64,000 bases of DNA, taken from positions 1 to 64,000 of the forward strand of contig JAPLNL010000032.1 of the NCBI GenBank assembly GCA_026692905.1. Reading direction: 5' to 3'. Under the pieces are notes generated by a model. That model made no database searches. It was not told the origin of the DNA and saw only the letters and a list, made by a program, of their open reading frames with translations. The DNA is from Planctomycetota bacterium (lineage in GTDB: Bacteria; Planctomycetota; Planctomycetia; Pirellulales; Pirellulaceae). Of this stretch, positions 1 through 64,000 are shown piece by piece (positions within the stretch are counted from its first letter, which is position 1; the number at the start of each line of letters is the position of its first letter). The translations under genes were made by a program, and so were the position numbers.

Positions 1-48
1 CGTGGTAGGTCTGTCGTAAGCTCCTTAGTAGGTTAGGTTTAGAAAAGT

Positions 49-162
49 CACCCTCCCTCCGGGAGGGTCGGCCAGAGGCCGGGGAGGGTGAACTGACTAA
101 TACTCTTGCTTTTAGCACTTCACCCTCCCCTCGCTTCGCTCGACCCTCCCAGAGGGAGGGTG
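49..162. repeat. REPIN-like paired hairpin element, family A, copy 1
   Basis: Two inverted hairpin arms, each containing CACCCTCCC / GGGAGGGTG, are separated by a spacer of about 20 nt (actaatactcttgctttta). The left arm carries a GGCC-centred variant and the right arm a TCGCTTCGCTCGA variant. The same composite, in the opposite orientation, recurs at 21210-21322. Conservation of both arms around an unrelated spacer suggests a mobile doublet rather than a plain terminator. Confidence 0.75.
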
Positions 163-170
163 CTTACGCC

Positions 171-289
171 TTAAGCCTTAAGCCTTAAGCCTAAAGCCTA
201 AAGCCTAAAGCCTAAAGCCTAGAGCCTAGAGCCTAGAGCCTAGAGCCTAGAGCCTAGAGCCTAGAGCCTAGAGCCTAGAGCCTAGAGCC
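171..289. repeat. Heptamer tandem repeat (TTAAGCC / TAAAGCC / TAGAGCC)
   Basis: Seventeen uninterrupted 7-bp units: three TTAAGCC (171-191), four TAAAGCC (192-219) and ten TAGAGCC (220-289). The unit changes by one base at a time, which is what step-wise slippage and homogenisation would leave. No gene overlaps it. It lies between the family A repeat and the probable rpsD promoter. Confidence 0.9.
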
Positions 290-315
290 TAAAGGCGTCA
301 GCCTTCGTTTTGCCC

Positions 316-344
316 TTGTGAAACCTGGCGTGGTTTACCATACT
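316..344 (+). promoter_or_regulatory. Possible sigma70-type promoter upstream of rpsD
   Basis: TTGTGA (316-321), a 17-nt spacer and CATACT (339-344) each match four of six consensus bases. The site is about 200 nt before the rpsD start. It is a weak match found by eye only, and other starts are possible. Confidence 0.3.
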
Positions 345-550
345 ATTGCCTCGAATTATTCAGAATTTGGGTTGAGCCACACCTTGCAACGTAGCGAGTT
401 GAAACGGCCGCGGGATACCGATGGCCGTTTGTTTTTTAATGCGACACAATCGCGTTGATGGGACTCAGCCAAGCGACATGCGCTGTAAAACGCATGGTTT
501 CGCAAACACCTTTTGCTTCGAGCGAACGCTCGGAAAAGAGAACGAGAAGT

Positions 551-1162
551 ATGGGACGTTATACAGGCCCCAAGGCCAGAGTGAATCGACGCTTCGGAGC
601 ATTGCTATACGAAAGCGCGGGTTGCGTTCGCGCCTACGAAAAGCGCAGCGAGCAGCCACCAGGGATGCACCCAAAGGGTCGTCGAACCAGCAATTACGGC
701 ACCGCTTTGTCTGAAAAACAAAAGATCAAGTATTATTACGGGCTCGGCGAACGCCAACTCCGTCGCTACTTCGATGACGCTGTACGCAAAAAAGGCAACA
801 CCGGCGAAACGCTGTTGCTCATGTGCGAGAGACGCCTCGACAATATCGTTCGTCGAATCGGTCTTGCGAAGACTCGTCCGCAAGCTCGACAGGGCGTTGT
901 GCACGGTCACTTCAAGGTAAATGGAGTCAAAGTCTCCAGCCCTTCGTACATGCTTCGACCAGGCGACGTAATCGAAATCCGAAGCAACGAAGCCGTTCGC
1001 AATCTCTATCGCGGAATCATCGCGAATAGCTCACCTATCCCCTTGGACTGGGTGACTTTCGACAGTGAAGGTCTTAAGGCAACGATTCAAGGCAATCCTG
1101 GCGCAAGCGATATTTCGCTTCCAGTGAACGCCAACATCGTGGTCGAATTCATGTCCCGATAG
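551..1162 (+). CDS. rpsD: 30S ribosomal protein S4
   Basis: Primary 16S rRNA-binding protein of the small ribosomal subunit, 203 residues, the usual bacterial S4 length. The start at 551 gives the family N-terminus MGRYTGPKAR; the open frame runs further upstream (to 455), but that extension has no S4 character. The S4 RNA-binding domain is visible as ERRLDNIVRRIGLAKTRPQA followed by GHFKVNGVKV. S4 normally sits in the alpha operon with rpsM, rpsK, rpoA and rplQ; here it stands apart and is followed 24 nt later by lpdA, in keeping with dispersed ribosomal genes in planctomycetes. The S4 identification is secure; its regulation is not visible. Confidence 0.97.
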   Translation: MGRYTGPKARVNRRFGALLYESAGCVRAYEKRSEQPPGMHPKGRRTSNYGTALSEKQKIKYYYGLGERQLRRYFDDAVRKKGNTGETLLLMCERRLDNIVRRIGLAKTRPQARQGVVHGHFKVNGVKVSSPSYMLRPGDVIEIRSNEAVRNLYRGIIANSSPIPLDWVTFDSEGLKATIQGNPGASDISLPVNANIVVEFMSR

Positions 1163-1186
1163 TTTTCTCAGCTTGTTGATCATCTC

Positions 1187-2614
1187 ATGCATTCTCCTGT
1201 TGTCGTTTTGGGTGGTGGACCTGGTGGTTATGCGGCAGCTTTTTTGGCTGCCGATGAAGGCCTCGAGGTCGTTCTAGTCGAATCGGAATCCCGACTCGGT
1301 GGTACATGCTTGCTGCGAGGATGCATCCCATCCAAAGCATTGTTGCATGTGGCCAAAGTGCTCGGTGAAGTGCATGAGATGAGCGAAGAATGGGGAGTCG
1401 AGTTTGGCTCTCCTAAGATCGACGTCAACAAAGTCCGAGCCAGAAAAGAAAAGGTCATTGAGACACTCACGGGCGGGCTCGGCCAACTTGCCAAACGCAG
1501 GAACGTCAAGGTCATCAAAGCCCGAGGCAAATTCGAAAACTCAACGACACTGCTGCTTGAAGGGGACGACCCATCGATCCCTGAAGGAGGCAAGATTACC
1601 TTCGATTTCTGTGTCGTGGCGACCGGCAGCGTACCTGCCATGCCTCCGTCATTCAACATCGGCTCAAACCGAGTTATGGACTCCACTGGTGCGTTAGCGC
1701 TCGTCGACATTCCCGAGAAGCTACTGGTTATCGGTGGTGGCTATATCGGACTTGAAATGGGAACGGTGTATGCCCATTTGGGATCGAAGGTTACCGTGGT
1801 TGAATGGACCGATGGCCTTCTGCCTGGAGCCGACCGGGACCTTGTCAAGCCACTGCATAATCGGCTCAAAAAGTTGCTCGAAGATCGCATCTATTTGAAC
1901 ACCAAAGTCGGTTCCGTTGCGGAAGTCGACAACCAGATTGAAGTGACCTTTGAAGGGCCGGGCAAGTTTGGTCACGAGCGCTTTGATCGAGTTTTAGTAA
2001 GCGTTGGCAGACGCCCCGTCAGTCAAGGCTTGGGCCTTGAGAATACGAGCGTTCAAGTCAACCCAAAGGGCTTTATCGTCTGCGACAAACAACAGCGAAC
2101 GAACGACCCTCACATCTTCGCCATTGGCGACGTAGCGGGCGACCCGATGCTAGCTCATAAAGCTAGCCACGAAGCCAAAGTTGCGATCGAAGTCATCCTT
2201 GGTAAGCCGGCAATTTTTGACAAAGCCGCAATCCCAGCAGTCGTCTTCACCGACCCTGAAATTGCCTGGGCCGGCTTGACCGATGATCAAGCAAAGCGCG
2301 AAGGCCGCAAGGTTGATATCGAAGTTTATCCATGGGCAGCTAGCGGACGCGCACAAGCCATCGGCCGCACCGATGGATTCACCAAGTGGCTAGTAGACCC
2401 GGAAACTCATCGAGTTCTCGGTTGTGGAATCGTTGGCTCGGGAGCTGGCGAGCTGATTGCCGAAGCGGTTCTGGCGATCGAAATGGGTTGCGAAGTGCGT
2501 GATCTGACAGAGTCGATTCACCCGCATCCGACGTTGAGCGAAACGCTGATGAATGCCGGCGAAGTTCACTTCGGAACGGCAACGGAAATCTACAAGCCAA
2601 AGCGGCACAGCTAG
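1187..2614 (+). CDS. lpdA: Dihydrolipoyl dehydrogenase (E3)
   Basis: FAD- and NAD-dependent oxidoreductase that reoxidises dihydrolipoamide in 2-oxoacid dehydrogenase complexes or the glycine cleavage system. 475 residues, normal for E3. The N-terminal FAD motif GGGPGGYAA, the redox disulfide C41-LLRG-C46, a central NAD motif [10 protein letters not shown], a second FAD motif (FAIGDVAG) and the C-terminal dimer motif with H447-PTLS-E452 (catalytic His-Glu) are all present. It starts 24 nt after rpsD, so the two may be cotranscribed, although the functions are unrelated. No E1 or E2 genes lie nearby, so this E3 may be shared between complexes. Mercuric or other disulfide reductases are excluded by the HPT..E tail and general fit. 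Confidence 0.95.
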
Positions 2615-2640
2615 TCTCGATCATTCCAATTCAAATTTAT

Positions 2641-2702
2641 CGCAGAGACGCAAGGGCGCAGAGAATTCCAACGTTGCGTCTTTGCGTCTCCCAGGCTCTG
2701 CG
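2641..2702. repeat. Inverted repeat between lpdA and gyrA
   Basis: CGCAGAGACGCAAG at 2641 is mirrored by TTGCGTC/TCTTTGCGTCTC and a closing CTCTGCG ending at 2702, followed by TTTTATTT. It can fold as a long imperfect hairpin and could end lpdA transcription, but its phrase also resembles dispersed intergenic repeats. No second copy was seen in the window. Confidence 0.55.
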
Positions 2703-2781
2703 TTTTATTTCTTTAAGCAGCGCAGCGCGAGACGGTAGATTCGCCCCACGATGTGTAGATGTGACCCAGGATTAGGCATGG

Positions 2782-2809
2782 TTGTAGGACGCTTGAATTC
2801 TGGTATACT
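2782..2809 (+). promoter_or_regulatory. Putative extended -10 promoter for gyrA
   Basis: TGG-TATACT (2801-2809) is an extended -10 element with five of six bases of TATAAT. TTGTAG at 2782 could serve as a weak -35 with a 16-nt spacer. The site is about 100 nt before the gyrA start and after the lpdA-gyrA hairpin. Confidence 0.4.
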
Positions 2810-2908
2810 TTTGCCTTGCAAAAACAGCAAGAAAACCCTGTGAAAACGCTGGTAGAACGCAGCTCGTTGAACTCGGTTTTTTAATGCGGTTCGATTCTCT
2901 TTTTTGAA

Positions 2909-5794
2909 ATGGCTTTCCCCGTGTCGAACGTCCCTCCAGATGATGATTTTGATGCCAACGATCCGGCTTCGCTGCCATCGGCAGGTGGTGACAATCCAGG
3001 CGACGGTGCAGGGAGTGGCGGCGGCGAAAAAATGATCGAGGAATCGATCGAAAACGAACTGCGAAATAGCTATCTCACCTACGCCATGAGCGTCATCGTC
3101 AGTCGAGCCTTGCCAGACGTTCGCGACGGCCTCAAGCCTAGCCAACGGCGGATTCTCGTCGCCATGCACGACTTGAACCTGACCCCCGGCGCTCAGCGAG
3201 TCAAGTGCGCTAAAATCTCGGGCGATACGTCGGGTAATTACCACCCACACGGTGAAGCCGTCATCTATCCAACTTTGGTTCGCATGGCCCAAGAGTGGAA
3301 CATGCGGCACATGCTGATCGACAAACAGGGTAACTTCGGTTCGATCGCAGGTTTGCCAGCAGCTGCGATGCGATACACCGAAGCCCGGCTAGCGGCTCCG
3401 GCAGCCATGATGTTGGATGACATACGACTTGATACCGTCGACTTCATTCCAACGTACGACGAACGCCGTACAGAGCCGGTCGTGCTCCCGTCGAAATTCC
3501 CGAACTTGCTCGTTAATGGAGCGACAGGTATCGCAGTCGGTATGGCGACGAGTTTGCCACCTCACAACTTGCGCGAAGTCTGCGCTGCGTTGATCAAAGT
3601 GATCGAGGATCCGGACGTGTCGATTTCGGAAATCTGCCAAATCATCCCGGGCCCTGACTTTCCAACCGGCGGTATTATCTGCGGTCGGTACGCCATTCGG
3701 CAAGGCTACAACACGGGTCGCTCGACGATCGTTTTGCGAGCTCGCGTCGACGTCGAAGAAGGCAAGAAAGCACGCCTCATTGTCCGAGAGATTCCGTACC
3801 AGCAGTTCCGCGACCGCGTCATCGAACGAATTGCCGACCTTGTGCGCAGCGAACGCATTAAAGGCATCTCGGCCATTCGCGATGAAAGCGATCTCAAAGA
3901 GCCAGTTCGAATCGTGATCGAAATCAAACAGAACTCCGACCCACACGTTGTTCTCAATCAGCTCTATCAGTTCTCATCATTGCAAGAATCCTTCTCGATC
4001 AACATGCTGGCGCTTGTCGATGGCAAGCCACGAGAACTCAGCATCAAAGAATTGCTCCAGGAATTCATTCGACACCGAGTTACCGTCATTCGCCGTCGAA
4101 CTCAGTTCTTGTTGGCTTCAGCGCGGAAACGCAAGCACGTTGTCGAAGGGCTCTTGCTCGCGCTGGCCAACATCGACGAAATCATCATGCTCATTCGCAA
4201 GAGCCGAACACAGGCAGAAGCCAAAGAAAAGCTGATGGGGGTCGAATGCCCGGCCGCCATGATGGAACGGGCGCTTGGCGATCGCGGTTATGCCGACTTC
4301 CAATTAGAACGCGGACAAGCCGATGTCTATCGATTGACCAGCGTTCAAACGGACGCAATCCTTCGAATGACCCTAGGCCAATTGGCTGGTCTGGAGCAAG
4401 AGCGACTCACCGACGAACATGCGTCGATCTTGACTGAAATTGAAAAGTTCCGCGTGATCTTGAGCGATACGGCCAACATCTACGCCATCATCAGAGCCGA
4501 CTTGGAAGACATCTCGCGTCGATTCGGAAACGATCGCAGAACGGTGATCGATGAAGAAGAGCTCGGCAACTACAACATGGAGGATCTGATCACCGAGGAA
4601 ACGATGGTGGTAACGATCTCGCATCAAGGCTACATCAAACGCATCCCCGCGACGACCTATCGCGCTCAAAAACGAGGCGGAAAGGGGATCGCTGGCCTTC
4701 GAGCCGAAGAAGAGGATCCGGTCGAGCATCTCTTTATCGCCAGTACGCACGCGCACCTGTTGTTCTTTACCAACCAAGGCAAAGTCTACTGGCAAAAGGT
4801 TTGGGAGATTCCTCAGATGAGTCGCGAAAGCCGCGGCCGCGCCTTGGTCAATCTGTTGAACTTGACGCCGGAAGAAAAGATTCGCGATTGCGTCTCGGTG
4901 CGAGATTTTAATTTACCTGGCCATTTCCTGATGATGGCTACCAAGAAAGGGATCATCAAGAAGACCGAACTCGAAGCGTACAGCCGGCCCAAGAAGGGTG
5001 GCATCATCGCGATCAAGTTGCGAGAGGATGATGAGTTGGTGGACGTTGTGGTCGCGAAGCCGAACGACCAAATTGTTCTGTCAACCGCCAACGGCATGGC
5101 TATCCGGTTTGCCGAAAGCAACGCTCGCTCGATGGGCCGAAATACCTCCGGCGTGAAGGGCATTTCGTTAAAGAAGGGAGACGAGTTGGTTGGTATGGTT
5201 GTTGCCGATCCGACCGCGACGTTGTTGACCGTATGCGAACTGGGTTATGGCAAGCGAACCACGTTTGGGCCTGGCGATGAGATGGCGGGCAAGGATGTGG
5301 CTGCTGTGGACGACGAAAACGCAGACGATGCAGTTGCTGAGGAAGAACTGCCAGAGGAACCCGAGAACGAGGCCGAAGATTTGAACTCAGCCAACCGCTA
5401 CCGAACCCAGCGACGCGGTGGCAAGGGAGTGATTGACATCAAGACGACCAAGCGAAATGGGCGCGTTGTCGGCATCGTTCCAGTAAGCGATGGTGATGAA
5501 TTGATGATGATGACGGTTCGAGGCAAGATCCAACGGGTCGCAGCCAAGGACATCAGCGTTATCGGACGAAATACCCAAGGCGTTCGCATCATGAGCTTGG
5601 ACGAAGGAGACACGCTAACGGCTATCGTTCGCGTTCCGCCTGAGGATATTTCGGAAATGGAAGTGGCCAAACCAACTCCAGTTTCGGACAGCCCGAGTTC
5701 TTCCATCCCAACTGACGACGAGTCTGTCACCGATGAACCAATGGATGATTTGGATTCGGGTGATGGCGATTCGGACGATGAAGGTCAGAGCTGA
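2909..5794 (+). CDS. gyrA: DNA gyrase subunit A
   Basis: Breakage-reunion subunit of type IIA topoisomerase, 961 residues (E. coli GyrA about 875). After a low-complexity 45-residue leader (Asp/Gly/Pro-rich) come IENELRNSYLTYAMSVIVSRALPD, the helix-turn-helix region and catalytic Tyr156 in AMRYTEARL. The C-terminal domain has a GyrA-box-like QKRGGKG near residue 587 and a second QRRGGKG near residue 833. The second follows an acidic insert (about residues 795-825), and the last 40 residues are again Asp/Glu/Ser-rich. The presence of GyrA-box motifs argues for gyrase rather than ParC. It is not next to gyrB. The start at 2909 is the only Met before the conserved core apart from one at residue 42. 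Confidence 0.93.
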   Translation: MAFPVSNVPPDDDFDANDPASLPSAGGDNPGDGAGSGGGEKMIEESIENELRNSYLTYAMSVIVSRALPDVRDGLKPSQRRILVAMHDLNLTPGAQRVKCAKISGDTSGNYHPHGEAVIYPTLVRMAQEWNMRHMLIDKQGNFGSIAGLPAAAMRYTEARLAAPAAMMLDDIRLDTVDFIPTYDERRTEPVVLPSKFPNLLVNGATGIAVGMATSLPPHNLREVCAALIKVIEDPDVSISEICQIIPGPDFPTGGIICGRYAIRQGYNTGRSTIVLRARVDVEEGKKARLIVREIPYQQFRDRVIERIADLVRSERIKGISAIRDESDLKEPVRIVIEIKQNSDPHVVLNQLYQFSSLQESFSINMLALVDGKPRELSIKELLQEFIRHRVTVIRRRTQFLLASARKRKHVVEGLLLALANIDEIIMLIRKSRTQAEAKEKLMGVECPAAMMERALGDRGYADFQLERGQADVYRLTSVQTDAILRMTLGQLAGLEQERLTDEHASILTEIEKFRVILSDTANIYAIIRADLEDISRRFGNDRRTVIDEEELGNYNMEDLITEETMVVTISHQGYIKRIPATTYRAQKRGGKGIAGLRAEEEDPVEHLFIASTHAHLLFFTNQGKVYWQKVWEIPQMSRESRGRALVNLLNLTPEEKIRDCVSVRDFNLPGHFLMMATKKGIIKKTELEAYSRPKKGGIIAIKLREDDELVDVVVAKPNDQIVLSTANGMAIRFAESNARSMGRNTSGVKGISLKKGDELVGMVVADPTATLLTVCELGYGKRTTFGPGDEMAGKDVAAVDDENADDAVAEEELPEEPENEAEDLNSANRYRTQRRGGKGVIDIKTTKRNGRVVGIVPVSDGDELMMMTVRGKIQRVAAKDISVIGRNTQGVRIMSLDEGDTLTAIVRVPPEDISEMEVAKPTPVSDSPSSSIPTDDESVTDEPMDDLDSGDGDSDDEGQS

Positions 5795-5808
5795 ACGAGA
5801 ATGACTCC

Positions 5809-6543
5809 TTGACGAATTCGCAGCCAGACTCGTTATTGATTTTGATCTGCACTTACAATGAACGCGATAACTTGCCGACATTGTTTGAGCAGATTCAGGC
5901 TCACGTACCGAACGCAAAGATTCTCGTGGTGGATGACAATTCACCGGACGGGACGAGCGATTGGGTGGAAGGGCAAATGAAACTGAATCCGTCGATTTCT
6001 CTTATTCGGCGGAGTGGCAAACTTGGGTTGGGTAGTGCAATCTTGGCCGGCATGGAGTTTGCGATTCAAAACGGTTACGAGTGGCTTCTGAATTTGGACG
6101 CGGACCTTAGCCACAGCCCAAGTGCGATACCATCGCTCTTGGATCGACGCGAGGAGTCGGACATCGTGATTGGTTCACGTTATGTCGAAGGTGGCGGCAT
6201 GTCGGGTTGCTCATGGCGGCGGGTCTTTGTGAGCAAGTGCGCGAACGCTTATGCGAGGCGGATCATCGGCTGGTCGGTACGGGATTGCAGCAGTGCCTTT
6301 CGGCTTTACCGAGTAAGCAGTTTGAAGTCGCTTCGTCGCGATGAGTTACGCAATCCGGGCTATGGTTTTTTGGAAGAAGTGCTTTGGCATCTATTAGCTC
6401 AAGGTGCGAGACTAAATGAAGTCGGTATCGTGTATACGGAACGGCGAGAAGGAAAGTCGAAGATCTCGATCCAAGAAGCACTATCTGCAATCAACGCGAT
6501 TCACAGCGTAGCAAAACTGCAAAAAGGCCGAAGGCCAGAGTAG
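5809..6543 (+). CDS. Family 2 glycosyltransferase, dolichyl-phosphate mannosyltransferase-like
   Basis: Probable polyprenyl-phosphate sugar synthase that moves a hexose from a nucleotide sugar to a lipid phosphate at the cytoplasmic face. 244 residues of GT-A fold: ILICTYNERDNLP at the N-terminus, VVDDNSPDGT, LNLDADLSHSP (DXD-type metal site), IGSRYVEGG and a late RREGKSKIS segment match the DPM1-like subgroup. There is no C-terminal membrane domain. The start is TTG at 5809, because the nearby ATG at 5801 is in another frame and stops at once. It begins 14 nt after gyrA and may share its transcript. Substrate sugar unknown. Confidence 0.85.
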   Translation: MTNSQPDSLLILICTYNERDNLPTLFEQIQAHVPNAKILVVDDNSPDGTSDWVEGQMKLNPSISLIRRSGKLGLGSAILAGMEFAIQNGYEWLLNLDADLSHSPSAIPSLLDRREESDIVIGSRYVEGGGMSGCSWRRVFVSKCANAYARRIIGWSVRDCSSAFRLYRVSSLKSLRRDELRNPGYGFLEEVLWHLLAQGARLNEVGIVYTERREGKSKISIQEALSAINAIHSVAKLQKGRRPE

Positions 6544-6611
6544 AACAGTTGTCCCAACGGTTCTTTGCATCGATCAAAACCAAGGGCTTGCCCCGTGGAC
6601 AACGTTGCTTC

Positions 6612-6677
6612 CATCGGTTTGAAACCGGTGGAGAGCTAGGCCCCTCGCGGGTTGCCCCACTGGCTTGAAGCCAGTGG
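6612..6677. repeat. Paired hairpin repeat, family C (GGTTTGAAACC ... GGCTTGAAGCC)
   Basis: Two diverged palindromes, CGGTTTGAAACCG (about 6615) and CCACTGGCTTGAAGCCAGTGG core (6657-6677), sit about 30 nt apart in the 300-bp gap between the glycosyltransferase and the convergent histidine kinase. A further stretch at 6744-6782 recurs almost exactly at 62513-62550. No gene is seen in this gap. Confidence 0.6.
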
Positions 6678-6843
6678 TAGCGAGATACAGGTAGACGATG
6701 GCGGAACAAGCCCGCCAGTCGCTACTCCACGCGAACTTGGGCCTTGTGCCCAATGCTCGCAACATGCTTGGTGTGCTAAAAGATTACAATCTCCCGAATC
6801 TCCCGTTTGACACGCTGGAGCGCAGGTAAAATCTTCGAGCTTT

Positions 6844-7671
6844 TTAAGCGACCTCTGCCGCAACGATGGCAGGGAAGCGAATACTGAATGCCGTTCCTTT
6901 GCCGACGGTACTTTCAACTCGCACTCTTGCTTGGTGTTGGTCTACGATCTCTTTGCACGCAGAGAGTCCCAGGCCCGTGCCACCTTTGCCGCTGTCGTCG
7001 GGTCCGCTTTTGGTTGTGAAGAAGGGTTCAAAGATCTTTGGCAGGTTTTCGGCGGCGATTCCATGCCCCGAATCTCGCACCGTTAAGACGACCGCATTGG
7101 TTTTCTTTTCGAAAGCGACTCGGATAAGAATGGTACCCACCTCGCCGATAGCTTGTCGAGCGTTGGTCAACAGATTGAGCATCAGACGTTGGATTTGGTT
7201 GCCAGCGGCCAAAACGTCGGGAACTTCTTCGAACTGTGTTTCGACTGCCACGCGGTACTTTTGCATTTCCCGTTCAAGCAAAACGAGTGTGTCCTGGATC
7301 AATGGGACCAGGTTAGTGGGTTCCATCTCGCCGCTTCGATTGCGAGCCAGACCCAGGACTGTGTTGGTGATTTTGGCACCACGGTTTGCCGCGTCGAGGA
7401 TTCGGGTGAAAGCTTTCTCTCGGCTGGCATCATCCTTGTTGCGGAGGCCCATTTTCGCGTAATTGAGGATGGTCATCAGCAGGTTGTTGAATTCGTGAGT
7501 CGTTGTGCTGGTTAGCTCGCCGACCGCTGCGAGCCTTTCCATCTGCGCCAAACGCAATTGCAGATGGGCAATCGTGGAATCCTCCGGCTCGGCTTTTTGG
7601 GGCGAGAAATGGGGGCCAAGTTGGCTGATTTTTGGAAAGTTGGTGGAAAGATTTTCCGGCATAAGTGGCAT
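6844..7671 (-). CDS. Soluble sensor histidine kinase
   Basis: Cytoplasmic two-component kinase of 275 residues with no membrane segment and no recognisable sensory domain. A predicted coiled coil (residues about 35-50, AHLQLRLAQMERLAAVGEL) leads into the H-box THEFNN with phospho-acceptor His59. The HATPase domain follows: N-box NLLTNARQAI, G1 DSGHGIA, F-box FEPFFTTK and G2 GGTGLGLSACKEI. This resembles the NtrB/AtoS class. No response regulator is adjacent; the sigma54-type regulator at 49425 is a conceivable but unproven partner. It is convergent with the GT2 gene. The signal sensed is unknown. Confidence 0.88.
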   Translation of the reverse strand: MPLMPENLSTNFPKISQLGPHFSPQKAEPEDSTIAHLQLRLAQMERLAAVGELTSTTTHEFNNLLMTILNYAKMGLRNKDDASREKAFTRILDAANRGAKITNTVLGLARNRSGEMEPTNLVPLIQDTLVLLEREMQKYRVAVETQFEEVPDVLAAGNQIQRLMLNLLTNARQAIGEVGTILIRVAFEKKTNAVVLTVRDSGHGIAAENLPKIFEPFFTTKSGPDDSGKGGTGLGLSACKEIVDQHQARVRVESTVGKGTAFSIRFPAIVAAEVA

Positions 7672-7807
7672 TCAGTTGATATGGCGGTCGAAAAGGTCAG
7701 ACGCTACCGTGCCGGAAGGTCAGCCAGTGCTTTGGTCGCGACCTCCCGAATGAATTAATTACACGATGCCCCTCTCCAAATCAAGCTGGAACCAAGCGAG
7801 TATCACG

Positions 7808-8062
7808 ATGCAAATCTTAGATCGCCTGGAGAAACTCTTAGAAATCGCCGAAAACGAGGGGATCGCAGTGCGTTGCGAGTGGCTTGGCGGAGTTCGCGGG
7901 GGGTTAGTACGCGTCGGAAACCGGCCCATTTTGTTTGTCGACGAGTCCCTGACGGTTCCTGAGCAGTTCGAGCAGTCCCGAAACGCCCTGAATCAATTAG
8001 ACTGGAGCGAAACCGAGTGGTGGGACGAAATGTGCCAACTATTGGACGTCCGAACCTTGTAA
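7808..8062 (+). CDS. Small conserved-looking hypothetical protein
   Basis: 84 residues from ATG at 7808; an upstream ATG at 7766 in the same frame would add 14 residues without obvious structure. The protein is acidic and tryptophan-rich at the end (LDWSETEWWDEMCQLLDV) with a central beta-like stretch GGLVRVGNRPILFVDESL. No domain recognised. It precedes the acyl carrier protein gene by about 140 nt on the same strand, but functional linkage to fatty-acid genes is only positional. Codon use and a clean termination support it as real. Confidence 0.6.
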   Translation: MQILDRLEKLLEIAENEGIAVRCEWLGGVRGGLVRVGNRPILFVDESLTVPEQFEQSRNALNQLDWSETEWWDEMCQLLDVRTL

Positions 8063-8200
8063 AACGAAAGAAAAAAGCCCGTTGGGCTAGTCAATTTGTG
8101 ATAGAAACGTTATTTAAAGAAGCCCAAAAAGCTGTCACTTCCATTCACCATTTACAAGTTCAAAGAAATTTCGAAGTCTTTGTTCGAGGAACAATCGAAA

Positions 8201-8584
8201 ATGCAAGTTAGCGAAGAAGTTTTTTCCAAGGTTCAAGCCGCTTTGATTGACGCTTTAGGAGTCGACGACGACGAGGTAACACCGCAAGCGACGATGGTCG
8301 GTGACTTGGGCGCGGAATCCATCGACTTTTTGGACATCGTTTTCAAGCTGGAAAAAAGCTTCGGCATCAAAGTTGCCACCGAAGATCTTTTTCCGAAGGA
8401 TATTTTGACCGAAAGCACTTACGTTCAAGACGGCAAAGTGACCGCAACGGGTATTGCTGAACTGAAGAAACGAATGCCTTGGGCAGATCTCAGCAAGTTC
8501 GAAACAAATCCTCGAGTTCAAGACTTCGGCGATCTGTTGACCGTTAGCGACTTGTGCCGTTACGTGGAATCCAAGATCGCTTAA
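8201..8584 (+). CDS. Acyl carrier protein, extended form
   Basis: Carries growing acyl chains on a phosphopantetheine arm. 127 residues, longer than the usual 75-85. The attachment site is Ser40 in DLGAESIDFLDI; helices II-III follow (VFKLEKSFGIKVATEDLF). The extra length is an insert of about 40 residues (roughly 70-110, including VQDGKVTATGIAELKKRM) before the final helix LLTVSDLCRYVESK. The start at ATG 8201 is preferred over 8180, which adds seven residues ahead of the conserved beginning. It is followed by a dehydratase and a KASII, so this is a small fatty-acid-type module rather than the fabD/fabG/acpP group of housekeeping FAS. Confidence 0.9.
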   Translation: MQVSEEVFSKVQAALIDALGVDDDEVTPQATMVGDLGAESIDFLDIVFKLEKSFGIKVATEDLFPKDILTESTYVQDGKVTATGIAELKKRMPWADLSKFETNPRVQDFGDLLTVSDLCRYVESKIA

Positions 8585-8602
8585 TTGCGTTTGAGTAAAT
8601 AA

Positions 8603-9175
8603 ATGCGTTGGTTTTGGATAGATAGATTCATCGAATTCGTGCGCAATACGCGTGCGACAACTATTAAAAACGTTTCGTTTGGCGAGGAGCCGATCGACGA
8701 TTATCTGCCAGGTCACCCCCATTACCCCCATTCCCTCATCATTGAGGGAATGGCTCAGACGGGGGGGTTGCTGGTATCTGAGGAAGGCGGTTTTCGCACG
8801 AAAACCGTTTTGGCCAAAGTTTCCAAAGCAGTATTTCACGAACTCATTGTTCCGGGCGACCAGATTTTCTTGACGGCTGTCGTCCAGGACAAAAAGCCGA
8901 GCGGAGCCATTATTGAGGGGACCGTTACGGTCGATGGACAAGTTCGAGCGGAATTGGAACTCTCCTTTGCCTTTCTCGACGATCGTTTCGGAGAGACGGG
9001 CCTGTTTCCGGCCGAAGATTTGCTGCGAACGCTCCGTATTCTTAAGCTGTTCGATGTTGCTGTAGATCAAAACGGGAATAGAATACATGCGCCTGAGCAC
9101 ATGCTCGAGGCTGAACGCCAAGCGCCGCAGGGTTTTGTACACAGTCGCGCGATCTCGCAATCCAAGCCAGCCTGA
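8603..9175 (+). CDS. FabZ-like 3-hydroxyacyl-ACP dehydratase
   Basis: Hotdog-fold protein of 190 residues that should dehydrate 3-hydroxyacyl-ACP to enoyl-ACP. The signature region reads LPGHPHYPHSLIIEGMAQTGG, matching the FabZ block HFPGxPxMPGVLxxEAMAQ. At the usual catalytic His position there is Tyr (YLPG), while three His residues lie just after it; the catalytic Glu of IIEG is kept. A C-terminal extension of about 40 residues (after FGETGLF) is longer than in FabZ. It lies 18 nt after the ACP gene and about 120 nt before fabF. Likely translated with the ACP. Either catalysis uses a shifted His or the protein has changed role. Confidence 0.82.
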   Translation: MRWFWIDRFIEFVRNTRATTIKNVSFGEEPIDDYLPGHPHYPHSLIIEGMAQTGGLLVSEEGGFRTKTVLAKVSKAVFHELIVPGDQIFLTAVVQDKKPSGAIIEGTVTVDGQVRAELELSFAFLDDRFGETGLFPAEDLLRTLRILKLFDVAVDQNGNRIHAPEHMLEAERQAPQGFVHSRAISQSKPA

Positions 9176-9241
9176 TTTGGATTGGCTATCGCTGGCGAGT
9201 TTTGGTCGTAATTCCATCCGCAATCGCTTTGGGTTTTATTT

Positions 9242-9271
9242 TTTCAGGCACCGTATTTGTTTCAGGCACCG
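9242..9271. repeat. Short direct repeat TTTCAGGCACCG
   Basis: Two identical 12-bp copies at 9242-9253 and 9260-9271, six bases apart, just before the fabF start. Their role is unknown; they could be a regulatory doublet or remains of a dispersed repeat. Confidence 0.6.
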
Positions 9272-9292
9272 AATTTGGGAGTGATTGCGTTG

Positions 9293-10567
9293 ATGCGCCG
9301 TCGTGTTGTAGTAACTGGAATCGGAATGGTTAATCCGCTTGGTCATGATGTCCAAACGGTTTGGTCTGCACTGAGGGAAAGCAAAAGCGGGGTGGGGCAG
9401 ATCTCCATTTTCGACCCAACTGGCTACCCTACTACGATCGCTGCCGAAGTCAAAGACTGGTGTATTTCCAAAGCGGGCGAGGATGCTGCCGTTTGGAAGA
9501 ACCGAGGTCGACATACCCGTTTTGCAATTGGAGCGGCCAAGCAGGCCATGGCCCAATCGGGACTTCTCGATTCTGGAATGGCACCGACCCGTATCGGAGT
9601 CTACATGGGAGCCGGCGAGGGCAACCAAGACTTCCCGAATTTCACCAATATGATGGCTGCCGGCGTTCAGCATGGTCCTTTTGACTTGTCCGCATTTTTG
9701 AGGCGAGGCCGACAGGTCTTGAACGTCGAAGCGGCCGGTGGCGCTGGCATGACCGGCACCGACGATATCGCCGGTCTCGAGGGGCCAAATAGTAATTGCT
9801 TGACAGCATGTGCAGCGAGTAGCCAAGCGGTCGGCGAAGCAACGGAATTGATCCGTTGTGGCGATGCCGATGCCATGATTGCAGGTGGGGCTCACAGCAT
9901 GATTCACCCCTTTGGCTTGACAGGATTTAGTTTGCTGACAACCCTGTCGCAACGCAATGACGATCCGGCCAAGGCTTCTCGGCCTTTCGATAAAGATCGC
10001 GATGGATTCGTGCTCGGCGAAGGGGCTGCCATTGTCATTCTCGAAGAATACGAACACGCCAGAAAACGTGGCGCTGCGATCCTGGGTGAAGTGCTCGGCT
10101 ATGGCAGTACGGCTGACGCGTATCGCATCACCGACATCCATCCCGAGGGCCGCGGCGCGATTGGATGTATGCGAAATGCCATCGCAGACGCGAAATTGAA
10201 CCTGGACGAGATCGGCTACGTCAACGCTCACGGCACGAGCACCTCGGTTAATGATCGTACTGAAACGCTGGCTTGCAAAGGCGTGTTTGGCGATCGTGCT
10301 AGACTGACACCTGTATCGAGTACCAAGAGCATGATGGGACACTTGATCGCAGCTGCCGGAGTGACCGAGATGATCGTCTGCATGATGGCCATTCGCGATG
10401 GTGTTTTGCCGCCTACGATCAATCAAGAAACAGCAGACCCAGACTGTGACCTGGACTATGTAGCCAATGTCGCGAGGCCAGCTAAGATCAAAGTTGCATT
10501 GAACAATAGTTTTGGTTTCGGCGGGCAAAACGTGACGTTAGCTGTCGGTGCCTTGAGAAACGGCTAA
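9293..10567 (+). CDS. fabF: 3-oxoacyl-ACP synthase II
   Basis: Condensing enzyme that extends acyl-ACP with malonyl-ACP. 424 residues from ATG at 9293, which gives the family start MRRRVVVTGIGMVNPLG; an in-frame ATG at 9257 would add 12 unrelated residues that come from the repeat region. The thiolase-fold triad is complete: Cys173 in LTACAASSQA, His313 in NAHGTSTS and His350 in MMGHLIAAAG. GFGGQN marks the C-terminus. With the ACP and dehydratase upstream it forms a minimal elongation module lacking ketoreductase and enoyl reductase, which must come from elsewhere. Confidence 0.93.
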   Translation: MRRRVVVTGIGMVNPLGHDVQTVWSALRESKSGVGQISIFDPTGYPTTIAAEVKDWCISKAGEDAAVWKNRGRHTRFAIGAAKQAMAQSGLLDSGMAPTRIGVYMGAGEGNQDFPNFTNMMAAGVQHGPFDLSAFLRRGRQVLNVEAAGGAGMTGTDDIAGLEGPNSNCLTACAASSQAVGEATELIRCGDADAMIAGGAHSMIHPFGLTGFSLLTTLSQRNDDPAKASRPFDKDRDGFVLGEGAAIVILEEYEHARKRGAAILGEVLGYGSTADAYRITDIHPEGRGAIGCMRNAIADAKLNLDEIGYVNAHGTSTSVNDRTETLACKGVFGDRARLTPVSSTKSMMGHLIAAAGVTEMIVCMMAIRDGVLPPTINQETADPDCDLDYVANVARPAKIKVALNNSFGFGGQNVTLAVGALRNG

Positions 10568-10572
10568 AGCAC

Positions 10573-10974
10573 ATGTTCAACGACACAACTCTTTTGGCCT
10601 ACATCGACGAATCCTTGCCAGCGGACGTAATGGCTCGTATTGAGGCCGCGTTGCGAAACGATGACACGCTGCGACAACAGCTTGGGCAAGTGATCTCGCG
10701 CCGTGACAGCGGCGTTCACAGTGTTGGCGATATCTGGCGAAGGCATCGACTGAGTTGCCCAAGTCGCGAAGATCTTGGCAGCTACCTGCTTGGCGCCATG
10801 ATGGACGACCAAGCCAACTACATTCAATTTCACCTGGAGAAGATTGGCTGTCGTTTTTGCCAGTCGAATTTGGACGATTTGTCCGAGAGCCAACACCGAG
10901 ACGCGGTTGTGGCGAGACGTAAAAAGTATTTTCAGAGTAGCGTGGGGCGTTTGCGTCCTGAGGGGCGAGGCTAA
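10573..10974 (+). CDS. Small protein with anti-sigma-like zinc finger motif
   Basis: 133 residues, function not recognised. An acidic helical N-terminus (LLAYIDESLPADVMARIEAALRNDDTLRQQL) resembles the start of planctomycete zinc-finger anti-sigma proteins, and a later HLEKIGCRFCQSNLDDL has the H-x5-CxxC form of a zf-HC2 finger. There is no membrane segment, so it would be a cytoplasmic regulator if that reading is right. It starts 6 nt after fabF and ends 4 nt before the cold-shock gene, so all three are probably one transcript. Anti-sigma function is an inference. Confidence 0.7.
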   Translation: MFNDTTLLAYIDESLPADVMARIEAALRNDDTLRQQLGQVISRRDSGVHSVGDIWRRHRLSCPSREDLGSYLLGAMMDDQANYIQFHLEKIGCRFCQSNLDDLSESQHRDAVVARRKKYFQSSVGRLRPEGRG

Positions 10975-10977
10975 ACG

Positions 10978-11361
10978 ATGCGCGTCGGACACATTATCAA
11001 GTTGATTCCAGAACGAAAGTTCGGCTTCATCAAAACCGATCACTTTCGGGACGATGTCTTCTTTCACTTCTCCGCGCTTCGAGGTGGCCTGCAGGGGCGA
11101 CTGCTCGAGGAGAACCAAGAAGTTGAGTTTGAAATCAATGAGATCTTGCGACTGGATGAGCAAAAATTAGAGGCGACGATCGTGCAGACTCCTGCTCGCC
11201 CCCTTTCCAAAACTCTCGACGAAAAAGCGATTCGCGAACTGCAAGCTTCGCATCACCCAAGAGCTCGCCAGCGAAAACCAACTTGGCGTGAAAAATCAGG
11301 CCCCAAGGAAGAGCCAGAATCGAATCCTGAGTCGAATCCGTCCGAGTCGACGGCTGACTGA
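10978..11361 (+). CDS. Cold-shock domain RNA-binding protein
   Basis: 127 residues: an N-terminal cold-shock OB-fold (1-70) with the RNP motifs KFGFIKTD and DDVFFHFSAL, followed by a charged, disordered tail rich in Arg, Lys, Pro, Glu and Ser. Members bind single-stranded RNA or DNA and act as RNA chaperones. The tail makes it nearly twice the size of CspA. It sits directly after the zinc-finger-like gene and is likely cotranscribed from the fabF transcript. Confidence 0.88.
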   Translation: MRVGHIIKLIPERKFGFIKTDHFRDDVFFHFSALRGGLQGRLLEENQEVEFEINEILRLDEQKLEATIVQTPARPLSKTLDEKAIRELQASHHPRARQRKPTWREKSGPKEEPESNPESNPSESTAD

Positions 11362-11475
11362 GAGCTGCCTGACGGCCATCTGAGGCTATTACTGGGAATA
11401 AAAGTTTGCCAGTAGGGATTGAAGCTTGAGGGAAATTATTTACCGAACGAATGACGCGAGCATCTGACATTCTAA

Positions 11476-11746
11476 CTCCCCTTCTCCTCCTCGGGAGGAG
11501 AAGGGGTTAGGGGATGAGGAGGTGAGCTTGGTTTGAGAATTTCGTAATATTGGGCTGCTGGTTCGGCTCCCACCAGCAGAATTCCACTGTAATTTAGTAC
11601 CTAACATTTAGCATCGACAAGCACCAGTGTGCTTCGCTCCACAGATTCGTTGGTGTTCAGAAAGACAACCTAGCACTTTCATTACATCTTATCTGCCAGC
11701 CTCCTCATCCCCCGGCCCCTTCTCCTCCAGAGGAGGAGAAGGGGAG
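11476..11746. repeat. Paired hairpin element, family B (CTCCCCTTCTCCTCC), copy 1
   Basis: The left hairpin (11476-11506, CTCCCCTTCTCCTCC with GGAGGAGAAGGGG) is followed by GGGGATGAGGAGG. The mirror image lies at 11701-11746: CTCCTCATCCCCC, then a CCCCTTCTCCTCC/GGAGGAGAAGGGG hairpin. About 180 bp of apparently non-coding DNA lies between them. The same arm recurs at 61766-61903. No gene is visible in 11362-11755. Confidence 0.7.
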
Positions 11747-11755
11747 AAAAAACAA

Positions 11756-12077
11756 TCAGCTCTTTTCATCTAACTTGGCCTTGATGCTCTCAATAAGTTT
11801 CTCGATCTCCAAATTCCCTGCTGACTCCGATCGGATCTTGTCGAGTGCTTCGAGTACTCCTTCCAATGCAGGCAATGCTGGTGCACTTGCTGCTGATGGC
11901 ACACTCGGAATGGCAGGCACGCTTGGTATCGCAGGGACTATTGGTGCTGCCGGGACACTTGCTATGGCAGGGACGATACCTTGAAAAAGCAAGCGTAGCT
12001 AACCCAAGGGCTCCAACAATCCACACCATCGCAAGCACCATAGGTAAAGCCGGCCACCGCTGGCTCATTGGAGCCAC
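11756..12077 (-). pseudogene. Frameshifted small membrane protein with Val-Pro-Ala repeats
   Basis: Two overlapping minus-strand frames together make a sensible protein. From GTG at 12077 (or ATG 12068) comes a membrane helix LPMVLAMVWIVGALGLATLA. One frame over is a Pro-rich linker (VPAIPSVPAIPSVP) and a helical coiled-coil-like tail (LEGVLEALDKIRSE ... IEKLIESIKAKLDEKS) ending at 11756. The switch point is a run of five T (minus strand, near 11984-11988), and removing one T joins the frames. This could be a real frameshift mutation, a sequencing error or slippage. If the second half is expressed alone, TTG at 11992 is an available start. It follows the 12162-12815 membrane gene on the same strand. 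Function unknown. Confidence 0.5.
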
Positions 12078-12161
12078 AGACGCCTGAAGCGAAAGCTGGG
12101 GGGAACCTTATAGGCGAACAGTAGCCGCTCCAACAATGATGAAATCGTATAATCTCATCTG

Positions 12162-12815
12162 TTAGCCCCCTTCGAAAATACTCACCATCGCTTGTTGGAG
12201 TCGCGGTAGATCGTTGGCAATCAATATTGCGGCAATTCCGAAAAGCACAAAGCTGATATTCAGCCAGAGTATTGCCTGAGGTCTTTGCCTAATTCGTGTC
12301 GACGCCAGTTTGTCGACCAAGAGGCGCTCCAACGTAAACCAACCCGTTAGGTTTTGTTGTTTTCCGGCAGCATGGATTTGTGATACACCTCGCCCGGCTT
12401 GTTCGAGGCATGCTCGCACCCCCAGCTCCGGCAACTCCAGGAGATCGCCAAGCCATTCCGAGTGAATCTGTTCCTTCTGCAACATATCACAAACTTGCTC
12501 GCGAAGCTCGTTGTGGTCGAGGCCGTAGACCACCAGCTTTGGTGTTGTGTTCAATGCTTGAAGCATCAATACAAACAGATACAACGCGATCAAAATGATC
12601 CAGACCCAACCACCCAGTAGCGAGTAAGCGGCACGCGGGAAAAAAAGTTCGATTGGGCCTATCGCAATAAGTCCGATCACGGCGAAGCCTAGCAGGATCA
12701 AGTCCATCGCTCCACTGAGCACGGTTGGGCATGACCGAAGCCGAAGTAGCCCAAGCACGTTTGCGTATGCGGCCAGGGGCAGTAAAGCGATCGCGAATCG
12801 TAGCAGATCAAGCAT
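12162..12815 (-). CDS. Integral membrane protein of unknown function
   Basis: 217 residues from ATG at 12815, where MLDLLRFAIALLPLAAYANV opens with a membrane helix. Further upstream in-frame codons overlap the DHH gene and look non-coding. About three N-terminal helices (to VWIILIALYLFVLMLQAL) are followed by a cytoplasmic-looking middle region (YGLDHNELREQVCDMLQKEQI, probably the working domain), then a final helix (ILWLNISFVLFGIAAILI). The start overlaps the end of the DHH phosphoesterase by 8 nt, so translation is likely coupled. No family recognised. Confidence 0.75.
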   Translation of the reverse strand: MLDLLRFAIALLPLAAYANVLGLLRLRSCPTVLSGAMDLILLGFAVIGLIAIGPIELFFPRAAYSLLGGWVWIILIALYLFVLMLQALNTTPKLVVYGLDHNELREQVCDMLQKEQIHSEWLGDLLELPELGVRACLEQAGRGVSQIHAAGKQQNLTGWFTLERLLVDKLASTRIRQRPQAILWLNISFVLFGIAAILIANDLPRLQQAMVSIFEGG

Positions 12816-13806
12816 GAACGGGTTTGTTGTTGAGTGCTGCTCGTGTGGCTTGGAGAACTCGCGTTTGCATTTCGTTGAAATCCCCCTCAACGAACGCTCC
12901 TGCGGCAGCTCGGTGCCCTCCACCGCCAAATGTTCTCGCCAATTCGTTGCAGTCGACGTGGCATCGCGAGCGGAAGCTTACTTTGAAGCCACCTTTGAGT
13001 TGCTCGATCATGATGAACGCAACTTTAACACCGACAATAGCTAACGCCAAATTGATGGCGTCCTCGGTGTCGCTCGCCAAAGCTCCTGATTCCACGAAGT
13101 CTTCCTTGCGAACAAACGTGTGGGCCAATAGGCCGGCGTTTTCAACTTGAATACGTGAAAGGATTCGGCCGCGAAGTCGAACGCGTCCGAGCGTATCGCG
13201 CTCGTACAAATCGCTATAGATGGAAGATGGGGATGCGCCGCAGTCCACGAGGTCCCCGATGACACGATAGGTATCGCTGGTCGTTGAGTTGAATCGAAAC
13301 CAGCCGGTGTCCGTTGCAATTGCGGCGTAAAGTGCGGTTGCCATCGGCCGTGTGATCGGCACTCCAGCGTGTTTGGCTAGCAGGGCTACCAAGTGACCGG
13401 TTGCTTCGGCGCTGGTGTCTTTGAAAAATTGGGCTCCCAAGTCATCTTCGCCTACGTGGTGGTCGATGACAATTTTGGTTCCTTCGAAGCGTCGCATGAC
13501 TTCTGCCATCGGTCCCAATTGAGCCCAAGCGCTCGTGTCCAGAACGATCAAGCAATCGCCCTCGACGTCGGTGCCAAGAATATTTTCTCCGATGACTCGA
13601 ATGCTGCCGGTCGGATCAAGAAACGACAGGATTGGTGGGGTTTGATGGCCATTGACAATCACAACTTCTTTTCCCATGGCTTCCAAAATCCCAGCCATTC
13701 CCATTTCGCTGCCGAGGGCATCGCAATCCGGTCGAATATGGCTAGTGAGCACAAATCGATCGTGCTTGCGGATAAGCGAAACGAGGGAATCCCAATCTAT
13801 CGTCAT
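12808..13806 (-). CDS. DHH-family phosphoesterase (NrnA-type nanoRNase/pAp phosphatase)
   Basis: 332 residues. Manganese-dependent hydrolase that degrades short oligoribonucleotides and/or 3'-phosphoadenosine 5'-phosphate. The DHH domain has SHIRPDCDALGSE near the start, VLDTS and the name motif IDHH; the DHHA1 domain ends with FGGGGHRAAAGA, which binds substrate. The length matches NrnA (about 320). It is divergent from pabB and overlaps the downstream membrane gene by 8 nt. Whether the main substrate is nanoRNA or pAp cannot be told from sequence. Confidence 0.9.
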   Translation of the reverse strand: MTIDWDSLVSLIRKHDRFVLTSHIRPDCDALGSEMGMAGILEAMGKEVVIVNGHQTPPILSFLDPTGSIRVIGENILGTDVEGDCLIVLDTSAWAQLGPMAEVMRRFEGTKIVIDHHVGEDDLGAQFFKDTSAEATGHLVALLAKHAGVPITRPMATALYAAIATDTGWFRFNSTTSDTYRVIGDLVDCGASPSSIYSDLYERDTLGRVRLRGRILSRIQVENAGLLAHTFVRKEDFVESGALASDTEDAINLALAIVGVKVAFIMIEQLKGGFKVSFRSRCHVDCNELARTFGGGGHRAAAGAFVEGDFNEMQTRVLQATRAALNNKPVHA

Positions 13807-13981
13807 TTACAAAGCGTTTCATTCTGAGGTTTGCGGCTACCGACGCCGTCGTTTTAGTTTGCCCCTATTATAGCGACCTATTGACGGAACGGACCAAGGC
13901 CAACGCTTTTGCCTTCAAAATGACCTCGTATTGTTCTTAGGTTACAGTAGGATTGAAGTTTTATAGTTCCAAGCCCTGTCC

Positions 13982-14057
13982 TGGGATAGGCTTCCAGCCA
14001 GTCTTGGGAGAGCCGGCTGCCAAAGCAACAAGTCCGACAGGCTGGAAGCCTATCCCA
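13982..14057. repeat. Paired inverted repeat, family D (GGATAGGCTTCCAGCC)
   Basis: TGGGATAGGCTTCCAGCC (13982-13999) and its exact reverse complement (14040-14057) flank a 40-nt spacer. A single arm recurs at 26004-26021. The pair lies in the pabB leader; the open frame runs through it by chance, which is why a longer pabB reading frame exists. Confidence 0.8.
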
Positions 14058-14087
14058 CATAATATTCTCCGAGATTATCTCACATCC

Positions 14088-15539
14088 ATGATCGCACATG
14101 CCACAGCCGCTCACGCCGAAAAGTTACCGAGCGGCCTGACTTCGGCGGTCGCCTTTGAGCGATTGAAGCATCTGCCAAACTGCTGCTGGCTGGACAGTGC
14201 CTTGGTTGGCGATAAGCAGTCTCGATACAGTTTTCTGGCTGCTGACCCAATCGACATTTTGACGGTGGATCGGGTTGTGGCCGATCCGTTGGCCAAGTTG
14301 GAGCAATGGCTTGAGCGGTTTCAGTCGATAACGCTCCCTGGCTTGCCCCCGTTTCAAGGTGGTGTGGCGGGCTTTATGGGATACGAGCTTGGGCGATGTT
14401 TTGAACGTGTCCCGCCGGCCAAGCACAATGAGTTCGAACTGCCTTTGGCGACGCTGGGTCTTTACGATGTCGTGTTAGCCTGGGACCACAGTACCGAAGT
14501 GGGTTGGATCATCTCGCAAGGGTTTCCCGAGTCGTCCAGCGTTGATGCTCGCCTCGAACGAGCCAAACAAAGATGCAGTGAGTTTCTTGGTTGGTTATTA
14601 CGAGACAGGGCAGAGCTTGCGGCGATCTCCAACGTATCGAGCTCGCCTACCATTCATCAAGTGCATGCGATGGCGCATGGGCTGACTGCACCTCAGTTCG
14701 AAACACGGCTTGGAGGAGGCTGGTTGGGGAACTTCGACAGTTGCGGTTTTCGCGAAGTGGTTCAGAAAGCGCGCGACTACATTTATGCTGGCGATATCTT
14801 TCAAGTCAATTTGTCGCAGCGACTGCTTTGCCCTGCGCGATGCGACTCCGCTGCGTTGTATCAAAAGCTTCGTCAAGTCAACGCAGCCCCCTTCGCTGGA
14901 TACTTTGATCTTGGGTCGGCGCAAATCATCAGCGCTTCGCCGGAGCGGTTCTTGCAAGTCAAAGAGCGTTGGATCGAAACGCGACCGATTAAGGGGACTC
15001 GCCGGCGGACAGGGGACGCGACCCTCGATGCAGAAATAGCCAAAGAGCTCAAGACGAGCGAGAAGGATCGATCTGAGAATATCATGATTGTGGATCTCCT
15101 CCGCAATGATTTGTCGCGAGTGTGTGAAATCGATTCCTTGAATGTGACCCAACTATGCGACGTAGAAGCCTTTCCGTATGTCCTCCATTTAGTGAGCAGT
15201 ATTCGAGCTCGATTGCGATCCGATGCAACGGTGACGGAGTTGGTGGCTGCGATGTTCCCAGGTGGCAGCATTACCGGTGCTCCCAAAATCCGCGCGATGG
15301 AGATCATCGCCGAGCTTGAACCGACGGTGCGTGGTCCTTATTGTGGTTCGCTAGGATACTTTAGTTCCGACGGCAGTATGGATTGGAACATTCTCATTCG
15401 TACGCTGACTGCTTCCAGAGGTTGGTGGCAGTTCCAAGTGGGAGGAGGAATCGTTGCGGACAGTGTTCCGGAGCACGAGGAGGAAGAGACTTGGACCAAG
15501 GCAGCAGGCTTAGTCGCCGCGATCAACGCTTCGATCTGA
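14088..15539 (+). CDS. pabB: Aminodeoxychorismate synthase component I
   Basis: Converts chorismate plus ammonia to 4-amino-4-deoxychorismate for folate synthesis. 483 residues from ATG at 14088; the open frame extends to 13953, but those codons cover the family D repeat. The chorismate-binding domain carries PIKGTRRRTGD, with the Lys typical of PabB (TrpE has PIAGT). It also has DRSENIMIVDLLRNDLSRV and PGGSITGAPKIRAMEII, and near the end GPYCGSLGYFSSDGSMDWNILIRTL. The N-terminal Trp-regulation domain is reduced. No glutamine amidotransferase (pabA) or lyase (pabC) is adjacent. Anthranilate synthase is the main alternative, less likely because of the Lys. Confidence 0.88.
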   Translation: MIAHATAAHAEKLPSGLTSAVAFERLKHLPNCCWLDSALVGDKQSRYSFLAADPIDILTVDRVVADPLAKLEQWLERFQSITLPGLPPFQGGVAGFMGYELGRCFERVPPAKHNEFELPLATLGLYDVVLAWDHSTEVGWIISQGFPESSSVDARLERAKQRCSEFLGWLLRDRAELAAISNVSSSPTIHQVHAMAHGLTAPQFETRLGGGWLGNFDSCGFREVVQKARDYIYAGDIFQVNLSQRLLCPARCDSAALYQKLRQVNAAPFAGYFDLGSAQIISASPERFLQVKERWIETRPIKGTRRRTGDATLDAEIAKELKTSEKDRSENIMIVDLLRNDLSRVCEIDSLNVTQLCDVEAFPYVLHLVSSIRARLRSDATVTELVAAMFPGGSITGAPKIRAMEIIAELEPTVRGPYCGSLGYFSSDGSMDWNILIRTLTASRGWWQFQVGGGIVADSVPEHEEEETWTKAAGLVAAINASI

Positions 15540-15785
15540 AAACGCCCCACCGTCTCAGGAAATGCTTCACAGCATTGCACTCCCTTTATCTTTGTTTTCG
15601 AATTCGTTTTATCTTTCCCCTCTTTATCTTTTTCGTCGCGTCCGCGCAGACAGGTCGAATCGAGAACAATGCTTGGGGCCAAACCTATGTCAATGTGGAC
15701 AAAGATACGAATGCTATAAGCACTTTGGAAGTCGTCAGTGCGCGAACCTGGCGCAACGAAGTATCACGACTGCCGTACTGATCGA

Positions 15786-16592
15786 CTATCCGTAACGATG
15801 ATTCTCTGTTGGTTCTTTCGTCGACGTGGGATCAACGGTACGAAGTTTCAAAAACTGGAGTCCCACCAAAGTGAGGTACGCTGGGTTAAGATACAGATAT
15901 CGTTTCCAAAGTCGACGCGGTTCTGACAGAAGTCGAAACAACCACTCAAGGCCATTCTTTTGCATCCAGGCTGGAGCTTGCGGAAGCGTGCCAGCGTGGA
16001 AAGGGAACGCCGCGCCAACGGCGAAGACCGGCATGTTCAATTGATCGCCAAGTTCATAGGCCCAAATCTCTTGGCGTGGGCACCCCAAACCGACAAACGT
16101 GATCTTGGCGCCGCTCGCCTTGATACGCTGAACCATGTCCACGCTCTCAGTCTCATCGAGCTTTCGGAACTGCGATGGCTCGCAACCGGCGATGAGGATG
16201 TTCGGAAACTTGGACTTGAGATTGTCAATCAACTTTTCGAGCGTCTCGCTTTGAGTGCCAAAGAAATACAGTGGCAAGCTTTCTTGGGCGGCCGCTTCAC
16301 ATACCTTGAGCATTAAGTTCGGACCGTAGACTCGATCCTTGAGGCTAGCCTTGTGGAGCAAATTCACGCACCATTTCACAGGCATTCCATCAGGAACGAC
16401 GAGGTCAAGACTGTTCAGTCGGTGTCGATGCTCTGAATCCAAAGCTCCCGTCATCACGCCGTGAACCGCTAAAGCGGTAACCGTGAGACGCTTGGATTGC
16501 TTGGCCGAGTCAACAAAATGCCCCACGGCGGCTTCGTAGTCGATCGCGTTGATGTTAACGCCAAGCAGATTCTTTTTGCCAAGATCAATCAT
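15786..16592 (-). CDS. WecG/TagA/CpsF family glycosyltransferase
   Basis: GT26 enzyme of 268 residues that adds an N-acetylmannosamine-type sugar to a lipid-linked intermediate in surface polysaccharide synthesis. The family blocks are present: VVPDGMPVKW, YFFGTQSETLEKL, VGLGCPRQEIWAYE and AVGAAFPFHAGTLPQAP. The C-terminus (LFRLLSEPRRLWKRYLYLNP) is the usual amphipathic membrane-association region. The start at ATG 16592 (MIDLGKKNLLG) matches the family; a Met 16 codons upstream is possible. The 3' end converges on pabB, with a 246-bp gap in which no further gene is seen. No other polysaccharide genes are adjacent, so it appears to be an orphan. Confidence 0.88.
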   Translation of the reverse strand: MIDLGKKNLLGVNINAIDYEAAVGHFVDSAKQSKRLTVTALAVHGVMTGALDSEHRHRLNSLDLVVPDGMPVKWCVNLLHKASLKDRVYGPNLMLKVCEAAAQESLPLYFFGTQSETLEKLIDNLKSKFPNILIAGCEPSQFRKLDETESVDMVQRIKASGAKITFVGLGCPRQEIWAYELGDQLNMPVFAVGAAFPFHAGTLPQAPAWMQKNGLEWLFRLLSEPRRLWKRYLYLNPAYLTLVGLQFLKLRTVDPTSTKEPTENHRYG

Positions 16593-16801
16593 AAACTGGG
16601 TACGAAACAGCTTCAAATTTGCGCAATCAACAAAGTCCAAAACGAACGATTTTAGTTTAATCGGAGAGATGGGTTTCGCGCGTTCGGGGCGCGTGCGAGA
16701 GTTGGCTAATTGAAAGAAACTGCGTCATATTCGCCAAAAACGTTGCTTTCGAAACTCATCGTTGGTCGCTGCCGCGAGAATCCCATGCGTTTCCCTGTCG
16801 T

Positions 16802-16870
16802 GTAGCGAAAGTCGTCAAGACTTTCGGTAGCATAGCCTAAGCGACCGAAACTCTTGACGAGTTTCGCTAC
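16802..16870. repeat. GTAG-headed REP doublet (REPIN-like), family E, copy 1
   Basis: 69 bp beginning GTAGCGAAAGTCGTCAAGAC and ending TTGACGAGTTTCGCTAC. Each end is an imperfect palindrome (CGAAA..TTTCG) headed by GTAG, and the two halves are inverted. An almost identical 69-bp copy in the other orientation lies at 29510-29578. GTAG heads and inverted pairing are the defining features of REPs and REPINs. It lies in the 395-bp gap between the WecG-like and DUF1552 genes, which otherwise holds no visible gene. Confidence 0.85.
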
Positions 16871-16987
16871 AAAATGCTTCACAGCTTTCCCCTAAAGGGA
16901 GATGGGAGTAAAGACAAAAAGCTGCGAGGCTGAGCCTCCGGTGGAGTATCTGCCCAGGCAGAACCTAGGAACCAGCGTGTTATTCGA

Positions 16988-18331
16988 TCAAGAAAACTTG
17001 AGCACGCCTTTGCTGTCGCCGAAGCTATCGGCTTTGACTCCGACTTGATTGAGCATCCACAAATAGAGATCACATAGCGGGGTGTCTTTTGGAAATCGCC
17101 AGTGCGATGCCTTTTTGATTTTGCCACCGGCCTTGCCCGCCATGATGATTGGAAGATCGTCGTGGTTGTGCCGATCCCCGTCCGAGATACCACTGCCGTA
17201 GATGATCATGCAGTTATCAAGCAGCTTGCCACCCCCCTCTTCGACGTTCGCAAAGTGGTCTAGCAAATAGGCGAAGTGCTGCATGTGGAACAAATTGATC
17301 TTTTGCACCTTGGCCTGCTTCTCTTCGCTCTTGCCGTGGTGCGACAAGTCATGGTGCCCCTCGGGAGCCCCGATCTCTGGATAGCCTCGGTTGTTGCCTT
17401 CGTTGGCCATCATGAACGTCAACACTCGCGTCGAATCGCTTCGAATGGCAATGGCCGCCATGTCCAGCATCAATTTGCAGTGCTCGCTCCAATCGCGTGG
17501 CACACCTGCCGGTCGCGGGAAATGCGGAATACCATCTTCACCCACTCGAAGCTTGTCCGAGTTCACCAACCGATTCTCGACTTCGCGTACCGCGTACAAG
17601 TATTCGTCGAGCTTTCGTTTATCGGCAATGCCAAGCTTCTTCTGAAGAACGCCGGCATCTTCTTGCACGAAGTCCAAAACGCTCTTGCGTCGTTCTACAC
17701 GTGCGGCGCGGTTCTTTCCTTCGCTAACGTTGTCTCCGTTGCCAAACAACCGATCGAAGACCGCGGACGGATCGTTTTCTTTCGCCAACGGACTGTTTTC
17801 GTTTCTCCAAGCCAAATTGCTTGAATAGGCGCACGAATAACCACTATCGCAATTTCCCGCTTGAGCGGACCCCTCAAGTCCCATTTCCAAAGATGCAAAT
17901 CGGGTTTTCGAACCGATGACTTGAGCGGCCACTTGGTCGACCGAAATACTATTCTTGATGTCGGCTCCGTTCGTCTTCTTGGGATGCGCACCAGTCAAGA
18001 ACGAAGCTCCAGAACGAGCATGGTCGCCTGCCCCGTCCTCATGGGCTCGTGCACCATCCAACGTTAGCCCGGTGAACACCGAAACGTACTCTCGATGCTT
18101 AGCCAACGGCGCCATGGTCGCCGACAGGGCATATCCAGCTCCCTCGGCAGCAGGCGTCCAAGCTGGCATATGAGCACCGTTCGGGACCATAAAGAACATG
18201 GTACGCAATGGAGCAGATGGAGCTGCGGCCGCCACGCGTCCAATTGGAAGCATGGCATCTAATAATGGCAAGCTCATAGCAGTTCCAAGACCACGTAGAA
18301 CGGTCCGGCGAGATAGTCGTTGTTGGGTCAT
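16988..18331 (-). CDS. DUF1552 secreted protein (Tat substrate)
   Basis: 447 residues. The N-terminus MTQQRLSRRTVLRGLGTAMSLP is a Tat-type signal (SRRTVL), so the protein is exported folded. The body matches the planctomycete DUF1552 family: MFFMVPNGAHMPAW early, and later IYGSGISDGDRHNHDDLPI and LPIIMAGKAGG, a sulfatase/alkaline phosphatase-like late segment. The start at 18331 overlaps the stop of the upstream DUF1592 gene in an ATGA junction, so the pair is translationally coupled. The two families are almost always paired in planctomycetes; the biochemical role is not established. Confidence 0.9.
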   Translation of the reverse strand: MTQQRLSRRTVLRGLGTAMSLPLLDAMLPIGRVAAAAPSAPLRTMFFMVPNGAHMPAWTPAAEGAGYALSATMAPLAKHREYVSVFTGLTLDGARAHEDGAGDHARSGASFLTGAHPKKTNGADIKNSISVDQVAAQVIGSKTRFASLEMGLEGSAQAGNCDSGYSCAYSSNLAWRNENSPLAKENDPSAVFDRLFGNGDNVSEGKNRAARVERRKSVLDFVQEDAGVLQKKLGIADKRKLDEYLYAVREVENRLVNSDKLRVGEDGIPHFPRPAGVPRDWSEHCKLMLDMAAIAIRSDSTRVLTFMMANEGNNRGYPEIGAPEGHHDLSHHGKSEEKQAKVQKINLFHMQHFAYLLDHFANVEEGGGKLLDNCMIIYGSGISDGDRHNHDDLPIIMAGKAGGKIKKASHWRFPKDTPLCDLYLWMLNQVGVKADSFGDSKGVLKFS

Positions 18332-20724
18332 AGTTCGTCGCGAACTCCTTTGCGTTGAAACGGATCGCTGGTCACGATTTGGTAAATAAGTGTTGAGAAC
18401 TTGTAGTCGTCTAGAACGAGGGCAGCCTGGATCTTGTCGATGGCACATCGATCGTAGTATTCGAGTCCACGACCCAGTCCATACACTAGCAGTTTTTCAG
18501 CCAGGCACCGGGCAAATTTATCGGCGTTCTTGCCACTAATGTTTCGAATCAAGTCGGCAGGTCCTTTGATTTTGTCGCCACCTGGCAGTTCGCCCGAAGT
18601 ATCAATGGGTTGCCCAAAATCGAGGGTTCGCCAACGACCAATGGCATCGTAGTTTTCTAACGCCATTCCAATCGGGTCCATCAATTTGTGGCAGGACGCA
18701 CAAGCAGGATCGGCGCGATGTTGCTCCATGCGTTGACGAAGCGTACCTGTCAGTTCGGCTTTATCTAATTCTGGCACGCCGGCAGGTGCAGGAGGTGGTG
18801 GCGTTCCAAGCAAGTTATCCAAAACCCACTTGCCTCGCTTCACGGGGCTCGAACGAGTCGGATTGCTGTTGACCGCGAGAATCGACGCGTGGGTTAAAAT
18901 CCCAAGTCGCTTATGTCCCTTGGTCGAAACCATGCGAAACTCATCCCCCTCAACACCAGGTACTCCGTAAAATTTGGCGAGCTTGCCGTTCATGAAGGTG
19001 TAATCCGCATCGAGCAATCGCATTATGCTCTTGTTCTCACGCATCACATTTGCGAAAAACAAATACGTTTCACGACGTGCCAAGTCACGAATCTCTTCGT
19101 TCCACTGTGGAAATTGGTTGGCATTAGGAACAAATTGATCGAGCTTGCGAAGTGTCAGCCACTGCCCCGCAAAGTTCTCAACGAATGCACTCGACCGCTT
19201 GTGATTGATCATGCGTTCAAGCTGTTGCTTTAAGACGCCTGGGTCACGCAATTGTTTTTTGTGCGCGACGGTCAGTAGCTCTTGATCCGGCATCGAGCTC
19301 CAAAGAAAGTAACTTAGGCGGGTGGCCAATTCGAAGTCCGTCAGTAACGGAAACTGGCCAGCGACTTGAGGCGTGGGTTCCTCGACTTTGAACAGGAAGC
19401 TCGGTGAAACCAAAATCGCTTGCAGCCCAGCTTGCAGGCCCCCTTCATAGGAGTCACCGGACTCAACGACATCGTTGACCAATGCGGCCAAGCGTTTTAC
19501 TTCTTGAGTTGTGGCCGTTCGGCGAAATGCTTTGCTTGCGAGCGGCCTAAGGACTTCGGTCGCCGCTTGTTCAACGGATACGGTCGCGTTTGGCGTGGCT
19601 TTCACGATCTTCTTGTGGCTCTCGGGCAATTGCGATTCAGGGATCGGATCGGCAGGTTTCTGCCCGGTGATCTTGAGGTCGTAGATTGCGATGTTTCTGT
19701 CTTCCGTTGGCTTTCCGTTTTTCGCATCAACCATTTTGTCGTTCGTGAATTCAAGCGTGATCGTTCGCTTGCCACCTTTGGCGATCCGTATAGGTACGAC
19801 GAAGTTTTTCGGATTCGTCATGTTCTCGGTTTGGATAGTGAACTCCTTTGCCTTTTTCCCGTCGACAGAAACGACCATTCGCGGGTATTCGCCACCGGCT
19901 GGTGAGCCCGTCATTCCCAGGTCCAGCGTGTAAGAGCCTTTCCAAGGAAGTTGTTCTTCGATGGAGATTTTTCCGTTGGAGAAGAAAGAGAAGTTCTTGT
20001 CGTTGGCTTTGCCCGAGTTGCCTGCGGAAAGCTGAGATGGTTTGCGACTCGATTCAAACACAGGACCAGGCTCTGGAGCAATGATCGCTTGACGGCTAAT
20101 CTCCTCTGCGGCCGTCATGTACTTTTCCATCAACAAAGGGGGCAAAGTTAGAACGTCACCGATGTTGTCGAAACCATAGCCAACGTCGTCCCCCGGGAAC
20201 CCCGCAGCAGGCGGATAATCGATCCCGAGCAGGTCCCGAACGGTGTTGCGATACTCTGCGCGATTTAGCCGTCTGAGCGTGACGCTGCCGGGATTGGGGG
20301 TACGGCCGCATTCGATATCGTTGATCGCTGACTTGAGCCAATCAACCAACTTTTTCCGGTCCGCTTTGGCCAGAGGAGCGGCATCTTTGGGGGGCATGTC
20401 TTCCAATTCGAGGCGTTGGATGACTTTTTCCCAAGTTTGTCGCTCCTTGAGAATCGCTTTCGAAGATTTGAAATTGCTGAGAGCGAGACCAGCGTCGGCT
20501 TCTGCGCCCGAGTGGCATTCCAAGCAAGCAGCCTTCAAAATAGGCTGGATCTTCTCGAAAAACTCTTTGTCGCGGGCCGCCCAATCGATCGCCAGTGCGT
20601 TCGATACGGTTGACCAGCCACAAGAATGAATCAAAAACAAAACTACGGCGACGAGACGCAATCGAGCCAGAGGCGAACTAGCGTTAGAATCTGTCGTTAG
20701 TTTTGAGTGCTGGCGATGAAGCAT
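18328..20724 (-). CDS. DUF1592-family secreted cytochrome c-like protein
   Basis: 798 residues with an N-terminal signal peptide or anchor (LRLVAVVLFLIHSCGWSTVSNALA). The order is that of planctomycete DUF1587/DUF1592/DUF1588/DUF1585 proteins. A c-type heme motif CLECH lies in the first domain (about residue 70) with MPPK as a likely axial Met region, then LRRLNRAEYRNTVRDLLG (DUF1587). A carbohydrate-binding-like domain spans about 230-350, the DUF1592 core includes DFELATRLSYFLWSSMPD, and a second motif CASCH sits in ACASCHKLMDPIGMALENYD. It probably acts in the periplasm with the coupled DUF1552 protein, possibly in oxidative handling of a polymer. Function is inferred from domain type only. 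Confidence 0.9.
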   Translation of the reverse strand: MLHRQHSKLTTDSNASSPLARLRLVAVVLFLIHSCGWSTVSNALAIDWAARDKEFFEKIQPILKAACLECHSGAEADAGLALSNFKSSKAILKERQTWEKVIQRLELEDMPPKDAAPLAKADRKKLVDWLKSAINDIECGRTPNPGSVTLRRLNRAEYRNTVRDLLGIDYPPAAGFPGDDVGYGFDNIGDVLTLPPLLMEKYMTAAEEISRQAIIAPEPGPVFESSRKPSQLSAGNSGKANDKNFSFFSNGKISIEEQLPWKGSYTLDLGMTGSPAGGEYPRMVVSVDGKKAKEFTIQTENMTNPKNFVVPIRIAKGGKRTITLEFTNDKMVDAKNGKPTEDRNIAIYDLKITGQKPADPIPESQLPESHKKIVKATPNATVSVEQAATEVLRPLASKAFRRTATTQEVKRLAALVNDVVESGDSYEGGLQAGLQAILVSPSFLFKVEEPTPQVAGQFPLLTDFELATRLSYFLWSSMPDQELLTVAHKKQLRDPGVLKQQLERMINHKRSSAFVENFAGQWLTLRKLDQFVPNANQFPQWNEEIRDLARRETYLFFANVMRENKSIMRLLDADYTFMNGKLAKFYGVPGVEGDEFRMVSTKGHKRLGILTHASILAVNSNPTRSSPVKRGKWVLDNLLGTPPPPAPAGVPELDKAELTGTLRQRMEQHRADPACASCHKLMDPIGMALENYDAIGRWRTLDFGQPIDTSGELPGGDKIKGPADLIRNISGKNADKFARCLAEKLLVYGLGRGLEYYDRCAIDKIQAALVLDDYKFSTLIYQIVTSDPFQRKGVRDEL

Positions 20725-20865
20725 TTCAGGATTCGGTTTGAGACCTGTGGACGAATTGAGGTTAAAACGGCCCCTCGCTCACGCTTCGGTTGGGTTACTG
20801 GAAGCTGGCACCATTCATTTTACGTTCTTGAATAGACTTTACGACACAAAACAAGCGAACGAACC

Positions 20866-21252
20866 ATGCAAATTGTACCGGCAGCTGAATTGATTTCCAA
20901 AAAATGCTTGCCCTGCGAAGGGGGAATCGAAGCTTGCACGCTCGAACATTCTCGAGACCAGCTTGCTTTACTGCCGAATTGGCACCTCAGCGAGGACGGA
21001 AAATGGATCCATCGGAAACTAGTGTTCAAGAATTTTCTCCAAGCGGTTTCCTGCATCAACAAAATTGCGGAACTTGCGGAGTCGGAAGCTCACCATCCCG
21101 ATCTCCATCTAACGGGCTATCGCAACTTGGAGATCGCGATTTCAACGCACGCCATCGACGGCCTTAGTGAAAATGATTTTATCCTGGCATCCAAAATCGA
21201 TTCCATAGTCACCCTCCCTCTGGGAGGGTCGAGCGTAGCGAGGGGAGGGTGA
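20866..21252 (+). CDS. phhB: Pterin-4a-carbinolamine dehydratase
   Basis: 128 residues. Recycles the carbinolamine formed by aromatic amino acid hydroxylases. The active-site block EAHHPDLHLTGYRNLEIAIST has the His76-His77-Pro-Asp79 signature, and NWHLSEDGKWIHRKLVFKNF is the usual beta region. After DFILASKIDSI the reading runs into the family A repeat: the last 12 or so residues (TLPLGGSSVARGG) and the stop codon come from the repeat, so the C-terminus has been rewritten by insertion. No phenylalanine hydroxylase gene is adjacent. The gene is divergent from DUF1592, so 20725-20865 should hold both promoters. Confidence 0.9.
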   Translation: MQIVPAAELISKKCLPCEGGIEACTLEHSRDQLALLPNWHLSEDGKWIHRKLVFKNFLQAVSCINKIAELAESEAHHPDLHLTGYRNLEIAISTHAIDGLSENDFILASKIDSIVTLPLGGSSVARGG

Positions 21253-21322
21253 AGTGCCAACCACAATAGCACAAGTCAGTTCACCCTCCCCGGCATCCGG
21301 CAGCCCCTCCCAGGGGCGGGTG
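21210..21322. repeat. REPIN-like paired hairpin element, family A, copy 2
   Basis: Same two-armed structure as 49-162 but in reverse: CACCCTCCCTCTGGGAGGGT arm, a 20-nt spacer, and a diverged arm ending GGGGCGGGTG at 21322. The left arm overlaps the last 43 nt of phhB and provides its stop codon. Confidence 0.78.
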
Positions 21323-21383
21323 ACTTGTTAGATGTCCCTGAAAAACAAACCAGCCAATCACAAAATACCAGAAAGATAAACGG

Positions 21384-22208
21384 ATGGGGCCAACGCTCCT
21401 CGAAGCAAACAGTCCGATCGCAGAATCAGCGCAGCCAATCATTTCCTGCAACGCCGTTCGGCTCGCGTTTGGAACAAAGGCCAACGCGCAAACGGTCCTT
21501 AACGACCTCAGTCTCGCCGTGTACCAAGGACAGATCGTGTCGCTGCTCGGTCCAAGTGGCTGCGGCAAAAGCACGTTGCTCCGAGTCATTGCTGGTCTGA
21601 TCGAAGCTGATGAGGGAAGCGTCATGGTCGACGGAGCAAAAGTTGCACGGCAAATGCCTCGTGCCGCACGCGAGAAAATGTCCTTTGTCTTTCAGGAACC
21701 AGCGCTCTTGCCATGGCGAACGGTTTGGCAAAACGTCATGCTTCCCTCGCAACTGAGAGGCGTGCAACAACAAACAAAAGTAAAGGATTTGGTAGAGCAT
21801 CTTCTCGGACTAGTGGGTTTTCAAAGATCGGATTGGAGCAAGTTTCCGTCGCAACTTTCTGGCGGAATGAAAATGCGAGCGTCCATCGCTCGAGCCATGT
21901 CAACGCAACCGACGATTCTGTTGTTAGACGAGCCGTTTGCCGCTTTGGATGACATGTTGCGATCGAAGCTCAACGATTTGCTGCTCACGATCGCTTCGGA
22001 GCAAAAGTGCACCATGCTGTTTGTGACACACAATATCTCGGAAGCGATTTATTTGAGCGATGCGATCGCCGTCATGAGCCAAGGCCGCATTGCGGAACGG
22101 TTGAAGGTACCGTTTGCGTTTCCCCGCCAAGCAAGCTTGAGAAGCACGCCCGAGTTTGCTGCTTACTACGGTCAAGTTGCCACGTCGCTTGCGAGAGGTC
22201 ACTCATGA
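21384..22208 (+). CDS. ABC transporter ATP-binding protein (nitrate/sulfonate/taurine-type importer)
   Basis: 274-residue nucleotide-binding subunit of an importer in the SsuB/TauB/ThiZ group. Walker A is GPSGCGKST, Q-loop VFQEPALLPWRTV, signature LSGGMKMRASIARAM, Walker B LLLDEPFAALDD and the switch His is in FVTHN. It overlaps the permease gene by 4 nt (ATGA). No periplasmic binding protein is encoded in the operon; 200 nt after the permease lies a transposase remnant. Substrate cannot be named; sulfonates, nitrate, pyrimidine or thiamine precursors are all handled by relatives. Confidence 0.9.
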   Translation: MGPTLLEANSPIAESAQPIISCNAVRLAFGTKANAQTVLNDLSLAVYQGQIVSLLGPSGCGKSTLLRVIAGLIEADEGSVMVDGAKVARQMPRAAREKMSFVFQEPALLPWRTVWQNVMLPSQLRGVQQQTKVKDLVEHLLGLVGFQRSDWSKFPSQLSGGMKMRASIARAMSTQPTILLLDEPFAALDDMLRSKLNDLLLTIASEQKCTMLFVTHNISEAIYLSDAIAVMSQGRIAERLKVPFAFPRQASLRSTPEFAAYYGQVATSLARGHS

Positions 22209-23002
22209 ACTCCTCGCACGGAAAACACCTGACCAATCCAGCACCGGTGATTGTTTTTCTGTTGGTTGCGACGATCTGGCATTTTGTTGTCGTCCTTTTC
22301 AAAATCCCACCGATCATTCTGCCCGGTCCCATCGCGGTTGCAAACGCACTTTGGCAAGAACGGATGGTGCTTCTGAAGGCGAGCTGGATAACTCTCCAGG
22401 CTGCTGCCGTCGGGCTGCTATGCAGTGCAATCTTCGGCAGCTTGATCGCAGTCGTGTTCAGTCAGTCATCATTATTGCGGATCGCGTTGTATCCCTACGT
22501 GATTTTTTTGCAAACGGTACCCATCGTTGCCATCGCTCCACTATTAATCATATGGTCAGGGAACAATTTTCGAACCATTGTGCTGGTAGCAACCATCATC
22601 AGCATCTTTCCCGTGATCGCCAACGTAACCAGTGGGCTGCTTTCCATCAATGAAAATTTGCGAGAGCTGTTTCAAATGCAGTCGGCTTCGCGATGGCAAA
22701 CACTGACCAAGCTTCGCATTCCTGCGGCCATTCCGCAGTTGGTACTTGGATTGAGGGTCAGTTCGGGCTTGTCGGTCATCGGTGCGATTGTGGCTGAGTT
22801 CTTTGTAGGAAACAGCGGCGAGTACGATGGGTTAGGAACGATCATGACATCTCGACAAGCAAACCTGAAAACGGCGGAGTTGATTGCCGCGTTGATGGCC
22901 TGTACTTGCCTCGGAATTATTCTCTTCGGGCTGGTCAATCTATTGAGCGCAACGCTCTTGCGACGCTGGACTCGCCACTCGGGCTTCGAATCGGATAAGT
23001 AG
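22205..23002 (+). CDS. ABC transporter permease (BPD type)
   Basis: 265-residue inner-membrane subunit with about six helices, starting at the ATG that overlaps the ATPase stop. The EAA coupling loop is ELFQMQSASRWQTLTKLRIPAAIPQLVLGL, followed by GAIVAEFFVGNSGEYDGLG, the classic SsuC/TauC motif. It forms the channel with the upstream ATPase. The 208-bp region after it (23003-23210) holds no recognisable gene. Confidence 0.9.
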   Translation: MNSSHGKHLTNPAPVIVFLLVATIWHFVVVLFKIPPIILPGPIAVANALWQERMVLLKASWITLQAAAVGLLCSAIFGSLIAVVFSQSSLLRIALYPYVIFLQTVPIVAIAPLLIIWSGNNFRTIVLVATIISIFPVIANVTSGLLSINENLRELFQMQSASRWQTLTKLRIPAAIPQLVLGLRVSSGLSVIGAIVAEFFVGNSGEYDGLGTIMTSRQANLKTAELIAALMACTCLGIILFGLVNLLSATLLRRWTRHSGFESDK

Positions 23003-23210
23003 TTCGCAATTAGACCCTTTCTGTTCAAAAATCGCATTTCGATCCACTTCGCAGATAATGCTAGTCGCCGCTGGATTTTCGATCGCAACACTCATTTACA
23101 AATGGGTGCGATGCGTTTTTGCGTAGTGTATTGCTAGCGAGGCGATTGCCTGTTGGGGCTTAGTTCAATACCGGTTATGTTGGTAGCTTTGCACGTTCAG
23201 TTACGCAAGG

Positions 23211-23556
23211 ATGCGACAATTGCCGGGAGCTTATCAATTGCCTAACGGAGATTTTGTAAATTCGCCTGACCAGATGCTTGGACTGTTTATCGGCGAGTTG
23301 ACTCGCAGTTTTCAGCCCTGGTTGGATCGTCTCAAAGCAGATCCTCAATCTCTATGCGAGTTGGAACGTGAAGTTTCTGCGTGTTGTACTCGGGGAGCTG
23401 GAATGATCGTCGTTGGCCTGATGGCCGCAGTTCATGCGTCTGATCAGTTCGTGCAAGAAGCCCAACGAATACGTAAGAACTACGCTTATCCGTTGAGCTC
23501 GGGCCGCGAAAGGAAGATCTCAGTTCAGATGCTCGGCGGCTTCGTAATTTCCATCG
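23211..23556 (+). pseudogene. ISKra4-like transposase N-terminal fragment
   Basis: About 115 residues (ELTRSFQPWLDRL, ELEREVSACCTRGAGMIVVGL, YPLSSGRERKISVQMLGG) look like the N-terminal region of ISKra4-family transposases common in planctomycetes. The match stops at GGFVIS, and the frame then passes through the TCTCCCATG repeat into the RAYT gene by chance. The catalytic part is absent, so this is a truncated remnant. The family call is from memory of motifs and is moderate. Confidence 0.55.
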
Positions 23557-23561
23557 TCCCA

Positions 23562-23610
23562 TCTCCCATGTCTCCCATGGTCTCCCATGTCTCCCATGGG
23601 GTCTCCCATG
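23562..23610. repeat. TCTCCCATG nonamer repeats
   Basis: Five TCTCCCATG units at 23562, 23571, 23581, 23590 and 23602, spaced 9-12 nt, lie between the ISKra4-like fragment and the RAYT gene. Each unit contains CCCATG(GG), giving small CCCATGGG palindromes. Confidence 0.85.
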
Positions 23611-23717
23611 GGGCCATCCATCTATGCTTGCCGACGGACCTTCATTTTGCTAGAATTTGTGGGCGGTCTTGTGGCGTTGTATTTTTCGTTTGGCATTTTC
23701 GGCAAGGGGGTCTGTCC

Positions 23718-24833
23718 ATGGCTAGGCAGAATCGTCGCGATATCTTTGATCCGAATGAAGTTGGTTGCTTCCATACCGTTCAGAGGACGGTTCGTCGGGC
23801 TTGGCTCTGTGGCTCCGATCCGCTTTCCGGCAAATCCTTTGAACATCGACGGACTTGGATCCAGAATCGTCTGCAAGAACTCGCAGCTAGCTTTGGGATA
23901 GACTGTTTGTCCTTTGCGGTGATGGTTAACCATATTCACGTGATTTTACGCAACCGGCCAGATATTGTTGCTGGTTGGTCTGACGAGGAAGTTGCTAAGC
24001 GTTGGTGGCAGCTGTTTCCGCTTCGGAAGAACAAGGACAAGAGCCCGGCTGTTCCCACGGAGAGTGAGCTCAAATTGTGGATGACTCCTGCTCGCAACAA
24101 GCAATTGCGGAGCCGATTGAGTGACATTTCTTGGTGGATGCGTGCCTTGGCCGAGCCGATTGCGCGACGAAGTAACATCGAGGATAAATGCACGGGTCGA
24201 TTCTGGGAGGGGCGATACAAATGCCAGAAATTGGCTGACGAAACGGCGATTTTGGCTTGTTCTGCATATGTGGATTTGAATCCCGTGCGAGCGGGAGTGG
24301 CTGAGGTGCCAGAGAAGAGTCAGTACACTTCGGTGTACGAACGTGTTGCGGCGCAGAAGGCTGCTCAAAAAGAACGGGCACGAGCGAAGCTCCGTAAACG
24401 ACGTGGAGGCCGAACGAGTTCTGCTGGTGCAGGCGCAGGGCAGACGAGCTTTGTACGAAGCGACGCTTGGTTGACGCCGCTGACGATCGACGAACGATCG
24501 ACTGCTTACAAAGGTGCAATGCCAAGCAAGAGCGGGAAGCGGGCTAGCGACAAAGGGTTTCTTGGAATCAGTTTTGAGTTGTATTTGAAGCTGCTGGATT
24601 GGACTGGCAGGCAAATACGTCGAGACCACAAGAAGGGTCGCATTCCGGCCGACTTGGCACCGATAATGGAACGAGTAGGTTTGTCAGGAGAGTTATGGTG
24701 CGACTTGGTAAAGCGATTTGGTAAGATCTTTAAACGCGTAGCGGGCAAGCCGGAGTCGTTGGCACAAGAAGCGAGTCTTAGAGGGCGAACCGGCTATCGA
24801 ACGGGCAGTTCGCCGTTGCCGAGTGCTGGCTAG
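23718..24833 (+). CDS. REP-associated tyrosine transposase (RAYT, Y1-type HUH)
   Basis: 371 residues from ATG at 23718; the frame is open further upstream only because it joins a truncated transposase. HUH motif in MVNHIHVILR, GRFWEGRYKCQ, and the probable nucleophile Tyr in AYVDLNPVRAG are typical of single-domain Y1 transposases that act on REP repeats. A basic low-complexity linker (KERARAKLRKRRGG) precedes a C-terminal domain of about 120 residues. Dense repeats follow within 200 bp, and REP-like doublets occur across the window. All motifs are intact, so it may be active. It has no visible IS200-type ends. Confidence 0.85.
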   Translation: MARQNRRDIFDPNEVGCFHTVQRTVRRAWLCGSDPLSGKSFEHRRTWIQNRLQELAASFGIDCLSFAVMVNHIHVILRNRPDIVAGWSDEEVAKRWWQLFPLRKNKDKSPAVPTESELKLWMTPARNKQLRSRLSDISWWMRALAEPIARRSNIEDKCTGRFWEGRYKCQKLADETAILACSAYVDLNPVRAGVAEVPEKSQYTSVYERVAAQKAAQKERARAKLRKRRGGRTSSAGAGAGQTSFVRSDAWLTPLTIDERSTAYKGAMPSKSGKRASDKGFLGISFELYLKLLDWTGRQIRRDHKKGRIPADLAPIMERVGLSGELWCDLVKRFGKIFKRVAGKPESLAQEASLRGRTGYRTGSSPLPSAG

Positions 24834-24861
24834 CGATTCGTTGGCTTGCGAGATTTCACAA

Positions 24862-25261
24862 TCACATGTTGGTTGATGCCATCGACGGTGCTTCGTTGGC
24901 ATTTCTATTTCTTTTTCGGAGATTTGCTAATCCGAAGTTAGTGTCTTTTTGAAATGCAATAGCTGGCGTTCCAACATTCTCATTTTGCAACGATGTTAAT
25001 ACAATGACCAAATAGCTGGGTGGCCCCATCATTTTTCCATTGCCAGCGAAATCGGTGTGAGTCGCCTGGTGACCTGCTAAGTCATAAGTGTAGGACTCGG
25101 AAGCACCCTCTGCTGTTCCAGGAGAAACGATATGTGTTGCGACTTTGCCGCGACCATTGTACGTCCACTGCTCGCGAGCTTTTTGGAAGCCGTTGGTATC
25201 GGTCGAGTCGAAGTAACGCGGAGGCCGAACTTCGGTAACTTGGCTGGCGGCGTTATAGACA
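24862..25261 (-). pseudogene. RHS/YD-repeat remnant
   Basis: Minus-strand translation from about 25261 to 25034 gives RHS-type text: YNAASQVTEVRPPRYFDSTD, EQWTYNGRGKVATH, SYTYDLAGHQATHTDFAGN. RHS proteins are very large, so this 75-residue piece is a remnant. It is bounded on both sides by copies of the AGCTGGGTGGCCCCA repeat, and the sequence after the left copy (to 24862) is unrelated. No start codon or export signal belongs to it. A long continuous frame through the repeats (24862-25494) exists but is not a plausible protein. Confidence 0.65.
25014..25033. repeat. Single copy of AGCTGGGTGGCCCCA repeat
   Basis: AGCTGGGTGGCCCCATCATT at the left boundary of the RHS remnant, same orientation as the array at 25263. 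Confidence 0.8.
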
Positions 25262-25262
25262 G

Positions 25263-25442
25263 AGCTGGGTGGCCCCATCATTGTGCCCCACGCTGCACGC
25301 TGGCGTAGCTGGGTGGCCCCAACATTGGCAAGAAATAGCTGGGTGGCCCCAGCATTGGGCCGGCCCCAGCATTGGGCCGCTGGGTGGCCCCAGCATTGGG
25401 CCGCGCCAGCATTGGGCCCCGGTGGCCCCAGCATTGGGCCCC
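25263..25442. repeat. Array of AGCTGGGTGGCCCCAGCATTGGGCC-type repeats
   Basis: Full or partial copies begin at 25263, 25307 and 25337 and then pile up every 15-29 bp to 25442. The core GGCCCCAGCATTGGGCC is an imperfect palindrome (GGCCC/GGGCC). Copies differ in length and in the base after GGCCCCA (T, A or G). Spacers are not uniform in length and no cas gene is near, so this is not a CRISPR array. It lies 430 bp after the RAYT gene. Confidence 0.85.
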
Positions 25443-25491
25443 GAGTCTGATCATTCGGATAAGCAGCAATGCCACAACGCCAAATGTGGAA

Positions 25492-25521
25492 CACTAATTC
25501 GCACTAATCTTCACTAATCAG
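25492..25521. repeat. CACTAATNNN decamer repeats
   Basis: Three decamers in register (CACTAATTCG, CACTAATCTT, CACTAATCAG) are followed about 25 nt later by inverted AATTAGTG and CAATTAGTA. They sit between the repeat array and the next gene; role unknown. Confidence 0.7.
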
Positions 25522-25592
25522 GGAGAATGGTTACCGTCCTAAATTAGTGTCAATTAGTAAAGACTCGTGTTCCTCAGTTGCTCATTTAACAG

Positions 25593-25973
25593 ATGCCGTT
25601 GCTTTCAATTGCTCAAGAAGATCGAAAACCGATGCATATTGTTGGTAAAGATTTTTTGCAGTCGTGTCTTGCCGAGGAAGGCTACTTCCTGAAACTGATC
25701 CTCAATGAACACGCCGCGCATTTCTTCCCGTATACCACGGAGCATTCTGACGCAACTCTACGCGGCTTGCGCTATCAACATGAGTCCCTCGGAAATGCGG
25801 TTGCAGCGACTATCAAGCCAGCCCAAATAAACATTCGAAGACATTTGGCTTTTTCAGCAGAACGCATGAAGGCGATCGTAGAACGGCTCGAAACCGCGAT
25901 GGGGAACTCTCCGGCCGGGAAGTCCTTTGACGTGCTCTATGGCACCGAGTATCTGAATTCCATAACGCTGTAG
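25593..25973 (+). CDS. Hypothetical protein
   Basis: 126 residues from 25593 (an internal ATG at 25632 would give 113). No family recognised. The sequence has an ordinary globular mix: helical QSCLAEEGYFLKLILNEHAAHFF, then HLAFSAERMKAIVERLETAM. The name-free C-terminus SFDVLYGTEYLNSITL stops shortly before a family D repeat arm. It is isolated next to the mobile-element patch, so it may itself be cargo or a short orphan. Confidence 0.5.
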   Translation: MPLLSIAQEDRKPMHIVGKDFLQSCLAEEGYFLKLILNEHAAHFFPYTTEHSDATLRGLRYQHESLGNAVAATIKPAQINIRRHLAFSAERMKAIVERLETAMGNSPAGKSFDVLYGTEYLNSITL

Positions 25974-26003
25974 CTTCATTGGAATCGAACAGGATTGAAG
26001 ACA

Positions 26004-26021
26004 GGCTGGAAGCCTATCCCA
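26004..26021. repeat. Single family D repeat arm
   Basis: GGCTGGAAGCCTATCCCA is identical to one arm of the pair at 13982-14057. It overlaps the 3' end of the following minus-strand gene and contains its TAG stop codon (26014-26016). Confidence 0.85.
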
Positions 26022-26829
26022 CATGAGCTGTCGCCGCGCGGTAGGAATCGATTGTCTTTTGTGCAGCTTGCATAGCATCGGGTTTGGAGAAAACCTCTGC
26101 GCTTAGGTAACCAGAATAGTTGATGTTCCTCAATGCGGAAATGATCGGCGGAATGTCCAAGTGCCCGAATCCGACTGCCATGCGGTTGGTATCTGCGAAG
26201 TGCACGTGACCAATGGCATGGCCGGCACGACGAATCGAACCGGCGAGATCCGCCTCCTCGATGTTCATGTGAAAGAGATCCGCAAGCAACCGAACGTTAG
26301 GCATCCCCTCAATCAAAACAAGGCCTTGGTCAAGCGTGTTGGCTTGGTCAGTCTCGTATCGATTGAGAGGTTCGAAAAGTAGGACCTTGTCATATTGAGC
26401 CGCATGTCGTCCCAACGTTTCGAGGGCTTCGCGAAGATATGCATTCGCGGTCTCTTTTCCAACAGCTTGGCTCGATCTCCCCTGCATGGAGCCAATGATG
26501 GCGGGAGCCCCCAGCTCGGCGGCACAATCGATAATCTTTTTGATAAAGTCCACTGCGCGCTGCCGGACAATTTGATCTTCGTCCGCGAGGTGAAGCCGAT
26601 GTTTCACCCAGCCCGCTCCTGTTCCAACTGCGGCAACCGACATACCCAAGTCCGCCAAAACTTTATCCAGAAACAAATGCCGAAGACTATCCGCGTCCGG
26701 TGGAAAAATCTCGATAGCGTCAAAGCCCAGTTGCTTTGCTTGAGAGATCGCATTCTTAGCATCACCCCAAAAAACGAATGGTCCGCCTCGTGCTTCTTCG
26801 ACGAGCGACAACGTTATGGCTGACTTCAT
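26014..26829 (-). CDS. Sugar phosphate isomerase/epimerase (AP endonuclease 2-like TIM barrel)
   Basis: 271 residues of xylose-isomerase-like TIM barrel. Metal-ligand positions of the family are visible: a Glu in LLFEPLNRYE, an Asp/His pair in LLADLFHMNIEE, His in GHVHFADTNR and Glu in GYLSAEVFSKPD. These enzymes epimerise or isomerise sugars such as tagatose, or inosose. The C-terminus AHVG and stop come from the family D repeat, so the last few residues may be altered. It stands alone and is divergent from the EamA transporter. Substrate unknown. Confidence 0.85.
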   Translation of the reverse strand: MKSAITLSLVEEARGGPFVFWGDAKNAISQAKQLGFDAIEIFPPDADSLRHLFLDKVLADLGMSVAAVGTGAGWVKHRLHLADEDQIVRQRAVDFIKKIIDCAAELGAPAIIGSMQGRSSQAVGKETANAYLREALETLGRHAAQYDKVLLFEPLNRYETDQANTLDQGLVLIEGMPNVRLLADLFHMNIEEADLAGSIRRAGHAIGHVHFADTNRMAVGFGHLDIPPIISALRNINYSGYLSAEVFSKPDAMQAAQKTIDSYRAATAHVG

Positions 26830-26927
26830 GCGGACGAGTCTTTCACGTATTAGAGGATCGAATATTCGTCGCAGTTCCGAGAAAGGGACGAGAGGACATT
26901 TACCATATCGTGGTGTTTCTGTAGCCT

Positions 26928-27854
26928 ATGGCAAGACAGAATAACATTGAGGAGACTTTTTTGGCTTATTTATGGATGCTGCTGGGGTCAATTTTCTTTG
27001 CGATGATGGCTTTGCTCGCCGAATCGCTCAAAGAACAGTTTAGTTACCCTTGGATCACAATGGTACGCTCTGGAGTCGCTACCGTGTTGGCGGTTGGCCT
27101 GACTTTGACAGCGGGAGTACGACTGGTCTTCCTCAAGCCAGTGACGCTTTGGGTCCGATCGCTTTCGGGCTGGGCGAGCATGATTTGTGGATTTTACGCA
27201 ATGACCCACTACGACGTTGCGATTGTATTGGCCTTGAGCAACATGTATCCGCTTTGGGTAGCGATTTTGTCCTGGCCATTGCTCGGAATCCTTCCTTCCA
27301 AGAAAACATGGGTAGCGCTCGCAATCAGTTGCCTGGGGATGTGGCTTGTTTACTCAAGCAGCCTTGATGCCGCTTCTACCGAAAGCAGCCTTTCCTCTCC
27401 TGAAACGGCTATTCCAGCCGCGATCATGGCTGGCATGCTGAGCGGCGTTGCCTTGATCAATTTGCATCGAGTAAAAGATATCGACACCCGCGCAGTGGTG
27501 TCGCATTTTTCTGGCGTGGCAACGGCGTGTAGTCTGGTTGTTTGGCTCTTGATACCGGTAGCGACACCAGCTCGCCAGATCGATTTCGCAGCGTTGGCTC
27601 GGTTGATTGGCGTTGGGGTTGCGGCAACGGTGGGGCAACTTTGCTTAACGAAGGCCTTTTCAACTGGCACCCCGGCCCGAGTCAGCGTCGTTGGGCTTTC
27701 GCAAGTGGTGGTGGCAGCTTTGGTAAAGTGGTACATGGAGCAGCGGATCCCAACCATGGGAAGCATGCTTGGCATAGGCTTGGTTGTTGCATCGACCGTT
27801 TGGGTAATCCTATCGCAACCCACAAAAGAAGAGACAAATGAGCCAAAAAAATGA
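26928..27854 (+). CDS. EamA/DMT-family transporter
   Basis: 308-residue integral membrane protein with about ten helices arranged as two EamA repeats (first LGSIFFAMMALLAESL to LGMWLVYSS, second AAIMAGMLSGVALINL to GIGLVVASTVWVIL). Members move metabolites such as amino acids, sugars or drugs, often outward. It is divergent from the isomerase gene, about 100 bp apart, so both may be expressed from a shared intergenic region. Substrate not predictable. Confidence 0.87.
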   Translation: MARQNNIEETFLAYLWMLLGSIFFAMMALLAESLKEQFSYPWITMVRSGVATVLAVGLTLTAGVRLVFLKPVTLWVRSLSGWASMICGFYAMTHYDVAIVLALSNMYPLWVAILSWPLLGILPSKKTWVALAISCLGMWLVYSSSLDAASTESSLSSPETAIPAAIMAGMLSGVALINLHRVKDIDTRAVVSHFSGVATACSLVVWLLIPVATPARQIDFAALARLIGVGVAATVGQLCLTKAFSTGTPARVSVVGLSQVVVAALVKWYMEQRIPTMGSMLGIGLVVASTVWVILSQPTKEETNEPKK

Positions 27855-28095
27855 AAAAAGCCGAAAAAAGAGACCCTCGAATAAATGAGTTTATGTTGAT
27901 CAATGACTCTTTTCGTCCGTACCCATAATGACCACCTAATGGGGAAAGAAACAATTTGATTTTCTTTCGCCTTCTTTCGTTTTTTTCGGCAAAAAAAAGG
28001 GGACGGGACTTAAGACTTTTGGCGCTAGCTCAGTAATTGGCCTGAACCAATTGCAAAGCGAATGCCATTGGGCTTCGCCAAGAACCGCTAGTCAT

Positions 28096-28205
28096 TTACT
28101 TCCAATTGAAAATCATCAATCCAAGCAGTGCCAGTCCCACGAAGGCCTCCAAACGCACCGGGCAAGTAGCAAAGTCATACCGACGCAATGGAATCCGCTG
28201 TGACA
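28096..28205 (-). pseudogene. Possible IS5-like transposase C-terminal remnant
   Basis: The 357-bp gap after the EamA gene contains a minus-strand frame of about 36 codons, RIPLRRYDFATCPVRLEAFV followed by a hydrophobic GLALLGLMIFNW and a stop at 28096. The pattern R-Y...F-V-G-LA resembles the end of IS5-group transposases. There is a stop just upstream and no start, so it can only be a remnant. The rest of the gap (27855-28095) is A/T-rich runs with no visible gene. Confidence 0.35.
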
Positions 28206-28211
28206 GCTATC

Positions 28212-29327
28212 TTATTTCGGCCATTTGCCGTTGATGTATGCTTTTGGAACAATCTTCTTTGGATCAAGAACGACATGCTTGATTTTCTTGCGATTCCATG
28301 TGTAGGTAATATGGACTAGGCCATTTCGCGTCTGGATGATTGCGGGATAACTAAACTCTTCCTTGGCAGCATTTTCAAGCTCCAACGCAGCCTGCCAGGC
28401 CACGCCGTCCGTTGAAAGCGCAACGTTGAGCGGAGATCGATCTTTCCAGACGCCAGGCTCGGTCAGCACATGATTGTAGACCAACAAGTGCGTTGAATCG
28501 CTGAGCGTAACGGCGTCGATACCCGAATTTGGGTTAGGCAATGTACTTGCCTGCATTTCCCCCCAAGTACGACCGCTATCTTTGGATCGCATTTGGAAAA
28601 CCGAACCTTGTTGCGTTCTACCAACTGCCAAAAGTTCCGTTCCCGCCAGTTTCAATAGACTAGGTTGAATCGCTCCAAAGGCGACGCCATCATTCAGTGC
28701 GTCCGATCTCTTCCAAGTCAGGCCATGGTCTGACGTAACCTCCATGTGCACTTGCCACGAATTCGTTGTGGGTGACTCGGTGCTACTAGGACAAAGGATA
28801 TCTCCGTTGGCAAGCTCGATCGGTTTGTTCTTGATTGGCCCGAGAATCCCTTCGGGCAATTGTCGCGGCGCAGACCAAGTCTCACCTTGGTCTGCAGACT
28901 CGAGCATCAGCCCCCACCAACGTTGAGGGTCGGGCCCGGCTTTGTAGAACAAGAGCAGTGGCCCGTTCTTTGTCTGAAAGAGAACGGGGTTCCAAGTTGG
29001 GTGACGGACAATCGTGCCATCGAGTTTTTGATACTGCACTCCATTCGCGACCTCAACTGGAGCTGTCCAAGCTTGATTGATCTTTCGCGACACCCATATT
29101 CCGACGTCGGGAGCCTTTTCGTGCTGACCGCCGAACCATGCGGCCACGAGTGTCCCATCATTCGTTTCAACCATCGTCGAAGCATGGCAACTTGGGAACG
29201 GGGCTTTGTCGTAAACAAACTCGGAAGACAAAATGGCTGATTCCTGCGCATTTGAAAAGCTGTGAAGAGGAATTACCAAAAGGATAAATCCAATTGCTAC
29301 GCACCTTGGTACGCACCGAAGTCGCAT
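28212..29327 (-). CDS. Secreted sialidase (BNR-repeat exo-alpha-sialidase family)
   Basis: 371 residues from ATG 29327, which begins a signal peptide MRLRCVPRCVAIGFILLVIP (cut after SNA); starts further upstream add residues without signal character. Asp-box/BNR repeats SADQGETW, TSDHGLTW and SKDSGRTWG mark a six-bladed beta-propeller of the GH33-like or DUF sialidase group found widely in planctomycetes. The catalytic Arg triad of true sialidases cannot be assigned by eye, so it may act on another sugar such as rhamnose or on a sulfated polymer. It lies alone after the trmD group. Confidence 0.83.
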   Translation of the reverse strand: MRLRCVPRCVAIGFILLVIPLHSFSNAQESAILSSEFVYDKAPFPSCHASTMVETNDGTLVAAWFGGQHEKAPDVGIWVSRKINQAWTAPVEVANGVQYQKLDGTIVRHPTWNPVLFQTKNGPLLLFYKAGPDPQRWWGLMLESADQGETWSAPRQLPEGILGPIKNKPIELANGDILCPSSTESPTTNSWQVHMEVTSDHGLTWKRSDALNDGVAFGAIQPSLLKLAGTELLAVGRTQQGSVFQMRSKDSGRTWGEMQASTLPNPNSGIDAVTLSDSTHLLVYNHVLTEPGVWKDRSPLNVALSTDGVAWQAALELENAAKEEFSYPAIIQTRNGLVHITYTWNRKKIKHVVLDPKKIVPKAYINGKWPK

Positions 29328-29509
29328 GGTGAACAAACGAGAGACGAGGAACATTCGAAACTCCGACGTTGAGAGGGCATTGAAACAAAACGCGTACTTC
29401 AATCAGTGCGTTACTTTAGCTCAACAGTATCTGCTTCGCCATCGGCTTCTGCTTGGCATAGGCCGTGGACAAGATTGTCTACCTGCTTGCGAATACTTTG
29501 AAGCATTTT

Positions 29510-29578
29510 GTAGCGAAACTCGTCAAGAGTTTCGGTGGTTTAGGCGATGCAACCGAAAGTCTTGACGACTTTCGCTAC
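29510..29578. repeat. GTAG-headed REP doublet (REPIN-like), family E, copy 2
   Basis: 69 bp starting GTAGCGAAACTCGTCAAGAG and ending GACGACTTTCGCTAC, near-identical in reverse complement to 16802-16870, with only the loop between the arms diverged. It occupies the 302-bp gap between the sialidase start and trmD; nothing else is seen there. Confidence 0.88.
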
Positions 29579-29629
29579 ACAAAAGCCTGTTTTTAGCGAG
29601 CAAAACGCTTCACAGCGTTGCCCGCTCGC

Positions 29630-30331
29630 TTACGCATCGCCTTCTTTTTCGAACAAGTCGTTGCGCTTGAGTTTGGTCGTATTGAGAGATTGTTCCGCTC
29701 TCCAATTTGCGATCCGTTTGTGATCACCGCTCAATAGAACATCTGGTACCGCGTGCCCTCGAAACTCAGCAGGACGGGTGTATTGAGGAAACTCCAGCAT
29801 CCTGTTGCCGCGAGAGAAGGAATCATCCCAGCTGCTCTGCTCGTCCCCCAGGACGCCAGGAATCATTCGCACCGTGGAATCCACGACGACCATCGAAGCA
29901 ACTTCACCGCCATTCAAGACGTAGTCGCCGACGCTGAGCTCCAATGGGTTAAGGATATCAATGACGCGTTGGTCGAATCCTTCGTATCGACCGCAGAGCA
30001 AAATCATCCGATCGAAGCGTGCGATTTCCTCCACACGACGTTGGTCCAATCTGTCACCTTGGGGAGTCATCATGACAACAACCCCTGGTTTCTCCGACAT
30101 TTGCTGAACAGCTTCGACGCAGAGAACCACTGGGTCGACACAAATGAGCATACCGGGACCACCACCGTAAGGCTTATCATCAATCTTGTGATGCTTGGTG
30201 TCCGTCGACCACTCTCGCAAATCGTGGATATGGATTTCCACCAATCCACGATCGATTGCTTTGGCTAGCAAACTTTGTGTGAGATATCCCGCGAAAATTT
30301 GCGGGAAGAGAGTGATAATGTCAAATCGCAC
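29630..30331 (-). CDS. trmD: tRNA (guanine-37-N1) methyltransferase
   Basis: 233-residue SPOUT enzyme that methylates G37 next to the anticodon and prevents +1 frameshifting. Start MRFDIITLFPQIF, HDLREWSTDTKHHKIDDKPYGGGPGM, and the trefoil-knot AdoMet region LLCGRYEGFDQRV and SVGDYVLNGGE are typical. It begins 8 nt after rpsP. In most bacteria rimM lies between rpsP and trmD and rplS follows; neither is here. Confidence 0.97.
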   Translation of the reverse strand: MRFDIITLFPQIFAGYLTQSLLAKAIDRGLVEIHIHDLREWSTDTKHHKIDDKPYGGGPGMLICVDPVVLCVEAVQQMSEKPGVVVMMTPQGDRLDQRRVEEIARFDRMILLCGRYEGFDQRVIDILNPLELSVGDYVLNGGEVASMVVVDSTVRMIPGVLGDEQSSWDDSFSRGNRMLEFPQYTRPAEFRGHAVPDVLLSGDHKRIANWRAEQSLNTTKLKRNDLFEKEGDA

Positions 30332-30339
30332 TGCAAATG

Positions 30340-30663
30340 CTATGACGCAGCAACTGGATGCTTAGCGACTACACCAATTCGAGCCAGAGCATCAGCTTGC
30401 TGTTGCAAGTGAGTTCCCTTGGAGCCGTACTTTTTGATGAGTACCTGAACGTTTTCGCTTGGCTGAGCACCAACGCTGAGCCAGTAGTCGATTCGTTCAC
30501 CCTTGATAATGGCTCGGGCGTCAACTTCCTTGCACATTGGGTCATAGTGGCCCAGTTCTTCTAACACTCGACCGTCGCGTGGGCAACGCTGATCGATGGC
30601 GCAAAGACGATAAAACGGGCGATTTTTTCTGCCCAAACGCTTCATTCGAATACGAACCGACAC
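30340..30663 (-). CDS. rpsP: 30S ribosomal protein S16
   Basis: 107 residues; MSVRIRMKRLGRKNRPFYRL and GRVLEELGHYDPM are the S16 signature. A C-terminal tail rich in Gln and Ala (HLQQQADALARIGVV) extends beyond the core. It lies 106 nt after ffh and directly before trmD in one minus-strand group. Confidence 0.97.
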   Translation of the reverse strand: MSVRIRMKRLGRKNRPFYRLCAIDQRCPRDGRVLEELGHYDPMCKEVDARAIIKGERIDYWLSVGAQPSENVQVLIKKYGSKGTHLQQQADALARIGVVAKHPVAAS

Positions 30664-30769
30664 TGTGCTAATTCTCCGTGAAAATTGAGTTTGCGAGGGT
30701 GGAAATGATAACGACTCCGGTTGAGCATGTGGAGACGTATTTCCCCTATTTTTTGATTTGAGTGGGTTC

Positions 30770-32242
30770 TTAGCCCCGTTTTTTCTTCCGCAGGAGCCTT
30801 TCTCGCTCCTTTTGCATCTTTTCTCGCTCCTTTGGGGTCAGGCGTTTTCCCGTACTTTGCTTAACTCGCATCCCTTCCATAGGATTATTGGGATTGTTCG
30901 CCATCATTCCTTGCATTTGCTGGAGCATTTTCATTTTGTCACCCATGCTGCCTGAGGTCGCCATTTGGAGCATTGGGGCCAGCATTTCGAACTGTTTGAC
31001 CAAGTCGCTCACTTGATTTGGCTGAACGCCGCAACCTTTCGCGATTCGGTTTTTCCTGGATGGGTCGATGACCTTTGGGTTTTTGCGTTCCTCTGGGGTC
31101 ATGGAGTCGACGATACCCGTGAGCCGACGCATTTCTTTGTCGCTATCTGCGTTGGCCATCATTTTCGAAAGATCGCCCATGCCGGGCATGAGAGTTAGCA
31201 TTTTGGTCATCAGCCCTGGTTTCCTGAGCTTTTGCATCATGTCGCGGAAGTCGCCCAGGGTGAAAATCCCCTTGGACATTCGCTCTTCGAGCTGCTTCCG
31301 CTCTTTTTCATCGATGAGCTTGTGGGCTTCGCGGGCAACTTCAAGGATGTCACCCATTTCGAGGATTCGGCTCGCCATTCCCTCAGGACGGAACGGTTCC
31401 AAAGCGTCCATATGCTCGCCGGTCCCGATAAACTTGATCGGAACTTGAGTCACCGCTTTAACGCTCAGTAGTGCTCCACCTCGGGCGTCGCCATCCAGTT
31501 TGGTCATGATGACGCCATCGAGCGTCAGAGCTTGATTGAATGCTTTCGCGCTATTGACCGCATCTTGGCCAGTCATACCATCGACCACTAAAAACACCTG
31601 TTGAGGTGCAATTTGCTTGTCGATTTGCTTGAGCTGGTCCATCAATTCTTGATCGATGGCCAACCGCCCAGCAGTATCGAATATCGCAACGTCCGCTCCT
31701 GCAGCTTTGGCGGCAGCAAGTCCTTCGCGGCAAACCGCGACCGGATCACTAGCGCCAACTTTGCTGAACACGCCGACGTTTAGCTGTGTTCCGAGCACAT
31801 GGAGTTGCTCGATAGCGGCGGGCCGTTGCAAGTCGGCTGCGATGAGGAATGGTTTTAGTTTCTTTTCCTTGACGAGCAGGGCCAGCTTACCGCAAGTTGT
31901 CGTTTTTCCCGCTCCCTGAAGGCCACACATCATAATGGTGGTCAGTTCACCTCGGCGCATCGGAATCGCGTTATCTACGGGGCCAAGGAGGGCGACCAGC
32001 TCTTCGTAAACGATTTTGACCAATTCTTCATGCGGGCGAAGCGAAAGCAGGACTCTTCGTCCCGCAGCAGCTTCGGAGACGTCGGCCATGAATTTCCGAA
32101 CCACATCAATATTCACGTCCGCCTCAACCATGGATTTTTCAACCATGGCCAAACCATCGCGCATGTTGGCTTCCGTAAGTTTCCCTTTGCCTCGGAGCGA
32201 TTGGAAAGCGCCTTGTAGGCCTTCTTGAAGCGACTGAAACAT
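30770..32242 (-). CDS. ffh: Signal recognition particle protein Ffh
   Basis: 490 residues from ATG 32242 (MFQSLQEGLQGAFQSLRGKG), the family start; an open frame runs back to 32410 without homology. N domain, then the GTPase with P-loop GLQGAGKTTTCGKLA, DTAGRL, TKLDGDARGG and GTGEH, then the methionine-rich M domain with the RNA-binding RIAKGCGV and a C-terminal Met/Pro/Asn tail. It targets nascent membrane proteins to the translocon with 4.5S RNA and FtsY. It leads the ffh-rpsP-trmD group. No SRP RNA gene was found in the window. Confidence 0.97.
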   Translation of the reverse strand: MFQSLQEGLQGAFQSLRGKGKLTEANMRDGLAMVEKSMVEADVNIDVVRKFMADVSEAAAGRRVLLSLRPHEELVKIVYEELVALLGPVDNAIPMRRGELTTIMMCGLQGAGKTTTCGKLALLVKEKKLKPFLIAADLQRPAAIEQLHVLGTQLNVGVFSKVGASDPVAVCREGLAAAKAAGADVAIFDTAGRLAIDQELMDQLKQIDKQIAPQQVFLVVDGMTGQDAVNSAKAFNQALTLDGVIMTKLDGDARGGALLSVKAVTQVPIKFIGTGEHMDALEPFRPEGMASRILEMGDILEVAREAHKLIDEKERKQLEERMSKGIFTLGDFRDMMQKLRKPGLMTKMLTLMPGMGDLSKMMANADSDKEMRRLTGIVDSMTPEERKNPKVIDPSRKNRIAKGCGVQPNQVSDLVKQFEMLAPMLQMATSGSMGDKMKMLQQMQGMMANNPNNPMEGMRVKQSTGKRLTPKEREKMQKERERLLRKKKRG

Positions 32243-32828
32243 TTTTATTGAGGTTTTGCAGAAGGGGAAGTGAAGGAATGAGACAAATGACAAATGGGAG
32301 AGGAGAGGGAGAGGGACCGGCCCCTGAAAACATGTTGTCGTCCTGTAATTTGTATTCGGGTGCATGAATCTCCGAAAGACTCGTGATCGAATTTTGAGCT
32401 CTTTTGGCAATTTCTGTAAAAACGAGAGCTACTGTTAGATGGTGGACGCTTCAAGAGATTGGGAAAGTGGTTCTCGGAACCGGAAAGAGCGGATTCTGTG
32501 GTGAAAAGCTTATTCGTATGGTCGAGGAAGCGTACAAACCCCGACTTGAGCACTTTTTTGCGATTAGAGTCGCATCGAGCCCGAAAGGGGAACTTTTGCA
32601 GCCCACCCCCCCTCCAAGCCAAGCATTCAATTGTGTGGATCGTGCCAGTTATAGGGCTTTTTGGAAGCAAGTAGTGGATTTAAAACGACTTGCAAGCCAG
32701 GAAGTCGGATCTAACTGCACTTGATTCGTTGCAATGTTTGCGACGCGAATTAGACTCGAAATTGCGAGTCACTATTGTCTCGCTTACTGTTTTGGCCCTT
32801 GTTTATGGCACCTGATTGAGGTTTGTCG
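32243..32828. other. Intergenic region between divergent ffh and giant-protein gene
   Basis: 586 bp without a convincing gene. Several open frames of 60-140 codons exist on both strands but lack family features, and there is a C-rich run (near 32600). It should hold the promoters for both flanking genes; none is clear by eye. Confidence 0.5.
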
Positions 32829-35800
32829 ATGACCACCGTCGGTTTCGGAAGTGGTTCTTTTTCCAACAACATCCCCCGAAAAGATCGCGGAAGGAAGCGT
32901 AAACAGCTTTCCGTTCGTCAATCGCTTTTGGAATCTTTAGAAGCTAGGCATTTGATGGCTGCGGGACCGCAGCTCATCGGTGTTCAGCCAAATGAAGGTT
33001 CCTTGATCGCGTTGGGAAGCACCGGCGCGAACGCGACGGTGTTGAATGTTAGTCCTCGTGAAATAACTTTGCGGTTCGACGATACGTCCGCGATTGACGC
33101 GAGTACTTTCTCAGGCATTCAAATCAAGCGAGCTGGTGCAGACGCGATCTTAGAGTCGGCGTACGTCAGCACGGACCTTGGCACCAATGGTCAGGTTGTC
33201 CTGGACTTTAGTGCGTCCCTTCCTGGGCAGCAAGGAAATGGCCTCGAATTGCGGTTCACGCAATCTGCTCGCACGTCGAGTATCACTGGCAAGCCTGCGA
33301 GTTGGCCAATTTTGAGTGTTGCTGGAAGCCGTATTAACATCGACCTTAATACCTTGGCCGGCAATAAAACGACGGCCTCGGATCTGATTCAAGCGATGAA
33401 TGCTGACTCGCAGGTGTCCGCCAAAGTATTGGTGAAAAGACTGCGAGGTGTTGAGAGCACGATTATTGCCGATACGGTAACCTCGGGGCGTATCTTTACT
33501 TTGCAAGGTGCCGATTCGGCACGCGTCTCTTCGAATTTGAACTCCGGCAGCAACACGCTCCAAGTGGAGTTCATATCGACGCGTCCGGGAACTTCGGGAG
33601 CGAATAGCAAAGTCGAATTCATCTCTCGAGACTTCGGAGGGCAATTGCCACCGATAGTTACAGTCACAGGACAAACCGTTCGAGTCGAGGTGAATAGCAA
33701 CTCTCGATTCTTGACGACGGTTCAAGAAGTTGTCGATGCGATCAACAACTCTTCAGAAGCTTCGCTTGTTTTGCAGGCTAGGCTAATTAGCGGATCGACC
33801 TCCGCTCGTGTTGGGGGGAATTTCACATCGCTTACGACACTGACTTTGGTCTCAGGCGACGACGTTGCAATTACCCCAGCGTACATCGGTTTCGGCGACA
33901 ATGATCGAGAGATTGTGGTTCGATTCGCAGAAACATTGCCTGATGATTTCTATCTGATCGACATATTGGGAAGCGGTCCATTCGCTCTGCGAAACACTTC
34001 AGGGCTGCCGTTTAACGGTGGAGTGAACAAAAGCGTTCGATTTGATTTGGATCTGGGGACGACCATTCAAGCGGTTGTGCCACAGCCTGTCATTCGCTCG
34101 GCAAGCGGCGTTTTGACCCAACTGCGCAATCAAATCTATGTTTACTTTAACGACGATGACCTCAATACGGTTGAAGCGGTTAAGCCTGATTTCTATCAGC
34201 TTGTTTACACTGGGAATACGCTCAGTGGCTTAGATGACATCTCGATAAAGCCATCCAGTGTTAGCTATGACGCTTCACTGAATCGAGTTGCTTTAACATT
34301 CAATCGCAACATTGATGCATTCGTTAACCCCAGCACCAACGAACTCCTTCCAATCGCGGCGATGCGGTTGAGGATTGGTAATAGTGAATCACCAACAGGT
34401 TCGCAGGCGACCGTGATTAATCCCGTCGCCGATCCTGGAAGTCGCTTTGCGAGCGCCACCGATTTGGGTAGCGCCTGGCTTGCGGGTGCTGGTGCGAAAG
34501 CCGCTATCGTAAATTCGGACATTCGCAACACCACGTCTTATCCACTGGATTACCCAGGCGCGAACGACGAGCAAGGAAACCGTGACAATCGATACCAGCA
34601 TCACGTGACTCGTGTCGACACGGACGGAATTGCGGTTATCAGTTACAATTTTTCGGCACAGCTTGGCACAGCAAATCAGAGCGTACAGCTCAATACGATC
34701 ACGGACGCGCAAAAGGTAATGGTTCGTCAGGTGATGTCGCTGTACGAGCGGTATCTGGGCGTTCGCTTCACCGAAAGTGACAATCTTGGGTTCACGATCG
34801 CAGTTGGCGATATGCAAGCGATCAATTCGCTGACATCGTTGACTACAGTAGAAGCCAATAGTCCGGGAGGGCTGACGTACGCAGCAGGGCCACTTTTGTC
34901 TAATCCAACTCAGTCGGCAGTCATTATCGACGGTCAGGACTTCAACACCGCAGACGATAATTTGTTTGGAACGGAGCTATTCCGTTCCTTCATGCGCGGA
35001 ATTGGTGTCTTGCTTGGTTTGGGCAGTGCAGACGAAATGCCGCAAGCAACGGTTCAGAACAATTCTCCGATAACGGATCCCAATGTCGAACAAGTATTCC
35101 CTGGAAACGCAGACATCCTCCACGGGCAGTTTGTATTGCGTCCAGAAGGTAAGGATATTGATCTTTATAAATTCTCAATTCCAGCTCAGGGCGGGCGATT
35201 GCAATTGCAAGTTGCAGCAGAACGTCAGTCAGACTCGAGCTTGCTGGACGCTTCCCTACGTCTCTACCGAAACGATGGAACAGCGACCAAGCCAGTGTGG
35301 ACAGAAATCGCAGCAAACGAAGATTACTTTAGCGCGGATCCTCGGATCAATCTCGATTTTGTTCGGGGGGGCGATTACGTCATTGGAGTGAGTGCCAAGG
35401 GGAACACATCCTACGACCCGAATGTGGAAGATTCCGGTTTGGGCGGTAAGTCAGAAGGAAAGTATCAGCTCCGCATTGACTATAAGCCACCTGCAGCATC
35501 TTCGTTGGTCGATGTAAACGGGGCTCCGACAGCAATTGATGGAGATGGAAATGGTCGACCAGGTGGTGTTTTCAATTACTGGTTTGTTCCGACACGACCA
35601 GACCGGGCAATTGTTGTTCCAGGAACTCCAGACACATCGGCGTATACGGTTTGGGTTGACAAGGTTGCTGCGGCAGGCGGAAACGGAACACTCGCAAGAC
35701 CGTACAACACTATCGCGGCCGCTTTGCTTGATGCTGGCAATGTAACGCGCGCTGACGCCACAGGAACTCGTGCTGTGACGGTACGTATTCTTGGCAACAC

Positions 35801-38800
35801 GGCAAGCCGAGCCTACGAAGTTGGATTCAATCGTTTCGGCATTGCTCTTGCGGATGGGGCCACTTTCGATGCGCCTAAGAACGTAACAGTAATGATCGAT
35901 GCTGGTGCCATTATCAAAATGGGACGAGCAAGGATCAGCGCGGGTAGCTCGACCGTCAGTGTCGACCGAAGCGGTGGAACTCTGCAATTGCTTGGCATAC
36001 CAGACACGAGAGTCATAGTAACCTCAATCAATGACACAGTTGGCATAGGTGTCAATCCGGATAGGACTCCGCCTGCCCCCGCTCCTGGAGATTGGGGCGG
36101 AATCGACTTCCGAAATCGAATCGACGGCAGTGACGAGACTCGAGTTGATAAGGAACGAAATGGCTTATTCTTGAACGCGGTAGTTCATTCCGACATACGC
36201 TATGGCGGTGGCCAAGTTGTTGTGGATGGTGTTTCTCAAATTATCACCCCGATTAACCTAATCGACTCAAGACCGGCTGTTTACAACAATTTAATTACCC
36301 GAAGTGCAGACGCTGCACTTTCCGCGACTCCCAATAGTTTCAAAGAAGATGACTTTTTGGATCCTCGTTCTCAAGCGAATGGGTTCTTCATTCCGGACTA
36401 TGATCGAGTTGGACCAGATATTCATGGCAACAAGGTAATCAACAACACGTTGAATGGCTTGTTCGTCAAAACGAAGACGGGAGTCGCAGACACTCTCGAG
36501 ACGTTAACCGTATCGGCGCGTTTTGATGACATCGATATCCCTTATGTCATCGGCGAGAATCTTGTGGTGGCAGGAACACCTGGAGGGGGCGTTATTGACA
36601 CCGCATCACCTCCGACCACAGTCGTAACGTTAAATCCACTTGCAGTCGGTTCTCTTGCAGCGGGGACTTACAATTACAGATTGGTTTACGTGGATGCAGC
36701 TGGCAATGAAAGTCTGGCGTCGATTCCAACCTCGTCGCTTACCGTTGCAGCAAACAGCTCGATCTCTTTGGCGAATTTGCCGCCGATTGGCGGTGGTTTG
36801 CCCTATGTTGCACGCCGACTCTATCGAAGCGATTCGACCGGAGCTGGCACCTATCGATTTGTATCGCAGCTTAATGCAGTCGCGAACACCTTTGTCGACA
36901 ATGGCTCCGTTACTGGCGGTGCTCTTGTTCCGCTCAATATCAAGGTTCGATCGCGTTTAAATGGCGGCCTCGTGATCGATGCAGGTTCGATTTTGAAGTT
37001 CCGCGGTTCTAGGATTGAACTCCGTGACGGTGGCTCTCTCATTGCGGAGGGAACGTCTTCGCTTCCAATCGTGATGACGAGTTTGAACGACAATCGATAT
37101 GGATTCGGAGGTACGTTTGATACCGCGAACACACGGGGAACAAGGTCTCCAGTCGCCGGGGACTGGGGCGGTATATTTGTAGGTCAGGGGTCCGCCGCTT
37201 CGTTGGACTACGATCGCCTTTCGTACGCTGGCGGCACCACTCGTATTGAAGGCGGTTTTGCATCGTTCAATGCGATAGAAGTTCATCAAGCAGACTTCAG
37301 GATGTCGAACTCCAGATTGGAGAGCAGCGCTTCGGGCATAGAGACAAGTTCGTCATCTCGCGTTGGGCGTGGTACCAATACGGCGGCGGGCATTTTTGTT
37401 CGCGGCTCGCAACCAATCCTGGTCAACAATCGCATTATTGATAATGCAGGGCCAGCCATTAGCATTGACGTGAACTCGTTGAATTCCGACTTGATCAATG
37501 ATCACGGACGCGTCACTGGCGAAATCGGGCTTACCGAGGACTTCGTTGAGAATCAAGGACCTTTGATCACAGGGAATCGATTGTCCCGCAATTCCATTAA
37601 CGGGTTGTTCGTGCGAGGGCAGACACTCACGACGCAAAGTGTTTGGGATGACACCGACATCGTGCACGTATTGCAAAACGAAGTCATTTCGTCCAACACC
37701 TACACTTTGGGTGGGGTAAAACTCCTGAGTAAAAACTCCCAGAGTTTGGTTGTGAAACTTCTCGGTGATTCGGCTGGCTTCACAGCCACTGGAGTTCCGC
37801 TAGACATTAACGATCGAATCGGCGGGAGTGTTTCCCTTGTTGGAACACCATCGGCTCCGGTCATTTTGACTTCGATCAGCGACTGTAGCGTTGGTGCTGG
37901 CTTTACGCTAGATGGTCAAGCTCAGATTGACACCATTAACTCTTGCTCATCGCAATCCACGATTGGAGCGGATGTTGTCGTGATCATGGACGAATCGGCC
38001 TCTATGTTTTTTGCACAGCAGTTTTCGGTTCAGCTCATCGCGGATCTGGAAGCCGGTTTCCAAAGTGCAGGTATTGGTAAGAGTGCTGGAAATCGATACG
38101 GACTTGTTGGATACGCCAATGCGAATGACATACCGAGAACTATTCCAGTGGGCGCAAACGGCGAACTATTTGGCACGTCAACGGAATATGGCATTGCATC
38201 CAATGCAAACTTAGTCGTTGACGGCGCGATTGAAGATGGCTGGGCAGCGATTGACTTCACGTTAAAGAATTACACCTTCCGGCAGAACGCAGCCAAGTAT
38301 GCGATCCTTGTAACAAACGAAGATCGCGACGAAATCTCGACGCAAAGCAAGCAGGATCTGATCGATCGGCTGAATGCGCAAGGGGTTATTCTCAACGGGA
38401 TTTACGAAGCAGCGGTTGAAGACGCGACGGGAGCTCAGCCGTTCTTGGCGCTCGACAATCAAACGCGAGTCTACAAGGCAGACGGATCAGGTGGATTCAA
38501 CACGGAACTGGGTGGTAGAGTCGCAGTTCCTTCGCCTTATCCGTTCAGCCAAGGCACAACAGAGCCTGATTACATCGACATCACCTTTGCCACAAACGGC
38601 ATTTTTGGCGATATCGAACAAATCCAAGTAGGCGGTACAACAACTCAGAGTTTCAGCAACACATTGGTCACTACCTTTATCGGTCAGGCAGGGGCTGGAA
38701 TTGGTCAGCCAGGCGACTGGAAGGGTGTCGAAGCTCAGACCTACAGCAACGACCGAAATGTTGCGTCGACAACGGAGCGAGAATCGGCTCGAGCAAGTGC

Positions 38801-41800
38801 ACCTTCCTCCAATGAGACGCCTTCGACCTCTCAGTATTTGGGGCAACTCGCAAAACTAGCGACGAGCGGAGATGAAAACGCACGGCTCGGATTTGAGATC
38901 CAAGCGACCTTGAACAAGCCAAGTGATGTCGATGTTTACAGCTTTACGGCGAACGGGGGAACCGAAGTTTGGTTCGATATCGACCGCACAACCTTGGGGT
39001 TGGATTCTGTCGTTGAATTGATTTCAGCAGATGGAACCATCCTCGCTCTCTCCGATGATTCCTATCTTGAAGAGACTCAATCGTCGACGCATCCGTTGTA
39101 CTCCGCTCTGAGCGGCAACAGCGTCAATCCATTGCGAAAAGGCTCTCTGATCCAAGTTCCACGCACATCGTTGGGTGAGGCGAGAGACGATTACGGAACG
39201 AATCCAAAAGATGCTGGGATGCGAGTCTTGTTGCCAGGCCAAGCGAACCAAGCGACGCTTTACCATGTCCGAGTGCGCAGCAGCAATCAAAATCCCGGTC
39301 AAGCGGCCGGTACACCTGCTTTGAGCAATCCCTCGTCCGTTGGAAAAGGATTATCCCGAGGATCGTATCAGTTGCAAATTCGTTTGGGGGAAACCCAAGA
39401 GTTCCCTGGCACCTCAGTCAGTTATGCAGACATTAGGTATGCAGCCAACGGGATTACACTGTCCGGAGTTCCGCGTCATTCCCCGCTAGTTGGTGAAACC
39501 GCAGAAGTTCAGATAACAAACAATGACGTTTTTGCGAACGCACAAGAGCTGGGCAATATTGTTCAGAGCGATCGTCAAACAATTTCCGTTGCTGGCACAC
39601 TGAGCAGTGGGACCGACGTCGACTGGTTTGCATTCTCGATCAATTACCAGTCGTTGATTAGTCCTTTGGCGAAGTACCTGTCGACCGTATTCGATGTTGA
39701 CTATGCCGATGGAATCGGTCGTGCAGACATGTCGATGTACCTATTTGACTCGACTGGCAGATTGGTGCAATTCGGTGAGAACAGCAACATCCTCGATGAC
39801 CGCGCTACCGCGGCCCGAGGAGCTGACAATACGGATTTAGGACGTGGCTCTGCCGGATCTCTCGATCCATTCATCGGTTCGGTGGAACTTCCGGCAGGAC
39901 GTTATTTCTTGGCCTTGACCAATCGAACTCAAGTCCCATCGGTTATCGCAAACCGTCTCAATCGTACGGGAACACAAAACGATTCTGGGGTTCGAATTCA
40001 GCCTATTAATAGCGGACGATTTATTGTCGAGGATCGGGTGGGTAATGACAGGCTTGGAGCCGCAGCTCAGGCACCAATTACGCCAACTTTCCTACCGCAA
40101 TCGTCGCGAGTGGAGTACACACTCGGAGACTTGCCGATGTACGTAACTCGCGATCGCGGCCTTCAAAACGAAGTCTACATTGCTAATTCGTTTACGGGGG
40201 TCGCATCCAACTTTGTTGGAACGAACTCCGAAGACATCCGGGACATCGCCATGCGTCCAAACGGTGATATTCGGGCATTCCGTAGCTTGGAACAAGGTGG
40301 AGGGGACGCCAATGCAGCCTACATTAACGTTGATTCAGGCACTGGAGCAACCACGGTTGTTGGGAATTTAGGGATCATCACGAACCGCCTTGTCACAAGC
40401 TCAGCAAATCCTCCAACAATCGATTTGGCGGTCGAAAATGCTGGACTTGATGTTGAAGCGTTGACATTCACAGAATTCCAAGGTGGCGAGACTGGATTCC
40501 TTATTGCCAACCGAAAGGGAGGTATTGGAACGCAATATACCAACAACGTTTTGTATCGTTTCGATCCCAATACCGGCCGGGGAATCAGTGCACCTGCCTT
40601 GGATAACGCTTTCAATATTATTACTGGAGGCACCCCTAATCCGCCGGATATTATTTTGGGCGCTGGAACGAATATTACCGAACGTGGTTTTATCCAGACA
40701 GCATCCCCTGCGGGAACCACTTCCACGACGCTCGCGGTGACTGAGGCCACACAAGTGCGTTCGTCAACCCGCTCGCTTGTTCGCGATGGAGACTCCGTAA
40801 CAATCCGTGTTCTTCCGAATACGATTGTTAATTTTGAATTCAACTCCGGCCCTGAGCTTTTGTTGAATTTCGATCCAACTGCAATTCCGTCAAGGCAGTT
40901 GAACAACGGCGATCGGTTCGTTATCGATGGGATTAATTACCAAATTGAAACCGGATCGGTATCCACTGTTCCACCTGGATTTAGGACGGTTTTTTATTCG
41001 GCTTCGATGACCAACGAGCAGTTTGTCGAATCGCTTCGCCAAGCGGTGCCAAGCACGATTCAAATCGGTTTCGATGGAACGCGAGTTAACTTTGGAAGAG
41101 CAACTACGGGGTCCTTTGGTACACTGGTCGCACGTGGGGTTGCATTCGATGTAGGCTCAACTGGTAATGTAGCCAGCGGCAGAATTCCGGTTGATTTCTA
41201 TGCAGAAGATACAGCCGAAACAATCGCTGTCCGTTTGGCGCAAGTAATTACAGGTGCAGGTTTTGCGGGACTATCCGCGGCAACCAACGGTAATTTAGTA
41301 CAGCTTGTGGGCGCAGATTTCTTGTCTGCCACAGGTAGTTCGACTGCAGTTGGGGTGGCGCCTGGTGGCAATGTTACAGGTATTGCTGGGATAGGCTCCG
41401 CGTTGTTCGCTGTTAGTGATCAAGGTGGATTGTATCGAGTTTCAGCGGCTGCACTCGCAGGAAACACACCGGGGGCGATTGGAAGTTATGTTGCAGGTTC
41501 GTACCAGTTGCGTGGAATTCAATTCAATGCGTTGACCGCTGGCCCAAGAAACCTCGAAGGTGGCCGCTACGCCAATCTTCTTTTTGGTACAGACGTCAAT
41601 GGAAGAACCTACGCGTTTAACACCAATGGCGAATTGCAGAATGTGTTTTCGAATGGCCAGTCTTCAGTCGCGACGGGAATTAGCGGTGCGAACGGTATCG
41701 CCTTTTCCAACTTGGACTTCAACCTCTGGCACCAAACCACTCGCCGTGGCACCGACGCCGGCCATGGAATCAACACTCCGAATGATTTGAGCGATACGTC

Positions 41801-44800
41801 GAACACGGGCGATACAAGTTGGTACTTTGGATTTGAGGACCCAAGCAATCAAATCACGGGTAACCTTCATTCGAACGCTAGCTTCGACACAACAACCAAT
41901 CCATTGACGTTCCCACGTGCCGGCAATCAGCCTGTACAGAATACGTACAATTTCCCTGGTGGAGCACTGGGAGTTCTTGAAAGCAAGTCCTTCTCCCTTG
42001 CGGGCATGACGGCCCAAGATTTACCTACGCTGTATTTCAATTATTTCTTGGCCACCGATGATGGAGCGTCTTCCTTAACGACACTGGCAACAGATTCATT
42101 CCGAGTTTATGGATCGGATGACGCGGGCGTCTGGCATGTTCTGACGACCAACAATCGGGACCCTTTAGAAGTAACAACAGAGAAAACGACCAATAACGCC
42201 ATCAATTCGACTTCGGCACCAGGACAAGCATGGCGACAAGCTCGGGTGGATTTAGGGGTTTTGGCTGGAAGCAAAGACGTTCGATTGCGATTCGAATTCA
42301 ACACTGCCGGAAGCATGGGATTCGGAACCCAGCGTGGAGGTGGCTTGGAAATGAGAGTCGTTTCGGGAGCAGAATTACGAGACGGTCAAACATTTACGGT
42401 CGGCGGACGTCAATTTGAAATTGAGATGGGATACACGCTGGTTGTTCCATCGGGAACAAATGTTTCCAATGGCGACACGTTCAATGTACTTGGACTCGAC
42501 TTCGTTTTCTGGAATGGAATTGGAACATCGCCGAGCGGAAATGTAATTCGATTCAACGCATCGGACGCTCCGGATGTGTTGGCTCAATCGATTTTCGCGG
42601 TCATTAGTAACGCTGCGTATCCGAAAGCCAGTCAGTCCGCAAACCTTGCCGATCCCGCAGGAGGCTCAGATGTACTTAGTCGAGCACTTTCGATTGGCGT
42701 TACCGGCGGGGCAGTCCGCGTTACAGCAATTGGCGCAATCGGAGACAATCCGAATCTGGTCAGTGCCGCGGACCGCGATATCGATTTGTTCCGACTCAAT
42801 CTAGATGCCGGAACGCAAATCGTTCTTACGGCATCCTCAACCACGGTTCCTGGCTCTCAATTAGACCCGTACTTGCGATTGTTTGACGAAAGCGGGACAG
42901 AAATCGCGGCCAACAATGATTTCGGAGGCGTACGCGATTCTAGGATTTCGTTTACCATTCCCAAAACAGGGCGTTACTTTGCTGGCGTATCCGGTTCCGC
43001 CAATTCGCGTTATAACCCGAATGTCGTAAACAGTGGCTCCAATGGCGGATCGCAGGGACAATACGAATTGTCTGTCGATGTCACCCCACGGCTCAACTTC
43101 TCAGTCGTAGGAAATCGCATTCAAGTAGATGGAGCATCGTCGATAACGCTTCCTGCGAACTCGCCACTTACTTTGGAAGGTAAGTCAGGACTCAACGATG
43201 CCACCAACGTACCAGTCTACATCCTGCAAAACATGAGTGCCTCGCAGGTTGCGCAACGGGTAGCACAGGTATTTGAAGCCACGCTCGCTGGGGGAGCAGA
43301 CGCCTATGCGACGTACAAACAGCGTGGTAGTTACATAGACTTAACCGGCTTGACCGTTGGAGCGGCTGGACCGTTTACGGTATCGACTCCGCGAGTAGAG
43401 GATAGTTTCTCTGAATTTGGAACCGGAGGGTTGCCTCTAGCAAACAAAGCACTCAACAATGCTTTTGAAGGCGTCTACTTAGACGACTTTATTATCGGTC
43501 TTGCCGAACGTGGGGAAACCGTTACTGGGGCGAGGGTTGACACGAGCTTCGTCAGCGTTCCCTCGGCTGGTAGCGGAATTCTCGTAGGTCCATACCAGCT
43601 AGAGATTCGCGGCGGCCAAGAGTATGGACAGCCACTTTTGCCCAATTCTCCAAACGTAAGTCAAGCGAATCGGGTTCCTGAGATTCAACTCGTGAGCAGT
43701 TTCGCACCGAACCAACAGCAGTCACGTTCGCAGACCATTAAATTTAATGGCTCGTTCCAGATTGCCGATGGACAAACCATCTTTTTAAACGATGGCATAA
43801 ATTCGGTAACGTTGGAGTTCGACGATCTTTCCTTATTGCCCAACTCACCCGCTCGGGGCGTTCAACCTGGCAACTTGGTTGTTCCCTACAACAGCGCTTT
43901 GAACGAATCAGGTAATGTTATCGCTTCACGAATTCGAGACATTATCAATGGAAGGACCGTTCAAAGCTTGCTGACCATTTCTGCGATTTCGAGCGATGGT
44001 AGTTTGACGGGTCAAAACACGAACGAAATCTCACTCGTTGGAACGATCACAGTTAAGCTACCAAGTTCGGTGGGTGTCGCGCAATCGCTGCTTCTTGATG
44101 GAGACAGAAACACGCAACGAGAGCAAGGACAGGTTGTAATTGAAAACTCTCAGGTATCAAATTCAGCCGGTTTCGGAATCACCCTTCAGGCCGACCCTCG
44201 CGATGCCGTCTCGAATGCACCCAACCCTGGCTCAGTTCGGAACACGATTACTCTCAACAATCAACGCTTGATTCCAGGTGCTGTTGTTGTTAATAACGAG
44301 TTAACCGCGAATGTCGCCGGAGGTATCAATATCGTTGGTGACACAGCGACGGGAAATGTACCAGCCGCCTCGGTGCCTTTCGCTCGAATCGTCAACAATA
44401 CGATTCTAGGTGGTACCGTAACAACGCCCGCCGCACCGCCCGCTGCAACATTTGGCGACGATTTCTACGGAGCGGGTTCCATTTCCTTTGCGGACTCAGT
44501 ACGCTCCTACAACTCACGTGCAGGTGGTGGACCAGTTCCGCTTGTTGGCCTGCAAACTCCAAACGAAGCCTTGAATGCTCCAAATTACAGTGGGATCGGC
44601 GAGCCGATCGCTGGACAAGGTGTAGTCTCGCTTGGACGGGGCGGTGTTTTGGTAGTCCAATTCACAAACAACATCTTGACGGGCTCTGATGACCCTCGTC
44701 CAGATCTTGCAGTATACGAAGTTGGAAATGCAGAACAGGTTCGAGTTGAAGTTAGCCCTGACAATGTGAATTACACATCCGTAGGTACGGCTTCGTTCCT

Positions 44801-47800
44801 GAATCGATATATCGATTTGGATGCTTTCGGATTCAATTCGTTGAGCCAACTTTTCTATGTCCGACTGACTGACGTTGCAAACGACGGCTCGATCAGTGGA
44901 GACTCCGTAGGCGCAGACATCGATGCGGTCGGAGCGATTTCAAGCCGCCCTGCCCAACTCTTTGCTCCGGGCGGAACGGGGATTCGCGTTGGAGCGAACG
45001 CAAGCCCAACCATTATCAACAACATTGTTGTTAATAACACAACAGGTATCTTTGTCGATCCAACTAGCACCTCGACTGTTCTTGGAGCGACACTGTATCA
45101 GGGCAATTCTGCAAATTCGGCCGGTTCTGGGTCGTTGGGTCAATTTCCGATCACTGTAGCCACCGGCGTACCATTGTTTACCAATCCAGGAAATCGAAAC
45201 CTTTATCCCGTTCCGAATTCGCCTGCAATTGATTCGACGATTGATACTCTTGTGGATCGATCTGCACTTCTTTCGGTCAAGCAACCGTTAGGACTAGCAG
45301 CATCGCCAATCATTGCCCCAACGACTGATATCAACGGTTTGTTGCGAGTCGACGACCCAAGTGTTGAGACGCCTCCAGGTCTTGGCGAAGGAATATTTAA
45401 GGATCGAGGTGCTGCGGACCGTGCAGACTTTGTAGGACCAAGTGCGGTCGCATTGAACCCCTTCGACAATGATGCGTTGGGATCGGATTCGAATCCTGCC
45501 GTAGGCATCGTCGAACTGACCAATAAAACCCTATCCTACTTTGATATCCAACTCGTAGATTCATCTCAGGTTGGGAACAAGTCGCAAGGGACAGGAATCG
45601 ACCCTCTCACGGTGACAAGAAACTCTGTCTTGCTGTATCAAAACGGACAGATTTTGGTCGAGAGCCTAGACTATCGATTCGGATACAATCCTACCAACAA
45701 CATCGTTCGGTTGACCCCTTTGGCCGGCATCTGGGATAGCGAATCGGTGTATCAGGTTCGGTTTATCAACACCAACGAATCGGCAATCGATTTGGTGACG
45801 CCTAAGAGTATTGTCGACGGAACCAAGTACACGATTCTCGATTCGACAAATACGAACACGACCTTCGAACTTGAAACCGGAATTCGACTCAGAGTTCCGT
45901 CATCTACGGATGGCTTTACCACGACTGCTGTTGACGGAACCATCTTCCGTGTGGATGACGGATTCCAACAAGTGACATTTGAGTTTGACAGCAATGCTAC
46001 GACGCAAACTGGTACGATTCCGATTCTTTTCGATTCGCAGGATCAGCCAGCATTACTTGCCGAGAAAGTAGCGACAGCGATTCAAAGCGCTGGACTGCAA
46101 CTCTCCGTCAAAGCAATTGGTGGAAGCGATCTGCAAATCCTTGGCAGCAGGCTGATAAAAGTTTTGCCAGTCGATAGCAAGATTGTCGTTTCTGGACAGA
46201 CAGGTACAACACCGGCTTACGGATTCCAAATTCCAACGAGTAGCGGATTACCAGTCGGTTTTGCGGACGGTCAACGGTTTTCGATTCAGAGAGGCAACAC
46301 CACATTTGTTTTTGAGTTTGACGACAATGGTACTGTCGCCACGAATAACATTCCAGTTCCCCTTTCTGGAACGACAGATGGGCTCGCCGCCTCGATTGTC
46401 TCTGCGATCAACAAAGCAAATTTGTCACTGACGGCTTCATTCTCGTCAGGTGGTTTGATCTCCGTAGGTGCACAATCGGATTTGCGACTCCAAGCGACCA
46501 ATACGGTCTTGCAAGTTGTAGGCGTAGCTGGGCGTCCTGCCACAATTCCTGTTGTCATTGATTTGACTCAAGTCCTGACAAGTTCCCAGGCTGCCGAACT
46601 ATTGTTCAACAAGATTGCAGCGAGCAATCTTCCCGGTGTGCAATTGACCCAACTCGCTTCGACCATTTTGATCGAAGGGGCACGAGGTGTTGCTGGATTG
46701 GGGGCGTTCCCTGTAAATGGTGTTCGCGATTTGGCCGGCAACGCGATGAAAGCAACCGAAAACGATGGCAAGACTCTTCTGACCATTTTCTTAGGCGAGG
46801 GACTTGATTACGGAGATGCAGCTGACCCGATCTATGCAACCAAACGAGCTAGCAACGGGCCTACTCACATTGTCGTGGCGGGCTTTTCGCTCGGACCAAC
46901 GGCGACTGCTGATGCGGACGCTCGTGTCATCGATTTGGATACCGACGATGGCGTTACAGTCTTGCCTCTTACGGCAGCGTTTGGCGGTTCGATTGTGGTA
47001 AACGTTCAGGGGGTTACGACTTCGAGGCCCGCATTCATCAATGCCTGGCTCGACGCAAACGGAAACGGGATTTTTGAATCCACGGAAAAGGTCCCAGTTT
47101 CCGGACGAATCGGCAATGGTGACAATTCGATTGCAATTCCCCGGACTATTATCCCTGGCTCGAGCGTGACGAGTGCACCTGTTGTTTTGCGAGTACGAAT
47201 GAGTTCTCAAGAAGTGCTTGGACCTACAGGTGCTGCTTCAGATGGTGAAGTAGAAGATTACTACGTCAACATCAATAGCAATCCATACAACAATCCGTCG
47301 AATCGTCTCGATGTCAACGGGGACGGAGGTGTTTCGCCATTGGATGTTTTGCAACTCGTTAACTACATCAACGCGAACGGTTCCGGCTTGTTGCCGTTCC
47401 CAGCGCAAAACACCCCGCCTTACTTGGATGTGAACGGAAACGGATTTGCCGATCCATTGGATGTCATCACTGTCATCAATTACATCAACGCTCAAACGCC
47501 TGGCGGTGGTGTTGGTGGCGAAGGGGAAAGTTCCGTTTCGGATCGGTGGGTGTCCGCCTCGAGCTATGCCGCTCCAGCAGTGATGACCAAGTCTTCGAGC
47601 GACACGAGAGCTCCAGCACAAGTAGAAGCTTCGAAGGCTATTCGGTCTCTTGATTCGTACCTCGCGTCTGTTTCATCGGACATTGGACCAGCACTGGCCG
47701 TCGATCAACTCGACTGGTCCAGCATTCTGCCTGCGGAAGATTCGACTGCGGAAGAGAAGGATTCAGGACTCGCTTTGAACGTTGCTATCGACGATATCCT

Positions 47801-47816
47801 GGGAAGCCTTATCTAG
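32829..47816 (+). CDS. Giant secreted multidomain protein with dockerin (4,995 residues)
   Basis: Very large cell-surface or secreted protein. Residue numbers are from ATG 32829 (a TTG two codons upstream is possible). The N-terminus has a basic leader and LLESLEARHLMA (about 35-46), a LEPR-xLL-like planctomycete export motif. Then a Big-like region (50-350), a matrixin-like fold with a ruined metal site (590-740; FMRGIGVLLGLGSADE), and a pre-peptidase C-terminal (PPC) domain (760-885). Next are parallel beta-helix segments (from about 915, GTLARPYNTIAAA) and a von Willebrand A domain (about 1715-1880, MIDAS DESAS). PPC domains follow near 2015-2210, 2235-2375 and 3315-3420, with more beta-helix (about 3765-4090). 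The end has a GEVED domain (about 4655-4815) and a dockerin-type pair of calcium loops (4828-4892: DVNGDGGVSPLDVLQLVNYI and DVNGNGFADPLDVITVINYI). Ligands and role unknown; adhesion or cell-envelope interaction is likely. Confidence 0.93.
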   Translation: MTTVGFGSGSFSNNIPRKDRGRKRKQLSVRQSLLESLEARHLMAAGPQLIGVQPNEGSLIALGSTGANATVLNVSPREITLRFDDTSAIDASTFSGIQIKRAGADAILESAYVSTDLGTNGQVVLDFSASLPGQQGNGLELRFTQSARTSSITGKPASWPILSVAGSRINIDLNTLAGNKTTASDLIQAMNADSQVSAKVLVKRLRGVESTIIADTVTSGRIFTLQGADSARVSSNLNSGSNTLQVEFISTRPGTSGANSKVEFISRDFGGQLPPIVTVTGQTVRVEVNSNSRFLTTVQEVVDAINNSSEASLVLQARLISGSTSARVGGNFTSLTTLTLVSGDDVAITPAYIGFGDNDREIVVRFAETLPDDFYLIDILGSGPFALRNTSGLPFNGGVNKSVRFDLDLGTTIQAVVPQPVIRSASGVLTQLRNQIYVYFNDDDLNTVEAVKPDFYQLVYTGNTLSGLDDISIKPSSVSYDASLNRVALTFNRNIDAFVNPSTNELLPIAAMRLRIGNSESPTGSQATVINPVADPGSRFASATDLGSAWLAGAGAKAAIVNSDIRNTTSYPLDYPGANDEQGNRDNRYQHHVTRVDTDGIAVISYNFSAQLGTANQSVQLNTITDAQKVMVRQVMSLYERYLGVRFTESDNLGFTIAVGDMQAINSLTSLTTVEANSPGGLTYAAGPLLSNPTQSAVIIDGQDFNTADDNLFGTELFRSFMRGIGVLLGLGSADEMPQATVQNNSPITDPNVEQVFPGNADILHGQFVLRPEGKDIDLYKFSIPAQGGRLQLQVAAERQSDSSLLDASLRLYRNDGTATKPVWTEIAANEDYFSADPRINLDFVRGGDYVIGVSAKGNTSYDPNVEDSGLGGKSEGKYQLRIDYKPPAASSLVDVNGAPTAIDGDGNGRPGGVFNYWFVPTRPDRAIVVPGTPDTSAYTVWVDKVAAAGGNGTLARPYNTIAAALLDAGNVTRADATGTRAVTVRILGNTASRAYEVGFNRFGIALADGATFDAPKNVTVMIDAGAIIKMGRARISAGSSTVSVDRSGGTLQLLGIPDTRVIVTSINDTVGIGVNPDRTPPAPAPGDWGGIDFRNRIDGSDETRVDKERNGLFLNAVVHSDIRYGGGQVVVDGVSQIITPINLIDSRPAVYNNLITRSADAALSATPNSFKEDDFLDPRSQANGFFIPDYDRVGPDIHGNKVINNTLNGLFVKTKTGVADTLETLTVSARFDDIDIPYVIGENLVVAGTPGGGVIDTASPPTTVVTLNPLAVGSLAAGTYNYRLVYVDAAGNESLASIPTSSLTVAANSSISLANLPPIGGGLPYVARRLYRSDSTGAGTYRFVSQLNAVANTFVDNGSVTGGALVPLNIKVRSRLNGGLVIDAGSILKFRGSRIELRDGGSLIAEGTSSLPIVMTSLNDNRYGFGGTFDTANTRGTRSPVAGDWGGIFVGQGSAASLDYDRLSYAGGTTRIEGGFASFNAIEVHQADFRMSNSRLESSASGIETSSSSRVGRGTNTAAGIFVRGSQPILVNNRIIDNAGPAISIDVNSLNSDLINDHGRVTGEIGLTEDFVENQGPLITGNRLSRNSINGLFVRGQTLTTQSVWDDTDIVHVLQNEVISSNTYTLGGVKLLSKNSQSLVVKLLGDSAGFTATGVPLDINDRIGGSVSLVGTPSAPVILTSISDCSVGAGFTLDGQAQIDTINSCSSQSTIGADVVVIMDESASMFFAQQFSVQLIADLEAGFQSAGIGKSAGNRYGLVGYANANDIPRTIPVGANGELFGTSTEYGIASNANLVVDGAIEDGWAAIDFTLKNYTFRQNAAKYAILVTNEDRDEISTQSKQDLIDRLNAQGVILNGIYEAAVEDATGAQPFLALDNQTRVYKADGSGGFNTELGGRVAVPSPYPFSQGTTEPDYIDITFATNGIFGDIEQIQVGGTTTQSFSNTLVTTFIGQAGAGIGQPGDWKGVEAQTYSNDRNVASTTERESARASAPSSNETPSTSQYLGQLAKLATSGDENARLGFEIQATLNKPSDVDVYSFTANGGTEVWFDIDRTTLGLDSVVELISADGTILALSDDSYLEETQSSTHPLYSALSGNSVNPLRKGSLIQVPRTSLGEARDDYGTNPKDAGMRVLLPGQANQATLYHVRVRSSNQNPGQAAGTPALSNPSSVGKGLSRGSYQLQIRLGETQEFPGTSVSYADIRYAANGITLSGVPRHSPLVGETAEVQITNNDVFANAQELGNIVQSDRQTISVAGTLSSGTDVDWFAFSINYQSLISPLAKYLSTVFDVDYADGIGRADMSMYLFDSTGRLVQFGENSNILDDRATAARGADNTDLGRGSAGSLDPFIGSVELPAGRYFLALTNRTQVPSVIANRLNRTGTQNDSGVRIQPINSGRFIVEDRVGNDRLGAAAQAPITPTFLPQSSRVEYTLGDLPMYVTRDRGLQNEVYIANSFTGVASNFVGTNSEDIRDIAMRPNGDIRAFRSLEQGGGDANAAYINVDSGTGATTVVGNLGIITNRLVTSSANPPTIDLAVENAGLDVEALTFTEFQGGETGFLIANRKGGIGTQYTNNVLYRFDPNTGRGISAPALDNAFNIITGGTPNPPDIILGAGTNITERGFIQTASPAGTTSTTLAVTEATQVRSSTRSLVRDGDSVTIRVLPNTIVNFEFNSGPELLLNFDPTAIPSRQLNNGDRFVIDGINYQIETGSVSTVPPGFRTVFYSASMTNEQFVESLRQAVPSTIQIGFDGTRVNFGRATTGSFGTLVARGVAFDVGSTGNVASGRIPVDFYAEDTAETIAVRLAQVITGAGFAGLSAATNGNLVQLVGADFLSATGSSTAVGVAPGGNVTGIAGIGSALFAVSDQGGLYRVSAAALAGNTPGAIGSYVAGSYQLRGIQFNALTAGPRNLEGGRYANLLFGTDVNGRTYAFNTNGELQNVFSNGQSSVATGISGANGIAFSNLDFNLWHQTTRRGTDAGHGINTPNDLSDTSNTGDTSWYFGFEDPSNQITGNLHSNASFDTTTNPLTFPRAGNQPVQNTYNFPGGALGVLESKSFSLAGMTAQDLPTLYFNYFLATDDGASSLTTLATDSFRVYGSDDAGVWHVLTTNNRDPLEVTTEKTTNNAINSTSAPGQAWRQARVDLGVLAGSKDVRLRFEFNTAGSMGFGTQRGGGLEMRVVSGAELRDGQTFTVGGRQFEIEMGYTLVVPSGTNVSNGDTFNVLGLDFVFWNGIGTSPSGNVIRFNASDAPDVLAQSIFAVISNAAYPKASQSANLADPAGGSDVLSRALSIGVTGGAVRVTAIGAIGDNPNLVSAADRDIDLFRLNLDAGTQIVLTASSTTVPGSQLDPYLRLFDESGTEIAANNDFGGVRDSRISFTIPKTGRYFAGVSGSANSRYNPNVVNSGSNGGSQGQYELSVDVTPRLNFSVVGNRIQVDGASSITLPANSPLTLEGKSGLNDATNVPVYILQNMSASQVAQRVAQVFEATLAGGADAYATYKQRGSYIDLTGLTVGAAGPFTVSTPRVEDSFSEFGTGGLPLANKALNNAFEGVYLDDFIIGLAERGETVTGARVDTSFVSVPSAGSGILVGPYQLEIRGGQEYGQPLLPNSPNVSQANRVPEIQLVSSFAPNQQQSRSQTIKFNGSFQIADGQTIFLNDGINSVTLEFDDLSLLPNSPARGVQPGNLVVPYNSALNESGNVIASRIRDIINGRTVQSLLTISAISSDGSLTGQNTNEISLVGTITVKLPSSVGVAQSLLLDGDRNTQREQGQVVIENSQVSNSAGFGITLQADPRDAVSNAPNPGSVRNTITLNNQRLIPGAVVVNNELTANVAGGINIVGDTATGNVPAASVPFARIVNNTILGGTVTTPAAPPAATFGDDFYGAGSISFADSVRSYNSRAGGGPVPLVGLQTPNEALNAPNYSGIGEPIAGQGVVSLGRGGVLVVQFTNNILTGSDDPRPDLAVYEVGNAEQVRVEVSPDNVNYTSVGTASFLNRYIDLDAFGFNSLSQLFYVRLTDVANDGSISGDSVGADIDAVGAISSRPAQLFAPGGTGIRVGANASPTIINNIVVNNTTGIFVDPTSTSTVLGATLYQGNSANSAGSGSLGQFPITVATGVPLFTNPGNRNLYPVPNSPAIDSTIDTLVDRSALLSVKQPLGLAASPIIAPTTDINGLLRVDDPSVETPPGLGEGIFKDRGAADRADFVGPSAVALNPFDNDALGSDSNPAVGIVELTNKTLSYFDIQLVDSSQVGNKSQGTGIDPLTVTRNSVLLYQNGQILVESLDYRFGYNPTNNIVRLTPLAGIWDSESVYQVRFINTNESAIDLVTPKSIVDGTKYTILDSTNTNTTFELETGIRLRVPSSTDGFTTTAVDGTIFRVDDGFQQVTFEFDSNATTQTGTIPILFDSQDQPALLAEKVATAIQSAGLQLSVKAIGGSDLQILGSRLIKVLPVDSKIVVSGQTGTTPAYGFQIPTSSGLPVGFADGQRFSIQRGNTTFVFEFDDNGTVATNNIPVPLSGTTDGLAASIVSAINKANLSLTASFSSGGLISVGAQSDLRLQATNTVLQVVGVAGRPATIPVVIDLTQVLTSSQAAELLFNKIAASNLPGVQLTQLASTILIEGARGVAGLGAFPVNGVRDLAGNAMKATENDGKTLLTIFLGEGLDYGDAADPIYATKRASNGPTHIVVAGFSLGPTATADADARVIDLDTDDGVTVLPLTAAFGGSIVVNVQGVTTSRPAFINAWLDANGNGIFESTEKVPVSGRIGNGDNSIAIPRTIIPGSSVTSAPVVLRVRMSSQEVLGPTGAASDGEVEDYYVNINSNPYNNPSNRLDVNGDGGVSPLDVLQLVNYINANGSGLLPFPAQNTPPYLDVNGNGFADPLDVITVINYINAQTPGGGVGGEGESSVSDRWVSASSYAAPAVMTKSSSDTRAPAQVEASKAIRSLDSYLASVSSDIGPALAVDQLDWSSILPAEDSTAEEKDSGLALNVAIDDILGSLI

Positions 47817-47844
47817 AACTTTCCGTTCGTCTGTAAAAGACAGT

Positions 47845-47875
47845 GCGGCCGCGTTTGCAAAAACGTGGCCGCTTT
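47845..47875 (+). terminator. Probable terminator of the giant gene
   Basis: GCGGCCGCGTT pairs with AACGTGGCCGC (47845-47855 with 47862-47872; 11 pairs, one G-U) around a six-base loop, and TTT follows. It lies 29 nt after the stop. The T-run is short, so termination efficiency is uncertain. Confidence 0.65.
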
Positions 47876-47901
47876 GCATTCCAAAAGAGCACACTAGCCG
47901 T

Positions 47902-48810
47902 TCAATGAAGGTTGGGTAGATTCAGCATCTTCGCAAACGCTTGCAGTGCCGTTTGCCAAGCAGGCCTAGTTTGCAAATAGGTCTCCCACCAATCCATCAT
48001 CACTGGAACGATCTCGGAATGAACCTCTCGATCCTTCGGGATGGGGATGTGCCAATGTTCGATAGCAAGTTCGACCATAGCTTCATCGCACCGCCCCAAT
48101 TCCATTACTTCTGCCGCTGCCAAAATCGGCGGCAACATCGCTAGCGGAGCAATGTGAGCGAGCAGTTTCGTACCGATGGAATCGCTATGAACAGGTAAGT
48201 CGAGCTGGAGTTGGGACAATAGCCAAGCCAATCGCACAACTTCGGGCAGTTCGACCAAGGGGTTGGTCAACACCGCTTCGAGACGAACCATATTTTGGTC
48301 GATGTGAGCATATCCAGCCCCACCGAGTATCGGCTGTAACAGCACGACGCGAGCTTCGGGAACCAGAAGGTCTTTTTGTGTCAATCGCCCCAAATGGGCG
48401 AGCAAGCCAGGCCCAAAGCCTAACCAGTGTTCTTGGATAGGCCTCGCTCTCAGCGGCAACTGCTCCTGAAATTTAGGAAAAAGTTGATTGTAAGCCGCTT
48501 CGATATCTGAAATAAAACCGGACAATTGGAATGCAGCCGACTTGTTGTCGATTTGAACGGCAGCTTTTCGCACGACCGCGTGCGCCAACTCCATATTCGA
48601 AGCGATCAACGCGGAATGGCCTATTAAAAGAGACCAAATGCGGGCGGTATCAAATGGGGCCGCGGTTTCAATCCATTCCCCTAAGTTCAGGGCGTATTTG
48701 CCTATGGATTCAGCGACGCGCACGTCCGCCAACTTGTCTCCATAGATGCAAATAGATTGCGAAGCATGCAGAGCGCTGGCCGAAGCGTTTGGAGTCCAGG
48801 TCAGTTGCAT
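47902..48810 (-). CDS. Hypothetical protein cotranscribed with aroH
   Basis: 302 residues, function not recognised. Mostly alpha-helical and Leu/Ala-rich (LLIGHSALIASNMELAHAVVRKAA, RLAWLLSQLQLDLPV), with no signal peptide or membrane helix, so probably cytoplasmic. It overlaps the aroH stop by one base (TAATG), indicating coupled translation. The middle segment RARPIQEHWLGFGPGLLAHLGRL is the most distinctive part. Likely a planctomycete-restricted family; link to chorismate metabolism is positional only. Confidence 0.7.
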   Translation of the reverse strand: MQLTWTPNASASALHASQSICIYGDKLADVRVAESIGKYALNLGEWIETAAPFDTARIWSLLIGHSALIASNMELAHAVVRKAAVQIDNKSAAFQLSGFISDIEAAYNQLFPKFQEQLPLRARPIQEHWLGFGPGLLAHLGRLTQKDLLVPEARVVLLQPILGGAGYAHIDQNMVRLEAVLTNPLVELPEVVRLAWLLSQLQLDLPVHSDSIGTKLLAHIAPLAMLPPILAAAEVMELGRCDEAMVELAIEHWHIPIPKDREVHSEIVPVMMDWWETYLQTRPAWQTALQAFAKMLNLPNLH

Positions 48811-49265
48811 TATTCAGCAGGCTTGCTTGAGTCTCGCGACATGACCTGCTCGCTGATCCATTGCTCGAGCTCTTTCCAGTCCACAGGGGGCAACTTGCTC
48901 AAGTCCGGTCGGAGAGCGACCGCATCATGAATATAAACGTGGTGGATTTCTTTTTGCGTTTTTGTAGTGTTCCAATGGAGCAAAATGCGAACGCAAGAAC
49001 TCAACGAACCTTGGACCTCCACCTCGTATCCACAGAGCAAGGGCACGTCCAGCCACCCAAACTGCCGCGCCGCCAAAGCTGGGAATTCTGCGTCCAAGTC
49101 CCGGGTGACCGTAAAGACAGCGCTGGCCACGTCGGTAGAATCTATCCCGTTGCGGCGGATAATTAGTGCCAAAAGCTGACGAGTGGCCTTGAGAATCGCA
49201 TCACGCGTGTTAGCTTCGACGGTGGTTGCACCACGAACCCCACGGCACACCGTGTTTTCCGACAT
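48810..49265 (-). CDS. aroH: Chorismate mutase, AroH type
   Basis: 151-residue monofunctional mutase converting chorismate to prephenate for Phe/Tyr synthesis. [18 protein letters not shown] at the N-terminus, [17 protein letters not shown] and [19 protein letters not shown], then [11 protein letters not shown] and [14 protein letters not shown] match the trimeric AroH fold (B. subtilis type, about 127 residues); the extra C-terminal 20 residues are charged. It is divergent from the NtrC-like regulator and overlaps the next minus-strand gene by one base. Confidence 0.93.
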
Positions 49266-49424
49266 CCATTAGTCCTTTTCAAAACTGAGCAATTACCGAA
49301 AATTCAACCATTTACGGACGGCTCAACACGGTACCTGTTTTCCTAACAGCCGCAATACCTTGAGCCATTTTTCTCCGCCTTTGCAAACAAACCAAGCACA
49401 AACCACCCCCGAATTCCCGTACTT

Positions 49425-50909
49425 ATGCAAGCTGACGAATCACTCGGTAACAACCCAATCTCGCTCGACTCGACTGTCCCGCCGGAGCTCGATCCCAAGC
49501 TGTTTTCGATTCTAATCGTCGATAACGACCCGGCTCACGCACGGGCCATGACCGAGAGCCTGGAGCGAACAGGCTATCGATGCACCGTCGCGACCAGCGG
49601 GCCGGAGGGGAAGCGGATGCTCGAACAAAATACCTACGACGTCGTCATTACCGATTTGATGATGAACGATTTCGACGGAATGCAAGTTTTAGCCTTGGCC
49701 CGCCAACTTTTGCCGGATTGCCAAGTGGTCATGGTCACTGGCCACGCCACAGTGACCAAAGCCGTCGAAGCCATGCAGCTCGGTGCTTTTAACTTCCTCG
49801 AAAAACCGATCACCCCAAACCGGCTCCGAGCAATTGCTGCCAAAGCGGTTGAATCGGTCCAGCTCAAACAGACCAATATCGAATTGCGTCGCCGACTCGA
49901 TGAAAAGTTTGGCTTCGAAGGGATCGTTTACGCGGGCCCGCAAGTGCAATCGCTCATCGACCGGCTCAAGCGCATTGCGCCCACCGACGCAACCGTCTTG
50001 ATCACCGGCGAAAGCGGGACTGGCAAAGAGTTGATCGCACGAGCCATCCACCAGAACAGCCCACGCAAAAACAAACGCTTGGTAGCACTCAATGTTCGCG
50101 CGGTTTCTGAAAACTTGGTCGAGAGCGAAATGTTTGGCCACGTCCGCGGTGCCTACACCGACGCTGTGACCGATCGCGAAGGTGCGTTTCAATACGCTGA
50201 TGGCGGCACTCTGTTCTTGGATGAAGTTGGCGATATGCCGATGAGCACTCAAATCAAATTGCTCCGTGTTCTTGAAGAACACCAAATCACGCGCGTCGGC
50301 GACAACAAACCGATCAAAGTCAACGTGCGATTAATCTCGGCTACCAATCGACCGTTGGAGAACATGATCGAGGCAGGCGAGTTCCGAAACGACCTTTACT
50401 ATCGCTTAAAGGTGGTGACGGTTCATTTGCCGGCATTGCGTGAACGCCGCGATGATATCATCCCGCTGATGGACCATTTTCGAAAGACTTTCATCAAACG
50501 GCATAGCCACGGTTCTTGCAATTTTTCGCCCGCAGTCACTCGGAAGTTTTACGCGTACGATTGGCCGGGCAATATTCGCCAGCTTCGAAATTTCGTCGAG
50601 ACCATGGTCGTGCTCGATACCGATGGGCGTTTGGATCTCGACGATCTGCCACCGGAATTGATTGAACCGGGAATGGACGTATCAAGCGAAGTGCTTGCAG
50701 GTGCGAAGGTCGAGATGGGAATGACCGAATCGACATCGGGGCTTCAACTGCCCGGCGAATTGATCGGCAAGACCATGGATGAAATCGAGCGTTGGGCTAT
50801 CGAGGAGACGCTCAAGCTAACAGCTGGTAACCGAGAAGAAGCAGCCAAGGTTTTGGACATTGGCGCACGAACCCTTTATCGCAAACTCGACAAATACCGT
50901 CAGGATTAA
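49425..50909 (+). CDS. NtrC-like sigma54-type response regulator
   Basis: 494 residues: receiver (about 28-145; phospho-acceptor Asp77 in VVITDLMM, Lys in EKPI), AAA+ domain (about 165-400) with Walker A GESGTGKE (195-202), Walker B GGTLFLDEVGDM, and the arginine-finger region FRNDLYYRL. A Fis-type helix-turn-helix ends the protein (AIEETLKLTAGNREEAAKVL). The sigma54-contact loop normally reading GAFTGA reads GAYTDA (242-247). It likely controls transcription from -24/-12 promoters or has lost that contact. A [2Fe-2S] protein gene follows by 8 nt. No cognate kinase is adjacent. Confidence 0.9.
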   Translation: MQADESLGNNPISLDSTVPPELDPKLFSILIVDNDPAHARAMTESLERTGYRCTVATSGPEGKRMLEQNTYDVVITDLMMNDFDGMQVLALARQLLPDCQVVMVTGHATVTKAVEAMQLGAFNFLEKPITPNRLRAIAAKAVESVQLKQTNIELRRRLDEKFGFEGIVYAGPQVQSLIDRLKRIAPTDATVLITGESGTGKELIARAIHQNSPRKNKRLVALNVRAVSENLVESEMFGHVRGAYTDAVTDREGAFQYADGGTLFLDEVGDMPMSTQIKLLRVLEEHQITRVGDNKPIKVNVRLISATNRPLENMIEAGEFRNDLYYRLKVVTVHLPALRERRDDIIPLMDHFRKTFIKRHSHGSCNFSPAVTRKFYAYDWPGNIRQLRNFVETMVVLDTDGRLDLDDLPPELIEPGMDVSSEVLAGAKVEMGMTESTSGLQLPGELIGKTMDEIERWAIEETLKLTAGNREEAAKVLDIGARTLYRKLDKYRQD

Positions 50910-50917
50910 TCAGCACC

Positions 50918-51196
50918 ATGGAACCGGACGACGAGCTCTGTTTGTGCTTTCACATATCCTGGCGCAAGGTGATTAACTACATTCGCATTCATCGAGTAAA
51001 AAAGCCGAGCATGCTCAATGAATGCGGAGGAGCAGGCACCGGATGTGGTTGGTGCCGCAAACAACTTGAGAAACTTACGGTTCAAGTCAACGAAGTCCCA
51101 CCCGAAGCCAGCGACATCGAAGCGTGGCTCAAGGACCGTTCGCCCAACAAACAAGTCTACGCATCCGGCCGCGAGAAGTACCGAGAATCGCTATAG
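50918..51196 (+). CDS. BFD-like [2Fe-2S] protein
   Basis: 92 residues. Cysteines C8-x-C10 near the start and C43-GW-C46 within ECGGAGTGCGWCRKQLEKL form the BFD-like four-Cys cluster site; an extra C36 is present. BFD-like domains serve as small electron carriers or redox-responsive parts of larger enzymes. A helical stretch (KVINYIRIHRVKKPSMLNE) lies between the two motifs. It begins 8 nt after the NtrC-like gene and is likely cotranscribed, which raises redox or iron input to that regulator as a possibility. No ferritin or nitrite reductase gene is near. Confidence 0.78.
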   Translation: MEPDDELCLCFHISWRKVINYIRIHRVKKPSMLNECGGAGTGCGWCRKQLEKLTVQVNEVPPEASDIEAWLKDRSPNKQVYASGREKYRESL

Positions 51197-51199
51197 TGT

Positions 51200-51275
51200 A
51201 AAGCGATTGTTCTCAATCGCTTGGCGGGCACTTCAGGTCTTTTTTGATTGACTAAAGCGATTGAGGACAATCGTC
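51200..51275. repeat. Two CGATTG hairpins, possible operon terminator
   Basis: AAGCGATTG-TTCT-CAATCGCTT (51201-51222) is a perfect hairpin; a second, CGATTGAGGACAATCG (51258-51273), has the arms of the first in the other sense. A T-run (51239-51245) lies between them. The pair may end the regulator operon or be another paired-repeat element. Confidence 0.6.
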
Positions 51276-51349
51276 CGACTCGGTGTGCAACGTAATCTGG
51301 ATACCCAATGCACGACTGCCAAGTGTTTCTTAAAACCCGGCTTCGTGCA

Positions 51350-51787
51350 TCAAGCACCGATGTCTTCGTTCCAGAGTTCGGGCCTTGCAGCGATAAACGA
51401 TCGCATGAGCTCGATGCACTCCGCATCGTCGAGAATCTCTAATTGCACTCCGCGCGATCGAACATATTGCTCGGGCCCTTGGAATGTTTTGTTTTCGCCG
51501 ATAACGATTCGGGGGATTTTGTAGAGCAAGGCTGTGCCGCTACACATGTCGCACGGAGACAGTGTTGAAAAGAGAATCGAACGCTTGTACTCGGATGCAG
51601 TAAGTCGGCCCGCATTTTCGAGGCAGTCCATCTCGGCATGCAGAATAGCGCTCCCACGCTGGACGCGTCGATTGTGGCCGCGTCCCGCGATCTCTCCGTC
51701 GATGACCAGCACAGAGCCAATGGGTATGCCTCCTTCGTCAAGCCCTTTTCGAGCTTCCTCGATTGCAATTCGCAAGAACAGGTTCAT
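51350..51787 (-). CDS. Cytosine deaminase, yeast FCY1-like
   Basis: 145 residues from ATG 51787 (open frame extends 19 codons upstream). Zinc-dependent deaminase: HAE motif H50-A-E52 and PCDMC with C79 and C82. The spacing from His to the first Cys, the VQRGSAILHAEMDCLENAGRL block, STLSPCDMC and the ending ELWNEDIGA closely match yeast cytosine deaminase (FCY1), so the substrate is probably cytosine (pyrimidine salvage). TadA tRNA deaminases and guanine deaminases have different C-termini. It is on the opposite strand from nrdJ and from the BFD gene. Confidence 0.87.
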   Translation of the reverse strand: MNLFLRIAIEEARKGLDEGGIPIGSVLVIDGEIAGRGHNRRVQRGSAILHAEMDCLENAGRLTASEYKRSILFSTLSPCDMCSGTALLYKIPRIVIGENKTFQGPEQYVRSRGVQLEILDDAECIELMRSFIAARPELWNEDIGA

Positions 51788-51986
51788 CGCAACAACCACA
51801 CAAAAAAGATTTTGGAATTTTTGGTCAGTGACCATACGTGTCACTGGCTCGGTTCATAATTTCTTAACCCTAGCCGCAACCGCGAGTTAGCGACAGCTGG
51901 CAGGGCAAAAAAACGAAAGCCGGTTTTGACGCCATTGTTTCCAAAGCCCTTGTGGGCAAGCCTTTAGGGAGCCTTGAAACGAAAAT

Positions 51987-52014
51987 TTGACACAGCCAGA
52001 GGAATCTATACACT
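51987..52014 (+). promoter_or_regulatory. Putative nrdJ promoter
   Basis: A perfect -35 TTGACA (51987-51992), 16-nt spacer and TACACT (52009-52014), in the 510-bp gap before nrdJ. It would give a leader of about 280 nt. The leader lacks recognisable adenosylcobalamin riboswitch blocks. Confidence 0.45.
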
Positions 52015-52297
52015 GCTCCCAAATGACGCAACATGTTGTGCAGGCAAACCCAAGGTGTACTACCTATAGTGGTTTTCCTTCAAATGTGTCGCTACCGAAG
52101 GTCTTGCCAAACTGACCGGGCAAACCAATCGTTAGTATTGCGTCGGAAGCTTTCCAATTGGGTACGAAACCCCGGTCAAAAACGGATTTTTCTAAGTCTA
52201 GTAGCATGGCAGCTCGATTGGCATCGTGGTTCCCATTGCTGCTTTTAATTCAAACTTGGTCTTACGGCAATACTTTTCGAGGGAGTCGAACGAACGC

Positions 52298-55288
52298 ATG
52301 GCAACTGTAGAAATGGGACGCGAGCGTCGCAACAAATCACGTACAACACAAGAAGTTCGAGGCGAACGATCTGGGCTAAAAATCGAAACGCGATTTTGCC
52401 CAACCAGCGTGGCAACTCCGTTCGACACGGTTCAATGGGAGACCCGTAGCGCTGCGATCAAGGACGAGAGCGGAAAGGTTCTTTTTGAACAAACGAATTG
52501 CGAAGTTCCTACAGGTTGGAGCCAATTGGCTACCAACGTTGTGGTAAGCAAATATTTCTACGGCGATCCGACCAACGTTGAGGAACGTGAGTATTCCGTT
52601 CGTCAGCTTATCCATCGTGTAACACGCACGATCACGGACTGGGGAATTGCCGACGGATACTTCGATACTGCTGAAGATGGCGAAAACTTCTATCGCGACC
52701 TAAGTTGGCTTTGCTTGCACCAACACGGAGCATTCAATTCGCCCGTTTGGTTCAATGTCGGACTCTATCAGCAATACAACGTCGTCGGCACCAAATGCAA
52801 TTGGCGTTACAACGTCGAAGCCGGTCAAGTCGAACAGCCTGAGAATCCATACGAATATCCTCAAGGGTCAGCCTGCTTTATCCAAAGCGTGGATGACAAC
52901 ATGGAAGACATCATGCGACTCGCAACGAGCGAAGCCATGCTGTTTAAGTTTGGTTCGGGAACCGGTACGGACTTGTCGACCATCCGCAGCAGTCGCGAAA
53001 AGCTTTCTGGCGGTGGCAAGCCGAGCGGCCCGCTCTCGTTCATGCGAGTGTACGACCAGATCGCTGCTGTTGTTAAGTCTGGTGGTAAGACTCGACGCGC
53101 AGCCAAAATGCAGTCCATCAAAGTCTGGCACCCAGATATCATGGAATTCATCGAGTGCAAGTGGAAAGAAGAACAAAAAGCCCACGCGCTCATTCGCGAA
53201 GGATACGAAGCCAACTTCAACGGCGAAGCGTACTCCTCCGTCATGTTTCAAAACGCTAACCTGTCCGTTCGATTGACGGACGAGTTCATGAATGCGGTTT
53301 CCGAGAACAAGGTCTGGAAGACCCGTTGGGTCAGCGACAAGTGCGATATCGAACCGCCAACCTACCAAGCCAAAGACGTTCTAAATCGGATGGCCGAATG
53401 CGCTTGGCACTGCGGTGACCCTGGGGTTCAGTATGACACGACCATCAACAAGTGGCATACCTGCCCAAACAGCGGCCGCATCAACGCCAGCAATCCTTGT
53501 TCGGAATACATGTTCTTGGACAACACTGCTTGCAATCTTTCTTCCATCAACTTGATGAAGTATCGAGGGCCAGATGGTGTATTCGATGCGGATGGTTTCG
53601 TTGCAACCTGCCGACTCTTCTTGATTGCTCAAGAAATTTTGGTCGACCATGCGAGCTACCCAACAGATCGGATCGCCCACAACAGCCACTTGTTCCGTCC
53701 GCTTGGATTGGGATATGCGAATATTGGTTCGTTGATTATGACCAGCGGTGCGGCCTACGATTCAGCTGCAGGGCACAGCATGTGCGGGGCGATCACCGCC
53801 TTGCTGCATGGTGCTGCTAATTTGGCTAGCGCTGAAATCGCCGGCGTGGTCGGTACCTTTACGGAGTACCCTGACAACGCGGAGCCCATGATGCGGGTCA
53901 TGCAAATGCACCGCAACGCCGTCGAGCAGATCGATCCAAGCGGACCAGCCTACCTCAAGGATGCGGCTCGAAACATTTGGGATCGCGTTCTAGAGCAGGG
54001 CGCTCGCAATGGCTTCCGAAACGCTCAGGCAACCGTGTTGGCACCAACAGGCACTATCAGCTTTATGATGGACTGCGATACGACCGGTATCGAGCCGGAT
54101 ATCGCATTGGTCAAGTACAAGCAACTGGCCGGCGGCGGCATGCTCAAGATCTTGAACCGATCCGTGTCGCTCGGCTTGAAGACGCTCGGCTATTCGCCTG
54201 AGCAAATCGTCGAAATCGAGAAGCACATCAGCGAAAAGGATACGATCGAGGGAGCGCCGTATCTCAAGGACGAGCACTTGTCCGTTTTCGATTGTGCATT
54301 CAAGCCAGCCAACGGCACTCGAAGTATTCGATGGCAAGCTCACGTCGAAATGATGGCCGCTGCTCAACCCTTTTTGTCTGGCGCGATTAGCAAGACGGTC
54401 AATATGCCTTCCGACAGTACCATGGCGGATATTTCCGAAGCGTATTTCTGGGGTTGGGAACTCGGTCTCAAGGCCATTGCGATTTACCGCGATGGCTCGA
54501 AACAAAGCCAGCCGCTTTCGACCAAAAGCGAAGGCAAGAAGGCCGAAGATGCAGCAGCCGCTGCGGAAGAAAAGGTGGTTTACAAGCCGCGTCGTGAACG
54601 ATTGCCTGATACCCGTAACTCGGTTACTCACAAGTTCAGTATCAGTGGTCACGAAGGGTACATCAACGTTGGCCTCTACCCAGACGGTCGCCCCGGTGAA
54701 GTGTTCATCACCATGGCCAAAGAGGGTAGCACGATCGGCGGTTTGATGGATAGTTTCGGGACGGCGACTTCCATTTCGCTTCAGTACGGCGTGCCGCTCG
54801 AGGTCTTGGTCAACAAGTTCAGCAATACACGATTCGAGCCGATGGGTCACACCACAAATCCGGATATTCGTATCGCCAAGAGCTTGGTCGACTACATCTT
54901 CCGTTGGCTAGGGTTGACCTTCTTGGATAGCTATCGCGAAGAACAAAAGGCCAAGGCCGAGATTCTCGCTGCATCGAAGGCGGATTCAGCCAAGGTTGCA
55001 CCGGTAGCCCCGAAGGTGGCTAGCAATTTGACCAAGACGCCCGTCAATGGAAATGGCGCCGAGGTTTCGAACCGAAGTAGTAGCTACACGAACGCTAGGT
55101 TCGTCGGCTTTGACGAACTAAAAAGCCGAGCACCGATGAAAGAGTCGGCCAAGATGGATTCGCGAGACGGTCAATTTGCCGGCTTCCAAAGCGATGCTCC
55201 GAGTTGCGACAGCTGTGGCTCGATCACGGTTCGCAACGGCAACTGCTACTTGTGCCACAACTGTGGTAACAGTCTCGGTTGCAGCTGA
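52298..55288 (+). CDS. nrdJ: Adenosylcobalamin-dependent ribonucleotide reductase
   Basis: Class II enzyme that makes deoxyribonucleotides with coenzyme B12, independent of oxygen. 996 residues from ATG 52298; upstream in-frame codons lack homology. An early GDP...WGIADGYF region, HQHGAFNSPVWFNVGL, CFIQSVDDNMEDI, FKFGSGTGTDLSTIRSS, the NPCSEYMFLDN active-site block and NLSSINLMKY, and TGTISFMMDCDTTGIEP are class II features. An internal Ala/Glu/Lys linker (about 755-770) precedes a second domain. The last 40 residues hold a zinc-ribbon-like CDSCGS...CYLCHNCGNS and C-terminal cysteines for thiol transfer. It is monocistronic, ended by a strong terminator. Confidence 0.95.
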   Translation: MATVEMGRERRNKSRTTQEVRGERSGLKIETRFCPTSVATPFDTVQWETRSAAIKDESGKVLFEQTNCEVPTGWSQLATNVVVSKYFYGDPTNVEEREYSVRQLIHRVTRTITDWGIADGYFDTAEDGENFYRDLSWLCLHQHGAFNSPVWFNVGLYQQYNVVGTKCNWRYNVEAGQVEQPENPYEYPQGSACFIQSVDDNMEDIMRLATSEAMLFKFGSGTGTDLSTIRSSREKLSGGGKPSGPLSFMRVYDQIAAVVKSGGKTRRAAKMQSIKVWHPDIMEFIECKWKEEQKAHALIREGYEANFNGEAYSSVMFQNANLSVRLTDEFMNAVSENKVWKTRWVSDKCDIEPPTYQAKDVLNRMAECAWHCGDPGVQYDTTINKWHTCPNSGRINASNPCSEYMFLDNTACNLSSINLMKYRGPDGVFDADGFVATCRLFLIAQEILVDHASYPTDRIAHNSHLFRPLGLGYANIGSLIMTSGAAYDSAAGHSMCGAITALLHGAANLASAEIAGVVGTFTEYPDNAEPMMRVMQMHRNAVEQIDPSGPAYLKDAARNIWDRVLEQGARNGFRNAQATVLAPTGTISFMMDCDTTGIEPDIALVKYKQLAGGGMLKILNRSVSLGLKTLGYSPEQIVEIEKHISEKDTIEGAPYLKDEHLSVFDCAFKPANGTRSIRWQAHVEMMAAAQPFLSGAISKTVNMPSDSTMADISEAYFWGWELGLKAIAIYRDGSKQSQPLSTKSEGKKAEDAAAAAEEKVVYKPRRERLPDTRNSVTHKFSISGHEGYINVGLYPDGRPGEVFITMAKEGSTIGGLMDSFGTATSISLQYGVPLEVLVNKFSNTRFEPMGHTTNPDIRIAKSLVDYIFRWLGLTFLDSYREEQKAKAEILAASKADSAKVAPVAPKVASNLTKTPVNGNGAEVSNRSSSYTNARFVGFDELKSRAPMKESAKMDSRDGQFAGFQSDAPSCDSCGSITVRNGNCYLCHNCGNSLGCS

Positions 55289-55312
55289 TTTTTTAGTTGC
55301 ATTAGGAAATCC

Positions 55313-55344
55313 AAAGGCCAAAGCAAGTGCTTTGGCCTTTTTTT
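55313..55344 (+). terminator. Rho-independent terminator after nrdJ
   Basis: AAAGGCCAAAGC (55313-55324) and its exact complement (55329-55340) form a 12-bp perfect stem with a four-base loop (AAGT), followed by TTTT (55341-55344). It lies 25 nt after the nrdJ stop and separates nrdJ from the five-gene operon. Confidence 0.92.
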
Positions 55345-55572
55345 GTCGTTGACGCGGCAACTACTCGACCTGACAAAAAGCTATACTGACACAGCCGACA
55401 AATTTCGATTCGTTAACTTGAGTCAGCGATTTGCTGCTCGTGAAAGTGGGAAGACGCTCCTAGCGTCTCATACTCACGTTTGTCGACTACGTCTATACTT
55501 TCGAATTACGGTAGCAGACGTCGTTCGGATTTGGACAGATCGAAGTTGGGCGCATGATGAAGGAGCAATAAA

Positions 55573-56535
55573 TTGGGTATGCGTATCACGGCAGTGAAAA
55601 TGGCGGTACCGCCACGCATTCAAACGGCTGACGAGTTGGCATCTCTTATCCATCGCAGCGAAGATTGGATTCTGCAACATACTGGGGTCGCATTTCGTCG
55701 TGTTGCGGACGATGACGTTTCCCCGGCACAGCTTGCAGCTGTTGCGGCCAAGGAGGCAATTGAGGCAACCGGCACGCCTGATCTGATTTTGTACGCAGGC
55801 GCCTTAACACAGCAATTGGTGCCGGATACATCAGCCTTCGTCCAACGTGAGCTTGGACTCGATGGTGTACCAAGCTTTTCGGTCAATCAAACTTGCTTGT
55901 CGTTCATTGCGGCTCTTCAAGTCGCGGACGGATTGCTGCGAGTTGGCACTTACACAAGGGTCTTGATTTGCGCAGGGGAATTGGCCACGCGTGGACGCAG
56001 TTTCAACGAGCCAGAGTCGGCCGCACTTTTGGGAGATGGTGCCGCGGCTGCAATGGTCGAATATTCTTCGGAAAGCGATAGTGACCTAATCAGCTCCAGC
56101 CTTGAAACTTGGTCCGAAGGCATTGAATTGTGCTCGGTGCGAGCAGGAAACCATCCTCCGCCGCGGCCAGATATGTCCCATGATGCTTTGTTTTGTTTTC
56201 ACATGCTCGGTCCACAGCTCTACCGCTTTGTTCGTCCACGCCTTCGCCGTTTTTTGACCCACTTTTTGGCAACGGCTGGGTCTAGCATCGATCAAGTGCA
56301 ACTGGTTGTTCCACACCAAGCTTCCGGGCCAGGTCTGAGATTGCTTGAGCAGTCCGGGTTTTCGACCGAACGCATCGTGAATATTGTTGGCGATTACGGC
56401 AATTGCGTTGCCGCATCCATTCCTATGGCATTGGCCGTAGCTGTCGAAGAGGGGCGCATTTCGCGGGGGGATCAAGTCCTATTGGTTGGCACAGCCGCTG
56501 GCGTTTCTCTAGGAGCCGCGCTTCTCCGATGGTAG
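55573..56535 (+). CDS. KASIII-like 3-oxoacyl synthase, operon gene 1
   Basis: 320 residues of thiolase-fold condensing enzyme that should condense an acyl-CoA (or acyl-ACP) with a second acyl unit. The start is TTG at 55573: a strong Shine-Dalgarno GAAGGAG (55559-55565) lies 7 nt before it, while ATG at 55579 would be 13 nt away. Triad Cys108 (VNQTCLSF), His248 (VVPHQASG) and Asn277 (YGNCVAAS) is complete. ESAALLGDGAAAAMVEY is the usual FabH-type block. It resembles FabH/OleA/ChlB6-type enzymes; the exact subgroup cannot be told. The next gene overlaps it by 7 nt. The region 55345-55572 should hold the operon promoter; no clear one is seen. Confidence 0.88.
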   Translation: MGMRITAVKMAVPPRIQTADELASLIHRSEDWILQHTGVAFRRVADDDVSPAQLAAVAAKEAIEATGTPDLILYAGALTQQLVPDTSAFVQRELGLDGVPSFSVNQTCLSFIAALQVADGLLRVGTYTRVLICAGELATRGRSFNEPESAALLGDGAAAAMVEYSSESDSDLISSSLETWSEGIELCSVRAGNHPPPRPDMSHDALFCFHMLGPQLYRFVRPRLRRFLTHFLATAGSSIDQVQLVVPHQASGPGLRLLEQSGFSTERIVNIVGDYGNCVAASIPMALAVAVEEGRISRGDQVLLVGTAAGVSLGAALLRW

Positions 56536-58439
56536 ATACGCGTGTTGTCAACTTAGTTAAGGAACTGTTCGGAAGCCGAGTCCTTCGCATCTTAGTCACT
56601 GGAGGAACTGGCTTCGTTGGCTCAACAGTTGCCAAACTGCTAGCCGAAGCCGGACAAAAAGTGACCGTGACGGGTCGCAATCGATACAAAACAAGCCGCT
56701 TGTGGCACCCCAAAATTGATTTTGTCGTATCCGATATTCGCGATCCATCATCTGTGAATACGATTTGTCTTGGGCACGATGCTGTTATTCACGCAGCAGC
56801 GTTCGCGGCGACTTGGGGAGATGCAGCGGAATTTTATGCCGTCAATGTTCAGGGCACTCAGAACATAGTAAATGCGTGTCGCAGTCGGCCCGACGTGCGA
56901 GTCGTGCATGTATCGTCGACCGCAATCCACTTTGAGTTTAGCGACAAACAAGGCGTCGGAGAAGACGCTGTTTTGCCAAAACAATTTGCATGCGAATACG
57001 CGAAAAGCAAAGCGGAAGCAGAGAGTGTGATCAGGCAAGGAGTTGAAAACGGCCTAAACGCAATCACCCTACGAGCGAGAGCCGTGTTTGGCCCAGGTGA
57101 CAATAGCCTCCTTCCTCGTCTTCTTGTCGCTGCCGGCAAAGGAAGTTTGCCTCAAATAGGCGACGGCAACAACATCGTCGATCTTACGTATGTCGACAAC
57201 TTGGCATACGCTTTGTGCTTGGCCATCTTGAGAGGAGAGCCGGGCAGTGTTTGCACCATAACGAATGAAGAGCCAGTTTCCCTTTGGCCAACCCTCAATC
57301 GGATCTTCGAGAGCCTGGGACTAGCAACCACGCGACGGCGCATTACGTACACAACAGCAATGTTTGCGGCCCAAGCCGCATCGACCTGGCATCGGCTGCT
57401 TCAAAGCAGAGGTGAGCCCAAGCTAACGACTTATAGCGTTGGTTTGTTGGCCAAGAGCCAGACGTTTTCGCCAGAGGCGGCTCATAAGTTGCTGGGCTAT
57501 CGGCCTATTGTTTCGATGGAGCAAGGAACGGAGCAAACGCTGCAATCACTGAGGGCAAACGACGATGGCCAAGCAAGCTGTTCGGTCGAGCTAACGCTGT
57601 TCACGACTGGCTACACACCACAACCCTTCTTCTTGGCTGAGCGAGGTCGCGGAAGATCCAAAGAACCTTTTCATGCAATCTGCGCTTTGATCAAACACCC
57701 TCGACATGGCCTCTTTCTTTTCGACACGGGCTATTCGCCAGCCTTTTACGGAGCCTCGCATCGCTTTCCCTATAGCGTTTATGGATTCTTGAGTCCTTTG
57801 GTTCATTCAACGTCGCTGACGATACGAGCCCAACTCAAGGAACGTGGAATCGAACCGCATGAGATTCGAGGCATCATCGTTTCGCATTTCCATGCCGATC
57901 ATGTCGCAGGGTTGTGCGACTTTGATCAATCTGAGTTTATAGCCTCACAAACAGCTTGGGACGATGTGAAGAATCGTCAAGCCTTCTCGGCGTTGAAGCG
58001 AGGGTTCTTGCCAGCCTTGCTGCCAAATGACTTTGCCGAGCGAATCCGGCCAATCGAGCACTTTCATGATCCCGGAATCGGCCCATTCAAGCATACACAC
58101 GATTTGTTCGGTGACGGTAGTGTGCGTCTTATTCCCATCCCTGGCCACGCTCGCGGTCAAATCGGAGCCTTAGTTCAGTCAGGGCCAAGTGAAAAAACGT
58201 TTCTGGCCGCGGACGCCACATGGACTCTTGCATCGCTGCGAGCAAATAAACTCCCTCATTGGTTAACGTACAGCTTCATCGATTCGGTGACGGATCTTAA
58301 GAGAACCCTCGCGCAATTGCATGCTTTTTCTAAGCAATATCCTACGATCGACATTGTTCCAACCCATTGCCCTGAAATCGCAAAGCGAAATGGTTTCGAT
58401 GCTGTCGTTCGGGAGCGATTGGAGCGAAGCTCGCAATGA
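56529..58439 (+). CDS. Fusion of NAD-dependent sugar-epimerase-like reductase and MBL-fold hydrolase, operon gene 2
   Basis: 636 residues, two enzymes in one chain. Residues about 1-355: extended SDR with TGGTGFVG (24-31) for NAD(P), catalytic Y157-AKS-K161, related to 3-beta-hydroxysteroid dehydrogenase/OleD-type ketone reductases. Residues about 360-636: metallo-beta-lactamase fold with VSHFHADHVAGL (His453, His455, Asp457, His458), GHARGQIG (His540) and FLAADATWT, likely a hydrolase for a lactone or (thio)ester. The start ATG 56529 overlaps the KASIII stop by 7 nt. An upstream frame start exists but lies inside the KASIII gene. The fusion suggests successive steps on one intermediate. Confidence 0.85.
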   Translation: MVDTRVVNLVKELFGSRVLRILVTGGTGFVGSTVAKLLAEAGQKVTVTGRNRYKTSRLWHPKIDFVVSDIRDPSSVNTICLGHDAVIHAAAFAATWGDAAEFYAVNVQGTQNIVNACRSRPDVRVVHVSSTAIHFEFSDKQGVGEDAVLPKQFACEYAKSKAEAESVIRQGVENGLNAITLRARAVFGPGDNSLLPRLLVAAGKGSLPQIGDGNNIVDLTYVDNLAYALCLAILRGEPGSVCTITNEEPVSLWPTLNRIFESLGLATTRRRITYTTAMFAAQAASTWHRLLQSRGEPKLTTYSVGLLAKSQTFSPEAAHKLLGYRPIVSMEQGTEQTLQSLRANDDGQASCSVELTLFTTGYTPQPFFLAERGRGRSKEPFHAICALIKHPRHGLFLFDTGYSPAFYGASHRFPYSVYGFLSPLVHSTSLTIRAQLKERGIEPHEIRGIIVSHFHADHVAGLCDFDQSEFIASQTAWDDVKNRQAFSALKRGFLPALLPNDFAERIRPIEHFHDPGIGPFKHTHDLFGDGSVRLIPIPGHARGQIGALVQSGPSEKTFLAADATWTLASLRANKLPHWLTYSFIDSVTDLKRTLAQLHAFSKQYPTIDIVPTHCPEIAKRNGFDAVVRERLERSSQ

Positions 58440-59596
58440 AGCGCATTCTCTTGACCGGGGCACGAGCGCCAGTAACACTCGACTTGGTGCGGCACTTTCA
58501 TCGATCCGGGCATGAAGTCTACTTGGCGGATAGCATCCATCTTCCCCTGGCACGACTAAGCCGATTTGCAAAGCGAACCTTTGTCGTTTCCAAACCAGTC
58601 CACAACCCTTCGCAGTTTGTCCAAGACTTAGCGACCATTGCTCGCAACTACCGGATCGATCTCGTTGTCCCTACCTGCGAAGAGATCTTTTACGTTTCTT
58701 CCCTCCTCGAATTGTTCCCCGATCACACGAAAGTCTTCTCGGAACCGTTGCCGAAGCTCGAGATATTGCACAACAAGTGGAAGTTTGTCCAACAAGTTTC
58801 GAACCGAGGAGGTCCGGTTCAAGCTCCCGAAACGCATTTGATTGCAAGTCAGCAGGAACTATCCCCGTGGACTGCTCACCCGCAGCTATCCGATTGGGTG
58901 TTCAAGCCGGTGTATTCTCGTTTTGCGTCGAGGACGCTTGTTGGTCCAACGAGCCAAGAAATCGCCAAGCTATGCCCAACGACGGTAGACCCCTGGGTGG
59001 CACAACGCCGAATTGTCGGCCAAGAGTTTTCGACATACAGCCTAGCGCATCAGGGGAAACTGCGAGCGCATGCATGCTATCGATCGAAGTATCGCGCCGG
59101 ACTTGGTTCTGGTATCTATTTCCTCACAGTGGACGACGCGCGCATACGGGAGTTCGTTCAATCGTTTGTAACCCAACAGAAATTTACTGGTCAGCTTGGA
59201 TTCGACTTGATACAAGGACAGGACGGCAAGCTGTATGTTTTGGAGTGCAATCCGAGGGCTACTAGCGGTCTCCATATGCTTGCCGTGGAACCGCTCGCGT
59301 CGGCTTTCCTAGAATCCAGCGGTCCACTTTTGGAGCCAACATCGATGAGGCCGGCTATGCTCGCGTCGGTCATGCTCTTGTTTCCGTTCCCACAGACACT
59401 TCGACGAGGCGGAGTCCTAACGCTTTTCAAGGATATGCTGGCAGCTAGAGACGTCATGTTTGCTTGGAATGATCCGATGCCTGCTTTGTTGTCTCCGCTA
59501 TCCATTTTGGAGGTTCTCGTGACTGCTTGCCGCACGGGCAAGCCTTTAACTCGAGCGGCCACTTTCGATATCGAATGGAATGGGGAGCCGATGTGA
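58436..59596 (+). CDS. ATP-grasp ligase, operon gene 3
   Basis: 386 residues. Preatp-grasp Rossmann start MKRILLTGARAPVTLDLVRHF, then a nucleotide-binding central fold and the Mg-binding block YVLECNPRATSGLHML (Glu and Asn ligands) of the carbamoyl-phosphate-synthase-like group. Such enzymes join a carboxylate to an amine, thiol or other acceptor through an acyl phosphate. It overlaps gene 2 by 4 nt (ATGA). The acid and the acceptor are unknown. Relatives often occur in natural-product operons. Confidence 0.83.
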   Translation: MKRILLTGARAPVTLDLVRHFHRSGHEVYLADSIHLPLARLSRFAKRTFVVSKPVHNPSQFVQDLATIARNYRIDLVVPTCEEIFYVSSLLELFPDHTKVFSEPLPKLEILHNKWKFVQQVSNRGGPVQAPETHLIASQQELSPWTAHPQLSDWVFKPVYSRFASRTLVGPTSQEIAKLCPTTVDPWVAQRRIVGQEFSTYSLAHQGKLRAHACYRSKYRAGLGSGIYFLTVDDARIREFVQSFVTQQKFTGQLGFDLIQGQDGKLYVLECNPRATSGLHMLAVEPLASAFLESSGPLLEPTSMRPAMLASVMLLFPFPQTLRRGGVLTLFKDMLAARDVMFAWNDPMPALLSPLSILEVLVTACRTGKPLTRAATFDIEWNGEPM

Positions 59597-60738
59597 GCAG
59601 CCATTTGGTATCGTTGCAGGACGAAAAGTCCGGTTTCAAGCTCCTCCCCAGTGAGCAACAGTCTCGCGACGGGCAGTGGATCGAAATGTTGTTGAAGTTG
59701 CCATCTCAAGACTTAGTCCGAAACGTTCAGACGCGATGGGCCTTGTTACGTGCGGGAGAGGTCACACTACCAACGACGATCAACGAAACCGAGTACGAAA
59801 ACTCCTATGTATGTTCGACTTATTCAGGTTGCGTTCTCTACCCGCAATCGGAGGTCAAGAAGATCGACAATGCCCTTGTTCAAACATCCATCTTAGCATT
59901 GGTAAAGGGAATGGGGCCGCCATTGCGTGCCGCAAGAATCAATCGCGTCGTTTGCGTCAATAATTGGCTGCTTTCGACCAATCTTTATTCGACGTTCGAC
60001 TTGGATTTGGTGCCCGAACTGACGAAGTTACTAACGTTTCGATTCCCAAAGCATGCCATCGCCTTTCGATCACTGAATGACGTTTCGAATGGCCCACTGA
60101 TTGAGCGCCTAAGCGAGGAAGGTTTTCTATTGGCTCCGAGTCGTCAGGTCTATTTCTTTGATGGAAAATCAGGTGAGTTCCTCTCCAAACAGAACAATAC
60201 CTGGGATCAGAAGCTTTTGAAAACGACTGACTACACCGTTGTTCCACATGATGAATTGAACGCTAGCGAGTCCGATCGGATCGAGGAATTGTATCGATTG
60301 CTTTATGTCGACAAATATTCTCTGCATAACCCGCAGTTTACGTCACTAATGTTGAACGAGTGTCGAAGTCGCCGATTGCTCACCATGTGGGGATTGCGAA
60401 ATGCGGATGGACGCTTGGATGGAATTGTCGGTACCTTTGATCGCGATGGTGTCATGACAGCGCCGGTTGTCGGATACGATACCGCATTGCCCAAAGAGTT
60501 GGGTTTGTATCGAATCTTAATGGCGATTGTGCTACGAGAAGCATCGCGTCTCAAATTGCGATTGAACCTCAGTAGCGGCGCATCGCACTTCAAACGCATT
60601 CGCGGAGGAGTACCTTGTATTGAATACACGGCAGTCTATTGCCGCCATCTACCGCTACCTTCCCGTTTGGCTTGGCTGGCGTTGGCTGGGTTAACGCGAT
60701 ACGTGGGTGAACCCATTTTACGAAAGTACCAGTTATGA
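59593..60738 (+). CDS. GNAT-like acyltransferase, operon gene 4
   Basis: 381 residues from GTG 59593, overlapping gene 3 by 4 nt (GTGA) with Shine-Dalgarno GGGGAG 5 nt upstream. ATG further upstream at 59527 would place its start inside gene 3. The C-terminal half (IEELYRLLYVDKYSLHNPQF, WGLRNADGRLDGIVGTFDRDG, LNLSSGASHFKRIRGG) looks like an N-acyltransferase/FemX-like GNAT fold; the N-terminal half is a second, less clear copy. The family call is moderate. It probably transfers an acyl or aminoacyl group in the pathway, but the substrate cannot be given. Confidence 0.68.
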   Translation: MSSHLVSLQDEKSGFKLLPSEQQSRDGQWIEMLLKLPSQDLVRNVQTRWALLRAGEVTLPTTINETEYENSYVCSTYSGCVLYPQSEVKKIDNALVQTSILALVKGMGPPLRAARINRVVCVNNWLLSTNLYSTFDLDLVPELTKLLTFRFPKHAIAFRSLNDVSNGPLIERLSEEGFLLAPSRQVYFFDGKSGEFLSKQNNTWDQKLLKTTDYTVVPHDELNASESDRIEELYRLLYVDKYSLHNPQFTSLMLNECRSRRLLTMWGLRNADGRLDGIVGTFDRDGVMTAPVVGYDTALPKELGLYRILMAIVLREASRLKLRLNLSSGASHFKRIRGGVPCIEYTAVYCRHLPLPSRLAWLALAGLTRYVGEPILRKYQL

Positions 60739-61748
60739 CGCCCGATCAAGGTCAACTTGCACAACACTGGTTCGTTGGCTGTGATGCCGCACAATTAGGC
60801 AAGCGCCCGTTTGGAATGACGGTGTTTGGTACCCCGCTTGTGATCTATCGTTCTTCTGATGGAATGGTTGTTGCCGAAGACCGTTGTCCACATCGCAATG
60901 CTCCCCTGTCGCAGGGGCTTGTGCAGGCTGGCGTCCTAAGATGTCCCTATCACGGGTGGGGCTTTGGCGTGGACGGGCGTTGCGTCGATGCTCCTGGGGT
61001 GTGCTCAGGGGACCTGCCCAATGTTTCTCTCAACCGTTGGCAAGTGCAAGAGTCTGACGGTTGGATTTGGGTTGCGAAAGCACAGGTGATTCCTAAGAAA
61101 CCGTTCTATCGCCCGTCGGTTGCGAACGACTCGGGCTATAGAGGATTCAATTTGGTGGCTGAGCTCGATTCGAACCTAGCCGATGCGATTGAAAATCTGC
61201 TCGATGGGACACATACGCCGTTCGTTCACTCGGGGCTCGTTCGCAGTTCGAGTGCTAAGCAGTCGTTTACAGCCTTGGTTCGCAGGCACGATGATTTTGT
61301 GGAAGCGGAGTACCGAGGCGAGGCGAAACAGAACGGCTTCATTTCCAAATGGTTCGAACCGGATCGCGAGGTCAGCTTCGGCCGTTTTGTCCCGCCCTGT
61401 ACTGCTGAATTGGAGTATCGGTCCACGCGTCGGATCGAGCTACAAGTGGTGGCTCACTTTACTCCGACGATCGCGGGGAAGCTGAAAGTCTTTGTTCGTT
61501 GTTACCTACCTCACGGAAGACTGCGAGCCTCTTGGCGTTATGCAGTTGTAAAGCCGTTCTTTCGCAAGGTACTCCATCAAGATCGAGCGATTCTGAAACA
61601 ACAACAGTGGAACATCGCGAGATTTGGGAAACAGGGCTACACAAACTGGCGAGCAGACTTGCTCAGACCATGGATCGATACTTGGCTAGCAACTGGCGAA
61701 TTTCCTGCTCAACCGCATGGACCTGTTGAGGTTCCCTTTCACCTCTAA
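60735..61748 (+). CDS. Rieske [2Fe-2S] mononuclear-iron oxygenase, operon gene 5
   Basis: 337 residues, single-component oxygenase subunit. The Rieske centre is Cys51-P-His53 with Cys70-PY-His73 (CPHRN and CPYHGWGF); the catalytic iron site is D157-GT-H160-TPFV-H165 in ENLLDGTHTPFVHSG. These enzymes hydroxylate, desaturate or demethylate using O2 and an external reductase, which is not in this operon. The start overlaps gene 4 by 4 nt (ATGA). Comparable Rieske enzymes tailor lipids, steroids and natural products. A final oxidation step on the operon product is the natural reading. Confidence 0.9.
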   Translation: MTPDQGQLAQHWFVGCDAAQLGKRPFGMTVFGTPLVIYRSSDGMVVAEDRCPHRNAPLSQGLVQAGVLRCPYHGWGFGVDGRCVDAPGVCSGDLPNVSLNRWQVQESDGWIWVAKAQVIPKKPFYRPSVANDSGYRGFNLVAELDSNLADAIENLLDGTHTPFVHSGLVRSSSAKQSFTALVRRHDDFVEAEYRGEAKQNGFISKWFEPDREVSFGRFVPPCTAELEYRSTRRIELQVVAHFTPTIAGKLKVFVRCYLPHGRLRASWRYAVVKPFFRKVLHQDRAILKQQQWNIARFGKQGYTNWRADLLRPWIDTWLATGEFPAQPHGPVEVPFHL

Positions 61749-61765
61749 GGGCAAGCAGCTCTGCT

Positions 61766-61903
61766 CTCCTCATCCCCCGGCCCCTTCTCCTCCCGAGGAG
61801 GAGAAGGGGAGGAAGAGTTGCTTCGCAATATTTGCCCTGGAAACCGTAACGCGGCGAGCGTCTGCGGCTCAGTTATGGATAATCCGCCGCAGGGGATGAG
61901 GAG
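61766..61903. repeat. Paired hairpin element, family B, copy 2
   Basis: Begins CTCCTCATCCCC and the CCCCTTCTCCTCC/GGAGGAGAAGGGG hairpin (to about 61812), runs through about 75 bp, and closes with GGGGATGAGGAG (61892-61903), the reverse complement of its start. It begins 18 nt after the Rieske stop and matches the arms of 11476-11746. Confidence 0.75.
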
Positions 61904-61907
61904 CCGA

Positions 61908-62075
61908 TCACTCTGGTGTCGTTTCCACCATCGCAATCATACTAATGTACTCGGCAAAGTCAGCATCTTCGCCTTGCAAAAGCGTAGGTAGCGCCCCTAC
62001 GAAAGACGTCTCGCCGATACCACTCTCATAAAGTCGCCCCACAAAAGCCAGCGTCGTCTTTGGTTGTGCGTAATG
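61908..62075 (-). pseudogene. Possible 3' coding remnant
   Basis: A minus-strand frame of about 55 codons between two stops reads TLAFVGRLYESGIGETSFVG and then EDADFAEYISMIAMVETTPE, ending 5 nt from the family B element. The residue mix looks protein-like, but no start codon fits and no family is recognised. It may be the tail of a gene eroded by repeat insertion, or chance. Confidence 0.25.
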
Positions 62076-62110
62076 TCATCGTGGCTCTTTGCGTGCGAAG
62101 GTGACGAGCT

Positions 62111-62302
62111 CTACGAAGTTGCGTCCCGTTTATTCCCGTCTTCGTCGTAACGCATGATTGCAAAGTAAGCAAACTCGACCAACAGGAAAAGCAGGATAAC
62201 CAAAAAGAACCAATTTTGAATCGCAGACATGATGACTACGACTGCGGCGAAGCAAACCCAAAGCTTCCAAGAATCCCGCCAAAAAGCGATCAATTGATTC
62301 AC
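62111..62302 (-). CDS. Small membrane protein of unknown function
   Basis: 63 residues from GTG at 62302. Two hydrophobic helices (LWVCFAAVVVIMSAI and FFLVILLFLLVEFAYFAIM) separated by QNW, with an N-terminal basic-aromatic start MNQLIAFWRDSWK and a charged C-terminal tail YDEDGNKRDATS. A possible Shine-Dalgarno AGGA lies about 12 nt upstream. No known family, but composition and length suggest a real two-helix small membrane protein. Confidence 0.5.
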   Translation of the reverse strand: MNQLIAFWRDSWKLWVCFAAVVVIMSAIQNWFFLVILLFLLVEFAYFAIMRYDEDGNKRDATS

Positions 62303-62512
62303 TGGACAAATATCCTGGTTTTTGTACGCGACAAATCAAATTTGCCAGCGGAGCGAAGTGGGATAATTAGAGGAACTCACCTAGCAACTCATGGTACCTA
62401 CACATCCAGAGTTGTCGAGGGACGTTGTTTTCCCGCGAGGAGAATGTGCCTGGATGGACAATCAACAATTGGGTTGTCGGAGCGAATTTGTGCCCGTAGC
62501 TCCCCAGCCAAC

Positions 62513-62550
62513 TAGTGCCCAATGTTCGCAACATGCTTGGTGTGCAAAAG
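62513..62550. repeat. Copy of the 6744-6782 intergenic segment
   Basis: TAGTGCCCAATG(T)TCGCAAC and then ATGCTTGGTGTGC match 6744-6782 (TTGTGCCCAATGCTCGCAAC...) with one internal mismatch over 32 bp. The two copies are in the same orientation, 56 kb apart, both in intergenic DNA. Confidence 0.8.
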
Positions 62551-62586
62551 AGCTCTTGGAGGCGAGCGGCAGAATGAAAACTACCT

Positions 62587-62647
62587 TAGCACGACGCGCA
62601 AGCTAGTGAATCTACATAACCAATTCACTAGCTTGCGCGTCGTGCTA
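62587..62647. repeat. Perfect 25-bp inverted repeat
   Basis: TAGCACGACGCGCAAGCTAG plus five more bases (62587-62611) is perfectly complementary to 62623-62647 around an 11-nt loop. It lies 23 nt beyond the end of the nucleoside transporter gene and could terminate it (no T-run on the minus strand) or be a REP-like element. Confidence 0.85.
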
Positions 62648-62670
62648 GGTACTTTGGAACCCGCCGATCT

Positions 62671-64000
62671 CTAACGAATCAACAACCCTGCCACGGCCGC
62701 GTTCAATACGGTCGCCAGGAATCCCACAAAGAGCGCCGTGAGACCCAACTTGGCTAGATCAGCTCGGCGTTCGGGTGCCAAGGCACCAATGCCGCCAAGC
62801 TGAATTCCAATCGAAGAAAAATTGGCGAAGCCAGTCAAAGCATAAACCGATAGCAGCTTGGCTCGTTCCGATAGCCCAGCATACGCAGCATCCTTGGTAA
62901 GAGTCACGTACGCGACATGCTCGTTGGCTGCTAATTTGATTCCCAGCAAGCTACCGACTTGAGGCGTCTCCGCCATTGGCACTCCCATCAGCATAGCCAC
63001 CGGCTGAAAGATGGTTCCCAGTATCTTCGACAACGATAGGTCATCCGGTAGCCAAGCAATCCACTCGGGAGCCAATCCCATCCCCAGCACCATGGGCTTA
63101 AATCCTCCGATGAGCGAATCGAACAGCGCGATAAAAGCCAAAAACCCGATCAACATGGCCGCCACATTGAGCGCCAACATCAATCCATCTTTCACTCCGG
63201 AAGCAGCGGCATCGATCGGATTTTCGTGCATTCTGGGAACAACAATATTCGCGCTCACCAGCGTCTCGGGGACTTCCACCTCGGGCATCACAAGCTTTGC
63301 GAGGTACAAGCTGCACGGGCAGGCCATCACGCAGGTACAAAGAATTGCGACTGGGTCGGCACCATAGCTGATGTACACCGCCATCATGCCACCGGAAATA
63401 TGTGCCATACCACTTGCCATCATGGTAAGAAGCTCGGATTTGGTCATCTTGGGAACGAATGGCTTAACGATCAACGGCGCTTCGGTTTGTCCCATGAAGA
63501 CGTTCGCCGATACCGACAGGGTTTCAGCCCCCGATGTCCCCATAAAAAATTGCATGACCCAAGCAAAGGCCTTAACCACTAACTGCAAAACACCCAGATA
63601 ATAAAGCACACTGAAGAATGCGGACACGAAAATGATAGGCGGCAATGCTTTGAAGGCGAACACAAAGCCGGCAGGACCATCCACTTTGGAGAGGGAACCG
63701 AAAACAAACTCAGCTCCTTTGTCGGAGCATTCGATCAAGACCTTGATGCCATTCCCGACCAGCTGAAAAGCCGATTGCACCCACTCAAATTGGGTGACCG
63801 CAATAGCCAATGCGATCTGGAGTGCAATTCCCCATCCGATCGTCTTGGGGTTCACAGCTCTCAAGTTCGTGCTCATGGCCGCTGCCAATGAGAGAAAAGC
63901 AAAGATACCAAAGACGGCCTGTCCGCGCGTGCCGATGTAAGGCTCGAACATGTAAACGCAAACCGTCAGCAAAACCACCACCGCAAAGAGTGCCACCCTA
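62671..64000 (-). CDS. nupC: CNT-family nucleoside transporter, 5' end cut by window
   Basis: At least 441 residues visible. Ion-coupled concentrative nucleoside importer. The CNT core is clear: FVFGSLSKVDGPAGFVFAFKALPPIIFVSAFFSVLYYLG, VFMGQTEAPLIVKPF, MTKSELLTMMASGMAHISGG and ALTGFANFSSIGIQLGGIG. The frame is open to the right-hand edge. A GTG at 63996 could be the start, since the N-terminus looks like a first membrane helix, but the true start may lie outside. The neighbouring cytosine deaminase at 51350 also fits nucleobase salvage, though 11 kb away. Confidence 0.9.
   Translation of the reverse strand, partial: RVALFAVVVLLTVCVYMFEPYIGTRGQAVFGIFAFLSLAAAMSTNLRAVNPKTIGWGIALQIALAIAVTQFEWVQSAFQLVGNGIKVLIECSDKGAEFVFGSLSKVDGPAGFVFAFKALPPIIFVSAFFSVLYYLGVLQLVVKAFAWVMQFFMGTSGAETLSVSANVFMGQTEAPLIVKPFVPKMTKSELLTMMASGMAHISGGMMAVYISYGADPVAILCTCVMACPCSLYLAKLVMPEVEVPETLVSANIVVPRMHENPIDAAASGVKDGLMLALNVAAMLIGFLAFIALFDSLIGGFKPMVLGMGLAPEWIAWLPDDLSLSKILGTIFQPVAMLMGVPMAETPQVGSLLGIKLAANEHVAYVTLTKDAAYAGLSERAKLLSVYALTGFANFSSIGIQLGGIGALAPERRADLAKLGLTALFVGFLATVLNAAVAGLLIR

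What the first reader, a model, noticed from the sequence alone, without database searches (positions are those of the whole stretch)
55573..61748. Overlapping five-gene biosynthetic operon: KASIII, SDR-MBL fusion, ATP-grasp, GNAT-like, Rieske oxygenase
Seen: each junction overlaps by 4-7 nt (ATGA or GTGA types), TTG and GTG starts supported by good Shine-Dalgarno spacing, and a strong terminator separates it from nrdJ. Known: KASIII and SDR pairs build and reduce beta-keto products, ATP-grasp enzymes ligate, MBL-fold enzymes hydrolyse, Rieske oxygenases hydroxylate. Inference: a dedicated pathway for an acyl-derived metabolite (lipid, lactone or signal). I know of no described cluster with this exact set, and the KASIII plus OleD-like pair recalls the Ole pathway but lacks recognisable OleB and OleC.
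Basis: partly seen in the sequence, partly recalled or inferred. Interest (0 to 1): 0.85.

Follow-up and report, generated by a model that had tools for sequence, protein, structure and literature searches.

The report
Widespread unstudied lipid-type biosynthesis operon
Five overlapping bacterial genes form a pathway that probably joins fatty-acid-like chains and caps the product; versions of its core occur in very different bacteria, including some Escherichia coli, and I found no account of what it makes.

Summary
The operon is real: KASIII, SDR-MBL fusion, ATP-grasp, GNAT-like and Rieske genes overlap by 7, 4, 4 and 4 nt behind nrdJ's terminator. It is a conserved but patchy cluster. In 20 of 20 distinct loci holding KASIII, SDR and MBL, from five phyla, SDR is directly followed by MBL; both are fused only in Planctomycetota. 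The nine such loci outside Planctomycetota/Acidobacteriota also hold an F390-synthetase-like adenylate-forming enzyme; that quartet is in 672 of 5426 complete E. coli genomes. The KASIII is neither housekeeping FabH nor OleA: 20 operon enzymes plus MxnB/CorB, chain-joining ketosynthases of myxopyronin/corallopyronin, separate from 31 FabH-model sequences (99/96-97); 18 of 18 checked have Val/Leu/Ile where OleA has its catalytic Glu. The GNAT-like protein models like MprF/FemX aminoacyltransferases, the ATP-grasp like PylC/PurK/RizA. Best reading: two-chain (or malonyl) Claisen condensation, reduction, hydrolytic release, then amine/aminoacyl capping and hydroxylation. The product is unknown. 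Nine literature searches aimed at the cluster showed no description; only open-licence papers are held and several listings were capped.

The parts
55313..55340 (+). Intrinsic terminator of the upstream nrdJ gene, which separates it from the operon
   Evidence: 12-bp stem, 4-nt loop, T tract
55573..56535 (+). KASIII (PRK07204-like ketosynthase, clade with MxnB/CorB), TTG start, Cys108-His248-Asn277 triad, Val83 at the place of OleA Glu117
56529..58439 (+). Fusion protein: N-terminal extended SDR reductase (about residues 19-345, OleD-like) and C-terminal MBL-fold hydrolase (about 346-636) with a complete HxHxDH...H...D...H metal site
58436..59596 (+). ATP-grasp ligase related to PRK06849 (371 bits against a cut-off of 406)
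59593..60738 (+). GNAT-fold transferase; among hits of known function its model is closest to MprF/L-PGS, aminoacyl-tRNA-dependent peptide synthases and FemX; GTG start
60735..61748 (+). Rieske [2Fe-2S] non-haem iron oxygenase with intact cluster motifs (CPHR, CPYHGW) and His-His-Asp iron site

Best explanation
A dedicated, patchily distributed and probably horizontally spreading biosynthetic operon for a small acyl-derived molecule. Shown by computation: the genes are conserved together and their catalytic motifs are intact. Inferred: (1) the KASIII joins two thioester chains by a Claisen condensation of the MxnB/CorB type, so the reacting alpha-carbon is an activated beta-keto (or malonyl-type) one rather than one deprotonated by an OleA-type Glu; (2) the SDR reduces the resulting keto group of a branched 2-alkyl-3-oxo chain to a hydroxyl; (3) the fused MBL hydrolyses the thioester or lactone and releases the hydroxy acid; (4) the ATP-grasp enzyme activates a carboxylate as acyl phosphate and couples it to an amine or amino acid; (5) the MprF/FemX-like GNAT protein adds an aminoacyl or acyl group; (6) the Rieske oxygenase, with ferredoxin and reductase supplied from elsewhere in the cell, hydroxylates the product. 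Steps 1-3 are the conserved core and steps 4-6 are tailoring. In other phyla the core has different neighbours: a desaturase, a fatty-acid hydroxylase and a PAP2 phosphatase (E. coli) or a family-21 glycosyltransferase (Fusobacterium), which points to a lipid-like core product.
For: SDR directly followed by MBL in 20 of 20 distinct loci with KASIII, SDR and MBL. In plasmids, 12 of 12 KASIII hits at E <= 1e-30 have the F390-like adenylate-forming gene within 3.5 kb (places compared), and 8 of 12 GNAT hits have the ATP-grasp gene within 3.5 kb. KASIII clade with MxnB/CorB at 99/96, apart from 31 FabH-model rows and from OleA. C-H-N triad in 18 of 18 operon KASIIIs; Val/Leu/Ile at the OleA Glu117 place in 18 of 18, as in MxnB/CorB, where the literature notes V94 in place of the PpyS Glu105 (PMC4578411, parts 1 and 2 of 3 read; PMC4901931, passages). 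SDR best match is OleD. MBL metal site intact. Folds of the GNAT and ATP-grasp models. Lipid-type neighbours in one E. coli locus and one Fusobacterium locus.
Against: No product is known and there is no ACP or malonyl-loading gene in the five-gene operon. MxnB/CorB share only 34-36% identity with the window KASIII and the FabHs 31-32%, a small difference, and PMC4578411 places MxnB/CorB within its own FabH clade. A KAS of the own genome outside the operon (C29) also has Leu at the OleA-Glu place, so an aliphatic residue there is not special to this clade. The SDR scores far below the OleD cut-off (205 against 580). 8 of 23 examined ATP-grasp loci hold no KASIII, SDR or MBL above 100 bits in the DNA held (some at contig ends), so the ATP-grasp family also works elsewhere. 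The Rieske gene is not found in L007, L011, L026 and L057, and neither GNAT nor Rieske in L009 and L013. Planctomycete loci have no adenylate-forming enzyme in the DNA held, so activation would have to come from general metabolism.
Confidence: 0.45

Rival explanations
1. Ordinary decarboxylative KASIII chemistry: an acyl-CoA plus malonyl-ACP gives a beta-keto acyl chain, the SDR makes a 3-hydroxy acid, the MBL releases it and the ATP-grasp/GNAT pair turns it into an N-acyl amino acid or amide, hydroxylated by the Rieske enzyme. One chain only.
For: The Cys-His-Asn triad is also that of the FabH rows; there is no OleA-type Glu; FabH structures are the next best PDB matches; identity to FabH is nearly as high as to MxnB/CorB.
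Against: Clade with chain-joining MxnB/CorB and separation from FabH; the best match of the SDR is the reductase for branched two-chain products.
Confidence: 0.3
2. A variant Ole pathway that makes a beta-lactone or olefin: KASIII as OleA, SDR as OleD, with OleC and OleB replaced.
For: SDR best matches OleD; an adenylate-forming enzyme sits in the cluster outside planctomycetes; the MBL resembles lactonases.
Against: KASIII not in the OleA clade and without the OleA Glu; no alpha/beta hydrolase or AMP-binding domain among the five proteins and no TIGR02304 match in the genome; a separate OleA-family KAS exists in the genome.
Confidence: 0.1
3. A degradation or signal-quenching operon: the MBL opens a lactone signal and the Rieske and SDR enzymes oxidise the product.
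For: The MBL part matches AHL lactonases (AttM model 81 bits, cut-off 390) with an intact metal site.
Against: A condensing enzyme, an ATP-grasp ligase and a transferase are biosynthetic; scores are far below the lactonase cut-offs.
Confidence: 0.08
4. A sterol C4-demethylation module like SdmAB, since the Rieske enzyme best matches SdmA and the SDR also matches SdmB.
For: NCBIfam hits SdmA 68 bits and SdmB 87 bits.
Against: Cut-offs are 600 bits; the SDR matches OleD far better (205 bits); the KASIII, MBL and ATP-grasp genes have no place in that pathway.
Confidence: 0.02

Closest known systems
MxnB / CorB, chain-interconnecting ketosynthases of myxopyronin and corallopyronin
   Same: Nearest KASIII by PDB search and by tree; same triad and the same Val at the OleA-Glu position
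   Different: 34-36% identity; MxnB/CorB work on PKS-borne chains (PMC4901931, passages), whereas this operon has no PKS but an SDR-MBL fusion, a ligase and a transferase
Ole (olefin / beta-lactone) pathway OleABCD
   Same: KASIII-superfamily enzyme plus an OleD-like SDR
   Different: No OleA Glu, not in the OleA clade, no OleB or OleC; extra MBL, ATP-grasp, GNAT and Rieske
PpyS / PyrS photopyrone and pseudopyronine synthases
   Same: Stand-alone KAS that joins two acyl chains (PMC4578411)
   Different: PpyS relies on Glu105; the operon KASIII has Val83 and has partner enzymes; PpyS itself was not in my trees
E. coli KASIII-SDR-MBL-TIGR02304 cluster beside narGHJI (no name found)
   Same: Homologous KASIII, SDR and MBL in the same order
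   Different: In L036 it has the adenylate-forming enzyme, PAP2, fatty-acid hydroxylase and desaturase instead of ATP-grasp, GNAT and Rieske; SDR and MBL are separate genes
MprF/L-PGS, FemX and Sba18/Sbb17 aminoacyl-tRNA-dependent transferases
   Same: Among the closest folds of the GNAT-like model (TM 0.41-0.52 over the query); the single best hit, 3frm, has no known function
   Different: Only 9-14% identity in those hits; tRNA use is not tested

Membership tests
Housekeeping FabH (TIGR00747) | Score above the model cut-off (292 bits) and position in the FabH clade | tested here: not met
   192-193 bits; outside 31 FabH-model rows at 99/97 (three of those rows, L130, L131 and L135, are themselves below the cut-off); the genome's own FabH is at C11 with 344 bits
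OleA | Clade with OleA and catalytic Glu117 reaching in from the partner subunit | tested here: not met
   Val83 at that place, separate clade
Ole pathway | OleB, OleC and OleD partners | tested here: not met
   SDR is OleD-like but below cut-off; no OleB- or OleC-type domain among the five proteins
MxnB/CorB chain-interconnecting KS | Common clade, C-H-N triad, no OleA/PpyS Glu | tested here: met
   Clade 99/96; whether MxnB/CorB lie inside or beside the operon group is unresolved (p-AU 0.39 for operon rows alone)
MxnB/CorB chain-interconnecting KS | Condensation of two beta-ketoacyl chains | not testable with these tools
   needs enzyme assay
PRK07204 KASIII (NF005541) | Score above the curated cut-off of 402 bits | tested here: not met
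   window 238 bits; cluster homologues of Paenibacillus and Pontibacillus pass with 425 and 445 bits, six others scored and the E. coli one do not
PRK06849 ATP-grasp (NF005315) | Score above the curated cut-off of 406 bits | tested here: not met
   371 bits; one of 9 matching genomes of the taxonomic family passes with 444; ATP-grasp residues conserved
MBL-fold dinuclear metallohydrolase | HxHxDH...H...D...H metal ligands | tested here: met
   all ligands present in the window; first three motifs in 22 of 22 sequences, last His column unaligned in 3
AHL lactonase (AttM/AiiA) | Score above the curated cut-offs of 390/375 bits | tested here: not met
   81 and 37.5 bits
Rieske non-haem iron oxygenase | CxH...CxxH cluster motif and 2-His-1-carboxylate iron site | tested here: met
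MprF/FemX aminoacyltransferase | GNAT-type fold similar to MprF/FemX | tested here: met
   model pLDDT 92; L-PGS E 6.8e-9, FemX E 1.9e-6; other GNAT enzymes score similarly
MprF/FemX aminoacyltransferase | Aminoacyl-tRNA as donor | not testable with these tools
   needs assay

The most novel reading that the evidence does not exclude
The core KASIII-SDR-MBL (with or without the TIGR02304-type enzyme) defines an unrecognised class of bacterial two-chain, mycolate-like or pyrone-derived lipids, made in Planctomycetota, Acidobacteriota, Bacillota, Pseudomonadota (including about an eighth of complete E. coli genomes) and Fusobacteriota. The planctomycete form is aminoacylated by an ATP-grasp/MprF-like pair and hydroxylated by a Rieske enzyme.
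Probability: 0.25. Interest if true: 0.85.

Novelty: new variant of a known kind. Interest (0 to 1): 0.62.

Why it matters
NCBIfam families whose names tell no product (PRK07204 KASIII, PRK06849 'hypothetical protein', TIGR02304 'F390 synthetase-related protein') turn out to sit in one widespread gene cluster. Its core occurs in E. coli, so the unknown product is open to direct genetic and chemical test. If the KASIII joins two chains, this would be a new route to branched lipids or lactones across several phyla.

Tried and rejected
Ole membership was rejected, FabH membership was rejected, and the sterol-demethylase and AHL-lactonase readings were rejected on scores. A TIGR02304 enzyme elsewhere in the own genome was sought and not found. 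PDB sequence searches with the ATP-grasp protein and with the ATP-grasp and GNAT alignments gave nothing useful, and the ATP-grasp protein has no phage hit. Among 10 flanking proteins of L002, L005, L026 and L031 none is an adenylate-forming enzyme. Empty-site test: nrdJ was found in 21 of 21 same-genus genomes. In 7 of them the DNA after nrdJ was fetched: by ORF lists none has the operon there, the same gene of about 200 codons follows in three, and other genes follow in the rest, so the place is variable but no clean empty site was shown. Five of the 7 had no ATP-grasp match; G899 and G900 were not searched for it. GC content of the operon does not stand out. Literature: nine searches aimed at the cluster, one at MxnB/CorB. 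The listings were capped (20 of 102, 15 of 1038, 15 of 417 and 10 of 399 papers listed). One search listed all 10 papers with F390 or CoF synthetase; passages of four were read. One of these, on ladderane lipids, mentions an F390-synthetase-annotated acyl-CoA ligase in a fatty-acid gene cluster of another bacterium; none describes this set.
Full report
Observation. The five genes lie at the stated coordinates on one strand with overlaps of 7, 4, 4 and 4 nt. Pfam and NCBIfam confirm KASIII, an epimerase-type SDR fused to an MBL domain, an ATP-grasp enzyme and a Rieske oxygenase; the fourth protein is just under the Pfam GNAT cut-off. An intrinsic terminator closes nrdJ upstream. The TTG start of the KASIII is backed by a good Shine-Dalgarno site and by ATG at the same place in L004 and L009. 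No ribosome site is evident before the Rieske start.

Conservation. The ATP-grasp protein found 8 loci in GTDB contigs and 18 plasmid records. Its family model, at the E limits used, matched 3 of 392 genomes of the phylum and 9 of 199 of the family, own genome included. Among the 14 same-genus genomes listed, 2 carry it, own genome included. The SDR-MBL protein matched 8 of 397 genomes of the class, two of them over the SDR part only, and 4 of 199 of the family, own genome included. The cluster is therefore patchy. Neighbourhoods were read with profiles built here from the proteins of the window and the F390-like protein of L010 (hits over 100 bits). After removing duplicates (L028, L029, L058 and L059 are the same contigs as L002, L009, L005 and L004), 20 loci hold KASIII, SDR and MBL: the window, L002, L003, L004, L005, L006, L009-L013, L026, L031, L036-L039, L041, L057 and L060. 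SDR is directly followed by MBL in 20 of 20. They are fused in 9 of these 20, all Planctomycetota; L007, whose contig starts inside the SDR, is also fused. L026, in another family of the own phylum, is not fused.

Results against full linkage. Of 23 distinct ATP-grasp loci that I examined through ATP-grasp searches (window, L002-L015, L026, L027, L030-L035), 13 hold KASIII, SDR and MBL. L007 is cut by the contig start, and L015 has MBL and the F390-like gene but no KASIII. Eight (L008, L014, L027, L030, L032, L033, L034 and L035) lack all three in the DNA held, some of them at contig ends. Of the 18 plasmid ATP-grasp records, 6 were opened through that search and two more (L039, L040) through other searches. 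In the plasmid collection a KASIII search (E <= 1e-30) gave 12 records, and all 12 have the F390-like adenylate-forming gene within 3.5 kb. Of 12 GNAT records, 8 have the ATP-grasp gene within 3.5 kb.

Two versions. The nine KASIII loci from other phyla (Pseudomonadota, Bacillota, Fusobacteriota: L010-L013, L036-L039, L041) also hold an F390-like adenylate-forming enzyme by my profile; the two scored against TIGR02304, L010 and L036, pass its cut-off. Four of these nine were found by searching with that enzyme, so the figure not chosen for it is the 12 of 12 above. None of the 11 KASIII loci from Planctomycetota and Acidobacteriota holds it in the DNA held (L003 and L004 are cut short), and the own genome has no TIGR02304 match. 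ATP-grasp, GNAT and Rieske recur together in Shinella, Rhizobium, Paraburkholderia (Rieske there in two pieces) and Holophagae. In the E. coli locus that I opened (L036) the quartet lies beside narGHJI and is followed by PAP2, a fatty-acid hydroxylase and a desaturase. The quartet itself is in 672 of 5426 complete E. coli genomes, 670 places on chromosomes and 2 on plasmids; in the Fusobacterium locus an SDR and a family-21 glycosyltransferase precede it. These neighbours suggest a lipid-like core product (inference).

KASIII. A tree of 56 rows puts 20 operon KASIIIs and MxnB/CorB on one side of a branch (99/96) and 31 FabH-model sequences, with one further KAS of the own genome, on another (99/97); OleA is apart. 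Whether MxnB/CorB lie inside or beside the operon group is open (p-AU 0.39). The Cys-His-Asn triad is complete in the 18 operon rows of the first tree. The place of OleA Glu117 holds Val, Leu or Ile in 18 of 18 operon rows, Val in MxnB and CorB, Phe in three FabHs, Thr in the own FabH and Glu in both OleA rows. Against its weight as a marker, the own non-operon KAS at C29 has Leu there too. PMC4578411 (parts 1 and 2 of 3 read) notes the same Val in MxnB and CorB and suggests that their substrate carbon, lying between two carbonyls, may need no Glu base. That paper also puts MxnB/CorB within FabH in its own tree, which counts against a firm split. The L026 enzyme of the own phylum groups with Pontibacillus and Fusobacterium (99/91), consistent with horizontal transfer.

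Other enzymes. The SDR keeps its TGxxGxxG and YxxxK motifs in the window, with variation elsewhere, and best matches OleD below cut-off. The first three MBL motifs are present in 22 of 22 sequences; the last His column is unaligned in 3. The Rieske CxH and CxxH motifs are present in 9 of 9 sequences where that part was aligned (L010 is in two pieces and only the second was aligned), and the iron-site His, His and Asp in 10 of 10; L060 is a reversed gene 1.3 kb from its cluster. The ATP-grasp model (pLDDT 92.7) is closest to PylC, a carbamoyl-phosphate-synthase-like protein, PurK and RizA. The GNAT model (pLDDT 92.4) is closest to 3frm (function unknown), L-PGS/MprF and Sba18/Sbb17, with FemX and ordinary acetyltransferases further down. 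The 50 hits listed are 8-15% identical, so donor and acceptor remain inferred.

Mechanism and novelty. I favour two-chain (or malonyl-type) condensation, reduction, release and capping, with moderate confidence. That the genes form one pathway is much firmer, at about 0.9 in my judgement. Literature searches showed no account of this cluster. They cover open-licence PubMed Central only and some listings were capped, so a description elsewhere is possible. The first-stage score of 0.85 is lowered because each enzyme family is known and the product is not. The E. coli link keeps the interest fairly high.

Noticed in passing
L045:883-1965 (own genome contig C48): A separate OleA-family KASIII (PRK09258, 409 bits) lies away from the operon, beside a gene that by eye looks like hemE.
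   Followed up: partly
L005:9290-10042, L031:11865-12530, L032:5678-6307: A SnoaL/DUF4440-like gene follows the Rieske gene in L005 and L031 (Pfam), and a similar ORF by eye in L032; none was noticed in the window or L002.
   Followed up: partly
L036 and E. coli genomes: The KASIII-SDR-MBL-TIGR02304 quartet occurs in 672 of 5426 complete E. coli genomes, including LF82 and ABU 83972. The 'plasmid' NZ_CP141085 holds genes that look chromosomal (narGHJI to rssB).
   Followed up: partly
L041: The Fusobacterium vincentii 'plasmid' record of 2.1 Mb looks like a chromosome entered among the plasmids.
   Followed up: no
L033:3-8390: An ATP-grasp relative lies beside a very large reading frame of 2795 codons with a weak SDR-like stretch (55 bits), perhaps a megasynthase.
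   Followed up: no
window 61749-62550: The stretch downstream of the operon matches the relative L002 in several pieces, some of them at more than one place, so it may hold repeats.
   Followed up: no
window 55286-55580: nrdJ is in 21 of 21 same-genus genomes searched, but among 7 fetched the DNA after it differs between genomes.
   Followed up: partly
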